Origin: Candidatus Hydrogenedentota bacterium
Lineage (GTDB): Bacteria; Hydrogenedentota; Hydrogenedentia; Hydrogenedentales; JAGMZX01
Reading direction: 5' to 3'
DNA: 58,235 nt
NCBI GenBank assembly: GCA_029556545.1
Contig: JAKQEQ010000052.1
Location: 1 to 58,235 of the forward strand
Part shown: positions 1-58,235 of the stretch, one piece after another
Numbering within the stretch: position 1 is the stretch's first letter
How the letters are laid out: each line of letters opens with the position of its first letter
Notes under the pieces: generated by a model
What the model saw: the letters and a program-made list of their open reading frames with translations, nothing else
Told to the model about the DNA's origin: nothing
Database searches by the model: none
Program-made: the position numbers and the translations under genes

Positions 1-300
1 GAGACGACGTGTGGCGTGTGGTCGTATCCGGCGGGGTGCAGCCCGTGGGGTTTGCATCAGATGTCGGGGAACGTGTGGGAATGGTGCGCGGACTGGTATG
101 AGAGCGGGGCGTATGGGCGGTACAAGCGCGGCGACCTGACGGCGCCCGCGAGCGGCGGCGCTCGGCTGTTGCGGGGCGGGTCGTGGTACGACCGCGGCGG
201 CGCGGGCTCCTTCCGCTGCGCGCGCCGCCGCAACGGCGGCCGCGCCCCGGCGGAGCGCTACGGCAGCGTCGGGTTTCGTTGCTGCAGGACGGTTTTATGA
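1..300 (+). CDS. FGE/SUMF1-fold protein, C-terminal part (cut by window edge)
   Basis: The reading frame is open from base 1, so only the C-terminal ~99 residues of a larger protein are present. The segment carries hallmarks of the formylglycine-generating-enzyme (FGE-sulfatase/SUMF1) fold: the block M-S-G-N-V-W-E-W-C, then R-L-L-R-G-G-S-W-Y, then the terminal G-F-R-C-C. In this phylum such domains are numerous, and most are not true sulfatase activators but C-type-lectin-like binding modules or proteins of signalling and conflict loci. True FGE copper-site Cys residues cannot be judged from this fragment. The stop is followed 45 bases later by a strong hairpin, then by an NrdG-like gene on the same strand, so the two may form one transcription unit. 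Family assignment is firm; the role is unknown. Confidence 0.85.
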
Positions 301-344
301 TTACCCTTTGCACTTTGTTCCTCTTACCCTTTGCCGGGGGGAGT

Positions 345-387
345 CCAGAGGGGGGCTTCCCCCCTCTGGCCGCGCCCGAAGGGCGCG
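345..387 (+). terminator. Two tandem hairpins downstream of the FGE-fold gene
   Basis: Bases 345-355 and 359-369 form a perfect 11-bp GC-rich stem with a 3-base loop. Bases 371-377 and 381-387 form a second 7-bp stem with a GAA loop. No T-tract follows, so intrinsic termination is plausible but not certain. The hairpins lie between two co-directional genes and could also stabilise or attenuate the transcript. Confidence 0.35.
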
Positions 388-469
388 ATCGCGATTTTTG
401 GAAACGGTCAGAAGATGCAAGTGAGCGGCCCACCAGGCTGGTGGACGTCGCGCACCGGAGTTCGGCGCG

Positions 470-1030
470 ATGAATATGCGGCTGCATGCGTTTGAGCCTG
501 CCAGCCGGTCCAATGGGCCGGGCCTCCGCGCCGTGGTCTGGTTCCAGGGGTGCACGCTGGCTTGTCCAGGCTGTTTCAACCCCGACGCCCATGACCCCGA
601 GGGCGGCCAGACCTGCGACACGGAGGACCTGACGCGTCAAATTCTGGAGGCAAAGCAGACGGTTGAGGGGGTCTCCATCTCCGGCGGCGAGCCGTTTCAA
701 CAACCGGAAGCGCTACTGGACCTGCTGCAGCGCATGAAGGAATGCGGACTGAGCAGATTGGTCTTCACGGGCTTCACCTTGGACGAGGCGAAGGCGTTGC
801 CGTTGGGACCACAGATTCTGGCCTGCGTGGACATACTGGTAGCGGGCCGCTACGTGCGGTCACGGCACGTCGGTCAAGGACTGATCGGTTCCTCGAATCA
901 GCGCATCCACTGTCTGACCACGCGCTACCGCCCCAGCGATTTCGTTGGCATCCCCGCGTCCGAAATCATCCTCCACCGCGATGGTTCGATCACCCTTACC
1001 GGCGTCAGCCCTCGCAGGATGGGACACTGA
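470..1030 (+). CDS. NrdG-like 4Fe-4S radical SAM activating protein
   Basis: The protein has 186 residues, the usual size of the short radical SAM activases related to anaerobic ribonucleotide reductase activating protein NrdG. Residues 24-35 hold the cluster motif C-x3-C-x2-C (G-C-T-L-A-C-P-G-C) preceded by V-W-F-Q-G, and a S-G-G-E-P motif for S-adenosylmethionine follows near residue 70. Such proteins reductively cleave SAM to generate a glycyl radical on a partner. No nrdD-like or other glycyl-radical partner is visible in the window. Instead the gene follows an FGE-fold gene, an association I recall from accessory loci rather than deoxynucleotide synthesis, so calling it nrdG would over-interpret. 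No strong Shine-Dalgarno precedes the ATG; a second ATG lies two codons downstream. Confidence 0.75.
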   Translation: MNMRLHAFEPASRSNGPGLRAVVWFQGCTLACPGCFNPDAHDPEGGQTCDTEDLTRQILEAKQTVEGVSISGGEPFQQPEALLDLLQRMKECGLSRLVFTGFTLDEAKALPLGPQILACVDILVAGRYVRSRHVGQGLIGSSNQRIHCLTTRYRPSDFVGIPASEIILHRDGSITLTGVSPRRMGH

Positions 1031-1501
1031 TCGCAGACGCCGGTCATGAACGTCATGTTCATCTTGGCGGTCGTCAGCATTCACATGCGACAGTGAAGGT
1101 GGGGGTAGGGACGAGGCAATCAAGTGTTACAAGAAGGCAAAGGAACTTGGATACCGGCCAGCAGAGAAAGTACTTGCCTCCATGGGGCAGTAGCGAGGCT
1201 GCATCACGTAAGCTGGACAAGATTTGAGCGGATGGTATCCGAAGTGTGTTCGAAAAGGGTGTCAGGAAGGACAAGCGACGGAGCGAAAGGCGGGCGCGGG
1301 CGCGCAGCGCGCTCTCATCGTGAGCGTCCTCGTAGTTCGCCAGTAGCACGCGCGTGCTTTCGACGGTGCGCGGCGTAGTCCGCAGTTCCTGCGGACGCCG
1401 CTCCCGATGCCCGTGTGATGCGGGCCTTTATCCTTGACGACCCATTGCGATGGGGTTCCAGGTGCAGCCTTGATTCGGGCCGTCTTCCTCACAAATCCGA
1501 C
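1031..1501. other. Non-coding stretch with gene debris and a hairpin
   Basis: No intact gene is convincing here. The stretch holds a tetratricopeptide-like coding remnant (1110-1193) and a perfect 8-bp hairpin (1378-1385 with 1389-1396, loop TTC). On the minus strand an open but startless frame around 1230-1400 has biased composition and no recognisable domain. I read it as a scar between the FGE/NrdG-like pair and the recombinase module. Confidence 0.5.
1110..1193 (+). pseudogene. C-terminal remnant of a TPR/Sel1-like protein
   Basis: A 27-residue open segment ending in TAG reads D-E-A-I-K-C-Y-K-K-A-K-E-L-G-Y followed by P-A-E-K-V-L. This matches the second helix of a tetratricopeptide repeat and a short tail. 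Upstream the same frame is Gly/Ser-rich, lacks a start and is closed by TGA about 70 bases back, so only the 3' tip of a gene remains. It is probably debris from recombination at this border. The match is short, hence modest confidence. Confidence 0.35.
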
Positions 1502-1533
1502 TTGACATCCTTCGTGATAACGTTCTATTATCA
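1502..1533 (+). promoter_or_regulatory. Sigma-70-type promoter with overlapping inverted repeat
   Basis: TTGACA at 1502-1507 and TATTAT at 1526-1531 are 18 bases apart, near consensus. The arms TGATAA (1515-1520) and TTATCA (1528-1533) form a 6-bp inverted repeat that overlaps the -10 box. That geometry suits a repressor operator. The recombinase start lies about 60 bases downstream. Confidence 0.6.
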
Positions 1534-1590
1534 TGAACGACAGGAAGAACGCCCTGTCGAGCATGGCGGGCGTGTATTGCGGAGCCCCCC

Positions 1591-2562
1591 TTGAAAAACG
1601 CCGCCTCGAACCAGGAACGGACCCGGCGTCTGGAGCTTTGGACGCGCCGGATGGATGCGCAGGCGCGGGCGCTGGCGCGGGCGGCCCGTGCGCGCAACAC
1701 GGAACGGGCCTACGCCTCGGACCTGCGGGATTTCGAGTCGTTCTGCCTGATCACGGACGCGTATCGCGAGCCGCCGGAGGCGGAGACGGTGGCGCGCTAC
1801 TTCGCGTGGCTTGCGCAGGAGCAGGGCCGCAAGCCGTCCACGATCCGGCGCCGCCTGGCGGGGCTGTGCCGGGTTTGGGACGACCGGTACGGGCTCAATC
1901 ATGCGGGCCGGGACGAGACGGTGCGGCGGGTGGTGGAGGGGATTCTGCGCACGTACACGGCCGGGGTGGCGCAGGCGCGGGCGCTGACGGTGGAAGAGGT
2001 CCGGCGACTGTCGCTGGCGTGCGACGTGCGGGGTCACGCGGGCCGCCGGGACCGGGCGTTGCTGCTGGTGGGTTTCGCGGGCGGTTTCCGGCGCTCGGAA
2101 CTGGTGACGCTGGACGTGGAGCATGTGCAGTACTTGGAGGACCGGTTGCGGGTTTACCTGCCGCATTCGAAGACGGACCCGCGCGGCCGGGGCCATTGGC
2201 GGAGCCTGCGCCGCGGCCGGCGTCCGGTCACATGTCCGGTGCGGGCGCTGCGGGCGTGGGTGGAAGGCGCGGGGCTGACATCGGGCCCGTTGTTCCGGGG
2301 CGTGGACCGGTGGGGCCATGTGCTGCGTTCGCGGATGCACCCGGACACGGTGTGGCACCTGCTGCGGCGGCTGGGGGCGCGGGCGGGTCTGGAGGCGGGA
2401 ATATCGCCGCACAGTCTTCGTGCGGGTTTCGTGACCTCGGCCACGAGCCGGGGCTTGCAGCCCCTCGAGGTGCAGCGGGTGACAGGCCACCGCGCGGTGC
2501 AGACGCTGGCGCGGTATGACCGCGGGGATGCGGCGGCGGCGCCGGCGGACTTGGGGCTGTGA
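1591..2562 (+). CDS. Tyrosine recombinase (site-specific integrase)
   Basis: The 323-residue protein has an N-terminal core-binding SAM-like domain (about 20-115) and a C-terminal catalytic domain. The full catalytic set is visible: Arg near 167 in G-G-F-R-R-S-E, Lys 194 in H-S-K-T-D, His 274 and Arg 277 in S-P-H-S-L-R, His 300 in V-T-G-H and the nucleophile Tyr 309 in A-R-Y-D. It should therefore be active in strand cleavage and exchange. The start is TTG, supported by GGAG at 1581-1584. A strong promoter lies upstream. The downstream terminase small subunit suggests a phage- or satellite-derived module. It is shorter and different in sequence from the second integrase near 19-20.7 kb, so the island carries two independent recombinases. 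Its attachment site is not recognisable. Confidence 0.9.
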   Translation: MKNAASNQERTRRLELWTRRMDAQARALARAARARNTERAYASDLRDFESFCLITDAYREPPEAETVARYFAWLAQEQGRKPSTIRRRLAGLCRVWDDRYGLNHAGRDETVRRVVEGILRTYTAGVAQARALTVEEVRRLSLACDVRGHAGRRDRALLLVGFAGGFRRSELVTLDVEHVQYLEDRLRVYLPHSKTDPRGRGHWRSLRRGRRPVTCPVRALRAWVEGAGLTSGPLFRGVDRWGHVLRSRMHPDTVWHLLRRLGARAGLEAGISPHSLRAGFVTSATSRGLQPLEVQRVTGHRAVQTLARYDRGDAAAAPADLGL

Positions 2563-2872
2563 GCAGGGCGTGAGGACGGCGTCTGTCCCGCGCCCGAGTG
2601 CGTGAGAAACGGTGCGTTCAATGCCCGGCGGGCGTGGGGGAAGGACGGACCATCGCCGCCGCCGGCAGGCGGGTCTTGGGGGCGGGTCCGCGGGCCGGAT
2701 GACGGGCCGCCGGGTGTGCGCGCGGGTACGAATCCGGGTCCGGGAGCCGTGTGGCGGGATCGCACGGAATGCGACGGAATGCCACGGGTTGGAGAAGCGT
2801 GTAAAACGTGCAGATTGAGGTGTTGCGGGGTATCTTGACGTTCGACTCGAAATGTGCTAAGGAAGCTACATT
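2563..2872. other. Intergenic region upstream of the terminase gene
   Basis: These 310 bases contain no convincing gene; short frames on both strands are compositional. A TTGACG box at 2835-2840 could be a -35 element, but no good -10 follows at 16-18 bases. AAGGA at 2859-2863 is the probable ribosome-binding site of the next gene. Confidence 0.45.
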
Positions 2873-3442
2873 ATGACGAAGCAAGTGCGGAAACAGAGGA
2901 CGGCGGCGAGACGGGACGTGTCGCGGTCAGGCGTTGGGTCCGGACAAGGAGCCTCGGCGGCGCGGTGTGCGGTCCCGCGTGCAATTCCACGCGCGGCGAC
3001 ACACGCGACGGCGGCCAGGCCGGCGCCCGGCGGTAACGGACCGGGGGCGTCGGATGGACTGAGCGATCGGCAGCGCCTGTTCGTGGCGGCGTATTGCGGG
3101 AACGCGACGGACGCGGCGCGGCGCGTCGGGTTCTCGGCAGGGCACGGCCGACGCCTGATGGCGCTGCCGCGGGTCCGCGCGGCGATTGCCGCGCGTCAAG
3201 CGGCGCAGGCGGCGGAACTCGGCAAGCCGGCGGCGGCGGCGGCACAGGCGGCCATAAACCGCGAGGACTTGCAGCGGGAATGGACCCGCATCATGCGGGA
3301 CGAGGGCTGCAAGATAATGATTCGCTTGAAGGCCAGCGAACTGCTGGCGCGTTCGCTCGGGATGTTCACGGCGCGGCCCGAACCGCAGACGCCGCAGTTC
3401 CAGATTGTGCTGGAAGGCATGGAACCGGACGACATTCGCTGA
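2873..3442 (+). CDS. Phage terminase small subunit-like protein (TerS)
   Basis: The 189-residue protein has a basic, low-complexity N-terminal arm (1-60). Then comes the terminase small-subunit DNA-binding helix-turn-helix: L-S-D-R-Q-R-L-F-V-A-A-Y, N-A-T-D-A-A-R-R-V-G-F-S, and the helix ending V-R-A-A-I-A-A-R. The C-terminal part has the N-R-E-D-L-Q-R-E-W-T segment and a K-A-S-E-L-L-A-R-S-L-G helix common in this family. TerS recognises the packaging site and recruits the large subunit. No terminase large subunit, portal or capsid gene is present, so this is either a prophage remnant or a satellite-type gene acting on a helper phage. AAGGA nine bases before the ATG supports the start. Confidence 0.75.
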   Translation: MTKQVRKQRTAARRDVSRSGVGSGQGASAARCAVPRAIPRAATHATAARPAPGGNGPGASDGLSDRQRLFVAAYCGNATDAARRVGFSAGHGRRLMALPRVRAAIAARQAAQAAELGKPAAAAAQAAINREDLQREWTRIMRDEGCKIMIRLKASELLARSLGMFTARPEPQTPQFQIVLEGMEPDDIR

Positions 3443-3511
3443 GACGCTCGCGGCGGGGGGCCGGGCGGCGGCGAATCACCTGCAAGCCCAAGCAGTGCAG
3501 CGAGACGGGGC

Positions 3512-3634
3512 TTTGAAATCGGCGGCTTCTCGTATGCCGGTCAGACAAGATGCCCAGGACAAGGTGCGCCACACCACGAACTGACGCTGACGCGGGGATT
3601 GTGGATGGACAAACGCCAAGTGACGCAGGCCCAG
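3512..3634 (+). pseudogene. FGE/SUMF1-fold N-terminal remnant
   Basis: In one plus-strand frame the segment reads H-H-E-L-T-L-T-R-G-L-W-M-D-K, then Q-V-T-Q-A-Q. This is the characteristic start of an FGE-sulfatase domain (usually H-x-V-T-L-T-x-G-F-W-M-G-x-Y-E-V-T-Q). The frame is open on both sides but has no start or continuation into the rest of the fold, so this is a truncated remnant. The intact C-terminal half of an FGE-fold gene lies at the window start, upstream rather than downstream. A simple split by insertion is therefore not the explanation. A short hairpin (ATGCGC/GCGCAT, 3666-3680) follows. Confidence 0.5.
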
Positions 3635-3710
3635 TGCTTGATCCGCACCTCCGGTAGCACCTGCAATGCGCAAAGCGCATCAGAAAAGTCCCTGACGCGC
3701 GGCGCGAACC

Positions 3711-6700
3711 TCACATGCTCGTGATGGCGTAGACCATGTCGCTGAGGGCGCGGCGGAAGCCCTCATTCTCGACGAACTGCTTGTAGACCTGCGTGTCGTC
3801 CTTGAGCAGCCCCTGCATCACCCGGCCCAGCGCCTGGTCGTGGGCCATACGGGCCGTGTGCGGCGTGTTCGCGCGCGCGTTGCGGTACGCGGTGTCGGCG
3901 GCCACCTTGGGCGCGATGTCGTCCCGGATGCGCCGGGCCACGCGGTCGGCGTCGTCGAAGAGCGTGCCAAACTGCTCGTTGAAGGTCTGCAGGATATTGC
4001 TCAGGAGATCGATCTCCGGTTCCGGCTTTGCGCCTCCGCCTTCCGCGGGCACGGGGCCGATCTCCGAGTCCTCGTCGGCCATCGCGAGCGGAATCGCCTG
4101 TTTCTTCTCGACGCGGTAGCTGTCCATGTCGATGGCTTCGAGGATGCCCACGATGGGTCCCTCGTCCGGCGGCTTGGGCAGCTTCGGGATGAGCAGGTTG
4201 AGGAATATCGAGAGTTTCTCCCACTCGACGTTGTTGTACGGCATTACCGAGGCGAGGAAGTCGTAGGTCCGAACGAAGGTCTTCGCCTTCCCTTTGAAAT
4301 CCACCTGTTGGTCCTCGTCCAGCCGCTCGCAGTAGACGGCGACACACCCATCGAGGATGGGGTCCAGCGTATCCCGCTCCGCACCGGTCAGGAATAGCTC
4401 CACCACCTGCCGCACCTGCTCCGGCGCGTACACTTGCGCGGCGTCGAGCGATCCCTTCAGATCGTGCAGCTTGTTCGGGTCGGTCTCGTCGCTCAGCAGC
4501 GTCGTACGGTAGTAGTCCTGGAAGGCGTAGCTGATCGCCTCCGCGTTGTTATGGAAGTCAAGCACGAACACGTCGTGCTTCTTTGGGTGCGCCCGGTTCA
4601 GCCGCGACAGCGTCTGCACCGCCTTGATGCCCGCCAGCGGCTTGTCCACGTACATCGTGTGCAGCAGCGGCTCGTCGTAGCCCGTCTGGAACTTGTCCGC
4701 GCAGACGAGGAAGCGGTACGGGTCCTTCTGGAACGCATCGGCGATGTCGCCGCTGGGGAAGCCGTTCAGCGAGGACTCCGAGACCCTCGCGCCGCCATAG
4801 TCGTGCTCGCCGGAGAAGGCCACGATGGCCTTGTAGGGGCTCTTGCGCTCGACGAGGTAGTCCCGGATGGCGTGGAAGTACTGGATGGCATGCTCGATGC
4901 CGCTGCACACCACCATCGCGCGCGCCTCGCCGCCGATCTTGCCGCAGGCGATCACCTGGTCGTGGAAGTGGTCCACCATGATCTCGGCCTTCAGCCGGAT
5001 CGCGTGATCGTGGTGCTCCACGTAGCGGAGCAGCTTCTTCCGGGCCTTCTTCGTGTCGAACTCGGGGTCGTCCTCGATCTTCTTCACCAGCTTGTAGTAG
5101 CTCTCGACCGGCGTGTAGTGCCGCAGCACGTCGAGGATGAAGCCCTCCTGCACCGCCTGCTTCATCGTGTAGCTGTGGAAGGGCCGGTGCTTCACCTTCC
5201 CCTCCGCGTCCGGCGGCAGCGCCTCGCCGAACAGCTCCAGCGTCTTATTCTTCGGCGTGGCCGTGAACGCGAAGTAGCTCGCGTTCTTGAGCATCTTCCG
5301 CGCCTTCATCCGCCGCTCCAACTCCTCGTTCACCACGTCCTCGGGGTCGGGCGCGCCCTCGCCGTCGCCCAGCGCCCGGCTCATGGCCGACGTGGTCTTG
5401 CCGCCCTGGCTGGAGTGCGCCTCGTCGATCACGATCGCGAAGGTCCGCCCGGCCTCCCTGGCGACCTCGTCCAGGATGAACGGGAACTTCTGCACCGTCG
5501 AAACGATGATCTTCCTGCCCTGCTCGATGAACTTCCGCAGGTCGCCCGAGTGCACCGCGTGGCCCACCGTCGCGCGCACCTGCATGAACTGCTTGATCGT
5601 CCTCTGGATTTGATCATCGAGGATGCGCCGGTCGGTCACCACGATTACCGAGGTGAAGACCTCCTTGCCGCGGCGCTTCACGCCGATGAGCTGGTGCGCC
5701 AGCCACGCGATCGAGTTCGATTTGCCGCTGCCCGCCGAGTGCTGCACGAGGTAGCGCCTGCCCGCGCCGTGGTCCCGCACGTGCGCCAGCGCCCCGCGCA
5801 CCACGTCGAGCTGGTGGTAGCGCGGGAACACCTGCACGCGCCGCTTCCTGCCCGTCTTCCGGTCCTTCGTCTCGACGATCTGGGCGTAGTTTTCGAGGAT
5901 ATTCGTCAGCCCCGCCGGGGTCAGGACCTCCTTCCAGAGGTAGCCCGTCTTCAGGCCGTCCGGGTTCGGCGGGTTGCCCGCGCCGTCGTTCCAGCCCTTG
6001 TTGAACGGCAGGAACCACGACGCCTTGCCCTTGAGTTCCGTGCACATCCGCACTTCGGCGTCGTCCACCGCGAAGTGGACCGCGCACCGCCCGAACGCGA
6101 AGAGGGTCTCGCGCGGGTCGCGGTCGCGCCGATACTGGGCCACCGCGTCCTCGACGGTCTGCTTCGTCAGGCTGTTCTTCAGTTCAAAGGTGGCGAAGGG
6201 CAGGCCGTTGATGAACAGGCACAGATCGAGCGCGCGCCGGGTCTCGTCCATGCTGTAGGCCAGTTGCCGCGTGATCGAGAAGCGGTTTTTCGCGTGCAGC
6301 GCCGCGGCCTTCTCGTTGCCCGGCGAGGGCGTGCCGTAGAACAGGTCGAAGTGCAGCGGGCCGTGGTCCACGCCCGTGCGCAGCACGTCGATCACGCCGC
6401 GCTTGCCAACCTCGCCCGAAAGCCGCGCCAGGAACTTGAGCCGCTTGATGTCCTGCCTGTTCGTGTATGCCCCCAGGTCCAGCTTCCTGAACGCTTCCGG
6501 CTGCGTGGCCTGCAGGAAGGCGAAGAGCTGCACCACGTCCAGCGCGTGGGCACGGTCATAGTCCTGTGCGCACCCCGCGATGTAGCCCGGACCGCCGCCG
6601 AGAACCGCGGGCGGCTCCGCCACGGCCCCCGGCACGACCGCAAGGCCGTCCGCGCCCGTCATGTGGCGCATGATCAGGGTTTCCAGGCCCCTTTCACTGG

Positions 6701-6713
6701 TGTCGGTTGACAT
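3711..6713 (-). CDS. hsdR: Type I restriction enzyme, R (endonuclease/translocase) subunit HsdR
   Basis: The 1000-residue protein has the standard HsdR layout. The N-terminal PD-(D/E)XK nuclease has Asp 163, Glu 177 and Lys 179 in F-E-L-K-N. Two RecA-like superfamily 2 motor domains follow, with Walker A H-S-A-G-S-G-K-S near 326-333, a D-E-A-H box near 431-434 and T-A-T-P motif III, then a helical C-terminal region that docks on the methyltransferase. It cuts unmodified DNA after ATP-driven translocation in complex with HsdM and HsdS. The ATG at 6713 has a GAGGGAAG ribosome-binding site. Its first 21 codons (6645-6707) are repeated at 8605-8667 on the far side of the higBA module, showing that hsdR once began directly after the PD-(D/E)XK gene. 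The coding sequence is intact, so restriction should be functional. Confidence 0.95.
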   Translation of the reverse strand: MSTDTSERGLETLIMRHMTGADGLAVVPGAVAEPPAVLGGGPGYIAGCAQDYDRAHALDVVQLFAFLQATQPEAFRKLDLGAYTNRQDIKRLKFLARLSGEVGKRGVIDVLRTGVDHGPLHFDLFYGTPSPGNEKAAALHAKNRFSITRQLAYSMDETRRALDLCLFINGLPFATFELKNSLTKQTVEDAVAQYRRDRDPRETLFAFGRCAVHFAVDDAEVRMCTELKGKASWFLPFNKGWNDGAGNPPNPDGLKTGYLWKEVLTPAGLTNILENYAQIVETKDRKTGRKRRVQVFPRYHQLDVVRGALAHVRDHGAGRRYLVQHSAGSGKSNSIAWLAHQLIGVKRRGKEVFTSVIVVTDRRILDDQIQRTIKQFMQVRATVGHAVHSGDLRKFIEQGRKIIVSTVQKFPFILDEVAREAGRTFAIVIDEAHSSQGGKTTSAMSRALGDGEGAPDPEDVVNEELERRMKARKMLKNASYFAFTATPKNKTLELFGEALPPDAEGKVKHRPFHSYTMKQAVQEGFILDVLRHYTPVESYYKLVKKIEDDPEFDTKKARKKLLRYVEHHDHAIRLKAEIMVDHFHDQVIACGKIGGEARAMVVCSGIEHAIQYFHAIRDYLVERKSPYKAIVAFSGEHDYGGARVSESSLNGFPSGDIADAFQKDPYRFLVCADKFQTGYDEPLLHTMYVDKPLAGIKAVQTLSRLNRAHPKKHDVFVLDFHNNAEAISYAFQDYYRTTLLSDETDPNKLHDLKGSLDAAQVYAPEQVRQVVELFLTGAERDTLDPILDGCVAVYCERLDEDQQVDFKGKAKTFVRTYDFLASVMPYNNVEWEKLSIFLNLLIPKLPKPPDEGPIVGILEAIDMDSYRVEKKQAIPLAMADEDSEIGPVPAEGGGAKPEPEIDLLSNILQTFNEQFGTLFDDADRVARRIRDDIAPKVAADTAYRNARANTPHTARMAHDQALGRVMQGLLKDDTQVYKQFVENEGFRRALSDMVYAITSM
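6645..6707 (-). repeat. Copy A of the duplicated hsdR 5' segment
   Basis: This 63-bp segment inside the first codons of hsdR matches 8605-8667 with one mismatch (C at 6691, T at 8651), in direct orientation and offset by 1960 bp. It bounds the inserted higBA segment on the hsdR side. Confidence 0.9.
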
Positions 6714-6794
6714 GCTCTTCCCTCAGAGAGACCATCCCGCGTCTATCATATGCCAAAGATCCAACCGCCTGTCTTTTCCCGCTGTCTTGCCTAT

Positions 6795-6861
6795 TCCTTT
6801 GCTGAATCCTTTGCTAAATCCTTTGCTAAGGCCCGCCTGTTCGACCCTCTTTAGCAAAGGA
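6795..6861. repeat. 12-bp direct repeats plus one inverted copy
   Basis: Three head-to-tail copies of TCCTTTGCTRAR lie at 6795-6806, 6807-6818 and 6819-6830. An inverted copy, CTTTAGCAAAGGA, lies at 6849-6861. The cluster sits between the end of higA and the start of hsdR. It could be a set of protein-binding sites (for example for the HigA-type regulator) or the hairpin terminator of higBA. The third copy and the inverted copy can pair over 10 bp. Confidence 0.6.
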
Positions 6862-6954
6862 GTAATTGACTGTCCTTCAATGACTTACAATATATCATCA
6901 ATCGCGCCCCATAGCCCGAACCCCGATGGGCTTAAGAAATGCTCAAACCGCAAA

Positions 6955-8151
6955 TCATTCCTCAAAGAGGACTCGAACCTTCCTGTGTCCAAGCAGGTCA
7001 GTAAACAGCCTGTAGTTTCTCTTCTCAAAGCGGACTCGGCCGGCAAGCACGGCAGGATGGACGCGCAACCGTTCCGCCGTCTTGACTAACGTATCCTGCG
7101 TGATATTCCGCCGCGAGCCGGCGCTTTTCCAGACCGAAGCGGGGACCAGCGCCTCCATGGCAAACGCATCCGCCTGCTGTTCCGGTCCGTCGTCAGACGC
7201 CTCATCCAGGTCGTCGTAGAAGGTGCAGGCTTCCTCGGCATACAAGTGCAGCTTGACGTGCGCGAGTTCGTGCAACAACGTGAACCAGAAGTTGTCCAGG
7301 CGGTCATGGCGCAACGTAAGCGCCACGGCCGGTTCGCCGTTCGGAAGACACAACGCGGCGCCGTCGAGGCGGGTCTTCGGGAGATGCCGCTCCATAATCA
7401 CGTGGATACCACTCTTCCGAAGGAACTCGCGCGCTAGTTTCGGCCCCTCATCGAAATAGCTCAACGAAACAAGACGGTGCAGGAAATCATCGTCGATGCT
7501 CTTGATATCGAAAGCGGGCAATTCCTCGCGCGCGGCCAAAGTCGCCACCCGGATGTGCCAGGCCCGCAACGCATAATCGTCATTCTGCCTGCCGGTCCGC
7601 ACATGCCGCCGGTTGAACGTGGTCGCGAAAGAGGCCCGAAAGGCTGGAGGGGCAAACGCCGACAAAAGATCCTCCAAGTTCGCCCGCGCTTCCTGAACGG
7701 AACCCCGGAACCCGCCGAACCAGCCGCGTTTCAGCATTTCTCCGATGGGAAACTTGTCCGCGCCGAGCGTGGTGATACTGTCGTCGAGTTTCGCGCCCGG
7801 CTCGTGCAGCAGCACCTCCGCGGGAATGCCGAGCCCCGTGACCAGCTTCCGGATCATGGTCAGGCTCAGGTTCCGCTGCCCGGCCAGCACCTCGGATACT
7901 TTGCTCGCGCTGCCCAGGTAGGGAACAAGATCCTTCGGCTTCAGGCCTTGTTGCTCCATACGAAAGCGAATCGCCGTCAGCGGGTCCGGCAGGTCCACCG
8001 GAAACGCATCCGCCTCATATCGCTCCACAAGGAGAGATCGGAGTTCGAGTTCATCCCCTTCGGGCGTGCCCGGCTTGGCATCGAAGATCTCGTCGATACG
8101 CGCCAACGCCGCCGCGAGGTCCGCGTCGTTCTTGATGATCTTGGGGTTCAC
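6955..8151 (-). CDS. higA: HigA-type antitoxin fused to an ImmA/IrrE metallopeptidase domain
   Basis: The 398-residue protein starts with a HigA-like region. The helix-turn-helix (about 70-118) reads L-K-P-K-D-L-V-P-Y-L-G-S, then V-S-E-V-L-A-G-Q-R, then L-G-I-P-A-E-V-L. A long C-terminal ImmA/IrrE zinc-peptidase-like domain carries H-E-L-A-H (HExxH) near residue 290. The HTH should bind the operon operator and neutralise HigB. The ImmA part, known in other fused antitoxins, may allow regulated self-cleavage or stability control. The GTG start overlaps the higB stop (TAGTG), a sign of translational coupling. Toxin-first order is typical for higBA. The module lies inside the type I operon between duplicated hsdR 5' segments. 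Confidence 0.85.
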   Translation of the reverse strand: MNPKIIKNDADLAAALARIDEIFDAKPGTPEGDELELRSLLVERYEADAFPVDLPDPLTAIRFRMEQQGLKPKDLVPYLGSASKVSEVLAGQRNLSLTMIRKLVTGLGIPAEVLLHEPGAKLDDSITTLGADKFPIGEMLKRGWFGGFRGSVQEARANLEDLLSAFAPPAFRASFATTFNRRHVRTGRQNDDYALRAWHIRVATLAAREELPAFDIKSIDDDFLHRLVSLSYFDEGPKLAREFLRKSGIHVIMERHLPKTRLDGAALCLPNGEPAVALTLRHDRLDNFWFTLLHELAHVKLHLYAEEACTFYDDLDEASDDGPEQQADAFAMEALVPASVWKSAGSRRNITQDTLVKTAERLRVHPAVLAGRVRFEKRNYRLFTDLLGHRKVRVLFEE

Positions 8152-8444
8152 TATACCGTCTCCGCGTCGATCTTGTCATACTCGGAATGCGTTCCCACGA
8201 ATCGGATATAGACGATGCCCAACTGATAATTGATCTTGACCACCAGCCGATACGTGTTGCCCGAAATATTGAATACTACCCGGTTATCCGCCAGGATACT
8301 GGCACTGCCGTACCTCGCCTTCACCTCTGCCGGGCTCGTCCATGCCGCATGATGCACTTCGGCGTGCCACGCCTCCAGAGCCGCCTTCGCGCGCGGCTCA
8401 CGCTCCCAGTACGCCTGGAGCGTCTTTTTCGCTATGATCCGCAT
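8151..8444 (-). CDS. higB: HigB-family mRNA interferase toxin
   Basis: The 97-residue protein begins M-R-I-I-A-K-K-T-L-Q-A-Y and contains the HigB_toxin signatures: A-L-E-A-W-H-A-E near 20-27, W-x-S-P-A-E-V-K, then N-R-V-V-F-N-I-S-G-N-x-Y-R-L-V-V-K-I and Y-I-R-F-V-G-T-H-S-E-Y-D-K. HigB toxins are RelE-fold ribonucleases that cut mRNA on the ribosome. I chose the ATG at 8444 because the family starts at this point and the longer frame upstream is not conserved-looking. It is followed with a one-base overlap by its antitoxin. An inverted repeat 40 bases upstream is a likely autoregulatory operator. Confidence 0.88.
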   Translation of the reverse strand: MRIIAKKTLQAYWEREPRAKAALEAWHAEVHHAAWTSPAEVKARYGSASILADNRVVFNISGNTYRLVVKINYQLGIVYIRFVGTHSEYDKIDAETV

Positions 8445-8483
8445 GAATTCTACCACTTCCCACTTCAGAATGAAAGAGAAAAG

Positions 8484-8498
8484 TTCCCGAATTGGGAA
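8484..8498 (-). promoter_or_regulatory. Candidate HigA operator
   Basis: TTCCC (8484-8488) and GGGAA (8494-8498) form an inverted repeat with a 5-base spacer, 40 bases upstream of the higB ATG. This position is typical for antitoxin autorepression. No clear -35/-10 pair could be fixed nearby. Confidence 0.4.
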
Positions 8499-8529
8499 AT
8501 ATCCTCGTAAGTCGTCTAAACGTAAGCGG

Positions 8530-8673
8530 TTAGCCGAGGTGTTGGCCCCGGTTTCCAAGCCCGTTTACGTGCTTTACGAACCCGCTCCCGGCGGATATCC
8601 TTGCGCCGTCCGCGCCCGTCATGTGGCGCATGATCAGGGTTTCCAGGCCCTTTTCACTGGTGTCGGTCGTCAC
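8530..8673 (-). pseudogene. Duplicated 5' end of hsdR, truncated
   Basis: A GTG-initiated frame of 47 codons starts inside the end of the PD-(D/E)XK gene. Its first 23 residues match HsdR residues 1-23 with few changes (T-D-T-S-E-K-G-L-E versus T-D-T-S-E-R-G-L-E). After that the sequence diverges and ends in TAA at 8530. It is the original hsdR start, left behind when the higBA segment entered; the intact hsdR copy now starts at 6713. Confidence 0.8.
8605..8667 (-). repeat. Copy B of the duplicated hsdR 5' segment
   Basis: This is the direct repeat partner of 6645-6707: 62 of 63 bases are identical. It marks the outer edge of the inserted 1.96-kb higBA segment. Confidence 0.9.
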
Positions 8674-9607
8674 TATGGCTATCCTCGGATTGCGTCATAC
8701 CGGCCAAGTGCACCGCAATGTGGTCCGGACCGAAATAGGTCTTTCCGTCCTCTGACAGTCTTGGGTCAACGGGTTCTTCCGGGAGTCTATCGAAACGCGA
8801 GGTGACTACCCATTGCGGCAGGCCCACTGAAAGTTCTTCGCCCGTGACTATATCATGCACAAAGGGGGCAAAAACGTATTCCCCGTCCCGGCGGCCCTCG
8901 CTATCACGGAATAGTTCGCGGTAGGGGAGATAGTACTTCTGAATCAGAGCCTCAGCGTCTATCTCCAAGTCCATCGAATCAGCCTCGGGCTCGGGGTCTA
9001 CAAGCTCCACACGTACAACGGGATCTTGCAGGGTAAGACAGTAGCTCCGGGAAACGGCTGCTGCTCCGTTGACGTTCCGAACCACGCCCGCTTGGGCCTT
9101 CCAGTGTTGTCTAACAGCCGGTGACGCGCCTGATTGTCGTGCCTTTGCTTCGACGACATGCCATGCCCCCGTATTGTCGTGACCGATCAGGTCCGGAAGC
9201 ATCCGGCTCCTGGCTGGCCGTACAATTTGGAGTGTGCCCTGCCGCTCCAGGAAACGGGCATGAGAGAGCCAGGCAATGTTCAGCACGTTCCCTGCAACTA
9301 CTTTTGCCATCCCCATTCCCAGCCAATAGGAGAGGGAGACCTTCTCACTCTGGTCGAGACTCCTGTAGTTTGGAGGATGCACGAAGCGCCTACCGTCGGA
9401 CTCCAGCGTGGCCAAAAGCGCCAGTACCTTGTGGCCGGTGAAGGCCCATCCACTCAATATGTTCCTAAGCGCCACAAGAGCGTTGGGCGCGCCAACTGTG
9501 ATCACCCCCCAGGCAAGTTCCGCAAGAGAGATGTTCAGGCCGAGGGAACGGTTAGCGACACGAGAAGGAGGCGTGAAATTCGATACATCCACATCGACCC
9601 GCGCCAT
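8654..9607 (-). CDS. Type I RM-associated protein with a PD-(D/E)XK nuclease-like motif
   Basis: The 317-residue protein is not one of the standard Hsd subunits. I do not recognise the family as a whole. Near residues 150-165 it contains R-M-L-P-D-L-I-G, then W-H-V-V-E-A-K-A, the spacing and context of the PD-(D/E)XK nuclease core (Asp in the first strand, E-x-K in the second). The start ATG at 9607 overlaps the hsdS stop (TGATG), and its 3' end overlaps the original hsdR GTG by 20 bases, so it belongs to the hsd operon by design. It may be an accessory nuclease, a DNA-end or phage-DNA sensor, or an anti-restriction counter-measure. No signal peptide or clear membrane segment is visible. Confidence 0.6.
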   Translation of the reverse strand: MARVDVDVSNFTPPSRVANRSLGLNISLAELAWGVITVGAPNALVALRNILSGWAFTGHKVLALLATLESDGRRFVHPPNYRSLDQSEKVSLSYWLGMGMAKVVAGNVLNIAWLSHARFLERQGTLQIVRPARSRMLPDLIGHDNTGAWHVVEAKARQSGASPAVRQHWKAQAGVVRNVNGAAAVSRSYCLTLQDPVVRVELVDPEPEADSMDLEIDAEALIQKYYLPYRELFRDSEGRRDGEYVFAPFVHDIVTGEELSVGLPQWVVTSRFDRLPEEPVDPRLSEDGKTYFGPDHIAVHLAGMTQSEDSHSDDRHQ

Positions 9608-10983
9608 CAAACGGCCTCCTCTTCCGGCACGTCCTCGGCGTCGCTCGCACCGATTTCTGTATCCGCCAGTTCGATTTCGACTTCGTCCGGCAGCCCTGCC
9701 GCCGCCGCGCGCACATCCAGCTTGCCCGTCACCACGTCCGCCGTCAGGCGCGTGCGGTATTCGCGGAGGAGTTCGATCTCGCGTTCGAGGCGGGCAATGG
9801 CGTTTGTTAAAGGTTGCGTCTGCTGTGTGGTGCAATGGACAATCGCGTCTTGTTCCTCTGGCGGCGCTACAGCGATTGAGATAGACAGCAACCGATCCTG
9901 AGTAAGCTTGGGTTGCGCCGCTCCTGAAATCCACGGTGCGTAGTTCAATGTCTCAAGAAGATGGGCGAGATAAAAAATACTGCCACGCTTCGGCTTCAGA
10001 ATATGGGCATGGTTGTTCACCCAGAACTTGCCTCTAGCGATGATCGCGAGCGGCAGATTACGAAGAACCAAGTTGGCCCCATCTTCCGCAATGAGCAGCA
10101 ATTCGTCGTCGAAGAGATAGTCATCCACTTTGTCGATCACGCCAGATGCACCATAATAATCGTAGGTCCTGGATGTCATAGCACCACGCTCAACCGCATT
10201 GAGTGGCACGCGTTGCGTATTTAAGCAGTGGAACTCGTTCTTGATCCTCGACACCTCCCAATGCTGCGGAATATCCCCGAGCCAGGGGATGCCGGAGGGT
10301 TTGAGGGGGACGTTGGGGTCGAGGCCCGCCTTCGCCGCGGCTTCGGCGGGTAAACCGCGGGTGACGGCGCGGTGGATGATGGCCTGTTTCTGTTCGTTGA
10401 GCAGGGCGATGATTTTCCGTTTCGCGCGGATGGCCCGGTCCAGCCGCCCGTTCGCCCAGTCCAGAAACCGCACTATCGCCGCCTGCTCCGAGGGGGGAGG
10501 GAGGGGAATGAACGCACGACTGAGGCGCTCGTAGTCGATATTCTGCCCTTCACGAATGCCTGTCACAAACAAAGTCAGGCTTCTGATGAAGTTGGCTGAC
10601 TTGAAATACGAGTTGAAATACCGCGGTTCGAAGTCATCACGTGGTCGAAGCACGGTGTATGCTGGGCTAATGATCCCACGTGCATGTGAGACCTCGATAC
10701 CGCCTTGAAACGACCTGAGGCTGATCACAAAGTCGCCAACCTCAACGAGCTTGAGGTTTTCAAGACCGTTCATGGCCGTCACCGTGCGTAGTCCATAGTC
10801 CTCTTTTCGCACAACACCCTTGCTTTGCGTTGCCGCAAGCAGCGGCTCATTCGGGAATCCCTTTTCAGTCCGTTCCTTGAAGAGGAACTTCATCCGTCGT
10901 GAGTCCCAATGCCCCGGCACCTCGCCGAGCCACGGCAGGCCCGAGTCCTTATACTTCGGATATGGCTTGAGAGCGGCGATCAT
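9607..10983 (-). CDS. hsdS: Type I restriction-modification specificity subunit HsdS
   Basis: The 458-residue protein has two target-recognition halves. Each begins with the typical module: D-S-G-L-P-W-L-G-E-V-P near residue 14 and P-S-G-I-P-W-L-G-D-I-P near residue 232. Each ends in conserved helices after P-L-P-P-P-S-E-Q and A-P-P-E-E-Q. The two halves read a bipartite DNA sequence and the helices scaffold HsdM. The protein ends in an acidic tail. The first ~15 codons are repeated in diverged form at 12007 and 12165, marking earlier insertion or duplication events between yhcG and hsdS. The stop overlaps the next gene by one base. Target specificity cannot be predicted from sequence alone. 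Confidence 0.95.
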   Translation of the reverse strand: MIAALKPYPKYKDSGLPWLGEVPGHWDSRRMKFLFKERTEKGFPNEPLLAATQSKGVVRKEDYGLRTVTAMNGLENLKLVEVGDFVISLRSFQGGIEVSHARGIISPAYTVLRPRDDFEPRYFNSYFKSANFIRSLTLFVTGIREGQNIDYERLSRAFIPLPPPSEQAAIVRFLDWANGRLDRAIRAKRKIIALLNEQKQAIIHRAVTRGLPAEAAAKAGLDPNVPLKPSGIPWLGDIPQHWEVSRIKNEFHCLNTQRVPLNAVERGAMTSRTYDYYGASGVIDKVDDYLFDDELLLIAEDGANLVLRNLPLAIIARGKFWVNNHAHILKPKRGSIFYLAHLLETLNYAPWISGAAQPKLTQDRLLSISIAVAPPEEQDAIVHCTTQQTQPLTNAIARLEREIELLREYRTRLTADVVTGKLDVRAAAAGLPDEVEIELADTEIGASDAEDVPEEEAV

Positions 10984-11073
10984 GAATGTCCTTCCCCTTC
11001 GCGCCCTTCGCGGTTTCGAGTGCTACACTCTTTTTGCTTCGCGCGCCACCTTCCCCATCCCTCACGCGACGAC
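10984..11073 (-). repeat. Leader repeat R2 immediately upstream of hsdS
   Basis: On the minus strand this segment shares a ~38-bp core (TCGCGTGAGGGATGGGGAAG and following bases) and a second CGCGAAGG-rich block with 12008-12075. Between the two blocks it carries a ~23-bp insertion that includes GAGTG-TAG-CACTC. It directly precedes the hsdS start, just as R1 precedes the hsdS-like start at 12007. Confidence 0.6.
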
Positions 11074-11158
11074 GCGAAGGAATGATTGATAAAAGACGAC
11101 CCAACCTCTCCGGGGAACGTTAGCTCGCAGTGCTTATATATTGAATATCCTCCAAGGC

Positions 11159-12007
11159 TCATGCTTTAAGCCCTTTCTCTTCAGAGTCCCCAGAAACAAC
11201 TGCGCCTAGCGCCTGCGCCGTTTCCAATGTCGCGCGTTCGGCATCACGTGTGAAGTTCTCGTCGCGAAGTCTGAGGAAGGCTTCCGGATTCTGCTCGCAG
11301 TGATAATAGTAGTGCCTCATACGAGCCATTTTTTCCTCGTCACGCTGCTGGCGTTTGGACGGTCTTATATGCCCAGTTAGTTTCATGCCGGTATGGGCGG
11401 CTTTGCCCAGTGAATACACAAGGACAACAAGCCCCCAGAAGGGATTTGCCCAACCCAATAAGGCGACTAATGACGGAATCACCACAAGCCACACCATCAA
11501 AGCGGCCTTTAATAGGTGAATGCCTATCCGCATTTGTCGGGCCTTGGCGTAAGCCTGTTCGCGGATTTCGTTCTGCGTTCTGAAGGGGACGCAGCGAAAG
11601 ACTTCTCGCAACCTATTACCTGATAACGCTCCCTCTGGGAATTCGTCTTTACCCACAATCCCCCATTTGATGATAATCTCGCCATCGTGGATGTAACCGT
11701 TGAGATGGTTGCTCGGGCGGACTTGCTCTAAGCAAATAGGCGAATCATCTAAACCAAATGCGCTTACCATCAGTGGTATGGGAAATCGCCGTATCCAGTG
11801 CGCCAGTTCCCGCTCCATGCTTTCCGCAACCTGTCCGGCGTCTATATGAGACAATATGCTCAGATTCAAGCAGGCAAAATAGTCGCCAATACGTGGTGGG
11901 AAATACTCGACAAAATATCCCTCACGGGATTCTCTAATGGTAACATAAAAAATCTGTTCCAAGCCCGGCTCCTTGTGCTGCGGATATGGCTTGCGACCGG
12001 CGGTCAT
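11159..12007 (-). CDS. Membrane protein of unknown function with an HsdS-derived N-terminus
   Basis: The 282-residue frame begins M-T-A-G-R-K-P-Y-P-Q-H-K-E-P-G, clearly related to the HsdS start M-I-A-A-L-K-P-Y-P-K-Y-K-D-S-G, and then continues into unrelated sequence. Residues ~185-225 hold two hydrophobic segments (L-L-K-A-A-L-M-V-W-L-V-V-I-P and F-W-G-L-V-V-L-V-Y). A C-terminal cytosolic part has H-Y-Y-Y-H-C-E-Q-N-P-E-A-F-L-R. I do not recognise the family. The start codon may be borrowed from the duplicated hsdS 5' end, so the ancestral start could lie downstream. The gene stands between yhcG and hsdS, so it is transcribed with the defence operon. A membrane-linked accessory role in defence is an inference. 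Confidence 0.55.
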   Translation of the reverse strand: MTAGRKPYPQHKEPGLEQIFYVTIRESREGYFVEYFPPRIGDYFACLNLSILSHIDAGQVAESMERELAHWIRRFPIPLMVSAFGLDDSPICLEQVRPSNHLNGYIHDGEIIIKWGIVGKDEFPEGALSGNRLREVFRCVPFRTQNEIREQAYAKARQMRIGIHLLKAALMVWLVVIPSLVALLGWANPFWGLVVLVYSLGKAAHTGMKLTGHIRPSKRQQRDEEKMARMRHYYYHCEQNPEAFLRLRDENFTRDAERATLETAQALGAVVSGDSEEKGLKA

Positions 12008-12075
12008 GGCTTTCCGCTCCCGTCGCGGCCTTCGCGGCTTCGCGCGCCACTTTCCCCTTCCCTCACGCGAAGACG
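12008..12075 (-). repeat. Leader repeat R1 upstream of the HsdS-like start
   Basis: This is the counterpart of 10984-11073: the minus strand shows the same TCGCGTGAGGG core followed by GTGGCGCGCGAAGC and a CGCGAAGG block, ending directly at the ATG at 12007. About 34 of 38 core bases agree between the copies. Confidence 0.6.
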
Positions 12076-12123
12076 AGAAGACGCAAAGAAAGACAAGACA
12101 GCCTGACCGGGCCTTAGCGGGCT

Positions 12124-12165
12124 GGCGTCCCTGTATTCCAGATATGGCTTGAGTTGGGCGATCAC
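12124..12165 (-). pseudogene. Remnant of the original hsdS 5' end
   Basis: GTG at 12165 overlaps the yhcG stop (GTGA) and opens a frame V-I-A-Q-L-K-P-Y-L-E-Y-R-D-A. This corresponds to HsdS residues 1-14 (M-I-A-A-L-K-P-Y-P-K-Y-K-D-S). The similarity then stops. The overlap shows hsdS once followed yhcG directly. Confidence 0.65.
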
Positions 12166-13265
12166 GACGCGCTCCTCTTCCTGCCTCGGCGCGTGATCTT
12201 GCGCGGCTGATCGTCTTGCGCGTCGCCGTCCTCTGTGGCATTCAGCCGGTAGAACTCGTGCAGCTTGGCCGCCAGCAGTTTTTTGTCCGGCAGTTGCGTT
12301 TGGTACTCCGCGATGAGCGCCGGGGAGGCGCTTCGGCTCAGCGCGTATTCGACCACCTCGTTGTCCTTGGACGCGCAGAGCAGGATACCGATGGCGGGGT
12401 TCTCGTGCGGCTTGCGGTGGTCTCGGTCGAGGGCTTCCAGGTAGAAGTTGAGCTTGCCGAGGTGCTCGGGCTCGAAGCGGTCCACCTTCAGTTCGATGGC
12501 GACGAGGCAGTTGAGTCCCCGGTGGAAGAAGAGCAGATCGAGTGTGAAATCCCGCCCGCCGACCTGGAGCGGGTACTGGGAGCCGACAAAGCAGAAGTCC
12601 CGGCCGAGTTCGATCAGGAATGCCTTGAGCCGTGCCAGCAGCCCGCGGTGCAGGTCGGTCTCGCTGTGCTCATCGGGCAGGTCGAGGAACTCGACCACAT
12701 AGGCGTCCTTGAAGACGCCGGCCGCGGCGGCGTGAGTTTGTCTCACCACTGGTGAGAGTTTTGGCGGGTTGAGCACCGCCCGCTCGAAGGCGGCGAGCCG
12801 AAACTGCCGTTCCAGTTCGCGCTTGCTCCACTGCTCGCGGATGGCCATCCGCAGGTAGAATTCCCGTTCTTCCGGGCGTTTGCACTGCCCGAGGATGATG
12901 AGGTTGTGTGTCCACGGCAATTGTGTCACCAGTGGTGTCACTTTTTCGTCCCCAGCATAAGCGTCATAAAATTGCCGCATCCGAAACAAATTACGGCGGG
13001 TAAAGCCGCGTAGCCCGGGCAGGGTGCGCTTCAAATGCCGCGCCAGTTGTTCGACGACACCCTCGCCCCATTCCGCGGCGGCAATCTTGCGGCTGATATA
13101 CTCGCCAAGCCGCCAGTACAGGCCGACGAGTTCGGCGTTGACCGTCTGATACGCGCGCTGCCGGGCGGATTGAATCAGATGGACTACCTCGGCGAAGGAC
13201 GTTTCGAGCGGCTGGGCCGCGGGCCGCCTGGCAAGGTCATTATCGGGGGGGCGCTTCCTGGTCAT
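12162..13265 (-). CDS. YhcG/DUF1016 family PD-(D/E)XK nuclease
   Basis: The 367-residue protein matches the YhcG family. The N-terminal DUF1016 helical domain has I-Q-S-A-R-Q-R-A-Y-Q-T-V-N, L-Y-W-R-L-G-E-Y-I and F-T-R-R-N-L-F-R-M-R-Q-F-Y. The middle carries L-P-W-T-H-N-L-I-I-L. The C-terminal PDDEXK nuclease has F-T-L-D-L-L-F-F-H-R and V-A-I-E-L-K-V, giving the Asp and E-x-K residues, and G-I-L-L-C-A-S-K-D motifs. Family members are common beside type I restriction genes and are predicted DNA nucleases, possibly acting on branched or invading DNA. Its start overlaps the hsdM stop by four bases (ATGA), so it is translationally coupled. The C-terminus is basic (T-R-R-G-R-K-R). Confidence 0.88.
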   Translation of the reverse strand: MTRKRPPDNDLARRPAAQPLETSFAEVVHLIQSARQRAYQTVNAELVGLYWRLGEYISRKIAAAEWGEGVVEQLARHLKRTLPGLRGFTRRNLFRMRQFYDAYAGDEKVTPLVTQLPWTHNLIILGQCKRPEEREFYLRMAIREQWSKRELERQFRLAAFERAVLNPPKLSPVVRQTHAAAAGVFKDAYVVEFLDLPDEHSETDLHRGLLARLKAFLIELGRDFCFVGSQYPLQVGGRDFTLDLLFFHRGLNCLVAIELKVDRFEPEHLGKLNFYLEALDRDHRKPHENPAIGILLCASKDNEVVEYALSRSASPALIAEYQTQLPDKKLLAAKLHEFYRLNATEDGDAQDDQPRKITRRGRKRSAS

Positions 13266-15613
13266 GCCTTTGCCCCTTTCAGCAGTCCATCCAGCAGCCC
13301 CTCGGCCTCCTTCTCGATTGCGAGAATGTCGGCGGCGATTTCTTCAAGTGTGCGCAGGGGCTGGGGCTTGTAGAAGTGGCGGGTGAAGCTGATCTCGTAC
13401 CCGATCTTGATGGCGTCTTTCTTGATCCATGCGTCGGGGGTGTAGGGCAGCACCTCGCGGCGGATGAACGCCTCGATGCCCTCCTTCGCCGAGGCTTCGG
13501 AGGGCAGGCCCCCCGGATTCCCGGATGCCGGAGCCTCCAGGAAGGGGATTTGTTCCGTGTCGCGGAGGTCAGAGTCGGGCTCGTACTCGACGACGGCGCG
13601 TTTGCCGTCCACGGTCGCGCCATACAGGCCGTAGAGCGGGTTGGCCTTGGCCTTTCCCGGCTTATGCACCTTGGCGATGACGGGCGGCGCGTCCTCGACG
13701 CGCCAGCTCACCGCCCTGAGGATGTGTTTGCGGTCGGCGGCGCCAAGCCGGATACGCGCGTCGTCGAGCGCCTCTTCCACGCGAGCGCGGAAGAGGTTGT
13801 GGTCCTCGAAGAGGCCATCGCCCAAGGCGTTCCGCAAGGCGGTGGCCGCATCCACGAGGCGTCCGTCGCGTTCCCAAGTCTTCGGATCGAGCAATTTCTT
13901 GCGCTTCTTTTCGGGCAGGCCCTTTGGGGGATCCTCGTCCGTTGGGTCGGACGTATCAGACGTATCGGACAAATCGGACAGGAATCGATCTGCAGAAGCG
14001 GCAATCGCGCCGAAATCTCTGAAGAGCGCGTCGCCGAACTCGTCGTAGATCGCGCCGCGGAGTTCCTCGTCGCCGGAGGCGAAACGCAGCGATTCGATGG
14101 CCTTGTGCGAGAGCTGGCTGTGCAGGCGCAGCGGTCGTTCGACGGTCACTTTCCAGTAGCCGAAGGCGGCGTTGGGGAAGATTTTCGACTCGGGCGTCTC
14201 CTGGAAATCGAGGAAAGCGCGGCAGATGCGGTCGATGTCCTCGGGGGACAGTTCGCAGTTCTTCTTGCCGAGGTTCTTGCGCAGGGGTCTGAACCACTGC
14301 GTGGCGTCGATGAGCTGGACCTTGCCCTTGCGGTGGTCCGGCTTGCGGTTGCTCAGCACCCAGACGTAGGTGGCGATGCCGGTGTTGTAGAAGAGGTTGA
14401 GCGGCAGGGCGACGATGGCCTCGAGCCAGTCGTTCTCGATGATGTAGCGGCGGATGTTGCTCTCGCCCTGGCCCGCGTCGCCGGTGAAGAGGGAGGAGCC
14501 GTTGTGCACCTCGGCGATCCGGCTGCCGAGGGCGGAATCGTGGTTCATTTTCGAGACCATGTTCGCCAGGAAGAGCATCTGTCCGTCGCTGGAGCGCGTG
14601 ACGAGGGAGAGTTCCTCACCGTCGTGCATGATCCGAAAGCGCGGGTCGCGCATGCCGTCCTTGCCGCCCATCGCCTCCAGGTCCTTCTTCCAGCTCTTGC
14701 CGTAGGGCGGATTTGAGAGCATGAAATCGAACTCCCGGGCGGGGAAGGCGTCGTGCGAAAGGGTGGACCACTCCGCGCCGCCGACGATGTGGTCGGCGTG
14801 GTCGCCCTCGCCCTTGAGCAGCATGTCGGCCTTGCAGACGGCGTAGGTCTCGGGGTTGATCTCCTGGCCGTAGAGGTGGCAGTCGATCTCCAGCCCGCGC
14901 CGGGCCGCGATGCCCTTGACCGTCTCCTCGGCGACGGTGAGCATGCCGCCGGTGCCGCCGGCGCAGTCGTAGAGCAGGTACAGACCGGACTTGAGTCGGT
15001 CCTCGATGGGCAGGAAGACGAGGTTGGCCATGAGGCGCACGGCGTCGCGCGGGGTCCAGTGTTCGCCCGCCTCCTCGTTGTTCTCCTCGTTGAATTTTCG
15101 GACCAGTTCCTCGAAAACGGTGCCCATCGCGTGGTTGTCGATACCCGCCGGAGAGAGATCAATCTCGGGGTCGAGAAACTTGCTGATGAGCGTGCCGAGC
15201 GCGTCGGCCTTGGACAGGGTCGAGAGCTGGTTGCGGAACTTGAAATTGTCCAGGATGTCCTGAACATTCGGCGAATAGCCGTTCAGGTAGTCCTCGAAGT
15301 CCGCAAGGAGCTGCTGCTGGCTGCCGCGCGACTTGAGGTCGCGCAGGACGAACTTGGACGTGTTGTAGAACGCCTTGTCCGCCGCCGCGGCCAGCGCGGC
15401 GCGCTGCTCCGTGATGCCCGCGTCGTCGAGCATCCTCTTCGCGTCGAGCACGGCCTGCTTGGTGGGCTCCAGCACGGCGTCGAGCCGCCGCAGCACGCAC
15501 ATGGGCAGGATCACGTCCGGGTACTTGCCCCGCTTGAACAGGTCGCGGAGCACGTCGTCCGCGATGCCCCAGATGAAGGAAACAATCTTGTTGTGCGTGG
15601 CTTGGTCCATCAT
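13262..15613 (-). CDS. hsdM: Type I DNA methyltransferase subunit HsdM
   Basis: The 783-residue protein has the N-terminal HsdM helical domain (K-I-V-S-F-I-W-G-I-A-D-D near residue 9). The N6-adenine methyltransferase core follows: D-C-A-G-G-T-G-G-M-L (SAM-binding motif I) and the catalytic S-N-P-P-Y-G-K. It methylates adenine in the HsdS-defined site and is required for restriction complex assembly. At 783 residues it is longer than the common ~520-residue HsdM. The extra C-terminal region (from about 520) includes a low-complexity T-S-D-T-S-D stretch encoded by a 9-bp tandem repeat, then a long tail. Start ATG-ATG follows a GGGG element. It heads the minus-strand operon hsdM-yhcG-(membrane protein)-hsdS-(nuclease-like)-(higBA)-hsdR. 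Confidence 0.95.
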   Translation of the reverse strand: MMDQATHNKIVSFIWGIADDVLRDLFKRGKYPDVILPMCVLRRLDAVLEPTKQAVLDAKRMLDDAGITEQRAALAAAADKAFYNTSKFVLRDLKSRGSQQQLLADFEDYLNGYSPNVQDILDNFKFRNQLSTLSKADALGTLISKFLDPEIDLSPAGIDNHAMGTVFEELVRKFNEENNEEAGEHWTPRDAVRLMANLVFLPIEDRLKSGLYLLYDCAGGTGGMLTVAEETVKGIAARRGLEIDCHLYGQEINPETYAVCKADMLLKGEGDHADHIVGGAEWSTLSHDAFPAREFDFMLSNPPYGKSWKKDLEAMGGKDGMRDPRFRIMHDGEELSLVTRSSDGQMLFLANMVSKMNHDSALGSRIAEVHNGSSLFTGDAGQGESNIRRYIIENDWLEAIVALPLNLFYNTGIATYVWVLSNRKPDHRKGKVQLIDATQWFRPLRKNLGKKNCELSPEDIDRICRAFLDFQETPESKIFPNAAFGYWKVTVERPLRLHSQLSHKAIESLRFASGDEELRGAIYDEFGDALFRDFGAIAASADRFLSDLSDTSDTSDPTDEDPPKGLPEKKRKKLLDPKTWERDGRLVDAATALRNALGDGLFEDHNLFRARVEEALDDARIRLGAADRKHILRAVSWRVEDAPPVIAKVHKPGKAKANPLYGLYGATVDGKRAVVEYEPDSDLRDTEQIPFLEAPASGNPGGLPSEASAKEGIEAFIRREVLPYTPDAWIKKDAIKIGYEISFTRHFYKPQPLRTLEEIAADILAIEKEAEGLLDGLLKGAKA
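13947..13982. repeat. 9-bp tandem repeat inside hsdM (4 units)
   Basis: Four in-frame units are present: TCGGACGTA, TCAGACGTA, TCGGACAAA and TCGGACAGG. On the coding strand they give the S-D-T-S-D-type linker. The unit is the same as those at 16903-16929 and 38791-38898. Confidence 0.85.
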
Positions 15614-15798
15614 TACCCCGTCCCGGTTACGTCAGCCGGCGAATACATGCGAGGGGCGGGGCGCCCGCGAAGAGGTATCCTCACCCCTGAGCCATTAAAC
15701 CTGATTGAGGGATGGAAAATCCACATTGCAGCATCCCCGGAGCCGCGCAGCTCAAGAAAGTCCGGCTCAGCGTTCGTGCCGCGACTTGCCCGGAGTAG

Positions 15799-15930
15799 TC
15801 ATCTTGCTTGCATTCCGGCCATGCGGTTGTTCAGCCACCTCGCCGCCTGCGCGTATTCGCCCTGCCACGCGCGGACGCGCTCCTCCAGTTGGGCGAGGGT
15901 CTCCAGCCACGAAATTTCGCGGTGGTTCAC
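15799..15930 (-). CDS. Possible small protein upstream of hsdM
   Basis: A GTG-initiated 43-codon frame with AGGGG just upstream encodes an amphipathic, charged helix-rich peptide (W-L-E-T-L-A-Q-L-E-E-R-V, then A-R-W-L-N-N-R-M). Its composition looks coding, but no family is recognised. The surrounding 15614-16132 interval (519 bases, upstream regions of divergent hsdM and the 16133 gene) otherwise shows no gene. It contains a TTGACA box at 16030-16035 without a matching -10. This could be a genuine microprotein or the tail of a degraded gene. Confidence 0.3.
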   Translation of the reverse strand: MNHREISWLETLAQLEERVRAWQGEYAQAARWLNNRMAGMQAR

Positions 15931-16132
15931 TTGACCCCTGCGCGGGCAGTATCGTACATGTCCGCATCCTGCGTATACGTCTGTCCAGTCGCCTTCGTAT
16001 CACCGTTTCTTGCATAATCGTTCCAATGGTTGACACGCGCCTTTTGCCGCGAAGGTTGGAAAATGTGCCACGCGGCGGGGGAGTTCGCTGTCGTGCCAGA
16101 ATAACCAGGCTCAACTTGACGAGGTTCATGCC

Positions 16133-16864
16133 ATGTCAGAAACCGATGATACCCGGTGCAAACTCCGCACGTTGCTGCTGGCAGTGATCAAAACTGCAAT
16201 GACAGACTTGGCGAGACAGCCGCTCAAACGCTACAACCCGATCCTGCAATATTGGCTCCTCATAAGTCCAAGCTCGAAGACCCCCATTGATCATAATCGA
16301 AGAGCTTTGGGGATGCACATCAAAGATATTAACGACCTTGCCTGTGCGGTCGGCTTGCCGGAACTCCTCCGGGGCTTGGAGGCGGAGACAAGCGCTTGCG
16401 AGATGAGACTGGAACAGCTTCTAGAAACCCAGGCCGGCAGCATCGAGCCAGGCTTGTTGCAGGTATACTCCCCGGTTGAACGGAGATATTGTATAGTCCA
16501 GCGGAATCCGGAGTCGCTTGTGGCAAATCTCAAAAGGCTCCTCGACGAGATCGTGCAATTGGATTTCGGGGAGCGGCACGCAAGTGTCTTGGGCGAGTCC
16601 CGCGCATTGCTTCGCACTACGGAGAAGAAGGCGGGGGCGGGACCGGGCAAAGGACTGACGATGACGGCGGTTTGGAAGCTCGCACAGAAGCGAGGGGTCG
16701 GAGGAGAGTGGAGGCGTACAACGTATATCAACCGGATGAAGGATGCCGTCGCCGAGGGGGTGATTACGCCGCCGTTTGACGATTCGACGGTGGCGGTGAT
16801 GAGCGAGTATCTGAGCACTCACCCGCCGCGTGAGTACTATCCCAACGGCCGGGAACCCGCCTGA
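16133..16864 (+). CDS. Hypothetical protein, first gene of the tRNA-Lys-linked element
   Basis: The 243-residue soluble protein is not assigned to a family. The N-terminal part is helical with L-K-R-Y-N-P-I-L-Q-Y-W. The middle has L-P-E-L-L-R-G-L-E-A-E and L-L-D-E-I-V-Q-L. The C-terminal ~80 residues (K-G-L-T-M-T-A-V-W-K-L-A-Q, then T-T-Y-I-N-R-M-K-D-A-V-A-E-G-V) look like a winged-helix-type DNA-binding segment, which is an inference only. GAGG eight bases before the ATG supports the start. It is divergent from hsdM and co-directional with the AlpA-like and Rep-like genes, but separated from them by 246 bases that contain a 9-bp repeat array, so membership of the mobile element is uncertain. 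Confidence 0.6.
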   Translation: MSETDDTRCKLRTLLLAVIKTAMTDLARQPLKRYNPILQYWLLISPSSKTPIDHNRRALGMHIKDINDLACAVGLPELLRGLEAETSACEMRLEQLLETQAGSIEPGLLQVYSPVERRYCIVQRNPESLVANLKRLLDEIVQLDFGERHASVLGESRALLRTTEKKAGAGPGKGLTMTAVWKLAQKRGVGGEWRRTTYINRMKDAVAEGVITPPFDDSTVAVMSEYLSTHPPREYYPNGREPA

Positions 16865-16902
16865 TCTCGCCGTCATATGCCGGAAGTTGCGCGGTCCGCA
16901 TA

Positions 16903-16929
16903 TTGGACAAATTGGACAAATTGGACAAG
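16903..16929. repeat. 9-bp tandem repeat, intergenic (3 units)
   Basis: TTGGACAAA, TTGGACAAA and TTGGACAAG lie head to tail. The unit differs from the hsdM repeat unit TCGGACAAA by one base. Confidence 0.85.
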
Positions 16930-17110
16930 CGCGGACTTTCCTTTCCCTTTTCCCCTTCATAACCCATTCAGGGCACGACACTTACGCCGAAAGCTGCCGG
17001 GAAACCGCTTGTCCAAATCCGCGGGCTGCGGAGAAATCGTGTAGGCTTTCACCGCGACTATGCGGCTTGGCCGCGTTGGCATGGGACCGATTAACGGAAA
17101 GGATTGAACG

Positions 17111-17335
17111 ATGGCGATTGAAATCGAATCGGAACTGCTCAGCGTCGGGGAGGCGGCCGTGATGCTGCGCCTGGGCAAACGGACGCTGTATCGTCTGGCG
17201 GACGTAGGCGCAATACCGCGTCCGGTGAAGGTGGGACGGGCGACGCGGTGGCGACGGCGGGAGCTCCAAGAGTGGGTTGATGCCGGATGCCCCGACCTAC
17301 GGCGGGTCGGGCTTGATTCGAGCGGGCTTCGGTAA
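17111..17335 (+). CDS. AlpA/excisionase-type helix-turn-helix protein
   Basis: The 74-residue protein has a MerR/AlpA-like winged helix: L-L-S-V-G-E-A-A-V-M-L-R-L-G-K-R-T-L-Y-R-L, then G-A-I-P-R-P-V-K-V-G-R-A-T-R-W-R-R-R-E-L. This is the pattern of phage and satellite excisionases and AlpA regulators, which bind DNA near attachment sites to promote excision or activate integrase expression. AAGGA seven bases upstream of the ATG is the ribosome-binding site. It is followed after 14 bases by a Rep-like gene. The integrase of the same element is 1.8 kb downstream, consistent with a regulatory or excision role. Confidence 0.8.
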   Translation: MAIEIESELLSVGEAAVMLRLGKRTLYRLADVGAIPRPVKVGRATRWRRRELQEWVDAGCPDLRRVGLDSSGLR

Positions 17336-17349
17336 GGGAGGCGACGGAA

Positions 17350-18408
17350 GTGGGCCGCGATAAGGAACGGCAGGCGCGACTCGAGCGCGGCATCTACGTG
17401 CCGGGCAAGGGCGCATCGGCGCATACGGCGCCGCTTCGGTTTGACCTTCTCGAATCGGCGGCGTACCGGGCTTTGTCGAATCCGGGGCGGTTGATTTTGC
17501 TTTTCATGGTCAAGGCGTGGTGCAAGACGACGGGATGGGAGCGGCGGCCGGCGTCGTTCTCCTTCTCTTGGGCGGAGGTTTGGACTATCATCGGGGAGGC
17601 CGCTTTCTTGAAAGCGCGGCGCGAACTTGTAGCGATGGGGTTTTTCGAAGCGCGCGGGGAAGACCAGGCGGGGACCCCGGGCGCGCCGATACAGTATCGG
17701 GCATCGGCCCAGTGGATGGATTTCAAGCCGTCCGCGGCGCTGGCGAAACAATGGGCCGACCAGGATCGCTATCGGCGGGAACGGGTCGAGAAGCAGCATC
17801 GACGCCGGGCACGTTTCAAGCGGAATCTCGGGCGAAAAAAGTCTACCGCGTGCGAGGTGGTAGCATCGCCCACTCTTCACCCTGCGGGAGGTGGTAGCAA
17901 ACGGCCATGCTACCGCCTGCGGCAGGGTGACGAGTACCCGGAAAATGCCGAAATGCTACCGCCTGCGGCAGGGGGATATGAATTAACCATTGAGTCCAGA
18001 CCGGCGACGGGACTGGAAGGAGAGAAAAACGCCACTGGAGGGGGGGGAGCGGGGGGGGAACCCACGCGGGAGGCCGTCGCCGTGGCCGATGTGGTGGGCG
18101 ACGTGGTGGCGAATCTGAAAGCGTCTGTGAATGGCACCGGGCGGGCGGCGGCATTGCTTGCGCGTGTCGAGGCCGTGGGCGGCTGCAAGAATGGTTATCG
18201 GGTGTGGTGGCGTGCGGTCACGGCGAAACTGCCGCCCGAGGGTCTGGACGTCTTGGACGAGCGACTTGATTATGTGGAGAAATGTTCAAGCCCGGAGCAA
18301 CGCCGGCGGAAAGACCTTGGCGAGTTGCGGCGGCCCGGTGGGTTCCTGGCGAAACAGGTTCAGGGTTGGGCGCGGACGCATCACGTGCGGCTGCCGCGAC
18401 GGCGATAG
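17350..18408 (+). CDS. Replication initiator-like winged-helix protein
   Basis: The 352-residue protein begins with a domain seen in plasmid and satellite replication proteins: P-L-R-F-D-L-L-E-S-A-A-Y-R-A-L-S-N, G-R-L-I-L-L-F-M-V-K, then S-F-S-W-A-E-V-W-T-I-I-G and A-R-R-E-L-V-A-M-G-F-F-E-A, a winged helix. A low-complexity linker (about residues 165-255) is encoded by DNA carrying four 20-bp iteron-like repeats, an arrangement used by some satellites whose origin lies within rep. The C-terminus has K-N-G-Y-R-V-W-W-R-A-V. No helicase or primase motif is visible. The start at 17350 is GTG, preceded by GGGAGGCG. It could instead be a transcriptional regulator. Confidence 0.55.
   Translation: MGRDKERQARLERGIYVPGKGASAHTAPLRFDLLESAAYRALSNPGRLILLFMVKAWCKTTGWERRPASFSFSWAEVWTIIGEAAFLKARRELVAMGFFEARGEDQAGTPGAPIQYRASAQWMDFKPSAALAKQWADQDRYRRERVEKQHRRRARFKRNLGRKKSTACEVVASPTLHPAGGGSKRPCYRLRQGDEYPENAEMLPPAAGGYELTIESRPATGLEGEKNATGGGGAGGEPTREAVAVADVVGDVVANLKASVNGTGRAAALLARVEAVGGCKNGYRVWWRAVTAKLPPEGLDVLDERLDYVEKCSSPEQRRRKDLGELRRPGGFLAKQVQGWARTHHVRLPRRR
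17846..17973. repeat. Four 20-bp iteron-like repeats within the Rep-like gene
   Basis: Direct units TGCTACCGCCTGCGGCAGGG lie at 17908-17927 and 17954-17973 and are identical. Inverted, diverged units lie at 17880-17899 and 17846-17865 and share the 12-base end GAGGTGGTAGCA. Spacing between adjacent units is 8-26 bases. A cluster like this inside a replication-type gene suggests an initiator-binding origin. Confidence 0.6.
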
Positions 18409-18454
18409 GCAACAATCCGCGGCGTGGGGCCGCGGTAAACGAAAGAAACAGATC

Positions 18455-18838
18455 ATGAGCGAGATGACGATGGAGACGGCGCAGGCGACGGTGAAACTGC
18501 GGGATGAGGAGGTCCTTGAGCGAATGCGGGAACGCGGCGAAACAAGGCAGGTAACGGAGCTTTCCATCCCCGAACTGCAAGCTGCCGATGACCTGGCGCG
18601 ATTGCATCACGCTGCGGCGCTGGCGGAAAGGGCAACCGGGTTCCGGGCGCGGCTCGAAGCGAAGAAGGCCGTCCGCGTCGCGTATGAAGCCGCGAAGGCG
18701 GCTTTCGAGGCGGCTGAGCGCGCCCTGAACCGTGCCCGCGCCGCGCAGGATGCGTGCGCGCGATCACGAGGTGAACTCCAAAGTCTGAAGGCCACACACG
18801 CGGACCTGCTCGCGGAGGTTGAACTTCGGACCGATTGA
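18455..18838 (+). CDS. Small coiled-coil protein of the mobile element
   Basis: The 127-residue protein is rich in Ala, Glu and Arg. From residue ~45 to the end it is predicted as a long helix with heptad character (A-A-L-A-E-R-A, A-A-K-A-A-F-E-A-A-E-R-A-L, L-Q-S-L-K-A-T-H-A-D-L-L). No catalytic motif or known family is recognised. I chose the ATG at 18455 because it starts the acidic N-terminal segment and lies 46 bases after the Rep-like gene. It is co-directional with the other element genes. A structural or scaffold role is possible but unproven. Confidence 0.55.
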   Translation: MSEMTMETAQATVKLRDEEVLERMRERGETRQVTELSIPELQAADDLARLHHAAALAERATGFRARLEAKKAVRVAYEAAKAAFEAAERALNRARAAQDACARSRGELQSLKATHADLLAEVELRTD

Positions 18839-18915
18839 TGAGGACCGGGCGCGTTCGTGGCCCGTGCGCCGACGCGCCCGAAAGGGACTTGACAAACAGC
18901 GGAGAGTGTGTAATC

Positions 18916-19131
18916 ATGGATACCATGAAGGCAAGACCGACACTCCGGGACCTGCTCGAGGCCGCGATACGCAAGACCGGGAATCTGCGGCAGATCGAGC
19001 GGCATACGGGCGTCAAGCGCCAGTCGATGATGAAATTCCTGCGGGGGCGTGATCTTCGCCTTGCGACGGCCCAAACCCTGATGGACTATTTCGGGATCGA
19101 GGTTCGGCGGGGGGGCAAGCCGCGGGCATGA
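18916..19131 (+). CDS. Small XRE-like helix-turn-helix protein
   Basis: The 71-residue protein contains L-R-D-L-L-E-A-A-I-R-K-T-G, then L-R-Q-I-E-R-H-T-G-V-K-R-Q-S-M-M-K-F-L-R-G, then A-T-A-Q-T-L-M-D-Y-F-G-I-E-V. This is a compact phage-repressor-type HTH. TTGACA at 18889-18894 lies 21 bases before the start; if used with TAATCA (18911-18916) the mRNA would be nearly leaderless. The stop overlaps the integrase start (ATGA), so the regulator and integrase are translationally coupled. It probably controls integrase expression. Confidence 0.7.
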   Translation: MDTMKARPTLRDLLEAAIRKTGNLRQIERHTGVKRQSMMKFLRGRDLRLATAQTLMDYFGIEVRRGGKPRA

Positions 19132-20726
19132 ACATCTTCCGTAAGAGTTTCACCATCGCCTTACCCAAGGGCGCAAAGGTTTTTGACCGCGACGGGGAAA
19201 CGTGGGCGCGGTGGCGCGGTCGGGGCGGGAAGACGCGGGAGTGCCGCGTCATCATGGGGCGCGACGGCTCGCGGCGGGCGGTCCAGATGTCGAAAACCTG
19301 GACCATGCGGTATACAGACCATACCGGAATCGAGCGAGAGGAATCGACCGGGCAGACGGATCGGGGACTGGCGGAAATCGTGGCCGCGGACCGGGCGCGA
19401 CGGGAAGAGCGGATTGGGGCGGGCGTCCTGACACTTGCGGAAGACCGGATGACCACGTGGGCGGGCGCGCCCTTGTCCGTGCATATTGCCGACTACCTGG
19501 ACGGCCTTCGCGACGCGGGGCGCACGCCGCGGCATATTGGGGAAGTGCGGGCGGCTCTCGAAGCGACCGCGGCGGCGTGTTCCTTCGACTACTTGCGCGA
19601 CATGAACCGGGAGGCCCTGGAAAGGCATCTTGCGTCGCGCCGGCGGCTTTCTCCCGAGCGCGGCGGGATCGGGGCGCGTTCATCGAATAAGCACGCCACA
19701 TATTGGAAGTCCTTCGCGTCGTGGGCCGTCGCAGAGAAACGGCTTGCCAACAACCCCTTCGCGGGGCTGCGCCGGGCAAATGAAGACGTTGATCGGCGGC
19801 ATGAACGGCGTGCGCTGTCTGAGGCCGAAGTCGAGGCGCTGCTCGAGGCGGCGGCGCGGCGCCCCTTGGAAAACGCCTTGCGTGCCTGTCGCGATAATCT
19901 TCCGGCGGCAGACCGGCAACGGCTCGCGGCCCTGGGCGAAGCGCGGGCGTTCTTCTATCGGTTTCTGGTTGAAACCGGCATGCGGTATGGCGAGGCGAAG
20001 TCGCTGCTCTGCTCGCAGGTGCGGCTTGACCATGACCCGCCTTTCATCGAACTGGCGCCGGGCGCCACGAAGAACCGGCGCGGGGGCAGGATTCCCTTGC
20101 ACGGCGATCTGGCGGAGGCGCTTGGAAAACATATCGCCGGGCGCGTGTCGCGCGACCTGGGGCAACCTGGCGCGGGGAACGTGGTGTCTTTTGAGGCTCC
20201 CGACCCAGACCCGCGGGTATTCGACGTGCCCTTGAGCATGGTTGCGCCATTCGTCAAGGACTTGCAAGCGGCGGGCATCGCAAAGCGGGATCGGGCCGGG
20301 CGGGTTGTGGACTTGCATTCTCTGCGGGCAACCTTCGCGACGCGACATGCGCGGGCGGGGACCCCGCCTCAGGTGTTGCAGCGGCTCATGCGGCATTCCA
20401 CGCCGCACTTGACCATGCGCCATTATGTCCATCTTGACCTTGGTGATCTGGGCGCGGCGGTCGAGGCGCTGCCCGCGATGGGTCCGCGAAATCTTGCACG
20501 AAATCTTGCACTGGCGGGGGGCATTTCAGGGCAATATGAGGCACGCGGGGGCGCTACCGTAACAGAAGCGGGGTGTGATACCGCGGCGGGACAGTCCGAG
20601 AGAATCGGCAATAAAGACGCGGGTAGGCGCAAAGGGGCACTGTCTGGCATAGTTAAGTGTCTGGTGAGCGGGGCGGGACTCGAACCCGCGGCCACCGGAT
20701 TAAAAGTCCGATGCTCTACCACCTGA
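19128..20726 (+). CDS. Tyrosine integrase of the tRNA-Lys-linked element
   Basis: The 532-residue protein has an N-terminal arm-binding region, a core-binding domain (about 110-205) and a catalytic domain. The conserved residues are in T-G-M-R-Y-G-E-A (Arg I), T-K-N-R-R-G-G (Lys), H-S-L-R-A-T-F (His-x-x-Arg), M-R-H-S-T (His III) and M-R-H-Y-V-H-L (nucleophile Tyr). The last ~20 residues (G-A-G-L-E-P-A-A-T-G-L-K) are encoded by the antisense strand of the tRNA-Lys gene. Integrases that target the 3' end of a tRNA often end this way, because their gene abuts the attachment site. This marks the right end of the element. The start overlaps the HTH gene by four bases. The matching left attachment site was not found in the window. 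Confidence 0.92.
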   Translation: MNIFRKSFTIALPKGAKVFDRDGETWARWRGRGGKTRECRVIMGRDGSRRAVQMSKTWTMRYTDHTGIEREESTGQTDRGLAEIVAADRARREERIGAGVLTLAEDRMTTWAGAPLSVHIADYLDGLRDAGRTPRHIGEVRAALEATAAACSFDYLRDMNREALERHLASRRRLSPERGGIGARSSNKHATYWKSFASWAVAEKRLANNPFAGLRRANEDVDRRHERRALSEAEVEALLEAAARRPLENALRACRDNLPAADRQRLAALGEARAFFYRFLVETGMRYGEAKSLLCSQVRLDHDPPFIELAPGATKNRRGGRIPLHGDLAEALGKHIAGRVSRDLGQPGAGNVVSFEAPDPDPRVFDVPLSMVAPFVKDLQAAGIAKRDRAGRVVDLHSLRATFATRHARAGTPPQVLQRLMRHSTPHLTMRHYVHLDLGDLGAAVEALPAMGPRNLARNLALAGGISGQYEARGGATVTEAGCDTAAGQSERIGNKDAGRRKGALSGIVKCLVSGAGLEPAATGLKVRCSTT

Positions 20727-20737
20727 GCTACCCGCCC
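20662..20737 (-). tRNA. tRNA-Lys (anticodon TTT)
   Basis: The cloverleaf reads: acceptor GGGCGGG paired with CCCGCTC (one G-U), D stem GCTC/GAGC, anticodon stem TCGGA/TCCGG around loop CTTTTAA, T stem GCGGG/CCCGC around TTCGAGT. The 3' CCA is encoded (20662-20664). Anticodon TTT specifies lysine. The 3' half overlaps the integrase ORF on the opposite strand and is the probable integration target. Confidence 0.95.
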
Positions 20738-20863
20738 ACGAAGGGATGACGCCGTGAAGCGGAAGAAGGGGAACGGCGTCCACATGAAGTAATCTTACAC
20801 TCCGCGGACGCCGCGCCGCAAGGATTCGCGCGCGCGAACTTGTTTGCGGTGGATTGTCCCCGC

Positions 20864-21568
20864 TCAGGGGATGATCACCCAGGCGTCGGCCACGCAGACA
20901 GCCCCAAGCCGCTGACCGAGGGGCGTCGCCTTGAATGCCTCGAAGGTGTAGGCGGCGGGCTCGTCCTGATTGGCGGGGGGCAGTTGGAAGACGTGGCCGG
21001 ATTCGGCGCGTTCGAGTCGTTTCCCGGCGTAGACGCGCTCGACGTAGCCCACGGTCACTTTCTTGTTGTCGCTGTTGAGCCGGGCGACTTCGCTGTAGAA
21101 CGCCTTGCGGTCGTCGTTTTCCTCGGCCATGAGCTTCTGAATCTCGTTCTTTTTCTCCGCGTCCTGCAAGGCCGCGCAATCGCGCAGGGCGAGGTAGCCG
21201 CGATTGGTCTCGCCCAGGCAGCCCTGGACCTTGAGTTCGTTGATCTTGCCGCTGCGCTCGTTGATCTTCTTGAGAATCTGGCGATAGCGCGCGGATTCGG
21301 TCTTCAATTCCTCCGCATAGGCCGGGCGTATCGGCGCGGCCCACTCGAGCACGCCGCGCAAGTGCGACGACGGCGCCGCGCCCGGCGCGGCCAACTCGGG
21401 GATGACGTCCGTCTTGCCTTCCATGTAGTCGAGGACGGCGTCGGCCTGTTTCTCGATGTGCCGAATGTCGAGCGTCACGTGGGCGGTGATCTGGTGTTCC
21501 GTGCGGATGACGCACCCGACCGACAGGATAAGACCGGTCACGGCGGTCGCTATTAGCACTCGCTTCAT
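20864..21568 (-). CDS. YnbE/YdbL-like (DUF1318) lipoprotein
   Basis: The 234-residue protein begins with a lipoprotein signal (M-K-R-V-L-I-A, hydrophobic stretch, lipobox L-S-V-G-C). Right after the Cys comes E-H-Q-I-T-A-H-V-T-L-D-I-R-H-I-E-K-Q, which resembles the small lipoprotein YnbE. The C-terminal half (K-I-N-E-L-K-V-Q-G-C-L-G-E-T-N-R-G-Y, then A-E-E-N-D-D-R-K-A-F-Y) resembles YdbL/DUF1318. In Enterobacteria ynbE and ydbL are separate genes beside ydbH; here they appear joined. The start has a strong AAGGAGGT. A likely promoter is at 21663-21691. The product should be an outer-membrane or periplasmic partner of the upstream YdbH-like protein in lipid transport to the outer membrane. Confidence 0.65.
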   Translation of the reverse strand: MKRVLIATAVTGLILSVGCVIRTEHQITAHVTLDIRHIEKQADAVLDYMEGKTDVIPELAAPGAAPSSHLRGVLEWAAPIRPAYAEELKTESARYRQILKKINERSGKINELKVQGCLGETNRGYLALRDCAALQDAEKKNEIQKLMAEENDDRKAFYSEVARLNSDNKKVTVGYVERVYAGKRLERAESGHVFQLPPANQDEPAAYTFEAFKATPLGQRLGAVCVADAWVIIP

Positions 21569-21662
21569 GGCAGGTACCTCCTTTTTGGGATACTGGACGC
21601 CGCGCGCGACGTCCCTATTCATCGCCGGCGCAGGCCGCCCCGTGTCACCCGGACCGTGTGCT

Positions 21663-21691
21663 ATTGTAACCGGAAGCGCGACGTTTTGCAT
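21663..21691 (-). promoter_or_regulatory. Candidate promoter of the YnbE/YdbL-like gene
   Basis: On the minus strand a TACAAT -10 (21663-21668) is preceded after 17 bases by ATGCAA (21686-21691), a weak -35. It lies about 95 bases upstream of the ATG. Confidence 0.4.
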
Positions 21692-21735
21692 TCCCGCCGG
21701 CGGCGGGCCTCAGGGGACACGCACGATCACGGGGG

Positions 21736-24700
21736 TTATTGCCGTTCGCGGGCGCGCAGAGCGGCGACCACTGCCTCCGGATCGGCGGTGATGTCGATGT
21801 CGAGCGTGAGGTCCTTGCTTGCGAGCACCGCCTTGCCGGCGATGCGCCCGTCGGCGAAGCCCAGTTTGAGTGACGCCGAGTCGAAGGCGCGCTGCTCCTT
21901 CTTACCGACGACGTCGCGGAGCATCCGCTCGAAGGACTTGCCCATCGGGATATCGCGGACGTACTGCGACAACAGCAACTGCTCGACCATGTCCCGGTTC
22001 ATGCTGAACCCTTCGCGGGATTCAAGGTCAACGGTCAGATCGGCAAGTTCGCCCGCCGACAATAGCACCGCGATAGTGCCGGTGGCGCGGCCCGTCAGCG
22101 TGACGCCCGGCGGCTCGAACTCCTTCGTGAATCGGTCCAGGTCCACCTGGGTCAGCTTTGCCTCGACGCGGACAGGCCGCCCTGCCTCAAGCAGGCCCGC
22201 CGCCAGTGTGGCCTCGACCGTCCCATCGAATACCGTTGTGGTGATGCCGTCGCTGCTGAGCCAGGAGCCGTCCGGTTGGAGCGTGGTTTCAATGCCGGTG
22301 AGGTTCACGCCGCCCGCGCTCAGGGCGTCCATATGGATGCGCACGCCGCCGGAGAGCCCGTCCCGCCAGGCGATCCCGCCCTCTGCCCCCAATCCCTCGA
22401 TGGCCGCCATCGCTCCTGGAAATGCTATCCGCGCGGCCCGGACCGTGCCTCGAACCTCGCCGCGCGCGCCGGAAGCGTCGTAAGCCAGCGATCCTGTGAC
22501 ATCGATCTCGCCATCCCCGTCGGCGAGATATTCGAGCGCGACGAGCGGCCCGAAATCGGTCACCACGCGGAACTCGGCCACGTCCAGCGCCAACGGTTGC
22601 ATGGCGAAGACCGCGCGGGGCGCGGTCACGCGCGTGTTCTCGCCCAGCGTGATTGACAGATTCTCCGCCCCAAACTCGCCGCTGTCCGCGGCGTACGCAC
22701 ACGCGCCCTCGAAGCGAAGTGTTTCGCCATAGGGCACGGCGAGGTCGCCCCAGCCCAGCGTGTCGGTGGAGAGCGTGAACCGCGCGGACAGCGCGCCGTT
22801 CGCGTAGCGCACGGGCGCGTCAAAGGCGATTTCGCCCCACAGGTCCGGGAGGCCCAATAACGTCGCAAGCAACTCCACGTCCCACTTACCGCTTAGCGTC
22901 CCACGCGCCGTCCCGGATTGCGGCTGCGCCTCCCAATCGCTCCCGGTGATGTCGACGCCTTCGGTCACGGCGAGGCGCCATGTCTTGCCGCGCCACTGCG
23001 AGAAGTCGCGGGATGCGGAAAGCGCGCCCGTCAACCGCGGGCCCGGTTCGGGAAACGCCCGCGACGCGACTACCAGCCCTTTCGCCGTGAGGTCCGCGTC
23101 GATACGCCAGTCATCATCACCCAAGTTCGCCTTGACCGACCCGTCGAGGCGAGCGGACACGTCCTCGGGCGGCGCAGAAGCCGTCAGCACGCGCAGCCAC
23201 AGGAACGGGTCGATATCCCGCGCCTCGATGGCGGCCTCGACCGCGCCATCGGGTTGCAGCACGCCGGTAAGCAAGCACTCTTGCCCGGCGAGAGCCGCTT
23301 CGAACTTGCCATTCACTTGCGTGCCCGCGTCGTCGAAGGCGATGTCGCCCTCGGTGCGGAGCAACGCCTCGACAGCGTCGCCGAAACCGGGATGCACTGC
23401 GCCTTCCCAGGCTAGTTGCCGCAGCCCGGCAGGAGGGGTCTTCTTCTCCTGCCCCGTCAAGCCCGCGGCAGCGGGAATCCAGCACACCTCGATAGATCCC
23501 CCAAGACTTCGCAGGTCCGGCGACCACTCGATGTACTGGCGATATCCTTCGGGAACCAGCGCGACAACCTGATCCCGCGTCCAATCCGCGAAACGCACTT
23601 GCGCCATTCCCACAGGTCCGGTCTCCGGCTCGGCATCCTCCGTCTGCGCGCGGGCGGCACAGCCCGCCGTCGGCGCGCCGCTGCGCACGGCAACGGTTAC
23701 TTCCTGACCCGCGTTAAGCGTGATCACGCCCTCGAATCCCGCGTCCTTGCCGAAATCGCCCGCGCCCCGCGCGGCCAGGTCGCCCGCATACCAGACCATC
23801 GGCGGCGCGCCCGCCTCGAGGCTCGCAATCCGCGCGACGACTTGCGCGTCGACGCTGTCGGGGTGGCGGCGGGTCACGCGCGTGCCGGAGAAATCGGCGC
23901 TGTCAAAGCGAACGGGCCACGAATCGCTCCGCATCCCAGCCGCCGCGAGGGCCGGCTCATGCAGCACCAATCGCTCCACTTCGATGTCGAATGGCGGCAG
24001 GCCGTCTTCTTGCGCTGCCGCTTCTCCAGACCCGACCGACAACTCGCCTCGCGCGCGTAGGTCGATCAGTCCGGGCACCGCCGCCTCGCCGTCGAATTGC
24101 CACGCGTCACCCTGACGCTGCAGCAGCAGGTTGACCGCCCCCTCCCGCGCCTCTTCCAACGCGCCGCCCAGCCGCCAACGCGCGTGGACAGGGTCTCCCG
24201 AGACGCGGCATAACAGGTCCTCGAAAGACGTGATGGTTGCGGTGAGCCCAAGCCCCTCGACTTCAACGGGGGATTCCCCGAGACTGTTACGGAAGTCAAT
24301 ACGGGCGATGCGCGTCGTTACAGGCGTCGCCAACAGCGGGTCGATGCCCGACGCAGGCGCCGTCAGGAACGCGCGCAGGAAATCGTGGTTCGTAGTTGCC
24401 GGACCGGTCCCCTCGAGCGCCACGCGCAGTCGATCGATAGTGAGTTCCCGGACGTAGCGACGGTCCTTCGGGAACAGGGCGTAGGCTACGCGCAAGCCGT
24501 CGATGGTGATGGTGGGTTGCTCGATTCCCGGCTCGCGCAGTTCAAGCCGCGTGGCCCGCAGCCCGCCCCGGAATCCCACGTCCTCGACCGTGACCGCCGC
24601 GCCCAGCACGCGCCCAAGCGCGATGCGCACCACAAGGGGCTGGGCCGTCCCGGTGAAGAGAAGCGCGGCGATAATCGCCAATAGCGCGAAGCCCACGAGC

Positions 24701-24759
24701 AAGACTGCAAGACAACCGCTGCGGAAACGGGATCGGACGCTATGCTCGGGCGCCGTCAC
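21736..24759 (-). CDS. YdbH-like AsmA/TamB superfamily protein
   Basis: The 1007-residue protein has one N-terminal membrane anchor (residues ~15-37), then a long beta-rich periplasmic body typical of the AsmA/TamB/YdbH group. These form hydrophobic grooves bridging inner and outer membranes and move phospholipids. The C-terminal region (G-V-T-L-T-G-R-A-T-G-T-I-A-V, then S-Q-Y-V-R-D-I-P-M-G-K-S-F-E-R-M and A-S-L-K-L-G-F-A-D-G-R-I) is the YdbH signature area. Presence of the YnbE/YdbL-like partner just downstream supports the assignment. The start is GTG, nine bases after the stop of the transglutaminase-like gene, so the two are co-transcribed. Confidence 0.7.
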   Translation of the reverse strand: MTAPEHSVRSRFRSGCLAVLLVGFALLAIIAALLFTGTAQPLVVRIALGRVLGAAVTVEDVGFRGGLRATRLELREPGIEQPTITIDGLRVAYALFPKDRRYVRELTIDRLRVALEGTGPATTNHDFLRAFLTAPASGIDPLLATPVTTRIARIDFRNSLGESPVEVEGLGLTATITSFEDLLCRVSGDPVHARWRLGGALEEAREGAVNLLLQRQGDAWQFDGEAAVPGLIDLRARGELSVGSGEAAAQEDGLPPFDIEVERLVLHEPALAAAGMRSDSWPVRFDSADFSGTRVTRRHPDSVDAQVVARIASLEAGAPPMVWYAGDLAARGAGDFGKDAGFEGVITLNAGQEVTVAVRSGAPTAGCAARAQTEDAEPETGPVGMAQVRFADWTRDQVVALVPEGYRQYIEWSPDLRSLGGSIEVCWIPAAAGLTGQEKKTPPAGLRQLAWEGAVHPGFGDAVEALLRTEGDIAFDDAGTQVNGKFEAALAGQECLLTGVLQPDGAVEAAIEARDIDPFLWLRVLTASAPPEDVSARLDGSVKANLGDDDWRIDADLTAKGLVVASRAFPEPGPRLTGALSASRDFSQWRGKTWRLAVTEGVDITGSDWEAQPQSGTARGTLSGKWDVELLATLLGLPDLWGEIAFDAPVRYANGALSARFTLSTDTLGWGDLAVPYGETLRFEGACAYAADSGEFGAENLSITLGENTRVTAPRAVFAMQPLALDVAEFRVVTDFGPLVALEYLADGDGEIDVTGSLAYDASGARGEVRGTVRAARIAFPGAMAAIEGLGAEGGIAWRDGLSGGVRIHMDALSAGGVNLTGIETTLQPDGSWLSSDGITTTVFDGTVEATLAAGLLEAGRPVRVEAKLTQVDLDRFTKEFEPPGVTLTGRATGTIAVLLSAGELADLTVDLESREGFSMNRDMVEQLLLSQYVRDIPMGKSFERMLRDVVGKKEQRAFDSASLKLGFADGRIAGKAVLASKDLTLDIDITADPEAVVAALRARERQ

Positions 24760-24768
24760 GGCAGCGGC

Positions 24769-26343
24769 TCACGAGGCATCGTCGCCGGAAGCGGCGCCGC
24801 CGGCGGGCGGCTCGGCCTCTTGCGGTTCCGGCGTGGGCGCCTCAGCGGCGGGCGGCTCGGGCTCGGGCTCGGGTTCGGGCGCGGGTTCGGGTTCGAGTTC
24901 GGACTCCTTGACCTCCAGGATATACGCGATTTGGAGATGACCGATGAGCGGGATCAACTTCGACTGGGTGAACAGGTCCCCCTCCGCCAGCTTGATGTGC
25001 GTGACGTCGGCCAGCGGCTGGTTGAACGTCGGGTCCACGTCGATCCACTTGCCCACCCACGCCTTCGCCCACTGATGGAAATAGAAGCCGGGGTTCACGC
25101 CGTCCACGTAGACCACGCCCGCCACCTCGCGGGCGGGCAGGCCCGCCGCGCGCGCGAGGCCGATGTAGAGGATGCTGTGCTCCGTGCAGTCGCCCTCGAG
25201 GGTCTCGAGCACCTCGATCGCGTTGCTCAACCGCGCGGAATACGTGCTGCGCATGTTCTTGTACACCCACGCGCAGAGCAGGTTCGACACTTTCAGCGCG
25301 TCCGTCTCGTCGCCGACAATCTCCTTCGCCTTCTCGACAAGCCGCTGGTCGTCGCATTGGATGAACGGCGTCGGTTCGAGCCACTGCGCGACGGACGGAT
25401 TCTCGATGGGCAGCCGCGCCGGGGTGAAGTCGTCCAGGCGGATACGTTTCGCCTCGAAGACCACGTGGTCTCCGGCGTCCGCCACGAACTGCCGCTCGTC
25501 GTTGAAGACATGGTCCTCCGAGAGCGGGCCGCGCAGCAGCAGACGCAGCGCGTCGCGGTCGCGCGGATTCTCGATGCGCCGGTCCACCAGCGCCGCGTTT
25601 GATACGATCACGTCGTTGACGTATTTTACGTCCTTCGCCACCTCCTCGGGTTCGAGACGCATCGTGAACATGCCGGCGGCCACGTCCTCGAGGACCGTGC
25701 CGTTCTCGGCCACATACGAGACCGATTCGAGCCCCATTTCCTTGAGAACCATCTTGATCTTGTAAACCTTCGTGGGCACGCCGTCGAGCACCCGCTCGTC
25801 CATGCCCACGATCTGGCTCTGGCCCGTGATCTCGCGCTGGAACATGGGCTCGAACACCGAAAACTCGATCTGGTCCCCCACCTGCGGGCCGTCCATCACC
25901 CAGCGCTCGTGCTTGAGCGCGTCCGCCAATGTCTCCCGCGGCTTCGGCAGCGCGACCTCGCCCCCGACGCCGCCCACCGAGGTCGTCAGGATAAGCTGGT
26001 CGTCCCGCACCACGGCGTCGAAGGAGTTCTTCTTCCCGCTGGGATCGACGAAATGCGAATCAATCGCCTCGAGGCCGCCGTCCGGCGCGTACAGCCGCCG
26101 CGCATAGATTTGCAGTTCCTGCCGCACCCCCTCCATCACGATGCGGAACCGCGCGTCCTGCACCAGGATGATGCGGTTCTCGTCATCCTTGCTCGTGGAC
26201 ATGAGCGCATAGCCCGATTTCTCGCCGTTGAGGTACAGGCCATACCAGGAATCGCCCAGCAGCGCGTCGATGTTGACGTCCTGCGCCACGAGCAGCCGCG
26301 GGAAAAGCAATCCGAAAGCCATCGCAATCACCAATCGTTTCAT
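24769..26343 (-). CDS. Exported transglutaminase-like protein
   Basis: The ~524-residue protein has a signal peptide (M-K-R-L-V-I-A-M-A-F-G-L-L-F-P). The middle holds beta-rich sequence. From about residue 345 comes a transglutaminase-like (papain fold) domain with the triad Cys in G-D-C-T-E-H-S, His in F-H-Q-W-A-K-A-W and Asp in W-I-D-V-D-P-T. The C-terminus is a Pro/Glu repeat tail (E-P-E-P-A-P-E-P-E-P), likely a flexible linker in the periplasm. Such proteins may be proteases, amidases or cross-linkers. I chose the ATG at 26343, with GGAG nine bases upstream; a start six codons earlier is possible. It is the first gene of an envelope operon with the YdbH-like gene. A TACAAT -10 lies at 26370-26375. 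Confidence 0.75.
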   Translation of the reverse strand: MKRLVIAMAFGLLFPRLLVAQDVNIDALLGDSWYGLYLNGEKSGYALMSTSKDDENRIILVQDARFRIVMEGVRQELQIYARRLYAPDGGLEAIDSHFVDPSGKKNSFDAVVRDDQLILTTSVGGVGGEVALPKPRETLADALKHERWVMDGPQVGDQIEFSVFEPMFQREITGQSQIVGMDERVLDGVPTKVYKIKMVLKEMGLESVSYVAENGTVLEDVAAGMFTMRLEPEEVAKDVKYVNDVIVSNAALVDRRIENPRDRDALRLLLRGPLSEDHVFNDERQFVADAGDHVVFEAKRIRLDDFTPARLPIENPSVAQWLEPTPFIQCDDQRLVEKAKEIVGDETDALKVSNLLCAWVYKNMRSTYSARLSNAIEVLETLEGDCTEHSILYIGLARAAGLPAREVAGVVYVDGVNPGFYFHQWAKAWVGKWIDVDPTFNQPLADVTHIKLAEGDLFTQSKLIPLIGHLQIAYILEVKESELEPEPAPEPEPEPEPPAAEAPTPEPQEAEPPAGGAASGDDAS

Positions 26344-26441
26344 CCGGGAACTCTCCAGCATAAGGGTTCATTGTAACCTATCGGGTGAAACCTGCGATAG
26401 TTGCTCCGTGGTAAGGTTTCTGATCCACGCTAGAGGTTCCG

Positions 26442-26576
26442 TTGCGAGCGACGGCTGACGATCAGCGGAGTTTCCGAGAGGACATCAATTCGTCTCCCAA
26501 GCGCATGGGCGTGTTGGGCATGGCGATGAAACCGGAATCCGCCGAATGGCTGGAACAGCATGGTGAACAGCATTGA
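26442..26576 (+). CDS. Possible small ORF coupled to the Phd antitoxin
   Basis: A TTG-initiated 44-codon frame ends in TGA at 26574-26576, overlapping the antitoxin's TTG start (TTGA). It reads F-R-E-D-I-N-S-S-P-K-R-M-G-V-L, then A-E-W-L-E-Q-H-G-E-Q-H. No family is recognised. The stop-start overlap suggests coupled translation. Short length and a weak start keep confidence low. Confidence 0.28.
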   Translation: MRATADDQRSFREDINSSPKRMGVLGMAMKPESAEWLEQHGEQH

Positions 26577-26818
26577 AGACCCGCAGCATGACCGAAGCCA
26601 AGAATGACATCTGCGCCATCATCAGAGAGGTGGAAAAAGAGGAAGTTCTCATCACGCGGCACGGCAGGCCGGCGGCGGTCATTATCGGCTTTCGCGACGA
26701 GGACGATTGGTTCGACTACCGCCTCGAACACGACGAGAAGTTTCTGCGCAAGGTCGTCCGCGAGAGAGAGGAGATACGCAAAGGCCGGTTCGTCGCCCTG
26801 GACGACCTGACTGACTGA
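26573..26818 (+). CDS. Phd/YefM-family antitoxin without an obvious toxin
   Basis: The 81-residue protein has the Phd/YefM DNA-binding N-terminus: K-T-R-S-M-T-E-A-K-N-D-I, I-I-R-E-V-E-K-E-E-V-L-I-T-R-H-G-R-P-A-A-V-I-I-G. A charged C-terminal helix follows that would wrap a toxin. The start is TTG (in frame with the conserved K-T-x-S-x-x-E-A-K-N); an ATG five codons later is an alternative. The expected RelE/Doc/PIN toxin is not visible downstream: 114 bases later lies the opposite-strand C-N hydrolase, and the gap has no convincing toxin frame. It could be an orphan antitoxin or the residue of a decayed pair. Confidence 0.8.
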   Translation: MKTRSMTEAKNDICAIIREVEKEEVLITRHGRPAAVIIGFRDEDDWFDYRLEHDEKFLRKVVREREEIRKGRFVALDDLTD

Positions 26819-26932
26819 GGATTGCCTGATGGCGCGCGCCGTGAGCGCATTCGCATGTCCCGCCGACGTCCGGTCCGGCGGTACGCCGAGCCAAGATACG
26901 GGGTCCGGGAAAACTACTCCGTGTCGCCGCCG

Positions 26933-27661
26933 CTATTCGGCCTCGATTTCGAGGTCGTAGCAGAAGCGGTGTTCGCCGTCGCGCGGGCATTGAACCAGCC
27001 ATTCGCCCTTGGGCGACACGATGCCGGTGGGCGCGTTGATCGCGCCTTCCGTCGAGGCGGCGTTGGCGGTGACGATGTGGCAGCCGCTCTCGATGGCGCG
27101 GAGGCGCAGGTTCGCGTCGTGGAATTGAAGGTATCGCTGGTCCGTGCCGGAGTTGACGCTGTGGAAGATGATTTGGGCGCCCTTCTGCCCGAGTTGATAC
27201 GACAGGCGCGGGTCCGGGTAGGGGCCGCAGCCCGGCGTTACCCAGAGGTCGTTGCAGATCAGGCAGCCGAACGTGACGCCCTTGTACTTGAAGACGCGCA
27301 ATTCCTCGCCGGGCCGGCACCACTCGCGGTCACCCTGCGTCGGGACCAGTTTCTCATGCGTTCCCAGCAGTTTGCCCTGGTCCGTGTAGATGCGCGATTG
27401 GATATACGCTTTGCCGTCCATGCGCGCGCCCGTGCCCACAATCGCCGTGACGTAGGACTGGCGGCACGCGGCGCCGATCTGACGCCACGCCTCCTCGGTG
27501 CGCGCATCGCTGAAATCGTTGTTGTACCCCGTCAGCGCCATCTCCGGAAACAGGATAAAATCGCCGGTATACCCGTTGATGTGCTCGACAATCTTCGGCA
27601 GGTTATCCTTCTTGGAAGGGGCCACGTTCATTTGCACGCCGCAGATGCGTATCACAGCCAT
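26933..27661 (-). CDS. Carbon-nitrogen hydrolase (nitrilase superfamily)
   Basis: The 242-residue protein has the Glu-Lys-Cys catalytic triad of the family: Glu in L-F-P-E-M-A-L-T-G-Y, Lys in T-H-E-K-L-V-P and Cys in F-G-C-L-I-C-N-D-L-W. The fold ends with N-A-P-T-G-I-V-S-P-K-G-E. Members hydrolyse or transfer amides and nitriles; the substrate cannot be predicted. It is slightly shorter than the usual 260-280 residues. AGGAGG seven bases before the ATG gives strong translation. It stands alone between the Phd gene and flagellin. Confidence 0.88.
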   Translation of the reverse strand: MAVIRICGVQMNVAPSKKDNLPKIVEHINGYTGDFILFPEMALTGYNNDFSDARTEEAWRQIGAACRQSYVTAIVGTGARMDGKAYIQSRIYTDQGKLLGTHEKLVPTQGDREWCRPGEELRVFKYKGVTFGCLICNDLWVTPGCGPYPDPRLSYQLGQKGAQIIFHSVNSGTDQRYLQFHDANLRLRAIESGCHIVTANAASTEGAINAPTGIVSPKGEWLVQCPRDGEHRFCYDLEIEAE

Positions 27662-27868
27662 GAGGCTTCCTCCTAGAGGTTCATTATCGTTGCCACCCGT
27701 TCATCCTACCATACGGAAGCCGGCGGCGTCACGGGGCGACGAACACCGAAGCGACGGCACGCACACGACGGTCGGAATGGACTCCCACCAAACAGACTCC
27801 GCGCCTCGCACCCGCGCGCCTATCGGGCGCAAGGTTGCGAAGCGCGGCGTCAAAGTCGTTCAGCCCCC

Positions 27869-28687
27869 TCAGCCGCCGAGCAGTTGCAGGGCCGTCTGCG
27901 GGATGATGTTGGCCTGTGCAAGCACCGAGGTGCCGGCCGTGACCAGAATCTGGTTGCGCGTGAAATCGACGGTCTCGCGGGCGATGTCCGCGTCGCGAAT
28001 GGCGCTTTCGGAGGCCGCCGAGTTTTCTTCCTGGATGGCAAGCGTGTTGATCGTGAACTCGAGGCGATTCTGGATGGCCCCGAGGCGGCTGCGCACCGTC
28101 GATACGCTCTGGATCGCGAGGTCCACGGTGCTGATGGCCGAGACGGCGAGCGCCTGCGTCGAGATGGACACGGGGTTCACGCCGAGGTCGTCCGTTTTCG
28201 CGCCTTCGACCACGACCAGCAGCGTCTGGCCGGGCCGCGCCCCCGCCTGAAGCGTGACCGTCTGCGCGGAACTGAGCACGCGCAGGCCGTTGAACTCGGT
28301 GTCGAGCGCGATGGTGTCGATCTGCGCGAGCAGTTGGAGCACTTCCGCGTCGAGGGCCTCGCGGTTCTGCGTGCTGTTCGTGCCGTTGGCCGACTGCACC
28401 GCCAGTTCGCGGATGCGCTGCAGGATGTTGGTCGTCTCGCTCAGCGCGCCTTCCGCCGTTTGCACCAGGCTGATGCCGTCCTGCGAATTGCGCTGGGCCA
28501 CGCGCGCGCCCCGCACCACGGAATTGAACCCTTCCGCGATGGCGAGGCCGGCGGCGTCGTCCGCCGCGCGGTTGATGCGAAGGCCGCTCGAAAGGCGTTC
28601 GAGCGATTTGTTGAGTTGGAGCGTGCTCTTGCGCAGGATTCGGGCGGTATTCAGCGCGGAAACGTTGGTGTTAATTCGAAGACCCAT
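27869..28687 (-). CDS. fliC: Flagellin
   Basis: The 272-residue protein carries both conserved flagellin ends: the N-terminal D0/D1 helices (M-G-L-R-I-N-T-N-V-S-A-L-N, L-E-R-L-S-S-G-L-R-I-N) and the C-terminal D1/D0 helices (R-S-R-L-G-A-I-Q-N-R-L, then A-N-I-I-P-Q-T-A-L-Q-L-L). The hypervariable D2/D3 middle is nearly absent, so this is a minimal filament protein. GGAGGAT precedes the ATG. A sigma-28 promoter lies 90-116 bases upstream, so expression should follow hook completion. No other flagellar gene is in the window. Confidence 0.95.
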   Translation of the reverse strand: MGLRINTNVSALNTARILRKSTLQLNKSLERLSSGLRINRAADDAAGLAIAEGFNSVVRGARVAQRNSQDGISLVQTAEGALSETTNILQRIRELAVQSANGTNSTQNREALDAEVLQLLAQIDTIALDTEFNGLRVLSSAQTVTLQAGARPGQTLLVVVEGAKTDDLGVNPVSISTQALAVSAISTVDLAIQSVSTVRSRLGAIQNRLEFTINTLAIQEENSAASESAIRDADIARETVDFTRNQILVTAGTSVLAQANIIPQTALQLLGG

Positions 28688-28741
28688 GACGAATATCCTC
28701 CGTGATCGGGGTCACCTTTGCATCCTTGCATCGGTTCAGAG

Positions 28742-28764
28742 CCGCGAGCCCGTGCGGCTCGCGG
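28742..28764 (-). terminator. Hairpin between rluD-like gene and flagellin
   Basis: A perfect 9-bp GC-rich stem (28742-28750 with 28756-28764) has a 5-base loop. It lies after the pseudouridine synthase stop and within the flagellin leader. No T-tract is evident. It may terminate the upstream transcript or stabilise the flagellin mRNA. Confidence 0.4.
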
Positions 28765-28776
28765 TTCCACGCCTGT

Positions 28777-28803
28777 GTATCGGCGCGGCACGGCGAATCT
28801 TTA
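28777..28803 (-). promoter_or_regulatory. Sigma-28 (FliA) promoter of flagellin
   Basis: On the minus strand TAAA (28800-28803), a 15-base spacer and GCCGATAC (28777-28784) match the sigma-28 consensus TAAA-N15-GCCGATAA at all but the last base. The TAAA overlaps the stop codon of the upstream gene. Confidence 0.8.
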
Positions 28804-29787
28804 GGGCGTCTCCGCGCGGAGGGCGGCCAACGCCCGCAGAAAATCCGCGGGCGGCGGCGCGGTGAAGGTCATGTGCTCGCCCGTGCCGGGGTGATCGATG
28901 CCGAGCAGTTCGGCGTGGAGCGCCTGGCCCTCGAGGGCATCGAGCGCCCGCCGCGTCTCCGGCGGGACGCGCCAGTCGCGGAAGTCGGCGACGCCGTAGA
29001 CCGGGTCCCCGAGGACCGGCCTCCCCGCGAAGCGCAGATGGACGCGAATCTGGTGGGTGCGTCCGGTTTCGAGTTGTAGCGCCACGAGCGAGGCGACGCC
29101 GAAGCGCTCGAGCACCTCGAAGTTGGTCACCGCGTCCTTCCCGCGAATGCCCGTCACGGTCATGCGCTTGCGGTCGGCGGTGCTGCGGCCGATCGTGGCG
29201 TCGATGCGCCCGCGCTGCTCGCGGAATTCACCGCGCACCAGGGCGAGGTAGCGCCGGTCGAAGCGGTGTCCGGCGGCCTGCTCGCCGAGGGAGGCGTGCG
29301 CCCGTGGCGTTTTCGCCACGACCATGACGCCGGACGTGTATTGATCGAGCCGGTGCACGATGCCGGGCCGGACCGGGTCGCCGCCGGGCCGCTGAAAATC
29401 GGGGCAATGGTGGAGAATCGCGTTCACCAGCGTGCCGCCGTAGTGCCCCGGCGCGGGATGGACCACAAGCCCCGACGGCTTGTTCACCACGACGATGTCC
29501 GCGTCTTCGTGGAGGATTTCGAGGGGGATATCCTCGGGTTCGAGGCGGATTTGCGGCGGCGGCGGAATGCGCGCGGCCACCTGCTCGCCGCGTGTCATCG
29601 TCCGCGCGGGCTTGAGGCAGGCCTGCCCGTTCACCGCGACGCGCCCGTCCTTGATCAGTTTCTTGACGAAGGTGCGCGAGGCGTCCTCGATGACCTCGGC
29701 GAGGAACACGTCGAGCCGCAGCCGCTCGTGTTCTTCCTCGACCACGGCCTCGAAGATTTCGTCATTCCGCGGGTTCGCCGGTTCCAT
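28801..29787 (-). CDS. RluD-family 23S rRNA pseudouridine synthase
   Basis: The 328-residue protein has an N-terminal S4 RNA-binding domain (R-L-D-V-F-L-A, then F-V-K-K-L-I-K-D-G-R-V-A-V-N-G) and the RluA/RluD catalytic domain with V-N-K-P-S-G-L-V-V-H-P and H-R-L-D-Q-Y-T-S-G. Asp 148 is the nucleophile; the more usual H-R-L-D-K-D-T-S-G is modified but the Asp is kept. T-G-R-T-H-Q-I-R-V-H-L and L-G-D-P-V-Y-G confirm the family. It isomerises uridines in large-subunit rRNA. Its 5' end overlaps the CdiI-like gene by 26 bases, so the two are co-transcribed. Confidence 0.92.
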   Translation of the reverse strand: MEPANPRNDEIFEAVVEEEHERLRLDVFLAEVIEDASRTFVKKLIKDGRVAVNGQACLKPARTMTRGEQVAARIPPPPQIRLEPEDIPLEILHEDADIVVVNKPSGLVVHPAPGHYGGTLVNAILHHCPDFQRPGGDPVRPGIVHRLDQYTSGVMVVAKTPRAHASLGEQAAGHRFDRRYLALVRGEFREQRGRIDATIGRSTADRKRMTVTGIRGKDAVTNFEVLERFGVASLVALQLETGRTHQIRVHLRFAGRPVLGDPVYGVADFRDWRVPPETRRALDALEGQALHAELLGIDHPGTGEHMTFTAPPPADFLRALAALRAETP

Positions 29788-30238
29788 GAATACTCCGAAA
29801 ATGCAGCAGCGCGGCCATGAAGTCGTCGCCGAGATGCCACGGCAGATAGTCCGCGTGCTCTTCCTCGGCGACGCGCGCGTTGATCGTCTCGACGGCCGTC
29901 TCGAGCACGGGGATCATGGCCAACCACAGGTCCTCGCGATCGATCCAGAATCGCGAGTCCACCTCGAGCACCGTCGTCAGCAGGTCGCCGGGATGCCGCT
30001 GCGCTTCGAGGAACGGCTCGTCGATCAGGAGCTCGATCGCGAGAGGCACGGTATACGACAACGCCATCCCGCGCGCGATTAACTCGCGCAATTCCGCCGG
30101 GCTCAGCCGCCGCGCCGGCTTGTTGCCAAGCCGCCGCAGCACCATCGCGCGGTCCTCGTCGTCGCGGACCTCCTCGTAGAGGCCGGGCTGCAACGCGATC
30201 AGCGACTTGCGCACGTCAAATGACACTGGAAGCGACAA
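29762..30238 (-). CDS. CdiI-like contact-dependent inhibition immunity protein
   Basis: The 158-residue protein contains the pattern of the CdiI immunity family: A-R-R-L-S-P-A-E-L-R-E-L-I-A-R-G, then L-S-Y-T-V-P-L-A-I-E-L-L, then P-F-L-E-A-Q-R-H-P-G-D-L-L-T-T-V-L. These small all-helical proteins bind and block a toxin delivered by neighbouring cells. No CdiA/CdiB or other polymorphic toxin is in the window, so this is an orphan. I prefer TTG at 30238, nine bases after AAGGAG; GTG at 30226 is an alternative. The gene overlaps the pseudouridine synthase by 26 bases and is divergent from the GH38-like gene. Confidence 0.65.
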   Translation of the reverse strand: MSLPVSFDVRKSLIALQPGLYEEVRDDEDRAMVLRRLGNKPARRLSPAELRELIARGMALSYTVPLAIELLIDEPFLEAQRHPGDLLTTVLEVDSRFWIDREDLWLAMIPVLETAVETINARVAEEEHADYLPWHLGDDFMAALLHFRSIHGTGEPAE

Positions 30239-30434
30239 GGGCCGTTTCTCCTTAGCCTGGGCCGCGCGCCCCGTACCCGCGCGCCGCGCGGCGCCGAGTA
30301 TATCATGCCGGCGCGTCGCCCGCGGGCCTTCGCCCGTCTTTCCACGGATTCGACGGCAATTTGACCGCCTCTCCTTCGCGCGATACGATCCGTCTTCGTT
30401 CCAACGATCGCATGATTTCCGGGAGGTTTCCGTC

Positions 30435-33221
30435 ATGTCCGAACGCAAGACGATTCACGTCGTGTCGAATTCGCATTGGGACCGCGAGTGGGTGTACCCG
30501 TTCGAGGAGACGCGGCTGCTGCTGCTCGATTTCATGGATAACCTGCTCGATCTTCTCGACAAGGACCCGGAATTCCATTCGTTCACGATGGACTCGCAGA
30601 CGCTGTGCGTCGCGGATTACCTCGAAGCGCGGCCCGAGGAACGCGCGCGCATCGAGAAACACGTGAAATCGGGCCGGCTCATCGTCGGACCGTGGTACTC
30701 GCTCCCCGAGGAGTACCTCGTGAACGCGGAATCGCTGGTCCGCAACCTCGTCGTGGGCCACCGCGACGCGAAGGCGCTCGGCAACGTCTCGAAGATCGGC
30801 TACACGCCCTTCGGTTACGGGCAGACCTCGCAGATGCCGCAGATTTACCGCGGCTTCGACATCGACACCATCATCTTCTATCGCGGCATCAACACGCCGA
30901 AAAGCGAGTACATCCTCGAAGGGCCGGACGGATCGCGGCTGCTCGGCATGCGCTTCGGCTGCATGAGCCGGTTCAGCTACTACGTCTACGTCTATCGCGT
31001 GCTGCGCTACGGTTCGGACGACGTGTTCAAGCGCTACGACTGGGACCGCGGCGCGCTGCCGTTCCGGCTTGCGAGCGAGCGGAATCCACGCGGCCACTAC
31101 TACATCCTCGACAAGCACAGGAAGCAGTGGAACGACGGCCCTATCGCGGCCCAGCTTCAGAAGCTCGTGCGGGACGAATCGGAGCACTTCACGACGAGCC
31201 ACATCTGCTGCATGCAGGGATTCGACTCGTCGGACCCCGACCCGGAAGAAACGCGCATCATGAAGCTGTGCCGGAAGCTCTTGCCGGACCACACCATCAA
31301 GTTCTCGAATCTCGAAGAATACATGAACGCGATGCGCAAGGAGGTCAAGGACCCGACGGTGCTCACGGGCGAAAGCCGCGACCCGGGCTCAACCGGCAAG
31401 TGGACCCATCTCTTCGGCGACGTGATCAGCGCGCGCATCCGCTTGCGGCGCGCGAACCACAAGGCAGAGGTCCTGCTCCAGCGCATGGCCGAGCCGTGGA
31501 GCGCCGTCGGCGCGATGCTCGGCGACCGTTACGAGAAGACGACGCTCGACCGCGCGTGGCGGCTCCTCCTCGAGAACCACCCGCACGACACGATCACCGG
31601 CGCGGGCACCGACCAGATGGAAAAGGACTCGTTGTTCCGGTTCGATCAGATTTCGATCATCAGCGAGGGCCTGGCGCGGCGCGGCATGCAGTCGGTGCAG
31701 GCGCGCATCGACAACTCGGACCTCTCGCCGCGCGACACCGTCCTCACGGTCTTCAACCCGTGCCCGTTCCCCCGGCGCGGCGTCGTGTCGGCCTACATCG
31801 ACCTGCCGCAGAACATGGAATACGACGCCTTCAGCGTGCGGACGCCAGACGGCAGGGAGAAGCGCCGCGTCCAGACGAAGGAGCGCTTCCCGATGGGTGT
31901 CCTCGTGCGGAACCTCCAGGACATCTCGGTCGAACTGCGCGCGGACCGCGTGCTCTGCCACATCGACGTCGGCGACGTGCCCGCCTTCGGTTACCGGACC
32001 TATCACCTCGTCCGCGAGAAGGATTTCGCCTACGTGCCGGGGACGCTCGCGCCCGAGGCGCGCGTCCTCGAAAACGAGCACCTCCGCGCCGTCTTCAACA
32101 GCGACGGCACGATCGACCTGACCCACAAGGAATCGGGCCGCGCATACACCGGCCTGCATTACATCGAGGACACCGGCGAGACCGGCCATTCGTGGATACA
32201 CATGGAGCCCGAGTCGAACGAGACCATCACGTCGCACGGGTCTCCCTGCGCGATTGCGCTCGAAGAGGCCGGGCCGCTGCTCGCGCGCATGCGCGTCGAT
32301 TACCACATGCGGATTCCGGTGGACGTCGAGGACACGCCCGGTATCGACTTACGCGAGGGCAACCTGAACAACACGCACCGCACCGCCGAACGCCGCGAAA
32401 TCGTCGTCACGAGCCGGTTTACCCTCCGCGCGGGCGCGCGCCGCCTCGACGTGACCACGTCGCTCGAAAATACGTGCAAGCACCACCGCATGCGCGTCGT
32501 GTTCCCGACCCGCCTCGACTGCGACCGCACCGACTCCGAAGCCTGCTTCGACGTGATCTCGCGCGACATCCACGTGAAGCGCGGCAACGCCTATTACGGA
32601 CGCCCGAATCCGCAATATCCGATGCACCGTTTCGTCGACCTGACGGACGGCAAGAACGGCTTCGCGATCCTCAACAACTGCGGCCTGCGCGAATATGAGG
32701 CCATGGACACGCGCGAGCGACCCCTCGCCATTACCCTCTTTCGCGGATTCACCTACCGGAATTCGCCCGTCTTTGGCCGCTGGGAGACCTACCCCGACAT
32801 GGAACTCGCGCAGTGCCTCGGCACGCACGCGTGGAGCTACGCCATCTACCCGCACACCGGCGACTGGACCAACGGCGTCTACACCGAAGCCGAGGACTTC
32901 AACCTCCCCCTCGAACCGGCGCAGGCCGGCCCGCACGCAGGCACGCTGCCGAAGAGCATGGGCTTCCTCGAACTGCGCGGCGACAACATCCAACTCACCG
33001 CCTTCAAACGCGCCGAAGACCGCAAAGGTAGCTACGTCGTGCGCGTCTTCAACCCGACCGACAAGCCGCTCAAAGGCAAGCTCATCCTCTCCAAACCCGT
33101 CAAGAAGGCCTGGATCACCAACCTCAACGAAGACCGCCGGGAGAAGATCGAGCCGAAGGGCAATACCATCGCGCTAAACCTCGGGAGAAAGAAGATCGCG
33201 ACGATCGAATTTCAGACGTAA
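30435..33221 (+). CDS. GH38-family (alpha-mannosidase-like) protein with altered nucleophile motif
   Basis: The 928-residue protein has the GH38 N-terminal domain, beginning S-N-S-H-W-D-R-E-W with zinc ligands His 14 and Asp 16. The later zinc-ligand His is in N-H-P-H-D-T-I-T-G. Large beta-sandwich domains follow, to G-N-T-I-A-L-N-L. The segment that normally reads P-D-[SP]-F-G and supplies the nucleophile Asp (also a zinc ligand) reads G-Y-T-P-F-G-Y-G-Q-T-S-Q-M-P, with Thr 124 at the Asp position and a two-residue insertion. Either this is a GH38 subfamily with another nucleophile or it is inactive. No signal peptide is visible, so it probably acts in the cytosol on imported glycans. GGGAGG eight bases before the ATG supports the start. 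Confidence 0.85.
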   Translation: MSERKTIHVVSNSHWDREWVYPFEETRLLLLDFMDNLLDLLDKDPEFHSFTMDSQTLCVADYLEARPEERARIEKHVKSGRLIVGPWYSLPEEYLVNAESLVRNLVVGHRDAKALGNVSKIGYTPFGYGQTSQMPQIYRGFDIDTIIFYRGINTPKSEYILEGPDGSRLLGMRFGCMSRFSYYVYVYRVLRYGSDDVFKRYDWDRGALPFRLASERNPRGHYYILDKHRKQWNDGPIAAQLQKLVRDESEHFTTSHICCMQGFDSSDPDPEETRIMKLCRKLLPDHTIKFSNLEEYMNAMRKEVKDPTVLTGESRDPGSTGKWTHLFGDVISARIRLRRANHKAEVLLQRMAEPWSAVGAMLGDRYEKTTLDRAWRLLLENHPHDTITGAGTDQMEKDSLFRFDQISIISEGLARRGMQSVQARIDNSDLSPRDTVLTVFNPCPFPRRGVVSAYIDLPQNMEYDAFSVRTPDGREKRRVQTKERFPMGVLVRNLQDISVELRADRVLCHIDVGDVPAFGYRTYHLVREKDFAYVPGTLAPEARVLENEHLRAVFNSDGTIDLTHKESGRAYTGLHYIEDTGETGHSWIHMEPESNETITSHGSPCAIALEEAGPLLARMRVDYHMRIPVDVEDTPGIDLREGNLNNTHRTAERREIVVTSRFTLRAGARRLDVTTSLENTCKHHRMRVVFPTRLDCDRTDSEACFDVISRDIHVKRGNAYYGRPNPQYPMHRFVDLTDGKNGFAILNNCGLREYEAMDTRERPLAITLFRGFTYRNSPVFGRWETYPDMELAQCLGTHAWSYAIYPHTGDWTNGVYTEAEDFNLPLEPAQAGPHAGTLPKSMGFLELRGDNIQLTAFKRAEDRKGSYVVRVFNPTDKPLKGKLILSKPVKKAWITNLNEDRREKIEPKGNTIALNLGRKKIATIEFQT

Positions 33222-33225
33222 TGCC

Positions 33226-33274
33226 GGGGACTGGCACAAGCGAGTGAGTCTTCGAGCGAGACGTGCCTGTCCCC
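33226..33274 (+). repeat. REP element 1
   Basis: This 49-base imperfect palindrome starts GGGGACTGGCACAAGCGAG and ends GACGTGCCTGTCCCC, with an internal short hairpin. It lies directly after the GH38-like gene and upstream of the RAYT gene. Confidence 0.85.
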
Positions 33275-33372
33275 GATCTTACGTACAAGTGGCTTGAGTG
33301 CCAGAAGTAAGTACTACAAGTGTCTTGAGAACCCTTAGTGCGAGCCGTAGACTACACCGCAGACAGTCGGGG
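33275..33372 (+). repeat. RAYT leader repeat, copy 1
   Basis: A ~100-bp segment starting GATCTTACGTACAAGTGGCT and ending at the CAGTCGGGG before the RAYT gene. It matches 34061-34167 over most of its length and contains small CAAG/CTTG palindromes. It is the 5' untranslated region of the transposase gene. Confidence 0.75.
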
Positions 33373-33384
33373 AGGAAAGAATCG

Positions 33385-34002
33385 ATGCCAAGAACCGCGC
33401 GCGTGGTCATTCCGGGCGCACCGCACCACGTCACGCAGCGGGGCAACAACCGGCAACAGGTCTTCTTCGAAGACGCCGATTACGATAAATACCTGCGGCT
33501 GTTGCATGAGCAATCGCGAAAGTACGGCTTGACGATTCATTCCTATTGCCTCATGCCGAACCATGTGCACCTTGTGGCGACGCCGGCGACCGAGGAAGGC
33601 CTGGCCAATGCCGTGGGGCGGACACATTCCTTCTACGCGCGCTATTTCAACTGGCGGCGAAATCAAAGCGGGCATCTCTGGCAAGGACGCTTTTTCTGTT
33701 GCGTACTGGATGAACCGCATACGATGGCCGCAATGCTCTACACGGAGCGAAACCCCGTGCGCGCCGGGCTAGTGCAGCGCGCGTGGGACCATCCGTGGTC
33801 AAGTGCGCACGCACACGTGAACGTCACTGATCCGTGGGGACTCTTGGAATGGGGCCTTTGGGGCAACCTGTTCTTGGGCGGCGGTGATACCTGGGCAGAA
33901 CTGCTTCAAGACGGTTCGCGTCAAGAGGACGAGGCGCTGATCCGCGAGCATACGCGGCTGGGCAAGCCGATGCGCCGCACGGACGGGGCTAAGGAGATAT
34001 GA
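33385..34002 (+). CDS. REP-associated tyrosine transposase (RAYT, TnpA_REP)
   Basis: The 205-residue protein belongs to the Y1/HUH transposase group. It has R-G-N-N-R-Q-Q-V-F near residue 17, the HUH motif in M-P-N-H-V-H-L-V-A, G-R-F-F-C-C-V-L and a Tyr in L-Y-T-E-R-N-P-V-R-A-G. RAYTs cut and join single-stranded REP hairpins and are usually single-copy domesticated genes flanked by their REPs. Here REP1 lies upstream and REP2-REP3 downstream, as expected. The ATG at 33385 has GGAGG nine bases upstream; an earlier in-frame start at 33298 lies in the leader and is unlikely. The protein appears intact. Confidence 0.93.
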   Translation: MPRTARVVIPGAPHHVTQRGNNRQQVFFEDADYDKYLRLLHEQSRKYGLTIHSYCLMPNHVHLVATPATEEGLANAVGRTHSFYARYFNWRRNQSGHLWQGRFFCCVLDEPHTMAAMLYTERNPVRAGLVQRAWDHPWSSAHAHVNVTDPWGLLEWGLWGNLFLGGGDTWAELLQDGSRQEDEALIREHTRLGKPMRRTDGAKEI

Positions 34003-34011
34003 CATAGCGCC

Positions 34012-34060
34012 GGGGACTGGCACAAGCGAGCGCGTCTTCGCGCGAGACGTGCCTGTCCCC
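34012..34060 (+). repeat. REP element 2
   Basis: The 49-base copy in the same orientation as REP1 differs only in the central hairpin. It begins ten bases after the RAYT stop. Confidence 0.85.
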
Positions 34061-34167
34061 GATCTTACGTACAAGTGGCTTGAGTATCGGAAGCACGCAC
34101 CACAAGTACCGCAAGTATCTTGAGAATGCTTTGCGCAAGCCGTAGACTACCTCGCAGACGATCGGGG
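34061..34167 (+). repeat. RAYT leader repeat, copy 2 (without an ORF)
   Basis: This copy of the RAYT leader starts with the same ~25 bases as copy 1 and ends GCAGACGATCGGGG, but is followed by an inverted REP instead of a transposase gene. It looks like a deleted, MITE-like derivative of a RAYT unit. Confidence 0.7.
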
Positions 34168-34215
34168 ACAGGCACGTCTCGTCCGCCTGCGGCGGACTCG
34201 CTTGTGCCAGTCCCC
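34164..34215 (-). repeat. REP element 3 (inverted)
   Basis: The 52-base inverted copy runs from GGGGACAGGCACGTCTCG to GCTTGTGCCAGTCCCC, with a perfect central hairpin (GTCCGCC/GGCGGAC). Confidence 0.85.
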
Positions 34216-34229
34216 GGGCAGATGAGGAC

Positions 34230-35252
34230 ATGTTCGTGATGCGCCGTATACTGACATTGGTCATGTTGCTTTCGTGGGGCGCCTCCGCCGCGGAGATCGC
34301 CACGGAGCGCCTACCCGACGAAATACGCGCGAAGCAGATTCGCGAATTGCGCTTCGGCATGTTTATCTGCTGGTCGTTCAGCACCTTCTCGGGGGAGGAA
34401 TGGACCCGGGGCGTGACGGACGTCGCCTTCTTCAACCCCACGGGCTGCGATACGGACCAGTGGTGCGCGACGGCGAAGGCCGCCGGCATGAACTACATCC
34501 TGTTCCTCACGAAGCATCACGACGGATTCTGCCTCTGGGACACGAAGACGACCGACTGGAAGGTGACGAAGAGCCCGTTGGGCATCGACGTGCTGGCCAA
34601 GTTACGGGAATCGTGTGCCAGGCACGGCCTCAAACTGGCGCTCTATTTCTCGGAAGGCGACTGGACGTGGCCGGACCACAAGAACGCCGCGCTGAAGAAG
34701 GAACAACTCCGGGAGCTTTGCACGGAGTACGGTCCCATCGAGTTCTTCTGGATGGACCATGCGCAGGGCGACGGGGGGCTCGATCACGAGGCCACGGCCG
34801 CCTGGGTCGAACGGTTCCAGCCCAATTGCCTGGTGGGGTTCAATCACGGCGCGCCCGCGGGGCGGCTGGCGCTGCGGGAGCGCGGACGGCCCGGCCCCAT
34901 CGGCGACGCGGCGGCGTCGGAGTACAACAAGGAAGCGGAGAGCGCGTACACCGGCTACCTTGCCGCGGAATTCACCTACCCCATCCTTCCGAAACACGAA
35001 GGCGGCGCGGATTGGTTCTACTCGCTGCCGAAGCACGACGCCCTGTGCCATTCCGCCGAGAAGATTTTTCAGGACTACCTCGGGGCCGTCGAACACGAGA
35101 ACCTGTTCTCGCTTAACGTGGGACCCGACTACGCGGGCCGTCTGCGGACCATCGACGTCGAGACATTGCGGGCCGTGGGCGAAATGATCCGCGCTTGGGA
35201 AGCCCGAAGCGGCGATGCGGACGTGACGCCGAGTACCGACGCGACCCGATGA
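34230..35252 (+). CDS. Secreted alpha-L-fucosidase-like protein (GH29)
   Basis: The 340-residue protein starts with a signal peptide (M-R-R-I-L-T-L-V-M-L-L-S-W-G-A-S-A). It continues with a GH29 (beta/alpha)8 barrel: R-F-G-M-F-I-C-W-S, A-G-M-N-Y-I-L-F-L-T-K-H-H-D-G-F-C-L-W-D, the conserved K-H-H-D-G-F, and E-F-F-W-M-D-H-A, where Asp is the likely nucleophile. The full-length enzyme class is often 450 or more residues with a C-terminal sandwich, so this is a short, barrel-only form. GAGGAC precedes the ATG. It sits between inverted REP elements, so transcription is probably independent. Its product should release fucose from extracellular glycans. Confidence 0.8.
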   Translation: MFVMRRILTLVMLLSWGASAAEIATERLPDEIRAKQIRELRFGMFICWSFSTFSGEEWTRGVTDVAFFNPTGCDTDQWCATAKAAGMNYILFLTKHHDGFCLWDTKTTDWKVTKSPLGIDVLAKLRESCARHGLKLALYFSEGDWTWPDHKNAALKKEQLRELCTEYGPIEFFWMDHAQGDGGLDHEATAAWVERFQPNCLVGFNHGAPAGRLALRERGRPGPIGDAAASEYNKEAESAYTGYLAAEFTYPILPKHEGGADWFYSLPKHDALCHSAEKIFQDYLGAVEHENLFSLNVGPDYAGRLRTIDVETLRAVGEMIRAWEARSGDADVTPSTDATR

Positions 35253-35267
35253 AGACAATAGACTTTC

Positions 35268-35319
35268 GGGGACAGGCACGTCTCCCCCGCGAAGCGCGGG
35301 GTCGCTTGTGCCAGTCCCC
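35268..35319 (-). repeat. REP element 4 (inverted)
   Basis: The 52-base inverted copy starts GGGGACAGGCACGTCTC and ends CGCTTGTGCCAGTCCCC, with the central hairpin CCCCGCGAAGCGCGGGG. It lies between two convergent genes and could also terminate both. Confidence 0.85.
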
Positions 35320-35328
35320 GACTACATC

Positions 35329-36678
35329 CTATCTCGCCGCGTTGCCGAGGATCGCGAGCACGTAGCTCCGCCCGTGAACGGCGAATAGCGACAGCGCCTC
35401 GGCTTGCAGGCAGTTCAGCGTCGCAATGGCGCGCGCGCCGTGGGCGGCCTCGATCATCTCGACGATCTGGCTGCGTTCCGGGCGGTCCGCGAGTTCGACG
35501 GACGGGTCCGAGACGAACTGGGCGGGCATGTATCTCTTGATGGCTTTGTCCAACCTGGCGGCCATGGCATTCGAGCTGCGCGCCAGCGCCTTTCGCGGCG
35601 CGCTGTCGGTATAGGGCGGGATTTGGCGGGGTTGGCGCAGGGCCGCGATCGTGGGGTCTGCCTCCTCGTCGTTGCGCGAGGCCCGCGCGAGCATGATCCC
35701 CTGGTAGGTCTCGATCGCCATGTGTCGGTTCGAGACCAACTGCACGGCATTGTCCTTGAGCCGGGAAAATCCCAGCATGTCGAGCAAGTTGATCCACAAC
35801 ATTCGCAGCGTGCTGTACCCCGGGAGCACCGTCGTGTGATAGGGCATGGACAAGTCGGCCATGGTGTGCAGCCCCCAGCCCATGAAGCGCCAGCCCCAGT
35901 AGTCGCACCCTTGCCGAAACGCGAATTCCGACAGCGACTTGAACAGGTGAATGCGGTGCTCGGGGTACGACTCCTTGAGGAACGGCGCGAACAGGAAAAC
36001 TATCCGGGCCTCATGATAGAAGCCCATGTGAAACGGCGCCTGCGATCCGTAATCGAGGGCGGGATTCCCGAACGCCTGCACCCCGAACCCGAAAACCTGC
36101 CCGAAATCCGTCCCGTTATCCGTGAACAGCCCCACGTCCATTCCATAGTCCGGCTCGTTGCTCGCGGTGGCGACGATATCCACCGGCGACGCCAATTCGC
36201 CGGGGCTTAATTCCGTGAAATCGAACGCGGAAAGCCACGACGTGTCTTCAAGATTGGACACTTCGCCCGGATCGAGCAGGCGCTTTGCCCCTTCGGCCTC
36301 GTCGGCCAACGCCGCGAGATACAGCGGCGTCTTCGTGTTCGGGTTGATGCGGATCGCGCGGAAGAAGCGATCGCGGACGTCCTCCGCGTTGCCCGTGGCC
36401 TCGAACGCCAGCGCGTCCGGCCGGGGCGCGTACCACGACAGATTGCTCCTCGCCCACGCCTCTTCCCGCGCCAGCAGTTCCGCCAAGTCCTCTTCCACCG
36501 CGAGGAGAAACGCCTCGAGGGGAACCGCCTCGGCCAACGGGGCCTCGGCCACTTCGGGCATCGTGGCCACCACGGGTTCGGTCACCAGCGGGTGATGTTC
36601 CCACGCAACGACGGCTTGCGCGCAGCAAAACAGCGCCCCGTGCAGTGCAACAATATTGATGATGACTCGTTTTTTCAT
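35329..36678 (-). CDS. Secreted protein resembling zinc-dependent phospholipase C / P1 nuclease
   Basis: The 449-residue protein has a signal peptide whose cleavage after A-V-V-A would leave a mature N-terminus W-E-H-H. Zinc-dependent phospholipase C and S1/P1 nucleases use such an N-terminal Trp. Near residue 270 it has Y-W-G-W-R-F-M-G-W-G-L-H-T-M-A-D-L-S-M-P-Y-H, i.e. the G-x3-H-x3-D-x3-P-x-H motif that binds the zinc cluster. The whole sequence is otherwise unfamiliar and longer than the ~250-residue enzymes. A hydrolase acting on phosphodiesters outside the cytoplasm is a reasonable inference; a structural paralogue without activity is also possible. Confidence 0.55.
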   Translation of the reverse strand: MKKRVIINIVALHGALFCCAQAVVAWEHHPLVTEPVVATMPEVAEAPLAEAVPLEAFLLAVEEDLAELLAREEAWARSNLSWYAPRPDALAFEATGNAEDVRDRFFRAIRINPNTKTPLYLAALADEAEGAKRLLDPGEVSNLEDTSWLSAFDFTELSPGELASPVDIVATASNEPDYGMDVGLFTDNGTDFGQVFGFGVQAFGNPALDYGSQAPFHMGFYHEARIVFLFAPFLKESYPEHRIHLFKSLSEFAFRQGCDYWGWRFMGWGLHTMADLSMPYHTTVLPGYSTLRMLWINLLDMLGFSRLKDNAVQLVSNRHMAIETYQGIMLARASRNDEEADPTIAALRQPRQIPPYTDSAPRKALARSSNAMAARLDKAIKRYMPAQFVSDPSVELADRPERSQIVEMIEAAHGARAIATLNCLQAEALSLFAVHGRSYVLAILGNAAR

Positions 36679-36839
36679 CGAACAACTCCTGCGGCTCGCC
36701 CCCGAATCACGTCCGGATGCCTCAAACTATACCACGCAACGTCGGACCATGTCACCGCCTGTGTCGCGCCGCTTTTCCTCCGATGCGCATGGCTCGGGTA
36801 CAATAGAGCGGATGCCCGCGTGATCCTTCGAGTACGTGC

Positions 36840-38132
36840 ATGCCTAAGAACGAAAAAGACCATCTCATCGAACTGCCGCGACCGCCCATCGTCGAAAAGG
36901 TGATCCTCGCGACGCTCGCCCTACCCCCGGTCTCCGGCGAGCGTATCGAGGAATCGCTCGACGAACTGGCGCAGCTCGCCTGGACCGCCGGCGCGACGGT
37001 GACCGCCACCATCGTGCAGCACCGTCCGAAGCCTTGCCCGGCCACCTTGCTCGGCAAGGGCAAGCTCGAAGAAATCAAGGCGATGGTCGCCGAACTGGGC
37101 ATCGACGCGCTGGTGTTTGACGGCGAATTGACGGCGCGCCAAGGCGCGCACATCGAGGACACCATCGGCTGTAAGGTCATCGACCGAACGCAGCTCATCC
37201 TCGATATCTTCGCGCAGCACGCACACACGCGCGAAGGCAAGCTCCAGGTCGAGTTGGCGCAACTCAGCTACATTCTGCCGCGTCTGGCCGGGCGCGGGTC
37301 GATTATGCGGCAGCAGGGCGGCATCGGCGTGCGCGGCCCCGGCGAACAGAAACTCGAAATCGACCGGCGGCGCATCCGCGAGCGCATTCAGCGGCTGCGT
37401 TCCGAACTGGACGCCATCCGCCGCAACCGACTGGTCCAGCGCAAGACCCGCGAACGCCGGGCCACGGGCAAGGTCGTGCTCGTGGGCTACACGAACGCGG
37501 GCAAGTCTTCGCTGCTCAACGCATTGACCGGCGCTGGCGTGCTCGTCGAGGACAAGCTGTTTGCCACGCTCGACCCGCGGGTGCGCAAGTGCGCCCTGCC
37601 GAGCGGGCGCACGTTTCTGCTCGCGGATACGGTGGGCTTCGTGCGCAAGCTGCCGCACACGCTCGTTGCGGCGTTCCGCGCCACGCTCGAGGTCGTCAAC
37701 GAAGCGGACCTGCTGCTGCTTGTCATCGACGCGGCCCACCCCGCCGCCGAGGACCACGTGCGCGCCGTGCACAGCGTACTCGAGGAGATCAACGCGCTGG
37801 ACCGCCCCATCGTCAAGGTCTACAACAAGATTGACATGCTGTCGCCCGAGCGCGTCGCGACACTGGTCGACCCGGCGCGCGAGGCCGCCGTTGCCGTGTC
37901 GGCAAAGACCGGGACCGGGCTGGATGCGCTGCTGGAACTCCTCGACCGGCAACTGGCCACGACGCGCCGCCGCGTGCGCCTGCGCATCCCGCAGTGCAAG
38001 GCGGCGGTAATCGCGCGCATCCATCGGGACGGACGGGTGATCAGCAAGTCGTATGAGGGCGACGATATCCTCCTGGACGCCGAGCTCGAGGAATCGCTCC
38101 ACGGCCAACTGCGGGAATACGTCGGGGCTTGA
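36840..38132 (+). CDS. hflX: Ribosome-associated GTPase HflX
   Basis: The 430-residue protein has the HflX N-terminal domain (L-D-E-L-A-Q-L-A-W-T-A-G-A, G-K-G-K-L-E-E-I) and the signature G-R-G-S-I-M-R-Q-Q-G-G-I-G-V-R-G-P-G-E. The GTPase domain follows: P-loop G-Y-T-N-A-G-K-S-S, switch D-T-V-G-F-V-R-K-L-P and N-K-I-D. HflX splits stalled ribosomes under stress and can act as an RNA helicase. The gene stands alone, convergent with the sulfatase-fold gene, and its ribosome-binding site is weak. Confidence 0.95.
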   Translation: MPKNEKDHLIELPRPPIVEKVILATLALPPVSGERIEESLDELAQLAWTAGATVTATIVQHRPKPCPATLLGKGKLEEIKAMVAELGIDALVFDGELTARQGAHIEDTIGCKVIDRTQLILDIFAQHAHTREGKLQVELAQLSYILPRLAGRGSIMRQQGGIGVRGPGEQKLEIDRRRIRERIQRLRSELDAIRRNRLVQRKTRERRATGKVVLVGYTNAGKSSLLNALTGAGVLVEDKLFATLDPRVRKCALPSGRTFLLADTVGFVRKLPHTLVAAFRATLEVVNEADLLLLVIDAAHPAAEDHVRAVHSVLEEINALDRPIVKVYNKIDMLSPERVATLVDPAREAAVAVSAKTGTGLDALLELLDRQLATTRRRVRLRIPQCKAAVIARIHRDGRVISKSYEGDDILLDAELEESLHGQLREYVGA

Positions 38133-38154
38133 CGGCGAGGGGACGGCGCGCGAC

Positions 38155-39618
38155 TTATTCCACGTAACCGAGCGCTTCAAGCGCGCGCAGGTCATCCTCG
38201 GTCAGGGCGGCCTCTTCCGACGCACCCCGTCGCGTTTCGCGGTCCCAGCGCTCGATCAGGGCTTTCATGCCCGAAACGCGCCGCGTCTCGGCGGTGGCCC
38301 GGTTGTCCAGTTCGCCGGGGTCCTCGGGGAGGTAGTAGAGTTCCGGGCTCGCGCCGTCGCAAATGAGCTTCCAGCCGTCGGCAATGACGCCCTGAAATTG
38401 CGGTGGGGCCGCGGCCATGCGCTTGCGCGCGCCCGGCAGTTTCGGGACCGCGCCGCCGTAGGTTTCAACGACGCGGACACGCCCGGCGGGGGGCGGATCC
38501 GCGATGACGTTCACCCCCAGCATGCCCGGCAGGGGCTGTAGGCCGGCAAGACCCAGCAGCGTCGATCCGACGTCCACGCCCCGCACGGGAACACCGGTTC
38601 TGCCCGGCGCGATGCCCGGCGCATAGACCATGAACGGAATCCGCATTTCGTGGTGGTAGATGCGGCGGCCATGGCCAAGATAATCATGCTCATAAAGGCT
38701 TTCGCCATGGTCGGCCACGAAAAGGATGACAAGATTGTCCCGTCGTCTACCGGCGGGGTCTCCACGCTCTCGGAGGGGATATCCTCTGCCTGATCCGTCT
38801 GATCCGTCTGATCCGCCTGATCCGTCTGATCCGCCTGATCCGTCCGATCCGTCTGATCCGTCCGATCCGTCCGATTCGCCCGATTCGCCCGATTTGTCCG
38901 GCGAAGCCGCCTCTGTGCCTTCCCGATCCGACAAGAGCACATCGAGCAGCAGCCCGATCTGAGCATCGGTGAAAGCCACTTCCGAGGCGTATTTCCGGCG
39001 CACCGTCTCCGTCCTCTTCATGAAGAGGCGGGGCTTGTTCGCGGGCGCAAATTGCTTATGGAACTCATACGGCGCGTGCGGGTCCGAGTAGTGAATCCAC
39101 GCGAAAAACGGCTTCTCCGGCGGCCGGTCCCGCAGGCATTCGAGCGCGATGCGCGTTACCTCGTCCGCGGACCGCTCGCCTTTCAGGATGCCCCAGCGCT
39201 TCTGGTGAAAGTGATCGTCATAGACGTCAAAGCCGCGGTCGATATGGCTCAACTTGGTCTTTAGCGTCCAATTGCTTTGCACGCAGAACGTGAAGTACCC
39301 CGCGTTCTGAAACTCCTGTGCGACCGTCTGAATCCCGGCGGGCAGCCGCAGCCCGTTGCGCGTCATGCCGATCATGCGCGGGTAACGCGACGCAAGCATG
39401 GAACTCATCGAGGGCGCCGTAAGCGGCACTTCGCACACGGCGTCGTCAAACACGAGCGATTCCGCCGCCAAGCGGTCTACATGAGGAGAAGTCGGATACG
39501 GACAGCCGTAGCAGCCCAGAAAATCCGCGCGCAACGTGTCGACCGACAGAAGGACGACGTTCGGGGCGGTTCCGAGGAGCGCGCTATAAAGCAGCGCGTA
39601 TACGGCAGCCAAGTTCAC
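38155..39618 (-). CDS. Alkaline phosphatase/sulfatase-superfamily protein with Thr at the active site
   Basis: The 487-residue protein has a hydrophobic N-terminus (exported) and the sulfatase fold: N-V-V-L-L-S-V-D-T-L-R-A-D with metal Asp, W-I-H-Y-S-D-P-H-A-P-Y and V-A-D-H-G-E-S. The active-site loop reads V-P-L-T-A-P-S-M-S-S-M. Thr 67 replaces the Cys/Ser that becomes formylglycine, and Met replaces the following Arg (C/S-x-P-x-R). It is thus unlikely to be a classical sulfatase; a Thr nucleophile suits phosphatase or phospho-transferase chemistry. Residues ~240-280 are a Gly-Ser-Asp linker encoded by twelve 9-bp repeats. The GTG start lies one base after the lipoprotein stop, so the two genes are an operon. 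Confidence 0.8.
   Translation of the reverse strand: MNLAAVYALLYSALLGTAPNVVLLSVDTLRADFLGCYGCPYPTSPHVDRLAAESLVFDDAVCEVPLTAPSMSSMLASRYPRMIGMTRNGLRLPAGIQTVAQEFQNAGYFTFCVQSNWTLKTKLSHIDRGFDVYDDHFHQKRWGILKGERSADEVTRIALECLRDRPPEKPFFAWIHYSDPHAPYEFHKQFAPANKPRLFMKRTETVRRKYASEVAFTDAQIGLLLDVLLSDREGTEAASPDKSGESGESDGSDGSDGSDGSGGSDGSGGSDGSDGSGRGYPLRERGDPAGRRRDNLVILFVADHGESLYEHDYLGHGRRIYHHEMRIPFMVYAPGIAPGRTGVPVRGVDVGSTLLGLAGLQPLPGMLGVNVIADPPPAGRVRVVETYGGAVPKLPGARKRMAAAPPQFQGVIADGWKLICDGASPELYYLPEDPGELDNRATAETRRVSGMKALIERWDRETRRGASEEAALTEDDLRALEALGYVE
38791..38898. repeat. 9-bp tandem repeat inside the sulfatase-fold gene (12 units)
   Basis: Twelve units of the type TGATCCGTC/CGATCCGTC/CGATTCGCC lie head to tail. 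On the coding strand they read GACGGATCA-like and encode the S-D-G linker. Length is a multiple of three, so copy-number change keeps the frame. Confidence 0.9.
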
Positions 39619-39619
39619 G

Positions 39620-40087
39620 TTACGGTGCCGGCGCCTCGACCAGCGGTTCAGGCTCGACGGGCTCGACGATCCGCACGGGTACCTGGGCCGTCAGCTTTAT
39701 GATGCCCCCGTCCTTACTGCGTATGGTCACGGGCACACCGTCGGACCGATAGGCCGTGAATTCCATCATGAAATCGCCGGTCGGCGCTTCCTGGCGGGCA
39801 TCCACCTGCAATGACCACACCCCATCCCCCGCTTTCTCGTCCCCTTCCGCGCCCAAGTCGTTCAAGGTCAGCGGATAGCGTGGGTCCCCCTGTACGGCCC
39901 CCTTGATCTCCGTGATGATGCCGTGCTTGTCCTTCACCTTCACGGTTAGCAGCCCGCTCCCGCCCAATTGCAGCGCGGCGGGCGAAATCGCGGCGCTCTC
40001 GAAGCGGGGCTGCCCCGCCATAGTGTTGCAGCCGGCGCAGACCCCGGCGACGATCGCAACCGCCAGCACATAGATCAACCGTTTCAT
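39620..40087 (-). CDS. Lipoprotein with an Ig-like domain
   Basis: The 155-residue protein has a lipoprotein signal (M-K-R-L-I-Y-V-L-A, lipobox C-A-G-C). A beta-sandwich-like domain follows, with the motif N-D-L-G-A-E-G-D-E-K-A-G-D-G-V-W, typical of bacterial Ig-like modules that bind calcium. The C-terminus is Pro/Val/Glu-rich (V-E-P-V-E-P-E-P). It is the first gene of a two-gene operon with the sulfatase-fold gene (one base apart), so it may act with that enzyme at the cell surface. No enzymatic motif is visible. Confidence 0.65.
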   Translation of the reverse strand: MKRLIYVLAVAIVAGVCAGCNTMAGQPRFESAAISPAALQLGGSGLLTVKVKDKHGIITEIKGAVQGDPRYPLTLNDLGAEGDEKAGDGVWSLQVDARQEAPTGDFMMEFTAYRSDGVPVTIRSKDGGIIKLTAQVPVRIVEPVEPEPLVEAPAP

Positions 40088-40254
40088 CGTGTCCCACTCC
40101 GCTTCAGTCGTATACGGATACTACGCGCCGCACGGAATGCTTGATGACAGACAAGACAAGGCGCGGCTCAATCGAGCCTAGCCCACCGTGCGCGCCCCTG
40201 TCAAACGCCCGCGCCCCCAAAGCACTCTCGCCGCCAAGCGGGGCGCACCGATGA

Positions 40255-40287
40255 AAAGGGCCTCTCCCTGAATCGGAGAGGCCCTTT
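40255..40287 (-). terminator. Rho-independent terminator of the fadNA operon
   Basis: AAAGGGCCTCTCC (40255-40267) pairs perfectly with GGAGAGGCCCTTT (40275-40287) around a 7-base loop; on the minus strand it ends in TTTT. It lies 28 bases after the thiolase stop. Confidence 0.85.
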
Positions 40288-40315
40288 ACTGTGCGACGGT
40301 TACTGTCTCTTGTCT

Positions 40316-41482
40316 TTATTCGCAGAGCTCGAACACGCCGGCGGCGCCCATGCCGCCGCCGATGCACATGGTCTCGAGACCCCACTTCACGCCGCGCGCC
40401 TTCATCTCGTAAATGAGTTGCGTGGCGAGTTTCGCGCCCGTGCAGCCGAGCGGGTGGCCGAGCGCGACGGCGCCGCCATTCACGTTCGTAATCTCGGGAT
40501 CAAGGCCGAACTCGCGCACGACGTAGAGCGTTTGCGCCGCAAACGCCTCGTTCAGCTCGATTAAGCCGATGTCGGCAATCGTGATGCCCGCCTGCTTCAG
40601 TGCGTCGTTGATCGCTGGAACCTGGCCCGGCCCGAGGTAGCCGGGGTCGCCCGCGCCGACGGCGTAGCCACGCAGCCGCGCCAGCGGCTTCAGCCCCATG
40701 TCCTTGACCATCCGCTCACTGACCAGCACCGTCGCCGCCGCGCCGCAACTGGTCTGGCTCGAGTTGCCCGCCGTGTGCACGCCGAGTTTCGGCGACGCCG
40801 CAAAGGCCGGCCGCAGCTTGGCGAGCCCCTCGAGCGTCGTGTCCGCGCGGGGGCCCTCATCCGTGTCGAAAATATAGGTGGACCCATTAGGCCCCTTCAC
40901 TTCGAGCGGGACAATCTGGTCCTTGAACTTGCCTTCCTTGATCGCCGCGGCCGCGCGCATGTTGCTCTGATAGCCCCACTTGTCGCAGTCCTCGCGCGAG
41001 ATGTTGAAGTCCCTGGCCACATTGTCGGCGCACTGGCCCATGCCCGTGTACGAGCGCGCGTTCGTGCGCACCAGCGCCGGGTTCGGGCACGTCTTGTTGC
41101 CGCCCATCGGGATCAGGCTCATCGACTCGGTGCCGCCGGCCACACCGCACTCGAGCATGCCGACCTCGATCTTCGCGCCCAGGCTCGCCATCGTCTCGAG
41201 CCCCGACGAGCAAAACCGGTTGATCGTCGCGCCCGGCACCGTGTCCGGGAGCCCGGCGGCCAACAGCGCGATCCGCCCGACGTTCATGCCGGCTTCCGCC
41301 TCGGGAAAGGCGCAGCCCATGACGACGTCCTGCATGCGGTCGCCGGAAATGCCCGACCGTTTCACGGCTTCGCGAATCACCACGGCGGCCATATCGTCCG
41401 GACGCACGTGCGCGATGGCGCTGCCCGCTTTCGATTTGCCCACGGCCGTCCGCACCGCGGAGACTACATAGACCTTATCCAT
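40316..41482 (-). CDS. fadA: Acetyl-CoA acyltransferase (thiolase)
   Basis: The 388-residue protein is a complete thiolase: acylated Cys 91 in N-R-F-C-S-S-G-L, His in N-V-N-G-G-A-V-A-L-G-H-P-L-G and the second catalytic Cys in C-I-G-G-G-M-G-A-A-G. It cleaves 3-ketoacyl-CoA to acetyl-CoA in the last step of beta-oxidation. The ATG at 41482 has GAGGAGG nine bases upstream, better than an ATG six codons earlier. It follows fadN by 21 bases and precedes a strong terminator, matching the fadN-fadA order of Gram-positive fad operons. Confidence 0.93.
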   Translation of the reverse strand: MDKVYVVSAVRTAVGKSKAGSAIAHVRPDDMAAVVIREAVKRSGISGDRMQDVVMGCAFPEAEAGMNVGRIALLAAGLPDTVPGATINRFCSSGLETMASLGAKIEVGMLECGVAGGTESMSLIPMGGNKTCPNPALVRTNARSYTGMGQCADNVARDFNISREDCDKWGYQSNMRAAAAIKEGKFKDQIVPLEVKGPNGSTYIFDTDEGPRADTTLEGLAKLRPAFAASPKLGVHTAGNSSQTSCGAAATVLVSERMVKDMGLKPLARLRGYAVGAGDPGYLGPGQVPAINDALKQAGITIADIGLIELNEAFAAQTLYVVREFGLDPEITNVNGGAVALGHPLGCTGAKLATQLIYEMKARGVKWGLETMCIGGGMGAAGVFELCE

Positions 41483-41503
41483 AGTTCTTTTCCTCCTCAC
41501 GCG

Positions 41504-43906
41504 TTAGTTGCGCAACGGCTTGCCGCTGGCCAGCATATGCTGTATGCGTTGTTGTGTCTTTTCCGTGCCGCACAGGCTGCAGAAGGCCTCGCACTCGAGG
41601 TCCAGCACGTCCTGCTCGGTAATCGGCGTGCCCTGAATGCGGTCGCCCCCGCACAGGATATGAGCGACCTTGCCCGCGATCAACATGTCGTGCTCGGAAG
41701 CGAACCCCGCCTCCTTCATGCCCCAGACCGCCTGGAGAAACGCCACTTCGGCGCTTTCGCCCAGCGCCCACAGGCGCGGCGGACGCGGCGGGCGGTAGCC
41801 CATCTTGATCAGGCCGAGGCACACGTCCTTTGCCCGGCCCACCTGGAGTTCGAAGTTCGGCTCGATGATGTCGCTCGGCCGCACGTAACCCAGTTCGATG
41901 AATTCGCCGCCGCTCGTGCTCACCTTCGCCATCGCGATGTTCTCGAATCCGCGGCGCACGTACTGGAACGGGTCCGCCTGCACGTTCTCGGGAATGTGTT
42001 CCAGGGCGCGCACCAACATCTCCTTCGTGCCGCCGCCCGCCGGGATCACGCCCACGCCCACCTCGACGAGGCCCGCATACGTCTCGCCCGCGATAACGCA
42101 CTTGTCCGTGTGCAGGCATATCTCGACGCCGCCGCCGAAGGTGTAGTGGTGCGGCGCGGCTACGACGGGCTTGTGGCAGTATTTCATGCGCATGCCGACG
42201 GCCTGCAGCCCGCGCACCATCGCTTCGAGACTCGCGAAGTCGCCCTGCATCGCCGCGCCAAGCACGAGGAAAATATTCGCGCCCGCGCAGAAATGCGGCC
42301 CCTGGTTGGCGATAATCATGCCGTCGAACTTGTCTTCTTCGAGCAGGTCGACGCCTTGACTCAGCATGGCCGTCAACTCCGCGTCGATGACGTTCATCTT
42401 GCAGTGGAATTCGCAGCAGACGATGCCGTCACCCATGTCGATCAGGCTCGCGCTCTCGTTCTTCGCGACTTCCCGCTTCGGGTCGCCGGTCTTGACCGAG
42501 ACCAGCTTGATCTCCTTCGGGTTCTTCGGCACAGGCTTGTACGACTTCGAGGCAAGGTCGAAGAAAAGGTCAACGCCGTTCTCGGTCTTGTAGAACGACT
42601 TTGCGCCTTTCTGTTTCATCGCCTTCGCGATGGGCGGCAGCGCGACGCCGACCTGCTCCATCCGCGCGCAGACGTCGTCGAAGCCCAGGATGTCCCACGT
42701 CTCGAAGATACCCACCTCCCACGCGAAGCCCCAACGCACCGCGTTGTCGATGTTCACGATGTCGTCGGAGATTTCGGGGATGCGGTTCGCGGCGTACACC
42801 GCCATGTTCGCGAAGAACTTGAAGAGCCACTGGGCCCCCTTGTCCTCGCTGCCGTGCATGATACGCAGCTTGTCCGCGAGGTCCTCGACCTCCCGCACTT
42901 TGCCCGTGCACTCGAAGCGCGGTTTGATCGGCGGGCGGTACTCCAGCGTCGTCGGGTCGAGCCCCAGGATAATCCGCTTGCCCTTCTCATCGCGATCGTT
43001 CGTGGCCTTATAGAAGCCCGATCCGGACTTGTTGCCAAAGTAGCCCTTCGCCACCATCTGGTCGAACCAGTCCGGGCCCGACATGATGGCTTGGCACTCA
43101 TCGTCCGGGCACCCGTTCTTCACGTTGGCCACGACCTTCTGCAACGTATCGAGGCCGACCAGGTCCGCCGTCCGGAACGTTGCCGAACTCGCGTGCCCGA
43201 TGGCCGGGCCCGTCAGCGCGTCCACTTCCTCGACCGACAGGCCGTCCTGCACCATCGTGTGCATGACGTACTGCATCGCGAAGGTGATGAGGCGGTTCGC
43301 CACGAAATTCGGCGTGTCCTTCGCGTAGACAATGCCCTTGCCCAGGATGTTCTCGCCCACCTGCGCCATCAGCTCGATGACTTCCGGCAGCGTGTCCGGG
43401 CCGGGGATTAACTCGAGCAGCTTCAGGTAGCGCGGCGGGTTAAAGAAGTGCGTGCCCATAAAATGCTGGCTCATCTCCTTGGGCATGCTCTCGGCCATCG
43501 CGCGAATCGGGATGCCGCTCGTGTTCGACGTGACGATCGAGCCCGGCTTGCGGTGCTGCGCCACCTTCTCGAAGACCGACTTCTTGATATCGAGGCGTTC
43601 CATCACCACCTCGATGATCCAATCGCAATCCGCGATCTTCGCCATGTCGTCCTCGAGGTTGCCCGTCTCGATCATGTCGATGTACGACTTGCGATACAGC
43701 GGCGACGGCTTCGCCTTGAGCAACATTTGCTTGTTGCCCTCCACCAGCGCGTTCCGCTTCTTTCGGTTCTGCTTGTCCGCGTCCGACAGATTGGGCGTGA
43801 CAATGTCCAGCATGACGCTGGGGATGCCACAATTCGCCAGGTGCGCGGCGATTGTCGCGCCCATGACGCCCGACCCGAGGACGGCGGCCTTCTTGATTTG
43901 TCTCAT
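41504..43906 (-). CDS. fadN: 3-hydroxyacyl-CoA dehydrogenase / enoyl-CoA hydratase (FadN type)
   Basis: The 800-residue protein has the FadN order: an N-terminal NAD-binding 3-hydroxyacyl-CoA dehydrogenase (A-V-L-G-S-G-V-M-G-A-T-I-A-A near residue 8, T-S-N-T-S-G-I near 107 and H-F-F-N-P-P-R). The dehydrogenase C-domain (W-E-V-G-I-F-E-T-W-D) follows, and the enoyl-CoA hydratase domain is last (G-P-H-F-C-A-G-A-N, G-G-G-V-E-I-C-L). In FadB-type enzymes the order is reversed. It catalyses steps two and three of beta-oxidation. A TetR-type operator lies 38 bases upstream. The window shows no acyl-CoA dehydrogenase (fadE) next to it. Confidence 0.93.
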   Translation of the reverse strand: MRQIKKAAVLGSGVMGATIAAHLANCGIPSVMLDIVTPNLSDADKQNRKKRNALVEGNKQMLLKAKPSPLYRKSYIDMIETGNLEDDMAKIADCDWIIEVVMERLDIKKSVFEKVAQHRKPGSIVTSNTSGIPIRAMAESMPKEMSQHFMGTHFFNPPRYLKLLELIPGPDTLPEVIELMAQVGENILGKGIVYAKDTPNFVANRLITFAMQYVMHTMVQDGLSVEEVDALTGPAIGHASSATFRTADLVGLDTLQKVVANVKNGCPDDECQAIMSGPDWFDQMVAKGYFGNKSGSGFYKATNDRDEKGKRIILGLDPTTLEYRPPIKPRFECTGKVREVEDLADKLRIMHGSEDKGAQWLFKFFANMAVYAANRIPEISDDIVNIDNAVRWGFAWEVGIFETWDILGFDDVCARMEQVGVALPPIAKAMKQKGAKSFYKTENGVDLFFDLASKSYKPVPKNPKEIKLVSVKTGDPKREVAKNESASLIDMGDGIVCCEFHCKMNVIDAELTAMLSQGVDLLEEDKFDGMIIANQGPHFCAGANIFLVLGAAMQGDFASLEAMVRGLQAVGMRMKYCHKPVVAAPHHYTFGGGVEICLHTDKCVIAGETYAGLVEVGVGVIPAGGGTKEMLVRALEHIPENVQADPFQYVRRGFENIAMAKVSTSGGEFIELGYVRPSDIIEPNFELQVGRAKDVCLGLIKMGYRPPRPPRLWALGESAEVAFLQAVWGMKEAGFASEHDMLIAGKVAHILCGGDRIQGTPITEQDVLDLECEAFCSLCGTEKTQQRIQHMLASGKPLRN

Positions 43907-43943
43907 CGGCGCCTCTCCTTGTTGCTGCTTCGGGTTCCCTACC

Positions 43944-43955
43944 TAACGTTCGTTA
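43944..43955 (-). promoter_or_regulatory. TetR-family-type operator upstream of fadN
   Basis: TAACGTTCGTTA has perfect 5-bp arms around TT. Extended, CTAACGTTCGTT fits the C-N-A-A-C-G-N-N-C-G-T-T pattern reported for acyl/phenylacetyl-CoA-responsive TetR repressors such as PaaR. It lies 38 bases before the fadN ATG, suited to repression of the fadNA operon. Confidence 0.5.
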
Positions 43956-44282
43956 AACACGGGAATCTTCATCCTACACCATTGCCGCGCGATGGTCAAG
44001 TCTCGCGATGGCATGGCATAAGCCACTGATAGACAATAAGTTATGCCGGGCGGAACGCCGAGCTTCGTCCAGAAGAACTCGGGACAGGAAGGGACTGAAA
44101 GGACGAAAGCGACGGAAGAAACCGGGCTTTACAGGCAATCGGGACACCGCGTGGCAGCTAGACGGCCTCGCAAGTCTCGCGTCGTATCTGCGATGCCCGT
44201 CGCGCCCCATTCCCCAGGACAGTTGTTGCTTTGCCGCACATCCTTCCGTAATATGACCGCTACGGGAAACGGAGTGTAGGCT
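43956..44282. other. Intergenic region between fadN and the methyltransferase gene
   Basis: No gene is convincing in these 327 bases. Near the right end TTGCTT (44226-44231), a 17-base spacer and TAATAT (44249-44254) form a plausible plus-strand promoter for the methyltransferase gene. Confidence 0.5.
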
Positions 44283-45117
44283 GTGCATCCCTCGGGTACT
44301 CGGGTCGGGATCGTCTACGTGGCGGCGGGGTGCCTGCGGGCCGCGCGCGAGTTCACCCGCCGCACCCGGCGACACGGCCTGCACGCCGGTTGGACCGCGC
44401 TGCGCGCCCACGCCTGGAACTTCTACATTCGCGTGCGCAATAAGGCGTGTCGACGGCCCCGGGTGATGTGCCCCTGCTGCGGGTGGACGGGGTACGCATT
44501 CCGCATCCTGGACGTGGGCCACTGGATCGTGCCACATGTCGCGTGTCCCCGTTGCGGTAACCATGACCGCCACCGCATGCTGCACTACTTCTTTCAACGG
44601 CGCGCCGCCGACTTCTTTCGCCCGGACGGCCGGCTCCTCCATGTCGCGCCCGAGCCCGAGACGCTACGGTTCCTACAGTCGCTGCCGGGGCTTCGCGTCT
44701 TCATCTCCGACCTGCAACTCGGGGCGATGGGGCACGCGGGGGGGCAGCTTCGCATCCGACCTCACGCGCATGGCAGTGCGGGACGACGCTTTCGACTGCG
44801 TCATCTGCGTGCATGTCCTCGAGCATATTCGCGACGATAGGCGCGCCCTCGATGAAATCGCCCGCATACTGCGCCCGGGCGGCACGGCGCTGATCATGGT
44901 TCCCTTCGCCCCCGTGCCGGAGACACGGGAGTATGACGCACCCAATCCGCTGATCTTCGATCATGTCCGCGATTACTCGATCAACGACTTCCGCGATCGG
45001 CTGGGCGCATTCGATGTCGAGGAAGTCACGCCGCGCGATCTCATGTCAGACGAGGAACGGCGGCGATGCCGGGTCGGCGACCATCAGGTCGTCTACCGCT
45101 GCCGTCCGCGGAAGTGA
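44283..45117 (+). pseudogene. SAM-dependent methyltransferase with N-terminal zinc ribbon, frameshifted
   Basis: Two overlapping frames together make one protein. The first (44283 to about 44740) carries a zinc ribbon (C-P-C-C-G-W and C-P-R-C-G-N-H-D-R-H) and the methyltransferase start L-L-H-V-A-P-E-P-E. The second (from about 44745, other frame) continues with D-L-T-R-M-A-V-R-D-D-A-F-D, V-L-E-H-I-R-D-D and I-L-R-P-G-G-T-A. The switch falls at a run of seven G (44738-44744); one G fewer would restore a ~277-residue protein. It may be a true inactivating slip, a phase-variable tract or a sequencing/assembly error. Family members methylate small molecules or glycans. The start is GTG with GGAG upstream. 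Confidence 0.8.
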
Positions 45118-45268
45118 CGCGAGAACGACCCGGAGCGGCGGCTTGCGACCCCGGTCTTGCCGGGATATGCTGTCCGACGAAGCTCGCGCCCGGTGAGACG
45201 GCGCCGGTCGTTGTCATCGGTCGATACCGCCGAAGCCGGGCCGGATCGCCGTCGATAAGGAGTCGATT

Positions 45269-45499
45269 ATGAGCACGCACGATACTCGGGCGGAATTATT
45301 TGACGCCTTCCGAGAGTTAGCCGAGATTGTCCCCGAGATGCGCGCCGGCCAACTGATAGCGGCCGTCGGAGAGGTCTGCGCCGACATGCATGGCCGCGGG
45401 CTCTGGGACGCTTCCGACGCGGAGGTGCTTGAGGCGGTGTGGCGGTTCTGCCGCGATTATGAAGCCACGACCGTGAGGGCGACAAACCAGGACGGCTGA
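45269..45499 (+). CDS. Small conserved-looking protein of unknown function
   Basis: The 76-residue soluble, acidic protein begins M-S-T-H-D-T-R-A-E-L-F-D-A-F, followed by I-V-P-E-M-R-A-G-Q-L-I-A-A-V-G-E and A-E-V-L-E-A-V-W-R-F. It is predicted to be all helical. I have seen similar short frames in Planctomycetota-like genomes but no function. AAGGAG precedes the ATG (45258-45263), so translation is likely. It is followed 35 bases later by the NTF2-fold gene in the same direction. Confidence 0.6.
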   Translation: MSTHDTRAELFDAFRELAEIVPEMRAGQLIAAVGEVCADMHGRGLWDASDAEVLEAVWRFCRDYEATTVRATNQDG

Positions 45500-45534
45500 C
45501 AAGCAGGCTGATGTCGCCGTTTTCCGAGGTGAAT

Positions 45535-45942
45535 ATGCGCACATGGACTCGACAAGAAGCGCGCGCGTTCGCCGCGCGCTGGCTCCCCGCGTGGACCGGC
45601 AACGACCCGGAGCGGCTTGGGGCGTTCTACGCGGATGACGCGTTCTACAGCGACCCCGGCATCCCGGCGGGCGTACGCGGGAAAGCCCCATTGCTCGCGT
45701 ATTTCCGCAAGCTGCTGGCGCGGAATCCGGAATGGACCTGGACGCAAATCGAGGGGATTCCGATGGAGGGGGGCTTCCTGAACAAGTGGAACGCCATGAT
45801 TCCGGTAGGAGACGAAACGGTCGAGTGCGTCGGCGTCTGTCTTGTCCAGTTCGACGCGGCCGGTCTGATCTCGCGCAATGAGGTGTACTTCGACAGGGCC
45901 GAATTGCTCGCCGCCGTCCAATGCGCTTCAAGAAAGCGATGA
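45535..45942 (+). CDS. SnoaL/NTF2-like fold protein
   Basis: The 135-residue protein has the cone-shaped NTF2-like fold pattern: A-R-A-F-A-A-R-W-L-P-A-W, D-P-E-R-L-G-A-F-Y-A-D-D-A-F-Y-S-D-P, G-K-A-P-L-L-A-Y-F-R-K-L-L, and C-L-V-Q-F-D-A-A-G-L-I-S-R-N-E-V-Y-F-D. Members bind small ligands or act as isomerases/hydratases; nothing here defines the ligand. The ATG at 45535 follows GAGGTGAAT; an in-frame start eight codons earlier is less well placed. Confidence 0.75.
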   Translation: MRTWTRQEARAFAARWLPAWTGNDPERLGAFYADDAFYSDPGIPAGVRGKAPLLAYFRKLLARNPEWTWTQIEGIPMEGGFLNKWNAMIPVGDETVECVGVCLVQFDAAGLISRNEVYFDRAELLAAVQCASRKR

Positions 45943-46098
45943 TCGGCAATGCCCGCCGCGCCCAGCGCCGCATTGAATGCAATCGAAACGTCTGGACACC
46001 GAAATCCGCGACCACCCACGCCAAAGCAGCCCCCATCAAATCAAAGGCGACGATACCGCGCGCCTGGTCGGCAACGGAACGCGGCGGGATCGCTTACT

Positions 46099-47490
46099 TC
46101 ATCCCTCTTGTCGGCCGCGCGATTTCTTCCGCGACGGCAGCTCGTAACCGGCGCGGCGGGGGTAGTCGAGCAGGGCGTTGGCCTCGTCGCAGTTGGTGAA
46201 GCGCTCCTTGTCGGGGTCCCATCGTAGCGGTTCGCCGACGCGGCCAATGTCGCGAGCGATATTCACGAGGTAACAGAGGGTCGAACTTCGCTGGCCGTAC
46301 TCGATGTCCGCGGTGCAGCGATCGCGCGTGCGCATGCAGTCGAGCCAGTTCTCGATATGCGGCTGGGTCTCAGGAACGGTGAGCGGCGCGGGACGGTCCG
46401 GCGCTTCGATCAGTTCCTTCGGGTCCGCGGAAATCTTGTCGCGGTTAATCTCGATCTTGCCGTTCTCACCCACGAAAATGCAGCCGAGCCCCGGCCCCCG
46501 GTCGCCGTCGAGGTGGAGACGGAGTTCGGACCCGTTGGCGTATTTCATGCGCACCTTGGCGCGCGGGCCGACCGTGCCTTTGCACATGCCGTAATACGCC
46601 GCGCCGGTCTCGTCCTCCGAGATCTCCCGCTCGTCGAACGCGCCCGTGGGCAGGTCCTGGACAGCCTCTTCAAGGACGACCTCGACGGGGCCGGTCTCGT
46701 CGGTGCCAAGGCCGCGGTTGATCTGGTCATAGCTGTGGGCGCCCCAGCCGGTGACGCCGAAGGAGATGCCGCCGCCGTCGTAATCGCGCCATTTCGCCCA
46801 GCCCTTATGAATCTCGGAGTGGTACGGGCGCAGTTCCGCCTGATTGGTCCAGATGTCCCACCAGTTCTCATCGCCGCCGGGCGGCAGTTCCTCGGCGGGG
46901 AGCGGCGTCCACGTGAACGGCCCGACGAAATCCGGGGCAAGCACGTACGCGACCTTGCCGAGCGCGCCGTTCTTGACGAGGTCGCTGGCCCAGTTGTTCA
47001 GCGGCATCGAACGCTGCTGCGTGCCCACCTGCGTCACGCGCTTGTGCCGCCGCGCGCACGCGACCATTTCCCGGCCCTCAGCGATGGTAAGGCTCATGGG
47101 CTTCTCGATGTACACGTCCATGCCCATCGCCATGGCGTGGCACGCGACCCACGCGCGGGCGTGCGTGGTGGTCTCGACCATGACGCCGTCGAGGTTCTCC
47201 CGCTCGATCATTTCGCGAAAGTCCGTGTAGGCATTCCACGTATCGCCCTCCCGCTTCCGGCCCATGAACGCGGCCACGCGCGGCTTGAAACAGTCGCAGA
47301 TCGCCACCACGCGCATCTGGGGAATGTGGAAACACGTGTCCACGATGTCGCGGCATCGGCCGCCAAGCCCGATCAACCCGACGTTGACGACGTCGTTCGC
47401 GCCCGGCCCTTTCCGGCCGAACGCCCGCGCCGAAATGAGCAGCGGCGCAGTCGCCGCCGCGGCTTTCAGGAATCCTCTACGACTAAGCAT
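46099..47490 (-). CDS. Tat-exported Gfo/Idh/MocA-family oxidoreductase
   Basis: The 463-residue protein begins with a twin-arginine signal (S-R-R-G-F-L-K-A-A). The N-terminal Rossmann domain has V-G-L-I-G-L-G-G-R and A-I-C-D-C-F. The catalytic motif E-K-P-M-S lies near residue 130. The C-terminal alpha/beta domain contains G-P-F-T-W-T-P-L-P and W-W-D-I-W. Such cofactor-containing oxidoreductases act in the periplasm on sugars or their derivatives, as in many Planctomycetota-type genomes. The C-terminus is basic (S-R-K-K-S-R-G-R). It is transcribed alone, divergent from rpsU. Confidence 0.9.
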   Translation of the reverse strand: MLSRRGFLKAAAATAPLLISARAFGRKGPGANDVVNVGLIGLGGRCRDIVDTCFHIPQMRVVAICDCFKPRVAAFMGRKREGDTWNAYTDFREMIERENLDGVMVETTTHARAWVACHAMAMGMDVYIEKPMSLTIAEGREMVACARRHKRVTQVGTQQRSMPLNNWASDLVKNGALGKVAYVLAPDFVGPFTWTPLPAEELPPGGDENWWDIWTNQAELRPYHSEIHKGWAKWRDYDGGGISFGVTGWGAHSYDQINRGLGTDETGPVEVVLEEAVQDLPTGAFDEREISEDETGAAYYGMCKGTVGPRAKVRMKYANGSELRLHLDGDRGPGLGCIFVGENGKIEINRDKISADPKELIEAPDRPAPLTVPETQPHIENWLDCMRTRDRCTADIEYGQRSSTLCYLVNIARDIGRVGEPLRWDPDKERFTNCDEANALLDYPRRAGYELPSRKKSRGRQEG

Positions 47491-47812
47491 GTCTCGGTCT
47501 CCAAGAATGGGGTACTCCCCGTGGGTTACGGAACGGGCTCAGCGTAGCACGCGCCCGCCGCCGCGTCAATGAAGGCTGCTCCCGGCGAGGCGCCCCGCTT
47601 CACCTACCTTGAAAATTCGGTTGCGTCGACCGAATTTTCAAGGTGCGGGAAACGGATGTCTTCGGGCGGCTGCGCGACTTCCGGCGGCCAAACATAAATT
47701 GATACGCCCCGTCGCCGCTTGCTATACTTGCGTATTGTGCTCGTGTCGGGCGCGGGGCCGCACTAGGGTCCTGCGCCATGCGACGTTACCCCCGAGAGGA
47801 GGTGTAATCCAG
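47491..47812. other. Divergent intergenic region between the oxidoreductase and rpsU
   Basis: This 322-base region holds the promoters of two divergent genes. Its most distinct content is the perfect 16-bp inverted repeat at 47606-47644. AGGAGGT at 47797-47803 is the rpsU ribosome-binding site. No ORF is supported. Confidence 0.5.
47606..47644. repeat. Perfect 16-bp inverted repeat
   Basis: ACCTTGAAAATTCGGT (47606-47621) and its exact complement ACCGAATTTTCAAGGT (47629-47644) are separated by seven bases. AT-rich arms in a GC-rich context and the position between divergent genes argue against a simple terminator. It could be an operator or a small palindromic mobile repeat. Confidence 0.85.
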
Positions 47813-48001
47813 GTGACCAAGGTTCGCGTGAAACTTGACGAGCCGTTCGAGAAAGCGCTCCGCCGATTCAAGAAGAAGTGCAATAAGGAGGGCTTGATGC
47901 AACGGCTGAAGGAAGTCAAGCACTACGAAAAGCCGAGTGAACGCCGACGCCGCAAACTGGCGAAGGCCATCTCTCGGTCGATGCAGGACATCACCAAGTA
48001 A
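47813..48001 (+). CDS. rpsU: Ribosomal protein bS21
   Basis: The 62-residue protein has the bS21 pattern: V-R-V-K-L-D-E-P-F-E-K-A-L-R-R-F-K-K, then a strongly basic tail E-R-R-R-R-K-L-A-K-A. It joins the 30S subunit near the anti-Shine-Dalgarno end and helps initiation. GTG at 47813, nine bases after AGGAGGT, is the best start; longer frames upstream are not bS21-like. A strong hairpin terminator follows. Confidence 0.92.
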   Translation: MTKVRVKLDEPFEKALRRFKKKCNKEGLMQRLKEVKHYEKPSERRRRKLAKAISRSMQDITK

Positions 48002-48021
48002 CCCCCCTCGAATGTGAACGC

Positions 48022-48053
48022 CACGGGCGCGGTCCCGAGAGACCGCGCCCGTG
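48022..48053. terminator. Bidirectional terminator between rpsU and dapA
   Basis: CACGGGCGCGGTC (48022-48034) pairs with GACCGCGCCCGTG (48041-48053) around a 6-base loop, a perfect 13-bp stem. TTGTAT follows on the plus strand. The two flanking genes converge here. Confidence 0.85.
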
Positions 48054-48072
48054 TTGTATCTGGAATCTGGGA

Positions 48073-48942
48073 TCAGATGACGCGCACCTGAGCAAGAATC
48101 GGTTCGAGCCGCGCGAAGCCGCCCTCGCTCATCGGGGTGAGCGGCAGGCGCAGCACGTTCTCGATAAGGCCCATGCGCGCAAGCGCGGCCTTCACGGGCA
48201 TGGGGTTCGTCTCGAAGAAGAGCCCCTTGAAGAGCGGCATGAGTTCGTAGTGAAGATCGCGCGCGGCCTCGAAGTTCCCCGCCCCCGCGTGCCGGCACAT
48301 CGCGGCGATCCGATCAGGCGCCACGTTCGCCGCCACCGAAATCACCCCGGTCGCGCCGACAGACATCATCGGCACGGTGAGCGAGTCGTCGCCGGACAAC
48401 ACGGTGATGTCGCACAGCCCGCGAATCTGCGAAACCTGGTCCACGCTACCGCCCGCCTCCTTGATCGCGACCATCTGCGGGAGTTTGTTCAATTCCGCCA
48501 CGGTCTCCGGCGTCATGTTGATGCCGGTGCGGCTCGGCACGTTGTACAGGACTATGGGAATGTCCACGGCCTCGGCGACGGCGCGGTAATGCGCGATTTG
48601 CCCCGCGGCGGTGGGCTTGTTGTAGTACGGCGTGATCAGAAGCGCGCCGTCGCAACCCGCCTCCTTTGCGAAACGCGTCAGATCGACCGCCTCGCGTGTG
48701 TTGTTCGATCCCGTGCCCGCGATCACGGGGATGCGCCCGGCCACGCGCTCCATGACGAAGCGGATGCACTGCTTCTGTTCGTCGTGCGAGAGCGTGGCGG
48801 CCTCGCCAGTGCAGCCGCACGGCACGATCCCGTCCGTGCCGCGCTCGATGTGCCAGTCCACCAAGCGCCCGTAAGCGTCAAAATCGATCTCGAAGTTCTG
48901 CGTGAAGGGCGTCGCGAGCGCGACAATCGATCCACGAAACAT
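48073..48942 (-). CDS. dapA: 4-hydroxy-tetrahydrodipicolinate synthase
   Basis: The 289-residue protein is a class I aldolase of the DapA family. It has G-C-T-G-E-A-A-T-L (the G-x-x-G-E pyruvate-binding loop), I-V-L-Y-N-V-P-S-R-T-G with the catalytic Tyr, and M-V-A-I-K-E-A-G with the Schiff-base Lys. It condenses pyruvate with aspartate semialdehyde in lysine and diaminopimelate synthesis. The ATG at 48942 has GAGGG eight bases upstream. The typical G-T-T-G-E is G-C-T-G-E here, a tolerated change. Related N-acetylneuraminate lyases are less likely given R-T-G after the Tyr. Confidence 0.9.
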   Translation of the reverse strand: MFRGSIVALATPFTQNFEIDFDAYGRLVDWHIERGTDGIVPCGCTGEAATLSHDEQKQCIRFVMERVAGRIPVIAGTGSNNTREAVDLTRFAKEAGCDGALLITPYYNKPTAAGQIAHYRAVAEAVDIPIVLYNVPSRTGINMTPETVAELNKLPQMVAIKEAGGSVDQVSQIRGLCDITVLSGDDSLTVPMMSVGATGVISVAANVAPDRIAAMCRHAGAGNFEAARDLHYELMPLFKGLFFETNPMPVKAALARMGLIENVLRLPLTPMSEGGFARLEPILAQVRVI

Positions 48943-49041
48943 GGTGTCATCCCTCTTGTTGTAGGACACGCGCCTGAAGCCGCACGCCGATTATACCAAG
49001 GTTCCAAAGCTCACGAACATGCCGCCACATCGCGCGCTCCG

Positions 49042-50502
49042 CTAGAACGGCACGTCATCGTCGGCGCCGCCGGCGCCGTTGCCGTCGTCGTCGGGCATAT
49101 CCAAGTCCGGGTCGAGCGTCGGGGGCGGCGGCGATTCCCGGGCGGCGCGTCGGTCCGCGATATTGCGGAATCGCTGCGTTTCCCGATCGAAAAGCATCTC
49201 GACCAAGCCGGTCGGGCCGTTACGCTGCTTGGCCACGTGTACGCGGATGAGATTGGGCTTCTCCTCGGCAATGCTCTTGGGCGGTCGCGACAGAATAAGC
49301 ACCACGTCCGCGTCCTGCTCGATGGCGCCGGACTCGCGCAGGTGCGCGAGTTTCGGCATGCCTTCGTCGTCCTTCTCCGCTTCGCGGTTCAACTGAGACA
49401 GCGCCAGCACGGGCACACGCAATTCGCGCGCGATGCCTTTGATAGCGCGGGAAATGCCGGCCACCGCCTCCTGGCGATTATCCGGGTTGCCGCTGCCCTG
49501 CATGAGTTGCAGGTAATCGACAATGATGAGGTCCACCTGCCGCAGCGCAGCCTGGCGGCGCGCCTTCGAGCGCAGTTCGAGGGGGCCGATGCCGGGCGTG
49601 TCGTCCACGTAGAGCTTCGCGCGGCTCAGGGTGTCCGCGGCCCGCTGGACCTTGCGGAATTCGTTGCCGGCGAGAAAGCCCTCCCGAAGACGCCGGGAAT
49701 TCACGTCGCCCTCGAGGCAGAGCAGCCGCTGGACCAATTGCTCTTTCGACATTTCAAGGCTGAAGATGAGCGCGCCCTTGTCGAGCCGGTTCGCCACGTG
49801 GGCCGCGATGTTCAGCGCGAAGGCCGTCTTCCCGACCGACGGGCGCGCGGCCAGCACCACCATGTCGGACGGCTGGAGGCCGGCCAGCAGCACATCGAGG
49901 TCGTGCATGCCCGTCGCGAGACCCGTGATGCCCGTATGCGATTTCATCTGCTCTTCGATGCGGTGAATGCCCTCGTCGAGCAGGTCACTGATGGAGAAGA
50001 CCGGGTTAAGCTGCCGTTGTTCCGCGATGGCGAAGATTTCCTGTTCGGCGCGGTCGAGCAGCCGCTCGACCTCCCCCACGCCCTGGTAGGCCTGCCCGGC
50101 CAACCGCGTGCATGCCGCGATCAACCGCCGAAAGATGGCCGTGTCGAGCACGATCTTCGCGTAGTGCTCGACGTTCGCCGAGGTCGGCACGGCCCCACTG
50201 AGGTCGGCGATGTACGATGCGCCGCCCGCCCGTTCGAGGGCGCCCATCCGCGCCAGTTGCGACACGAGGGTCGTCGCGTCGACGGGCTGGCCGCGGCGAA
50301 ACAGTTCGAGGACGGCCGCGTAGACCAGTTGGTGCGCCTCGACGTAGAAGACGTCGGCCGCGCTGTCGTGGAGTATCTCGATGGCCGCGCCCACGGCCTC
50401 GGGGTTCAAAAGCATCGCCCCAAGCACCGACCGCTCCGCCTCGATGCTTTGCGGCGGCGTGCGATCGAACGGCGTCCCCGCTGCTTGTAGTGCCGTGGCC
50501 AT
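49042..50502 (-). CDS. dnaB: Replicative DNA helicase DnaB with an SSB-like C-terminal tip
   Basis: The 486-residue protein has the N-terminal DnaB helical domain (P-P-Q-S-I-E-A-E-R-S-V-L-G-A-M-L) and the RecA-like motor with Walker A A-R-P-S-V-G-K-T-A, Walker B L-I-I-V-D-Y-L-Q-L-M and Q-L-N-R. It unwinds DNA at the replication fork. The last residues are D-D-D-V-P-F, after an acidic tail, closely resembling the SSB C-terminal peptide (E-D-D-I-P-F in this window) that recruits replication proteins. Its position after rplI in the rpsF cluster is a widespread arrangement. Confidence 0.96.
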   Translation of the reverse strand: MATALQAAGTPFDRTPPQSIEAERSVLGAMLLNPEAVGAAIEILHDSAADVFYVEAHQLVYAAVLELFRRGQPVDATTLVSQLARMGALERAGGASYIADLSGAVPTSANVEHYAKIVLDTAIFRRLIAACTRLAGQAYQGVGEVERLLDRAEQEIFAIAEQRQLNPVFSISDLLDEGIHRIEEQMKSHTGITGLATGMHDLDVLLAGLQPSDMVVLAARPSVGKTAFALNIAAHVANRLDKGALIFSLEMSKEQLVQRLLCLEGDVNSRRLREGFLAGNEFRKVQRAADTLSRAKLYVDDTPGIGPLELRSKARRQAALRQVDLIIVDYLQLMQGSGNPDNRQEAVAGISRAIKGIARELRVPVLALSQLNREAEKDDEGMPKLAHLRESGAIEQDADVVLILSRPPKSIAEEKPNLIRVHVAKQRNGPTGLVEMLFDRETQRFRNIADRRAARESPPPPTLDPDLDMPDDDGNGAGGADDDVPF

Positions 50503-50517
50503 ATCGACGCTTCCGCG

Positions 50518-51012
50518 TCAGCCTTCCTCGCCGGCTTCCGCCGGCGCTTCCTCCGGCGCTTTCTCCGGTTCGAGCGGACTCACCCACACGCGAACGTTCG
50601 CCTCGATCCCTTTGCCGAGGCGAACCGGGACCGTGAAAATGCCCAACTCCTTGATATGCTCTTTCAGCAAGACGGCCTTCTTATCGATTTCATGCCCGAG
50701 AGCAACCAGTTGCTCGGCGATCTGGGCGCCCGTGACGGAACCGAAGATCTTGTCGCCCTCGCCCGCGCGCACCTTGATTTCGACGGTCACACCCTCGAGT
50801 TTGCGCGCCTGTGCCGACTGCTCGGCCCGCAATTTCTCTTCGCGGCGGCGGATGATGCCCAGCTCATGCTGGACCTGCTTCGCGCTCGCCGAAGATACCG
50901 GCACCGCCAGCTTGCGCGGCACCAGGAAGTTCCGCGCGTAGCCGTCGGCCACCGTGACCGTGTCGCCCATGTGCCCCAATTTGTCCACGTCTTCACAAAG
51001 GATCAGTTTCAT
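50518..51012 (-). CDS. rplI: Ribosomal protein bL9
   Basis: The 164-residue protein has the bL9 N-domain (M-K-L-I-L-C-E-D-V-D-K-L-G-H-M-G-D, G-Y-A-R-N-F-L-V-P-R-K-L-A), the long connecting helix and the C-domain (G-K-I/F-G-S-V-T-G area: D-K-I-F-G-S-V-T). The C-terminus is extended by a Glu/Ala/Pro tail. bL9 stabilises the L1 side of the 50S subunit. The ATG at 51012 is the family start; an earlier frame start is not needed. Confidence 0.95.
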   Translation of the reverse strand: MKLILCEDVDKLGHMGDTVTVADGYARNFLVPRKLAVPVSSASAKQVQHELGIIRRREEKLRAEQSAQARKLEGVTVEIKVRAGEGDKIFGSVTGAQIAEQLVALGHEIDKKAVLLKEHIKELGIFTVPVRLGKGIEANVRVWVSPLEPEKAPEEAPAEAGEEG

Positions 51013-51051
51013 GCCTTCTTTCTCCATCGTATCACGCCTCATCCGGGCGCG

Positions 51052-52158
51052 CTAGTCATCCTCATTACGTTCTCGTTCCCGTTCCCGGGCGCGTCGCGCC
51101 GCGATGGCCCGCCGCAGCCGGGGCCGGAATTCGGCCCAGGTATCGAAGAACCCGACGCCGCAGAAGACGGCGTGGGTTCCCGGATACACCACCATGCCCA
51201 GGAAAATGGCCGCCGCGAGAAACGGGCGCAGCCGTAACGCGCTCAAGGCGAACACCAGGACCGCCAAGCCGTTCAGCCAGTACACCGCCGCCAGGGCAAT
51301 GGCCGCGTTCCACGACACGTTCCGCACCAGCGCGACTGGCCAGCGCCCGTAAGCGAAGAAGCCCAACGCGGACAGAATCGCCGCCCACACCAGCCAATCC
51401 GGCGGGCGGAAATTGCGAAAACCGCCCGCCAACATGGGCCTTCCCATCCGCGCACGGACCCACCTCGCGGAAAAAGACACCACAATCACCGCGCTCATCA
51501 GGACCGGCCACAGGGCCATGCCCAAGTTGATCGCGTCCCAATGCTCCTGCATCCAGCGCAACAAGCGCGCCGTCTCCGCCACGCCGGGCGTCTGCGCGTC
51601 CCGCGCCGCCTGAGCGTCACGCGCCGCCTGAGCGCCGGAACCTTCATCGCCATCACGCCGATCTTCAACTGTCGTGGCCGCGGGGGTAACCGCCTCCCGG
51701 GTCTCGGCCCGTTCGGATTCCCGCGCCGCGCCCGCCTGCGACCGCAGTTCCTCCAACTGCATTTCGAGGAACTCGGCCGCGAAGGCCCGACTCTCTTCCC
51801 AGGTCGCCAACACGCCGCCCGCGACAAACAAGTACGCCGGAACCGTCACCAGCGCTACGCAGCGGCCGTAAGTCCAGTGCCGCCGAAATCCACAGGCCAG
51901 GATGAGGCCCAAGGCGGCGGCCATGCCGTAAAACGCGGCCCCAACCGGGGAACCCGACCCGACAAACGCGCCCGCCGCCGCGCCCGCCGCCAGCCCCGCC
52001 GCATGCGACCAGCGCGCGGAACTCCCCCACACGGCAACCGCCGTCGGGAGCATCCACAAGCCGAGCAGCGCGACCAACGGTCCCGCGCCAACGAGGCCCG
52101 CCCAAGCCAGCGTCGTGCTCAGGCCGCAAACGGCAAGCAATGAGACCGCATAGCGCAT
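51052..52158 (-). CDS. DUF2232-type integral membrane protein
   Basis: The ~368-residue protein has about eight hydrophobic segments (for example near residues 10-50, 65-85 and 100-125, and several after 215). A hydrophilic Arg/Glu/Ala-rich insertion lies around 130-195 and includes a short duplication A-A-R-D-A-Q. Placement between rpsR and rplI is typical of DUF2232 (YybS-like) proteins in several phyla; their function is unknown. I use the ATG at 52158; a TTG at 52194 overlapping the rpsR stop is possible. The C-terminus is basic then acidic (R-E-R-E-R-N-E-D-D). Confidence 0.7.
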   Translation of the reverse strand: MRYAVSLLAVCGLSTTLAWAGLVGAGPLVALLGLWMLPTAVAVWGSSARWSHAAGLAAGAAAGAFVGSGSPVGAAFYGMAAALGLILACGFRRHWTYGRCVALVTVPAYLFVAGGVLATWEESRAFAAEFLEMQLEELRSQAGAARESERAETREAVTPAATTVEDRRDGDEGSGAQAARDAQAARDAQTPGVAETARLLRWMQEHWDAINLGMALWPVLMSAVIVVSFSARWVRARMGRPMLAGGFRNFRPPDWLVWAAILSALGFFAYGRWPVALVRNVSWNAAIALAAVYWLNGLAVLVFALSALRLRPFLAAAIFLGMVVYPGTHAVFCGVGFFDTWAEFRPRLRRAIAARRARERERERNEDD

Positions 52159-52190
52159 GACCGGTTCACATCCGCGGCGACCGCGGACGG

Positions 52191-52472
52191 TCAATCCGCC
52201 ACAAACGGCAGCAACGCAATTTGCCGCGCCTGCTTGATCGCGCGGGTCAGCATCCGTTGATGCCGCGCGGTCGCGCCCGTGATCCGCCTTGGAATGATCT
52301 TGCCCCGTTCCGTGATGTAATGCTTCAGGAGGCCGATGTCCTTGTAGTCGATATATACGACGTGATCGACGGTCAGGCGGCAGACCTTCTGTCGCAGGGA
52401 CTTCTTCTTCTTCCGCTTCTTACTGCGCTTCGCGCGCACTTTCGCCTTTGCTTTCGCACTTACTTTCGCCAT
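52191..52472 (-). CDS. rpsR: Ribosomal protein bS18
   Basis: The 93-residue protein has the bS18 core: [37 protein letters not shown]. The N-terminus is extended by a Lys/Arg-rich arm ([10 protein letters not shown]), longer than in model species. bS18 binds bS6 on the 30S platform. It is the third gene of the rpsF cluster, 24 bases after ssb. Confidence 0.95.
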
Positions 52473-52496
52473 AGGGTGTCTTATATCCTCAATGCT

Positions 52497-52952
52497 TTAG
52501 AACGGTATGTCGTCTTCCGGAATCGGTTCCTCGATCTGGCGCGGCTCCGGTTGGGCGTTCGAGGGCGCCGGACCACCGCCACCGCCACCGCCACCGCCGC
52601 CTTCTTCCCAGTCCAGCGGCACAACGCGCGACCCGGAAATCTCGATCTTCGTGCGCTTCTGCCCGGTATTCTTGTCTTCCCAGGCGTCGCTGCGGATGCG
52701 GCCCTCGACCAAAACCGGCCGGCCCTTCTTGAGCCGTTCGCCGACCCATTCCGCCTGCCGGTCCCACAGCACCACGTCCACGAAGACGGTCTCTTCGCCG
52801 CGGCTGCCATCCTTCTTCTTGAAGTACCGCGTGTTCGCCAGGCCAAGGCGGCACACGGGCCGGTTGTCCGCCACGTAGCGCAACTCCGGGTCACGCGTGA
52901 GCCGACCGGCTATAAGGACCTTGTTCAGATCGGGCAACCGTAGATCCGACAT
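52497..52952 (-). CDS. ssb: Single-stranded DNA-binding protein
   Basis: The 151-residue protein has the OB-fold (N-K-V-L-I-A-G-R-L-T-R-D-P-E-L-R-Y, then W-D-R-Q-A-E-W-V, V-E-G-R-I-R-S-D-A-W). A ten-Gly linker (about residues 118-127) and the interaction tip E-D-D-I-P-F follow. It coats single-stranded DNA in replication and repair. Placement between rpsF and rpsR is classical. Confidence 0.96.
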   Translation of the reverse strand: MSDLRLPDLNKVLIAGRLTRDPELRYVADNRPVCRLGLANTRYFKKKDGSRGEETVFVDVVLWDRQAEWVGERLKKGRPVLVEGRIRSDAWEDKNTGQKRTKIEISGSRVVPLDWEEGGGGGGGGGGPAPSNAQPEPRQIEEPIPEDDIPF

Positions 52953-52976
52953 GCGTTCATCCTCTCTCGGTTGTGA

Positions 52977-53498
52977 CTAATCCTCGTCGTCCCGGCCGTT
53001 CTCATCGTCCTCGTCGTCGTCCGTTGCCGCTACGGCCGCTCGTCGTTCCGGGCGCCCGCCGCGACGCCCGCGGCGACGCGGACCTTCCTCGTCCTCGTCT
53101 TCCTCGTCATCCCGGCCGCGATCGCCCCAAACGCCGCGCCCGGCGACACCGGCCCGAATCTCCTCCTCCTTGCGCAGTTGCTGCTCCGCTTCAAGGCGCA
53201 GCATCTGCTCGTCGAAGTGGGTCACGAGATATCGAATGACGTGCTCGGAAAGCCGGAAATACGTCTCCAGCTTGGGGATGACCGAAGGCCCGGCATCGAA
53301 ACGAAAGAGGATGTAACACCCCTCCGCGTGTTTCTTTACCTTGTACGCCAACCGACGTCTGCCCCAGATATCCAAGCGCACAGTGGCGCCGCCGTTGTCG
53401 GTCACGATCTTCTCCACGGCCTTGGCCACCGTCTGGACGACATCGTCTTCCGCCTCCGGCGTGACGATGTACAGCGCTTCATATGTCCTGAGACTCAA
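52977..53498 (-). CDS. rpsF: Ribosomal protein bS6 with a long charged C-terminal extension
   Basis: The 173-residue protein has the bS6 fold in residues 1-100 (R-T-Y-E-A-L-Y-I-V, W-G-R-R-R-L-A-Y-K-V-K-K, Y-I-L-F-R-F). It then carries a ~65-residue tail of alternating acidic (D-D-E-E-D-E-D-E-E) and basic (R-R-R-G-R-R-G-G-R) blocks. bS6 is usually 95-135 residues. The start is TTG, eight bases after AAGGAGGT. A promoter lies at 53568-53597. The gene leads the rpsF-ssb-rpsR-DUF2232-rplI-dnaB operon. Confidence 0.93.
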   Translation of the reverse strand: MSLRTYEALYIVTPEAEDDVVQTVAKAVEKIVTDNGGATVRLDIWGRRRLAYKVKKHAEGCYILFRFDAGPSVIPKLETYFRLSEHVIRYLVTHFDEQMLRLEAEQQLRKEEEIRAGVAGRGVWGDRGRDDEEDEDEEGPRRRGRRGGRPERRAAVAATDDDEDDENGRDDED

Positions 53499-53531
53499 AA
53501 CAATTCACCTCCTTCGCGTGCTTGTTGGTTG

Positions 53532-53559
53532 ATTGCGTGAACTCATGGATCGCCGCAAT
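53532..53559 (-). other. Hairpin in the rpsF leader
   Basis: ATTGCG/CGCAAT arms (6 bp) enclose a 16-base loop in the rpsF 5' untranslated region. It could be a feedback site for bS6:bS18, but the characteristic CCG element of that motif is not evident, so this is only a structural note. Confidence 0.3.
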
Positions 53560-53567
53560 AGCAGTGC

Positions 53568-53597
53568 ATAATAGCAAATGATCGCCCTTCCCCTCAA
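53568..53597 (-). promoter_or_regulatory. Promoter of the rpsF cluster
   Basis: On the minus strand TTGAGG (53592-53597), an 18-base spacer and TATTAT (53568-53573) form a good sigma-70-type promoter with the same spacing and -10 as the recombinase promoter at 1502-1531. Confidence 0.6.
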
Positions 53598-53687
53598 CCT
53601 GAGGCGGGACTGCGGAATACGCGCGCGAAAAAACACGCGCCCCTTTATCTTGGGTCCCTGATTGCGCCTCGTGCCCGGCGCGTAACC

Positions 53688-54551
53688 CTATAGCCCGAGC
53701 GCCTTTGCGAAGAACCAATCCCGCAGGCGGTCCGGCAGCAGCTTCCCCAGCCAGATTTGCAGCCGAGCGCCGCGGCCCACGAGGTAGCGCGTCCGAGGAC
53801 GGCGCGCCAGCATCGCATGGGCCGCTTTGCGCGCCACGGCTTCGGGCGGCGCGCCCATGCGTTCCAGCACGGCGACCCGTTCTTCAATTCGATCGAGCGC
53901 CTTCCCATACGCCGCCTCGCACTCCTTGGGCAACATCGCGCGGAGCGCAGTCCCTTCCCGGCCCGATTTCTGCCAAATCGGCGTCCTGATGACCCCAGGC
54001 TCGATCAACGCCACCTCGACGCCCGCGGATCGCAATTCCGCGCGCAGGGCGTCGCTGAGAAAAGCGATCGCGGCCTTCGACGCCGCATACGGGCCCAATA
54101 ACGGCATTGCCAGACGCCCAGAGACCGAGCCGATGTTCACGATCCGCCCACAACCGCGACGCAGCAGCGGGAGGAACGCCTGCGTCACGGCCATGACGCC
54201 TATGACATTCACCTCGAACTGCCGGCGCAGATGGAACGCCGGCAGGAATTCGAGCGGACCCGCCACGGCGATGCCGGCATTGTTGACCAGTCCATACAGG
54301 CCGCGCTCGCCGCAAGCCGCTTCGATCGCGCGCGCCGCGGCCTGGACGTCCTCATCCCGGGTCACATCCAGCATAATGGGCGTGATCCGTTCAGGCGCTT
54401 CGGTGCGAAGCGCCTCGCCGTCCTCGGTCCGCCGCACACCCGCATATACGCGAAATCCGCGCGCGGCCAGTTCGAGGGCGCAGGCCTTACCGATGCCGGT
54501 CGATGCGCCCGTGACAACAACGATTCTCGCGGTGTCGTTATATGCATTCAT
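53688..54551 (-). CDS. Short-chain dehydrogenase/reductase
   Basis: The 287-residue classical SDR has T-G-A-S-T-G-I-G for the cofactor, N-N-A-G, Ser in N-I-G-S-V-S-G and Y-A-A-S-K for catalysis. The extended C-terminus (R-Y-L-V-G-R-G-A-R-L-Q-I-W) resembles those acting on retinoid or steroid-like and lipid substrates. It uses NAD(P)(H). The ATG at 54551 starts the Rossmann strand properly; upstream codons are not family-like. The gene stands alone on the minus strand, downstream of the AMMECR1 gene. Confidence 0.9.
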   Translation of the reverse strand: MNAYNDTARIVVVTGASTGIGKACALELAARGFRVYAGVRRTEDGEALRTEAPERITPIMLDVTRDEDVQAAARAIEAACGERGLYGLVNNAGIAVAGPLEFLPAFHLRRQFEVNVIGVMAVTQAFLPLLRRGCGRIVNIGSVSGRLAMPLLGPYAASKAAIAFLSDALRAELRSAGVEVALIEPGVIRTPIWQKSGREGTALRAMLPKECEAAYGKALDRIEERVAVLERMGAPPEAVARKAAHAMLARRPRTRYLVGRGARLQIWLGKLLPDRLRDWFFAKALGL

Positions 54552-54664
54552 GCTTGCGACTCGGACAAGTTTCCTCGGGAATTGTGGGCAGCGATACGGC
54601 TTGGACTGCCCATCCGCCAAGCGGACCGCGGCGCGGGACATGCGCCGCCGCTACAAACGCGCCC

Positions 54665-55264
54665 TCAATGATTCTCTCCGAACACGTGCGCGGAGAATCG
54701 ATAGAGCCGGGCGCCCGGCGTCTCCCATGCGCGGGGCGGCGCGCCCGCCTTGCGGCAGATGCCGTCCAGATACTCCTCCAGGCCCCACCCTTGCTCGACC
54801 GGCACCTGCGGCAAGAGAAGCCCGCCGCCACGGGGCCCCGCGTGTTCCAGGTACAACCCGTCACGGCCCACGACAATCTCGCGCACGTCGCGCACCGGGA
54901 TAAACGGCGATCCGGGTTCCTCGCCAGGACACAACGCGGAGACCTCGATCACGATTTCCGGCAATTCCTCCGGCGTCACCGGCGGAAACCGCGGATCCCG
55001 CGCCGCCGCGTTGACGGTGTTGTCGCGCACCGTCGCCGCGAGCGGCTCGATACCCTGCGTGTAGCCGATGCACCCGCGCAGGTCGTGACTGCGGCGCAGC
55101 GTGACGAACGCGCCGTGCCGCTCCCGCAGTCGCGGCGTAAGTGGGTAATCCTCGATGCTAACGTATTCACCGCGGCGCACGTAAGCATCGAGGCTCTCCC
55201 GCGCAATGCGCAGCAGCAGCCGTTCTTCCTCGGGCGACAGAAAAGGACTTTCGGGTTTACTCAT
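54665..55264 (-). CDS. amrA: AmmeMemoRadiSam system protein A (AMMECR1 domain)
   Basis: The 199-residue protein has the AMMECR1 fold with the hallmark L-R-G-C-I-G-Y near residue 60. A-A-R-D-P-R-F-P-P-V, E-I-V-I-E-V-S-A-L and G-L-L-L-P-Q-V-P-V-E also match. It overlaps amrB by eight bases, as is typical. The system is thought to make or modify a small molecule or RNA, but the reaction is not established. The third member, a radical SAM AmrS, is not visible in the window. Confidence 0.88.
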   Translation of the reverse strand: MSKPESPFLSPEEERLLLRIARESLDAYVRRGEYVSIEDYPLTPRLRERHGAFVTLRRSHDLRGCIGYTQGIEPLAATVRDNTVNAAARDPRFPPVTPEELPEIVIEVSALCPGEEPGSPFIPVRDVREIVVGRDGLYLEHAGPRGGGLLLPQVPVEQGWGLEEYLDGICRKAGAPPRAWETPGARLYRFSAHVFGENH

Positions 55265-56291
55265 CTGATTTGGGCTCCGATGCGGACTCGGCGGTGGGTA
55301 ATGGCGCCTGGGTCAAGTCGTGAAAATCGATGGCCGCGTAACTCACGGACCGGGCCGGCATCCCCGTCATGCGGCCCGACGTGTCATAGGCGACCACCCG
55401 GCCGAACGCGTTCTTCGGCAGGAGCCGCAGCAGCAACAAGATGGCGTTCTGACCGCCGATCGGGTTGCGCGTCTCCCGCAGGTACGCGCGAAACGCTTCC
55501 GCATCCCGCGCGAGAATCCGGCTGAACGCCGTGTCGTCCAGCGCCTTGATGCGCTCCACTATGTTTTCCCGAAACGGGACGTACTGGAACTCCTCGCCGT
55601 ACTGCGTGAAGTTGCTGCTTGCCACGATAAGCGTCCGCTCCGTCACGATGCCCCGTATCGCCTCCGCCACCGCGTCCAACACATGCACGTCGAATTCCCC
55701 GCCCGGCCTCGAGAGGTCCCCCACAAGGATCGGGACCAGCTCGAAGTAGCCCAGGCGCTCCTGCAAGAGAGGCAGCAGAACCTCGATGGCGTGCTCCTTC
55801 TCGTGGACCTGGCTGCGCTGGGCCACCTCGTCGTAGCGCAATGTCCGCAACGTCACTTGCGGTGACAGGCAGAGTTGCCGGATCGCGGGACCGGCCAGCG
55901 GGGTCACACCGAGCGGCGTCGCGAACCCTTCGACCGCCGGCACGCTGCACCCTGGGAACGTCGCGAAGTTGGACGGCGCAATCACGATCACGCGGTCATA
56001 CTGGCCCGGTCGCAGTTCCTTGAAGGCATGGGCCGCCACCGCGCCCGAAAACCCGAACGCGCTGTGCGGCGCAATACACGCCACCAGCCGCGCGTTCATC
56101 GGCTCCACGCCCGCCTTCTCGAAATACCCCCGGATCACCTCCCGCAGTTTCGCCGCATCCGCCGGGTAATACGTCCCCGCGTTCACCGGCGGACGCACCC
56201 GCACTGTCGGCGTCGCGCCGGGAAGCAACAGCGCAGCCGCCAACACCAGCGGCATCAGCCGAATAAAGGATTTGCTTCTCAACCCCTTCAT
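55257..56291 (-). CDS. amrB: AmmeMemoRadiSam system protein B (MEMO-like), exported and with altered metal site
   Basis: The 344-residue protein is a MEMO1-like dioxygenase-fold member with A-P-H-S-A-F-G-F-S-G (His 76), K-E-H-A-I-E-V-L-L-P-L-L (His 167) and S-S-N-F-T-Q-Y-G. In typical AmrB the second metal ligand is in G-P-S-H-H and the last motif is S-S-D-x-[TS]-H-Y. Here these read A-P-S-N-F and S-S-N-F-T-Q-Y, so His to Asn (108), Asp to Asn (227) and His to Gln (230). A signal peptide (hydrophobic residues 10-26) suggests export, unusual for the family. The ATG at 56291 is preceded closely by AGAGG. It may be a non-catalytic variant. Confidence 0.8.
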   Translation of the reverse strand: MKGLRSKSFIRLMPLVLAAALLLPGATPTVRVRPPVNAGTYYPADAAKLREVIRGYFEKAGVEPMNARLVACIAPHSAFGFSGAVAAHAFKELRPGQYDRVIVIAPSNFATFPGCSVPAVEGFATPLGVTPLAGPAIRQLCLSPQVTLRTLRYDEVAQRSQVHEKEHAIEVLLPLLQERLGYFELVPILVGDLSRPGGEFDVHVLDAVAEAIRGIVTERTLIVASSNFTQYGEEFQYVPFRENIVERIKALDDTAFSRILARDAEAFRAYLRETRNPIGGQNAILLLLRLLPKNAFGRVVAYDTSGRMTGMPARSVSYAAIDFHDLTQAPLPTAESASEPKSDE

Positions 56292-56319
56292 GACCTCTAG
56301 GATAGCATATCTGCCCCCT

Positions 56320-56394
56320 GTTCGTAGTACACGCTTCAGCACGCCGTTCGTAGTCCACGCTTCAGCGTGTATCAGCGCAATGTATCAGCGCAAT
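56320..56394 (+). repeat. Short palindromic direct repeats upstream of a promoter
   Basis: Two 24-base units GTTCGTAGTNCACGCTTCAG (then four more bases) lie at 56320-56343 and 56346-56369; the second contains the palindrome CACGCTTCAGCGTG. They are followed by two tandem 13-base units GTATCAGCGCAAT (56369-56381 and 56382-56394). The last unit abuts the -35 box of the next promoter. Confidence 0.7.
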
Positions 56395-56422
56395 TGACCA
56401 ATCGCCCCGCGTATGTTACAAT
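56394..56422 (+). promoter_or_regulatory. Strong promoter of the Cys/His membrane protein gene
   Basis: TTGACC (56394-56399), a 17-base spacer and TACAAT (56417-56422) are near consensus. Transcription would start near 56429, so the GTG at 56451 is the first usable start. Confidence 0.65.
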
Positions 56423-56450
56423 GTATTACCGAGAAGCGAGGAACGTTCCG

Positions 56451-56753
56451 GTGCAATGGCGCAAGTACAGAGCGGCGTACCGTCTCGGGCGCGCGGCGGC
56501 GGCGATCGCGCTGGCGTGTCTGTGGACCTTTGCGTTGTTGTTCGGGTTCGGCCACGCGCTCGCTCACCACGAGGGCTCGTGCCTCGTGTGCGTGGTCGCG
56601 GCGACGCTCGGTAAGAGCCTTGAGACGCCGCCCGCGCTCGCAGCCCCGGCGTGCATCCCAGCGTCCGCCCCAATGGCCGTTTTCGAAGTCCCGCTTCCCG
56701 CCTGGCGGCCCGTCTCGCCGGAAACCCTCCGCGGCCCTCCCGCCGCGTGCTGA
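56451..56753 (+). CDS. Small Cys/His membrane protein (DUF2946-like)
   Basis: The 100-residue protein has one transmembrane helix (about residues 15-37) followed by H-H-E-G-S-C-L-V-C-V-V-A. This places His-His and C-x2-C at the membrane face, reminiscent of small metal-related DUF2946-type proteins. The remainder is Pro/Ala-rich and ends in Cys. The GTG start with GAGGAA nine bases upstream fits the promoter position; earlier in-frame ATGs lie in the promoter. It precedes, in the same direction, a pseudopilin with a His-rich tail, so both may handle a metal such as copper or zinc. Confidence 0.5.
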   Translation: MQWRKYRAAYRLGRAAAAIALACLWTFALLFGFGHALAHHEGSCLVCVVAATLGKSLETPPALAAPACIPASAPMAVFEVPLPAWRPVSPETLRGPPAAC

Positions 56754-56849
56754 TTCGCCACGAAAGTTTCCACTGAAGCATGCAATCCCCCATGACGTAT
56801 CGCTTCAATCCCTTATAGCGGTCGATGGGGTGTGAGAGGACTTTTCCAA

Positions 56850-57818
56850 ATGAGACGCCACGGATTTACCTTGATTGAATTGCTGGTGGTCATCGCCATC
56901 ATCGGCATCCTGGCGGCAATCCTGCTGCCGGCCCTGGCGCGGGCGCGCGAGTCCGCGCGCCGTTCGAGTTGCCAGAACAACCTGAAGGAACTGGGACTCG
57001 TCTTCAAGATGTACGCGAACGAGGATCCCGGCGAGCGGTTCCCGCCGATGAAGGCCACGAACTGCGACAGGACGCCCACGGCGGGCATGGCGACGATGGC
57101 CGATATGGAACTCGTGTACCCCGAGTACCTGAACGACTTCAACGTACTCATCTGCCCGAGTTCGCCGTTCGCGGCCACGGCGGTCAAGATGTGGGACGAG
57201 GGGGACAACCCGTCGACCAACTGGAAGCACGCGCTCGAAGACGGACATATGGCCCTGAACGGCCTGCCCGTGTCAGGCAACGGCATCGTCGAGCCGTGCG
57301 AGGTTTACGAGCATCCCTATGTCTACGTCGGCTGGGCGATCAGCCCAGGGTGGTTCCAGACCGACGCGGATTTCGCCTTTTTCGACGAAGCCGTCGAGGC
57401 CAAGGCCGCGGAGATCGTCCTCGCGCCTAGCGGCGAGGCCGCGCGGCGCGCCGCCGATGAAGACTGGGAATTCGAAGGACACGACCACGGCAAAGACCAC
57501 ATGCAGGCGGAAGGCGTGGCGTACCGGCTGCGCGAGGGAATCGAGCGCTTCCTCATCACGGATATCAACAACCCGGCGCAGGCCGCCCAGGCGCAATCGA
57601 CGCTCCCGGTGGCATGGGACGAATTGTCCGGCGAGGAAGCGGACCACTTCAATCACATCCCCGGCGGATGCAACGTCCTGTACCTCGACGGGCACGTCGA
57701 TTTCCTGCGCTTCGTGCCCCAACCCGGCGTGCCCTACAACAAGGGCAACGACTTCCCCGTGAACGCCGCCGGGCTCATCCTGCACGAAGCGTCGCACGCC
57801 CATGACCACGATCACTGA
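56850..57818 (+). CDS. DUF1559-type pseudopilin with a His-rich C-terminus
   Basis: The 322-residue protein starts with a type IV pilin-like N-terminus: prepilin cleavage site in [20 protein letters not shown]. The helix ([17 protein letters not shown]) leads into the C-terminal H-x-D-G region ([13 protein letters not shown]). These are the DUF1559/'H-X9-DG' surface proteins expanded in Planctomycetota and relatives. Unusual are the internal [10 protein letters not shown] and terminal H-A-H-D-H-D-H clusters, which should bind metal. I used the ATG at 56850; a GTG at 56832 is possible. Confidence 0.88.
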
Positions 57819-57849
57819 CAGGTAGCGCGCACCGATAGCCCGCGACAAC

Positions 57850-57875
57850 GGCGGGGCGGTTCACGCCGCCCCGCC
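57850..57875. terminator. Bidirectional terminator-type hairpin
   Basis: GGCGGGGCGG (57850-57859) pairs with CCGCCCCGCC (57866-57875) around TTCACG. It lies between two convergent genes; no T-run is present. Confidence 0.6.
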
Positions 57876-57898
57876 CCAGACGCGCAAGTCCCGCGCCG

Positions 57899-58235
57899 TC
57901 AACCCTCGTTGACCCAAGGACAGAATCCGTCTTCCGTCCCCTCGACCGGGCAGTCGCGATAACCGCCAATATTGAAGAACTGAATAAGCCGCAACAGTTC
58001 CGTCAGTTCGATCCGCCAATTGCGTGGGAAGTAGTCGCTAGAATGGGGCGCGCACGACTGATCGCCCGGTCCCGGTGCATAGCCATCCTCCGTCCCGGCG
58101 TCGCAATGGAACCCGTCCGAGTTATAGAACTGAATCACGCGCAGTAGCTCCGTCAGATTGATTTTGCCATCGCGATCCTGATCCGCCGAATGCCATGGCT
58201 CCGGCGTCTGCTCCTCGCCCTCGCCTTCTGCTTCA
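57899..58235 (-). CDS. C-terminus of a large secreted protein with tandem EF-hand/dockerin-like repeats (cut by window edge)
   Basis: The frame is open to the window end, giving the last ~111 residues. After an acidic E-G-E-G-E-E linker come two repeats. The first has D-Q-D-R-D-G-K-I-N-L-T-E-L-L-R-V-I-Q-F-Y-N and C-D-A-G-T-E-D-G-Y-A-P-G-P-G. The second has W-R-I-E-L-T-E-L-L-R-L-I-Q-F-F-N and E-G-T-E-D-G-F-C. The D-x-D-x-D-G-x-I loop resembles calcium-binding dockerin/EF-hands. This terminal pair is, in my experience, typical of Hydrogenedentota secreted proteins and may mediate surface anchoring. The catalytic or adhesive N-terminal part is outside the window. Confidence 0.75.
   Translation of the reverse strand, partial: EAEGEGEEQTPEPWHSADQDRDGKINLTELLRVIQFYNSDGFHCDAGTEDGYAPGPGDQSCAPHSSDYFPRNWRIELTELLRLIQFFNIGGYRDCPVEGTEDGFCPWVNEG

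Follow-up and report, generated by a model that had tools for sequence, protein, structure and literature searches.

A repeated hsdR start flanks a toxin-antitoxin-type pair in a type I restriction operon, and remnants of gene starts recur in related operons

Certain genetic elements insert into the beginning of a gene and provide that gene with a new start, as SXT does at the 5′ end of prfC. Defence and toxin-antitoxin modules located inside type I operons are already in print, and a study of coli operons with toxin-antitoxin cargo proposes a potential recombination hotspot (PMC12255303). In the parts of that literature drawn on here, no physical trace of the entry or exit of a module is described. 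For the type VI secretion immunity arrays of Vibrio cholerae, sequential displacement was reported and homology-facilitated illegitimate recombination was proposed (PMC5361080). This recombination is known from laboratory transfer experiments, with a frequency of 3×10^-10 per recipient in E. coli (PMC3240628). In the PD-lambda-2 system, overexpression of component B (HigA-peptidase) on its own was toxic and A counteracted this effect; the same study found a third component, C, to be required for protection from lambda-vir (PMC9519451). Here, we analysed a type I operon in which a pair related to PD-lambda-2 lies between two copies of the hsdR start.

The window, i.e., the whole stretch of DNA analysed (58,235 nucleotides of a Candidatus Hydrogenedentota bacterium, assembly GCA_029556545.1, contig JAKQEQ010000052.1), carries hsdM, hsdS and hsdR domains together in one operon, with Pfam matches above the cut-offs for all three; matches to the NCBIfam hsdR and hsdM models were below theirs. 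The 63-bp repeat of the hsdR start claimed in the earlier note was confirmed. Both copies lie on the minus strand and differ by one mismatch, which divides the repeat into perfectly matching stretches of 16 and 46 bp, and self-BLAST of the window returned a 68-bp pair (E 4e-22). The start codons differ: the outer copy begins with GTG followed by ACG, the inner one with ATG TCA, and identity is found only from codon 3. The outer copy loses homology to hsdR immediately past +69, so that in the mini-ORF that it opens residues 1-23 are hsdR-like and the remainder is unrelated. The inner copy belongs to a whole hsdR start, spelled differently and preceded by its own leader with a ribosome-binding-like motif (GAGGGA). 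This agrees with the earlier proposal that cargo was added without breaking hsdR, which gained a new leader. A phage-integrase gene is located at 1591-2562, 1.1 kb past the hsdR stop.

Table 1. Features of the type I operon in the window
Feature	Position	Strand	Remarks
hsdR, 1000 aa, intact	3711..6713	-	ATG at 6713; Pfam HSDR_N, SWI2_SNF2, ResIII, T1R_D3-like
Inner repeat copy, hsdR bases +7 to +69	6645..6707	-	62/63 identical to 8605-8667
Leader, 241 bp, between higA and hsdR	6714..6954	-	ends GAGGGAAGAGC-ATG
HigA-like HTH + ImmA/IrrE peptidase, 398 aa (PD-Lambda-2_B)	6955..8151	-	Peptidase_M78 E 3.5e-8
HigB-like protein, 97 aa (PD-Lambda-2_A)	8151..8444	-	Pfam HigB_toxin E 8e-33
Mini-ORF of 47 codons that begins with the outer hsdR start	8530..8673	-	GTG 8673-8671
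Outer repeat copy (candidate hsdR start scar)	8605..8667	-	
Cargo 1, 317 aa	8654..9607	-	ATG overlaps hsdS stop (TTGATGG); 3′ end overlaps GTG of the candidate scar, 20 nt
hsdS, 458 aa	9607..10983	-	Pfam Methylase_S E 1e-14
Cargo ORF, 282 aa	11159..12007	-	first codons (MTAGRKPYPQHKEPG) hsdS-start-like
53-codon mini-ORF from candidate hsdS-like start scar	12004..12165	-	GTG overlaps yhcG stop
yhcG (DUF1016 nuclease), 367 aa	12162..13265	-	YhcG_C E 1e-57; PADLOC PDC-S02
hsdM, 783 aa	13262..15613	-	N6_Mtase E 3e-50, HsdM_N

The outer copy had been described as overlapping the preceding gene exactly as an hsdR start would. The overlap is there, but the gene that it touches is cargo 1 rather than hsdS, and among relatives with hsdS directly 5′ of hsdR the overlap is 4 bp rather than 20 nt in 18 of 19 cases (one of these, L094, stands at -1 in a second listing, in which its start was extrapolated). 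No match to cargo 1 was found in Pfam (scanned as a longer 426-aa ORF), PADLOC or NCBIfam. A comparable arrangement was observed in the hsdM-hsdS interval of the window, where the 282-aa ORF, which has no match in PADLOC or NCBIfam, is flanked by hsdS-like starts and its ATG is overlapped by 4 bp by the stop of the 53-codon mini-ORF. These two starts are just 67-78% similar to the real hsdS start, over short stretches.

The higB-higA pair lies between the repeat copies, as the earlier note had stated; no other gene, and thus no recombinase gene, is found there. The HigB-like protein matched the PADLOC PD-Lambda-2_A model (E 6e-44, profile 1-97 of 97) and the HigA-like protein PD-Lambda-2_B (E 1e-138, profile 1-397 of 402); the HTH_3 domain of the latter fell slightly below the Pfam threshold. 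Component C was not found adjoining A and B: there is no same-strand ORF of at least 60 aa in the leader, and PADLOC gave no match for the neighbouring 317-aa ORF. Since PD-lambda-2 B is toxic alone and A rescues (PMC9519451), either protein of the window pair could be the toxin. The link from loss of restriction to toxicity that the earlier note suggested stays a speculation; recombination between the repeats could remove the pair independently of the operon.

A scan for duplicated hsdR starts covered 75 loci that have such a start, counting the window itself; the upstream DNA available differs in length and is nearly absent in a few. On the same strand upstream, the highest match score to the hsdR start reached 60 for the window and 63 for L064 (Rubrivivax pictus W35), and no other locus exceeded 21. 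The L064 copies are identical at 81 of 90 bp and differ at 9, and they enclose another toxin-antitoxin-type pair (PADLOC PDC-M05A and PDC-M05B). In a check for type VII MNT-HEPN, this pair showed a Pfam Polbeta domain and an NCBIfam MntA match below the cut-off, and the partner of the Polbeta gene had no match in Pfam or NCBIfam. L064 comes from a genome catalogued as that of a strain rather than as a MAG. In its outer copy the conserved residues E7 and H17 are changed, as would be expected of a non-functional remnant. The conserved residues of the window's outer copy are undecayed, which makes the recent event suggested in the earlier note plausible. Homology ends at +69 in the window and at about +82 in L064.

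Independent conservation of the two copies in relatives was not observed: of 75 hsdR starts preceded by 1 kb or more of sequence, 2 show such a copy. As raw counts, this compares with 6 of 582 other gene starts, one of the six being in an operon (L088 at 3243). Duplication of the hsdR start is thus rare, and not clearly in excess over other gene starts. Other loci show parts of the same layout. In L075 the order is yhcG - hsdS stub - yhcG - hsdS, and in L038 and L089 higB-higA (53-59% identity) directly precede hsdR, with gaps of 15 and 89 bp and without an upstream hsdR-start copy.

Further cases were sought with an N-terminal hsdR profile (A1), and no additional duplicated hsdR start was found in the class, order, family, viral, plasmid and E. 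coli searches. The profile matched in 5 of 68 genomes of the class, 5 of 158 of L030's family, all 16 genomes reached through the loci, and 10 of 399 genomes of the order of L064, where at most 16 candidates were scored per genome and short stubs may be missed. Matches lay side by side only in the genomes of the window and of L064; G070 had two, on separate contigs. Three loci on viral contigs had one match each, plasmids had one place, and in the E. coli searches 56 and 2 genomes had one place each. In five plasmid operons, hsdS was directly 5′ of hsdR in three, one DUF4268 gene lay between them in another, and DarTG-like genes plus an ATPase/DUF4276 pair did so in the fifth (Meiothermus). 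Several leads were set aside: the repeat near hsdR in L086 represents the similar 3′ ends of two adjacent ORFs, not hsdR; the 76-bp repeat in L058 is a 3′ end of an upstream gene; and L129 (G043 contig C445) is a decayed locus with a truncated hsdR start and no duplication. In L082, a copy of the hsdR C-terminus is present downstream, just 41% identical.

In related loci, short ORFs opened at stop codons were compared with the other genes of their operons. Inside operons, 12 of 54 were 5′ remnants of another operon gene, compared with 2 of 223 outside (Fisher p 6.8e-8), and shuffles gave 0.05 per set. The threshold was E 0.01; the L089 hit among the 12 is doubtful, and L024, L025 and L029 may represent a single event by descent. 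The stubs of L023, L024 and L092 fell below the threshold and were left out of the count; by eye, they resemble GmrSD- or AlbA_2-type starts. An earlier version of the test gave 7 of 24 at hsdS/hsdM stops; for other stops the figure was 7 of 235, with five of the seven hits located inside operons. In wrong frames it gave 6 of 143, and five of these six matched one L053 ORF. That ORF was predicted over hsdR in the wrong frame, and it was removed from the subjects of the final test. A tblastn scan was noisy, with overlong yhcG and hsdS start calls, and served only to re-inspect scars found otherwise.

The source genes of the remnants were hsdR, hsdS, darT, GmrSD and SLFN/AlbA_2. Stubs of other genes occupy the place corresponding to that of the hsdR stub (SLFN/AlbA_2 before darT in L029 and L025; a darT stub in L088) and vary in where they end, from 13 to 67 residues. 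A second copy of the hsdM 3′ end follows directly on three of the stubs, of which L088 has two and L057 one. A control spoke against a special role of stubs in preserving coupled translation: a 4-bp overlap between the stop of the short ORF and the next start was present for 5 of 13 scars, for 17 of the 42 other short ORFs inside operons and for 27 of 222 outside them, and the overlap is therefore no commoner in scars than in other short ORFs inside operons.

From these results we infer an order of events, a recombination route and a type of donor. On balance, we favour viewing the outer copy as a start scar, left when homologous type I operons exchanged a module through one homologous and one illegitimate end. 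In the ancestor, hsdS, the 317-aa cargo gene and hsdR would have stood in series with overlapping ends, and the incoming DNA would have come from a related operon with higB-higA preceding hsdR. At the right end, homologous recombination within hsdR would have kept the gene whole while giving it the donor start (ATG TCA) and leader. At the left end, an illegitimate join inside the recipient hsdR, at about base 69, would have left its 5′ stub behind cargo 1. Where the gene cut is hsdR or hsdS, the stub would resemble a start duplication; where it is another cargo gene, an orphan start would remain. If the incoming piece began inside the donor hsdM, stubs continuing into the hsdM tail, as in L088 and L057, would be expected. 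The exchange is supported by similar layouts with other cargo (L064, L075 and the hsdS-like starts of the window) and by the donor-type arrangement of L038 and L089. Also in its favour are the excess of start remnants inside operons, the stubs of other genes in the corresponding place, the complete hsdR start of the inner copy and the changed residues of the L064 outer copy. Loss of homology at one joint, a feature of homology-facilitated illegitimate recombination, is seen past +69 in the outer copy; for a homologous joint or donor tract at the hsdR end, the start ATG TCA, unlike that of the outer copy, is no more than a hint. Against the exchange, near-identical donor DNA was not found, hsdR-start copies are rare and not clearly commoner than those of other gene starts, the further searches brought no new case, and the hsdS-like starts of the window are just 67-78% similar to the real one. 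Furthermore, simple deletion of old cargo, which the stubs of L022, L058 and L032 resemble, also leaves start stubs, and hence their excess alone is no proof of exchange.

The earlier note had proposed a start-duplicating insertion. Its layout stands, and recurs with another pair in L064 and with hsdS starts in the window and L075. A mechanism specific to starts is not supported in the form proposed, given the raw counts above and the origin of most scars in other genes, which points to a general one-sided recombination during module turnover. The same scars bear on a single crossover, in which a circular DNA carrying higB-higA together with some 63 bp from an hsdR start would have integrated to yield direct repeats, and excision between them would restore the empty site. 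This route predicts the order stub - cargo - intact gene and repeat ends at both homology limits, and accommodates the near identity of the window copies as well as L064. We nevertheless consider it unlikely: orphan stubs of other genes and stubs joined to hsdM tails are left unexplained, and the stretch has no free copy in its own genome (one match only).

Site-specific integration at the hsdR 5′ end, with the integrase acting in trans and the repeats as attachment sites, appears more improbable still. The two hsdR cases do end near each other, and a phage-integrase gene lies beyond hsdR; on the other side are the lack of a recombinase between the copies, the scattered ends of the other genes' stubs, and the failure to find the hsdR-start sequence as a second site in the other genomes searched. 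Finally, it is very improbable that the repeat is an assembly artefact, even in a genome of 195 contigs, when confusion over a longest exact run of 46 bp would require short k-mers, the start codons and flanks differ and another genome (L064) has the layout, or that it is a functional leader kept for regulation or coupling, which the overlap with the preceding ORF would allow, when 73 of 75 hsdR starts lack the copy, the L064 stub is decayed at conserved residues and stubs show no more 4-bp coupling than other in-operon short ORFs.

The module exchange that we favour leads to a more speculative and doubtful proposal, that type I operons are recombinase-free docking arrays. The homology of hsdM, hsdS and hsdR would provide anchors and the 4-bp start/stop overlaps near-seamless joints, while the coupling of translation would be maintained by the stubs, some of which are joined in frame to an hsdM tail and terminate at the start codon of the next module. 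Stacking and swapping of defence and toxin-antitoxin modules would then be possible without loss of restriction, and the stubs would record earlier modules. If the start stubs are true scars, they are a trace, present in ordinary genome sequences, that names the former module and marks the joint, and they open the turnover of embedded defence systems to comparative genomics and to a transformation assay.

Like SXT-type elements, the window insert restores the start of its target and gives hsdR a new leader; such elements carry an integrase and a defined core, and neither was seen between the window copies. The window pair resembles PD-lambda-2 in its HigB-like and HTH-peptidase proteins, which match the PADLOC models nearly end to end, but differs from the published system in that component C is not adjacent (PMC9519451). 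The interval and the presence of toxin-antitoxin cargo are shared with the coli operons, whereas the window cargo is HigB/HigA-ImmA, and a remnant or duplicated start is not described in the portions of that study considered here (PMC12255303). As in homology-facilitated illegitimate recombination (PMC3240628), one end would be homologous and the other illegitimate, with DNA gained without a recombinase; there it was observed in laboratory transfers, and here it is deduced from natural sequence. As in the V. cholerae arrays, modules appear to be added beside a conserved anchor while leftovers of earlier ones remain. In those arrays, as far as described, what remains is a set of whole immunity genes that lie behind the newly added module (PMC5361080), whereas in the restriction operons the leftovers are 5′ stubs before the module, sometimes of the anchor gene itself.

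The window carries a type I operon on the minus strand, with hsdR last in the order. The earlier note had described a recurrence of the hsdR start upstream, and this was borne out: positions +7 to +69 of hsdR (6645-6707, the inner copy) and the outer copy (8605-8667) are identical at 62 of 63 bp, with a spacing of 1960 bp and an E value of 4e-22 in a self-BLAST. When the 6600-8720 region was compared with its own genome, the single match was the window itself. The outer copy retains a GTG start, which shares 20 nt with the 3′ end of the 317-aa ORF. The inner copy begins ATG TCA and comes with a 241-bp leader and a GAGGGA motif. Since the two copies differ at codons 1 and 2, simple duplication of a start together with its flanks does not account for them. 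The hsdR leader also contains (6787-6864) three 12-bp-spaced TTGCTxAATCCTTTGCT repeats and an inverted partner, a possible operator or terminator-like element. Just past the hsdR stop lie a phage-integrase family gene (1591-2562, +) and a second ORF (2873-3442, +) that matches the terminase small subunit below threshold.

Genes of the type I operon in the window
Feature	Coordinates	Strand	Location
hsdM	15613-13262	-	
yhcG	13265-12162	-	
282-aa ORF	12007-11159	-	between yhcG and hsdS
hsdS	10983-9607	-	
317-aa ORF	9607-8654	-	between hsdS and higB
higB	8444-8151	-	
higA-ImmA	8151-6955	-	
hsdR	6713-3711	-	

The comparison set consisted of the best 80 of 428 relatives from the genome collection, with an hsdR of the same family (69-81% identity). 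For 75 hsdR starts the upstream sequence extended to 1 kb or more, and two of these had a same-strand copy there, namely that of the window and that of Rubrivivax pictus W35 (L064). The L064 repeat is 90 bp long (81 identical), and its outer copy, altered at the conserved profile residues E7 and H17, has an ATGA that overlaps the hsdS stop, the arrangement of relatives that lack cargo. Between the L064 copies lie a nucleotidyltransferase (Pfam Polbeta) and a partner with no Pfam match, classified by PADLOC as PDC-M05A and PDC-M05B, which we read as an MNT-HEPN pair. Thus, another toxin-antitoxin-type pair occupies the same place with the same type of duplication. As a control, other gene starts of the same loci were examined, and 6 of 582 had a comparable upstream copy, so duplication as such does not clearly favour the hsdR start. 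L038 and L089 carry higB-higA directly before hsdR with no hsdR-start copy upstream. Repeats of other kinds were also seen. In L058, 76 bp of a gene 3′ end occur twice (3964-4039 and 5265-5340; 75 identical), flanking ∼1.2 kb upstream of hsdM, and the C-terminal residues that they encode are reminiscent of formate-tetrahydrofolate ligase. In L086, two adjoining ORFs share a 3′ end (8654-8797 and 9798-9942) with a similar membrane-anchor-like C-terminus, and L055 (1-650) has tandem 173-bp repeats ahead of hsdS, with an hsdS start in each.

Gene maps of the relatives revealed that the hsdM-hsdS and hsdS-hsdR intervals are variable module sites, with DarTG, a SLFN/AlbA_2 + ATPase protein, GmrSD, YhcG, a PDC-S05 protein (RhuM-type) and higB-higA. 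Two genomes from the same taxonomic order as the window have different cargo in the same place, DarTG (G037) or an unrelated 535-aa ORF (G010). In rows with an hsdS end, hsdR follows directly in 19 of 65, with a 4-bp overlap in 18 of the 19, and cargo or a gap follows in 46. On a Meiothermus taiwanensis plasmid (L139), the hsdS-hsdR interval holds a stack (5387-8995) of DarTG-like genes and an ATPase/DUF4276 pair. PMC12255303 places DarTG2 in the hsdS-hsdR interval of enteropathogenic E. coli, at a possible recombination hotspot, and PMC11411939 describes two embedded genes from a type I locus of Vibrio cholerae and credits embedded systems to Payne and colleagues. Among the open-access journal matches listed, no title or abstract opening dealt with remnants of gene starts, or with their duplication, at joints of this kind.

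In several cargo loci, a start overlapping the upstream stop opens a short ORF that corresponds to the 5′ part of another operon gene. Such stubs derive from SLFN/AlbA_2 ahead of darT (L029, L025), an AlbA_2-type gene (L022, L073), GmrSD behind hsdM (L058), hsdS (L032, L075 and the window) and hsdR (L064). In L088 (6811-9867), darT is cut to a 67-residue stub ahead of a 301-aa ORF and a PIN-domain gene, beyond which darG is intact; this darG is an antitoxin-type gene minus its toxin. An N-terminal match to a gene of another locus was found for 12 of 54 short ORFs at in-operon stops and for 2 of 223 elsewhere (0.05 per set in shuffled sequences; Fisher p 6.8e-8). These counts take related loci singly, although these are not independent events, and use uncurated longest-ORF calls with the same loci as BLAST subjects, so that a module seen once is unrecognisable as a scar source. 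One of the 12 is doubtful (L089, register 1 versus 34), and one of the 2 (L057) proved in-operon on inspection. The window's hsdR stub is absent from the 12, because the 317-aa ORF was missing from the gene set. No new cargo follows the stubs of L022, L058 and L032, which resemble simple deletions. A stub directly after a needed stop may persist longest, since deletions reaching past it would harm the upstream gene.

Some stubs are chimeric. In L088, a 7-codon hsdS-like start (MIAALKP; the present hsdS has a GTG start and V/MIDGLKP) is fused in frame to an hsdM tail; a 15-codon GmrSD-like start further along is likewise fused in frame to a second hsdM tail, with a second yhcG behind it. In L057, an hsdM tail follows a 31-codon GmrSD start. 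Here the incoming DNA would start inside hsdM, as expected of a piece from another type I operon. L075 has the order yhcG, hsdS-start stub (a short match of 11 residues, ∼27 bp), second yhcG and intact hsdS, a design shared with the window, where an hsdS-like stub extends from a GTG overlapping the yhcG stop to the start of the 282-aa ORF, and this ORF in turn opens with hsdS-like codons. These hsdS-like starts are just 67-78% alike over short stretches, which suggests that the events in the hsdM-hsdS interval predate the hsdR event. Beside them is a 44-bp repeat (11036-11079 and 12037-12080; 91%) that resembles an interspersed intergenic repeat.

We lean towards the view that the scars arose when type I operons recombined with homology at one end alone. 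Incoming DNA would pair with the recipient operon in a core gene, the opposite end would join illegitimately, and the 5′ end of the cut gene would stay behind. Such one-sided recombination is proposed in PMC5361080 for immunity-gene arrays of type VI secretion loci, and PMC3240628 reports its occurrence at low frequency during conjugation in E. coli. A circle integrated by single crossover is an unlikely source of the scars, and an integrase acting in trans is more doubtful still. That they are an artefact or a functional leader is very improbable.

The palindrome TTCCCAATTCGGGAA precedes higB (8484-8498), and TTCCCTAAATGGGAA, found by eye, lies at the start of the L064 nucleotidyltransferase gene (10135-10149); the two are similar in look and are perhaps operators of the two cargo modules. 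The higB and higA-ImmA products matched PD-Lambda-2_A and PD-Lambda-2_B almost end to end (PADLOC). According to PMC9519451, the third PD-lambda-2 component is required for defence against lambda-vir, and component B is toxic when overexpressed and rescued by A, which makes HigB as the toxin an assumption. In the window, A and B have no third component adjoining, and we name them a two-gene PD-lambda-2-like pair.

Follow-up and report, generated by a model that had tools for sequence, protein, structure and literature searches.

Duplicated 5' ends of hsdS and hsdR as probable scars of gene insertion in type I restriction-modification operons

Why should the 5' end of a restriction-modification gene be present several times in one operon, with other genes lying between the copies? 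This question is raised by an operon on the minus strand of a 58,235-nucleotide stretch of DNA from a Candidatus Hydrogenedentota bacterium (assembly GCA_029556545.1, contig JAKQEQ010000052.1), the whole of which is here called the window. Homologues of hsdM, hsdS and hsdR detected with Pfam lie together in this operon, which makes it a type I restriction-modification operon. Its genes follow one another in the order hsdM, yhcG/DUF1016, a cargo open reading frame (ORF), hsdS, an unnamed ORF, higBA and hsdR, and yhcG and hsdM overlap by 4 nt. Its features, with the partial copies of hsd genes listed as putative scars, are:

13262..15613, minus strand: hsdM, type I methyltransferase subunit (Pfam N6_Mtase, HsdM_N)
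12162..13265, minus strand: yhcG/DUF1016 PDDEXK nuclease (Pfam YhcG_C, DUF1016_N; PADLOC PDC-S02)
12127..12167, minus strand: hsdS 5' copy 1, putative scar, GTG at 12165, about 13 codons (blastn to the real hsdS start)
12008..12101, minus strand: leader 1, palindrome-like, reads ..FFASSRLRVREG (alignment to L198 of G1162; direct repeat D6, 91%)
11960..12007, minus strand: hsdS 5' copy 2, in-frame fusion with the cargo ORF (shuffle test, blastn)
11159..12007, minus strand: cargo ORF, 282 aa (ORF; homologue in G026)
10984..11079, minus strand: leader 2, immediately upstream of the real hsdS (second leader copy)
9607..10983, minus strand: hsdS, specificity subunit, equal to 5' copy 3 (Pfam Methylase_S)
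8654..9607, minus strand: unnamed ORF between hsdS and hsdR, about 317 aa (ORF call)
8605..8673, minus strand: hsdR 5' end, putative scar, GTG at 8673, 23 codons (63 nt, 98% identical to the start of the real hsdR)
6955..8444, minus strand: higB (8444-8151) and higA/M78 (8151-6955), toxin-antitoxin cargo (Pfam HigB_toxin, Peptidase_M78; PADLOC PD-Lambda-2 A and B)
3711..6713, minus strand: hsdR, restriction subunit (Pfam HSDR_N, SWI2_SNF2)

The initial annotation had pointed out three hsdS-like starts, at 12165, 12007 and 10983, and all three are present at a similarity above chance. Copy 1 begins at GTG 12165 (VIAQLKPYLEYRD) and overlaps the yhcG stop by 4 nt, copy 2 begins at ATG 12007 (MTAGRKPYPQHKEPG), and copy 3 is the real hsdS, starting at ATG 10983 (MIAALKPYPKYKDSG). 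When copies 2 and 3 were aligned together with their leaders the local score was 88, whereas 1000 shuffles reached at most 29, and blastn gave 2e-18 over 144 columns; with its leader, copy 2 spans 12080-11960. Copy 1 reached a local score of 37 against copy 3 (shuffle maximum 28), and by blastn its positions 12167-12127 were 78% identical to the real hsdS start over 41 nt (8e-5). The starts at 12007 and 10983 are indeed each preceded by the same leader (12080-12037 and 11079-11036, 91% identical), while copy 1 has no leader in front of it. Judging from this anatomy, copy 1 is presumably the original, yhcG-coupled start of hsdS; an empty operon with the equivalent yhcG/hsdS overlap is found on a plasmid (L257), whose YhcG is 72% identical. 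Chance similarity or an assembly error is a barely conceivable source of these copies. The source genome is a fragmented draft of 195 contigs, but the three copies differ mutually (67-78%), so that no repeated read path produced them, and chance is opposed by the shuffle tests and by independent cases that include Rubrivivax pictus strain W35.

The gene enclosed by copies 2 and 3 encodes 282 amino acids in frame from ATG 12007 (MTAGRKPYPQHKEPGLEQIFY...), with a single hydrophobic stretch at residues ~163-200. It has no family match in Pfam, NCBIfam or PADLOC, no homologue was found in plasmids, and its sole clear homologue among 119 genomes is in G026. That homologue has its own, different N-terminus and aligns only from residue ~19, the point where the hsdS-derived part of the cargo ends. 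Residues 1 to ~17, and with them probably the start of translation, thus derive from the hsdS 5' copy. In G026 itself (locus L116, 70-1700) the homologue lies, as read by eye, between partial repeats of a methyltransferase-like 3' end (..RVEYLFGLYEELTA and ..RVECLYEELTGRV), an arrangement that is possibly a 3'-end version of a scar.

The leader gave no match elsewhere in the source genome at E<=0.001, and none was found in viral contigs and plasmids. Two readings of it were rejected: that it is a genome-wide repeat, its short motif CGCGAAGNNCGCGAAG being only mildly above control, and that it is a part of hsdS, as among the operons surveyed it is present in the window and in G1162 only. In G1162 a GxxExxY gene (TIGR04256, 129.8 bits) lies between hsdM and the contig end, and its 3' end and 3' flank constitute the leader, which runs into the hsdS start; this operon is divided between two contigs, each of them terminating in the repeat, and we infer that they are continuous. 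The window leader aligns to the G1162 sequence L198 with a score of 76 (shuffle maximum 30), and the spacer that follows copy 1 has FFASSRLRVREG at the place of the terminal NFASSRLRAREG of the GxxExxY protein. Because the leader matches the 3' end and flank of the gene in the hsdM-hsdS gap of G1162, it is probably the tail of a lost GxxExxY insertion; the window operon lacks the gene itself. In G1162 the real hsdS is preceded by a tandem array of three 173-bp units, each made up of leader and hsdS 5' end, with no gene between them, so the unit can evidently amplify alone.

GxxExxY genes were also inspected at 30 loci (L201-L230) from relatives of the window genome, of which L214 is from the window's own genome. 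Inverted repeats built from a 7-10 nt unit within 220 bp bracket 26 of 29 of these genes; at L214 the sequence CACCACGAAGCCGCGAAGGACACGAAG flanks the gene on both sides, and the arm sequence varies between loci. The GxxExxY genes may form a family that is mobile or associated with repeats, and the term is scarce in the open literature searched.

The copies could alternatively be selected regulatory or translation-coupling elements, acting as short upstream ORFs and a hairpin leader, and not scars at all. The leader folds strongly, copy 2 and the cargo share a reading frame, and G1162 keeps its tandem leader and 5' units, all of which would suit such a role. The copies found across operons nevertheless vary in length and place, the protein sequence of one of them (in R. 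pictus) has decayed, and most operons have none, making selection for regulation quite unlikely.

The same pattern had been noted at the other end of the operon, and the analogy holds. At hsdR 63 nt of the 5' end are duplicated at 98% identity (1 of 63 nt differs), the copies lying 1960 bp apart with higBA downstream of the scar; at hsdS as well as at hsdR, cargo is therefore bounded by 5' copies of the hsd gene that follows it, as had been proposed. The duplication in the window excludes the start codon, and the end of the unnamed ORF overlaps the scar by 17-20 nt. HigBA matches PD-Lambda-2 components A and B (145 and 461 bits, PADLOC) and is a predicted defence pair. The presence of a duplication at hsdR also bears on the idea that the extra hsdS starts are silent cassettes for phase-variable shuffling of specificity. 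Phase-variable type I loci do have hsdS fragments beside hsdS, which carry recognition domains and are usually inverted. The copies in the window end before the first target-recognition domain and are in direct orientation, and with hsdR affected in like manner we regard silent cassettes as very improbable.

A similar higBA occupies the hsdS-hsdR gap in other lineages (HigA 62% in L141), and truncated higA remnants occur in the same gap in L142 and L090, which shows repeated gain and loss. In the unnamed ORF (8654-9607), which overlaps hsdS, D..EAK residues resemble by eye a PDDEXK nuclease motif, and a weak relative of it is located at the equivalent position in L049. Just upstream of hsdR, at 6760-6865 on the minus strand, the unit TTAGCAAAGGA is present three times together with an inverted copy, TCCTTTGCTAA, in a layout like that of the hsdS leader. 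Of 98 operons, 17 from unrelated lineages (examples are L015, L037, L062, L063, L141 and L143) carry a direct repeat, TTGAYGGNTANTTGA, in the region 15-55 nt upstream of hsdR. In most cases it ends 14 nt ahead of the hsdR start, and in some operons another copy adjoins the upstream gene. This repeat has the appearance of a regulatory element conserved in the hsd family studied here.

If two insertions in one operon reflect a recurring process, as had been suggested for the window, scars should be detectable elsewhere. We collected 80 operons by HsdM similarity and ~60 by HsdR similarity (~120 non-redundant) and used the first 40 residues of every HsdS, HsdR and HsdM protein as queries against the 4 kb that lie upstream. 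Start-anchored 5' copies were found in five operons beyond the window, at hsdS in L023 and G1162 and at hsdR in L031, L077 and L154, with scores of 54-111 against a maximum of 43 for reversed sequences. None of 115 hsdM starts had an upstream start-anchored copy, nor did any of 254 control genes. In this protein-level search the enrichment was 5/209 versus 0/369 controls (Fisher p=0.006); under a more stringent criterion at the DNA level it was 3/206 versus 1/419 (p=0.11), which is not significant. No scar was found in 21 operons on viral contigs. A match in L135 was discarded, its presumed start being the internal second repeat of HsdS, and weak matches of the L027/L151 type fell inside the null range and were not counted. 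With five further independent cases in several lineages, the recurrence of scars is real, yet scars are uncommon.

The junctions themselves are often occupied. The gap between hsdM and hsdS is at least 400 bp in 78 of 108 operons (median 1483 bp), and that between hsdS and hsdR in 65 of 94 (median 1243 bp). Most operons with cargo in these gaps show no scar, suggesting either that scars decay or that most cargo enters otherwise. Duplicated 3' ends of hsdM or hsdS downstream of cargo gave one plausible case, hsdM of L154 (score 57, null maximum 47), and scars thus appear to be mostly 5' ends. At 10150-10640 of L154 the hsdM 3' end recurs 343 nt downstream (ILLLKKETEGLLGEII), past a small ORF, as a 3'-end duplication flanking an insert.

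Two of the scarred operons can be compared with relatives that indicate how they arose. The operon of R. pictus W35 (L031) is matched at 88-92% DNA identity by three empty-site relatives (L019, L020, L044), in which hsdS and hsdR overlap at ATGA. Relative to these it contains ~1.18 kb of extra DNA, and ~93 bp spanning the hsdS/hsdR overlap are present twice, a segment that extends from ~11 nt ahead of the hsdR start to 81 nt past it. Its insert encodes a nucleotidyltransferase (weak MntA match) and a HEPN-like partner (PADLOC PDC-M05B), an MNT/HEPN pair. The C-terminus of the HEPN protein might be an hsdS-derived tail; homologues end at about that point and their tails are variable. Its hsdR as a whole is 88-91% identical to those of the relatives, compared with 90% for the rest of the operon, and so shows no excess distance. 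The anatomy of this operon looks like that of an insertion with a long target duplication.

The second, from the Betaproteobacteria (L023), has an hsdS scar followed by an internal fragment of a different yhcG and then by the junction of a small ORF with hsdS; these parts are arranged as in the operons L013, L019, L020 and L031 and are 71-82% identical to them in DNA sequence. The comparison is strong evidence that it acquired a new gene and a new hsdS start by recombination with another operon type, its resident start being left behind as the scar. The initial annotation had taken the hsdS copies of the window to be older than those of hsdR on the ground that they are more diverged; this dating finds no support, since the two copies in L023 come from different operon types, and divergence may reflect the distance of the donor and not age. 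A Rhodoblastus operon (L077) has DarTG, then an hsdR scar that overlaps the darG stop and extends ~10 nt upstream of the start, then a two-gene pair and hsdR. This pair, and the pair preceding the scar in L154, were read by eye as DUF433/DUF5615. From the contents of L031, L077, L154 and the window, the inserts between hsdS and hsdR appear to be mostly toxin-antitoxin-like.

Taken across these operons, the hsd 5' copies are probably insertion scars, formed by recombination at overlapping hsd junctions that duplicated 35-95 bp, and not the product of a site-specific element. Scar breakpoints fall 36-84 nt after the start codon, the cargo differs each time, and no recombinase genes or conserved insert ends were found among the inserts examined, so a site-specific element is unlikely. 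The recombinase signature for which the initial annotation had proposed to look was thus not found, a fixed sequence at the boundaries was not found either, and G1162 displays plain tandem amplification without cargo. The ancestral operon would have been hsdM-yhcG-hsdS...hsdR with genes overlapping by 4 nt, as in relatives, and new genes would have entered at the yhcG/hsdS and ORF/hsdR junctions, each event leaving the recipient's first 13-28 codons of the following hsd gene ahead of the newcomer and an intact hsd gene behind it. Duplication of the junction would let DNA enter between overlapping genes with neither of them broken, and such events could then survive. At hsdS, the anatomy suggests that a GxxExxY-type gene and its palindromic flank were inserted first, with the 3' tail persisting as the leader; next, leader and hsdS 5' end would have undergone duplication, and the 282-aa ORF would have become fused in frame with the second copy. 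This ORF may now be translated from hsdS-derived signals. At hsdR, the higBA pair of PD-Lambda-2 type would have entered with the 63-bp duplication. We infer this order of events at hsdS, as well as one insertion per copy and a selection for duplicative events by gene overlap.

The recombination would be of a general class, for which two routes can be considered. In homology-facilitated illegitimate recombination with another hsd operon, incoming cargo and downstream hsd gene would pair with the resident hsd gene at one end and, at the other, join non-homologously inside the resident hsd 5' end, the downstream copy being that of the donor. This is quite possible, if somewhat short of an even chance. 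In L023 the yhcG fragment, the small ORF and the hsdS start of the donor follow one another as they do in the donor, and the leader-hsdS junction of the window is of the G1162 type. The hsdR of L031 gives no sign of a donor allele, and the copies at hsdR in the window, differing at a single position, likewise speak against this route. A parallel logic has been put forward to account for T6SS effector-immunity arrays and Rhs tips (PMC5361080), which have in common with the present case one homologous and one illegitimate end, with displaced partial genes remaining as a record; there, however, 3' ends or immunity genes persist, whereas here it is 5' ends, in the setting of a restriction-modification operon.

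Insertion with a long target duplication is just as credible a route. The duplication in L031 includes the last ~11 nt of hsdS, that in L077 reaches upstream of the start, and the near-identity of the 63 nt at hsdR in the window also favours it, but the copies in L023 derive from different operons, the window hsdR duplication lacks the start codon, and no donor sites or common insert ends were found. Such insertion of restriction-modification genes was reportedly described by Nobusato et al. in 2000. It has been reviewed (PMC3874152 section 7) and shown (PMC1643837), providing a precedent. A long direct duplication, of the order of 100 bp, and an empty site in relatives (L031) are shared with the known process, and the inserts in the window are flanked by direct duplications of 63 nt at hsdR and 41-144 nt at hsdS, in the range of ~50-100 bp or more. 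In the known cases, however, restriction-modification genes are the insert, whereas in the present cases a toxin-antitoxin or accessory gene is inserted and the type I operon serves as target; the duplications here also lie at overlapping hsd starts, and those of L023 come from different operons. On the sequences compared, homology-facilitated illegitimate recombination would explain L023, and a long target duplication fits L031 and hsdR of the window. One mechanism may therefore not cover all cases.

Defence genes inside type I operons are known. In the RptR island DarTG2 lies between hsdS and hsdR, and this gap has been suggested to be a recombination hotspot (PMC12255303). Both that island and the operons described here have toxin-antitoxin or defence genes between hsdS and hsdR; the passages on the island mention no duplicated hsd 5' ends or insertion mechanism, and leave unexplained how genes enter without breaking overlapping, co-translated genes. 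What is new in relation to the known hotspot is the scar that records gene entry. Our search of the open literature for partial hsdS or hsdR duplication in type I restriction returned nothing, though an earlier mention is possible. For the window operon itself an empty-site relative was not found, the nearest relatives (L108, L109) carrying other cargo; the empty junctions seen were in distant operons (L257).

The scars mark both the insertion site and the resident copy, and the events in L031 and L023 can be reconstructed against empty or donor operons. A search for scars could be applied to any overlapping operon and would give a rate of gene gain by such a route. It is also conceivable, though we think it fairly unlikely, that an hsd 5' end and its cargo form a cassette that is moved in and cleanly out by homologous recombination, so that type I operons would be integron-like collectors of defence genes that need no recombinase, with the palindromic GxxExxY flanks as extra homology; overlapping hsd junctions would then be a recurrent entry port into any related type I operon. 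The genes spliced into the operon are probably antiviral, and the scars show how bacteria pack new defence genes into existing operons.
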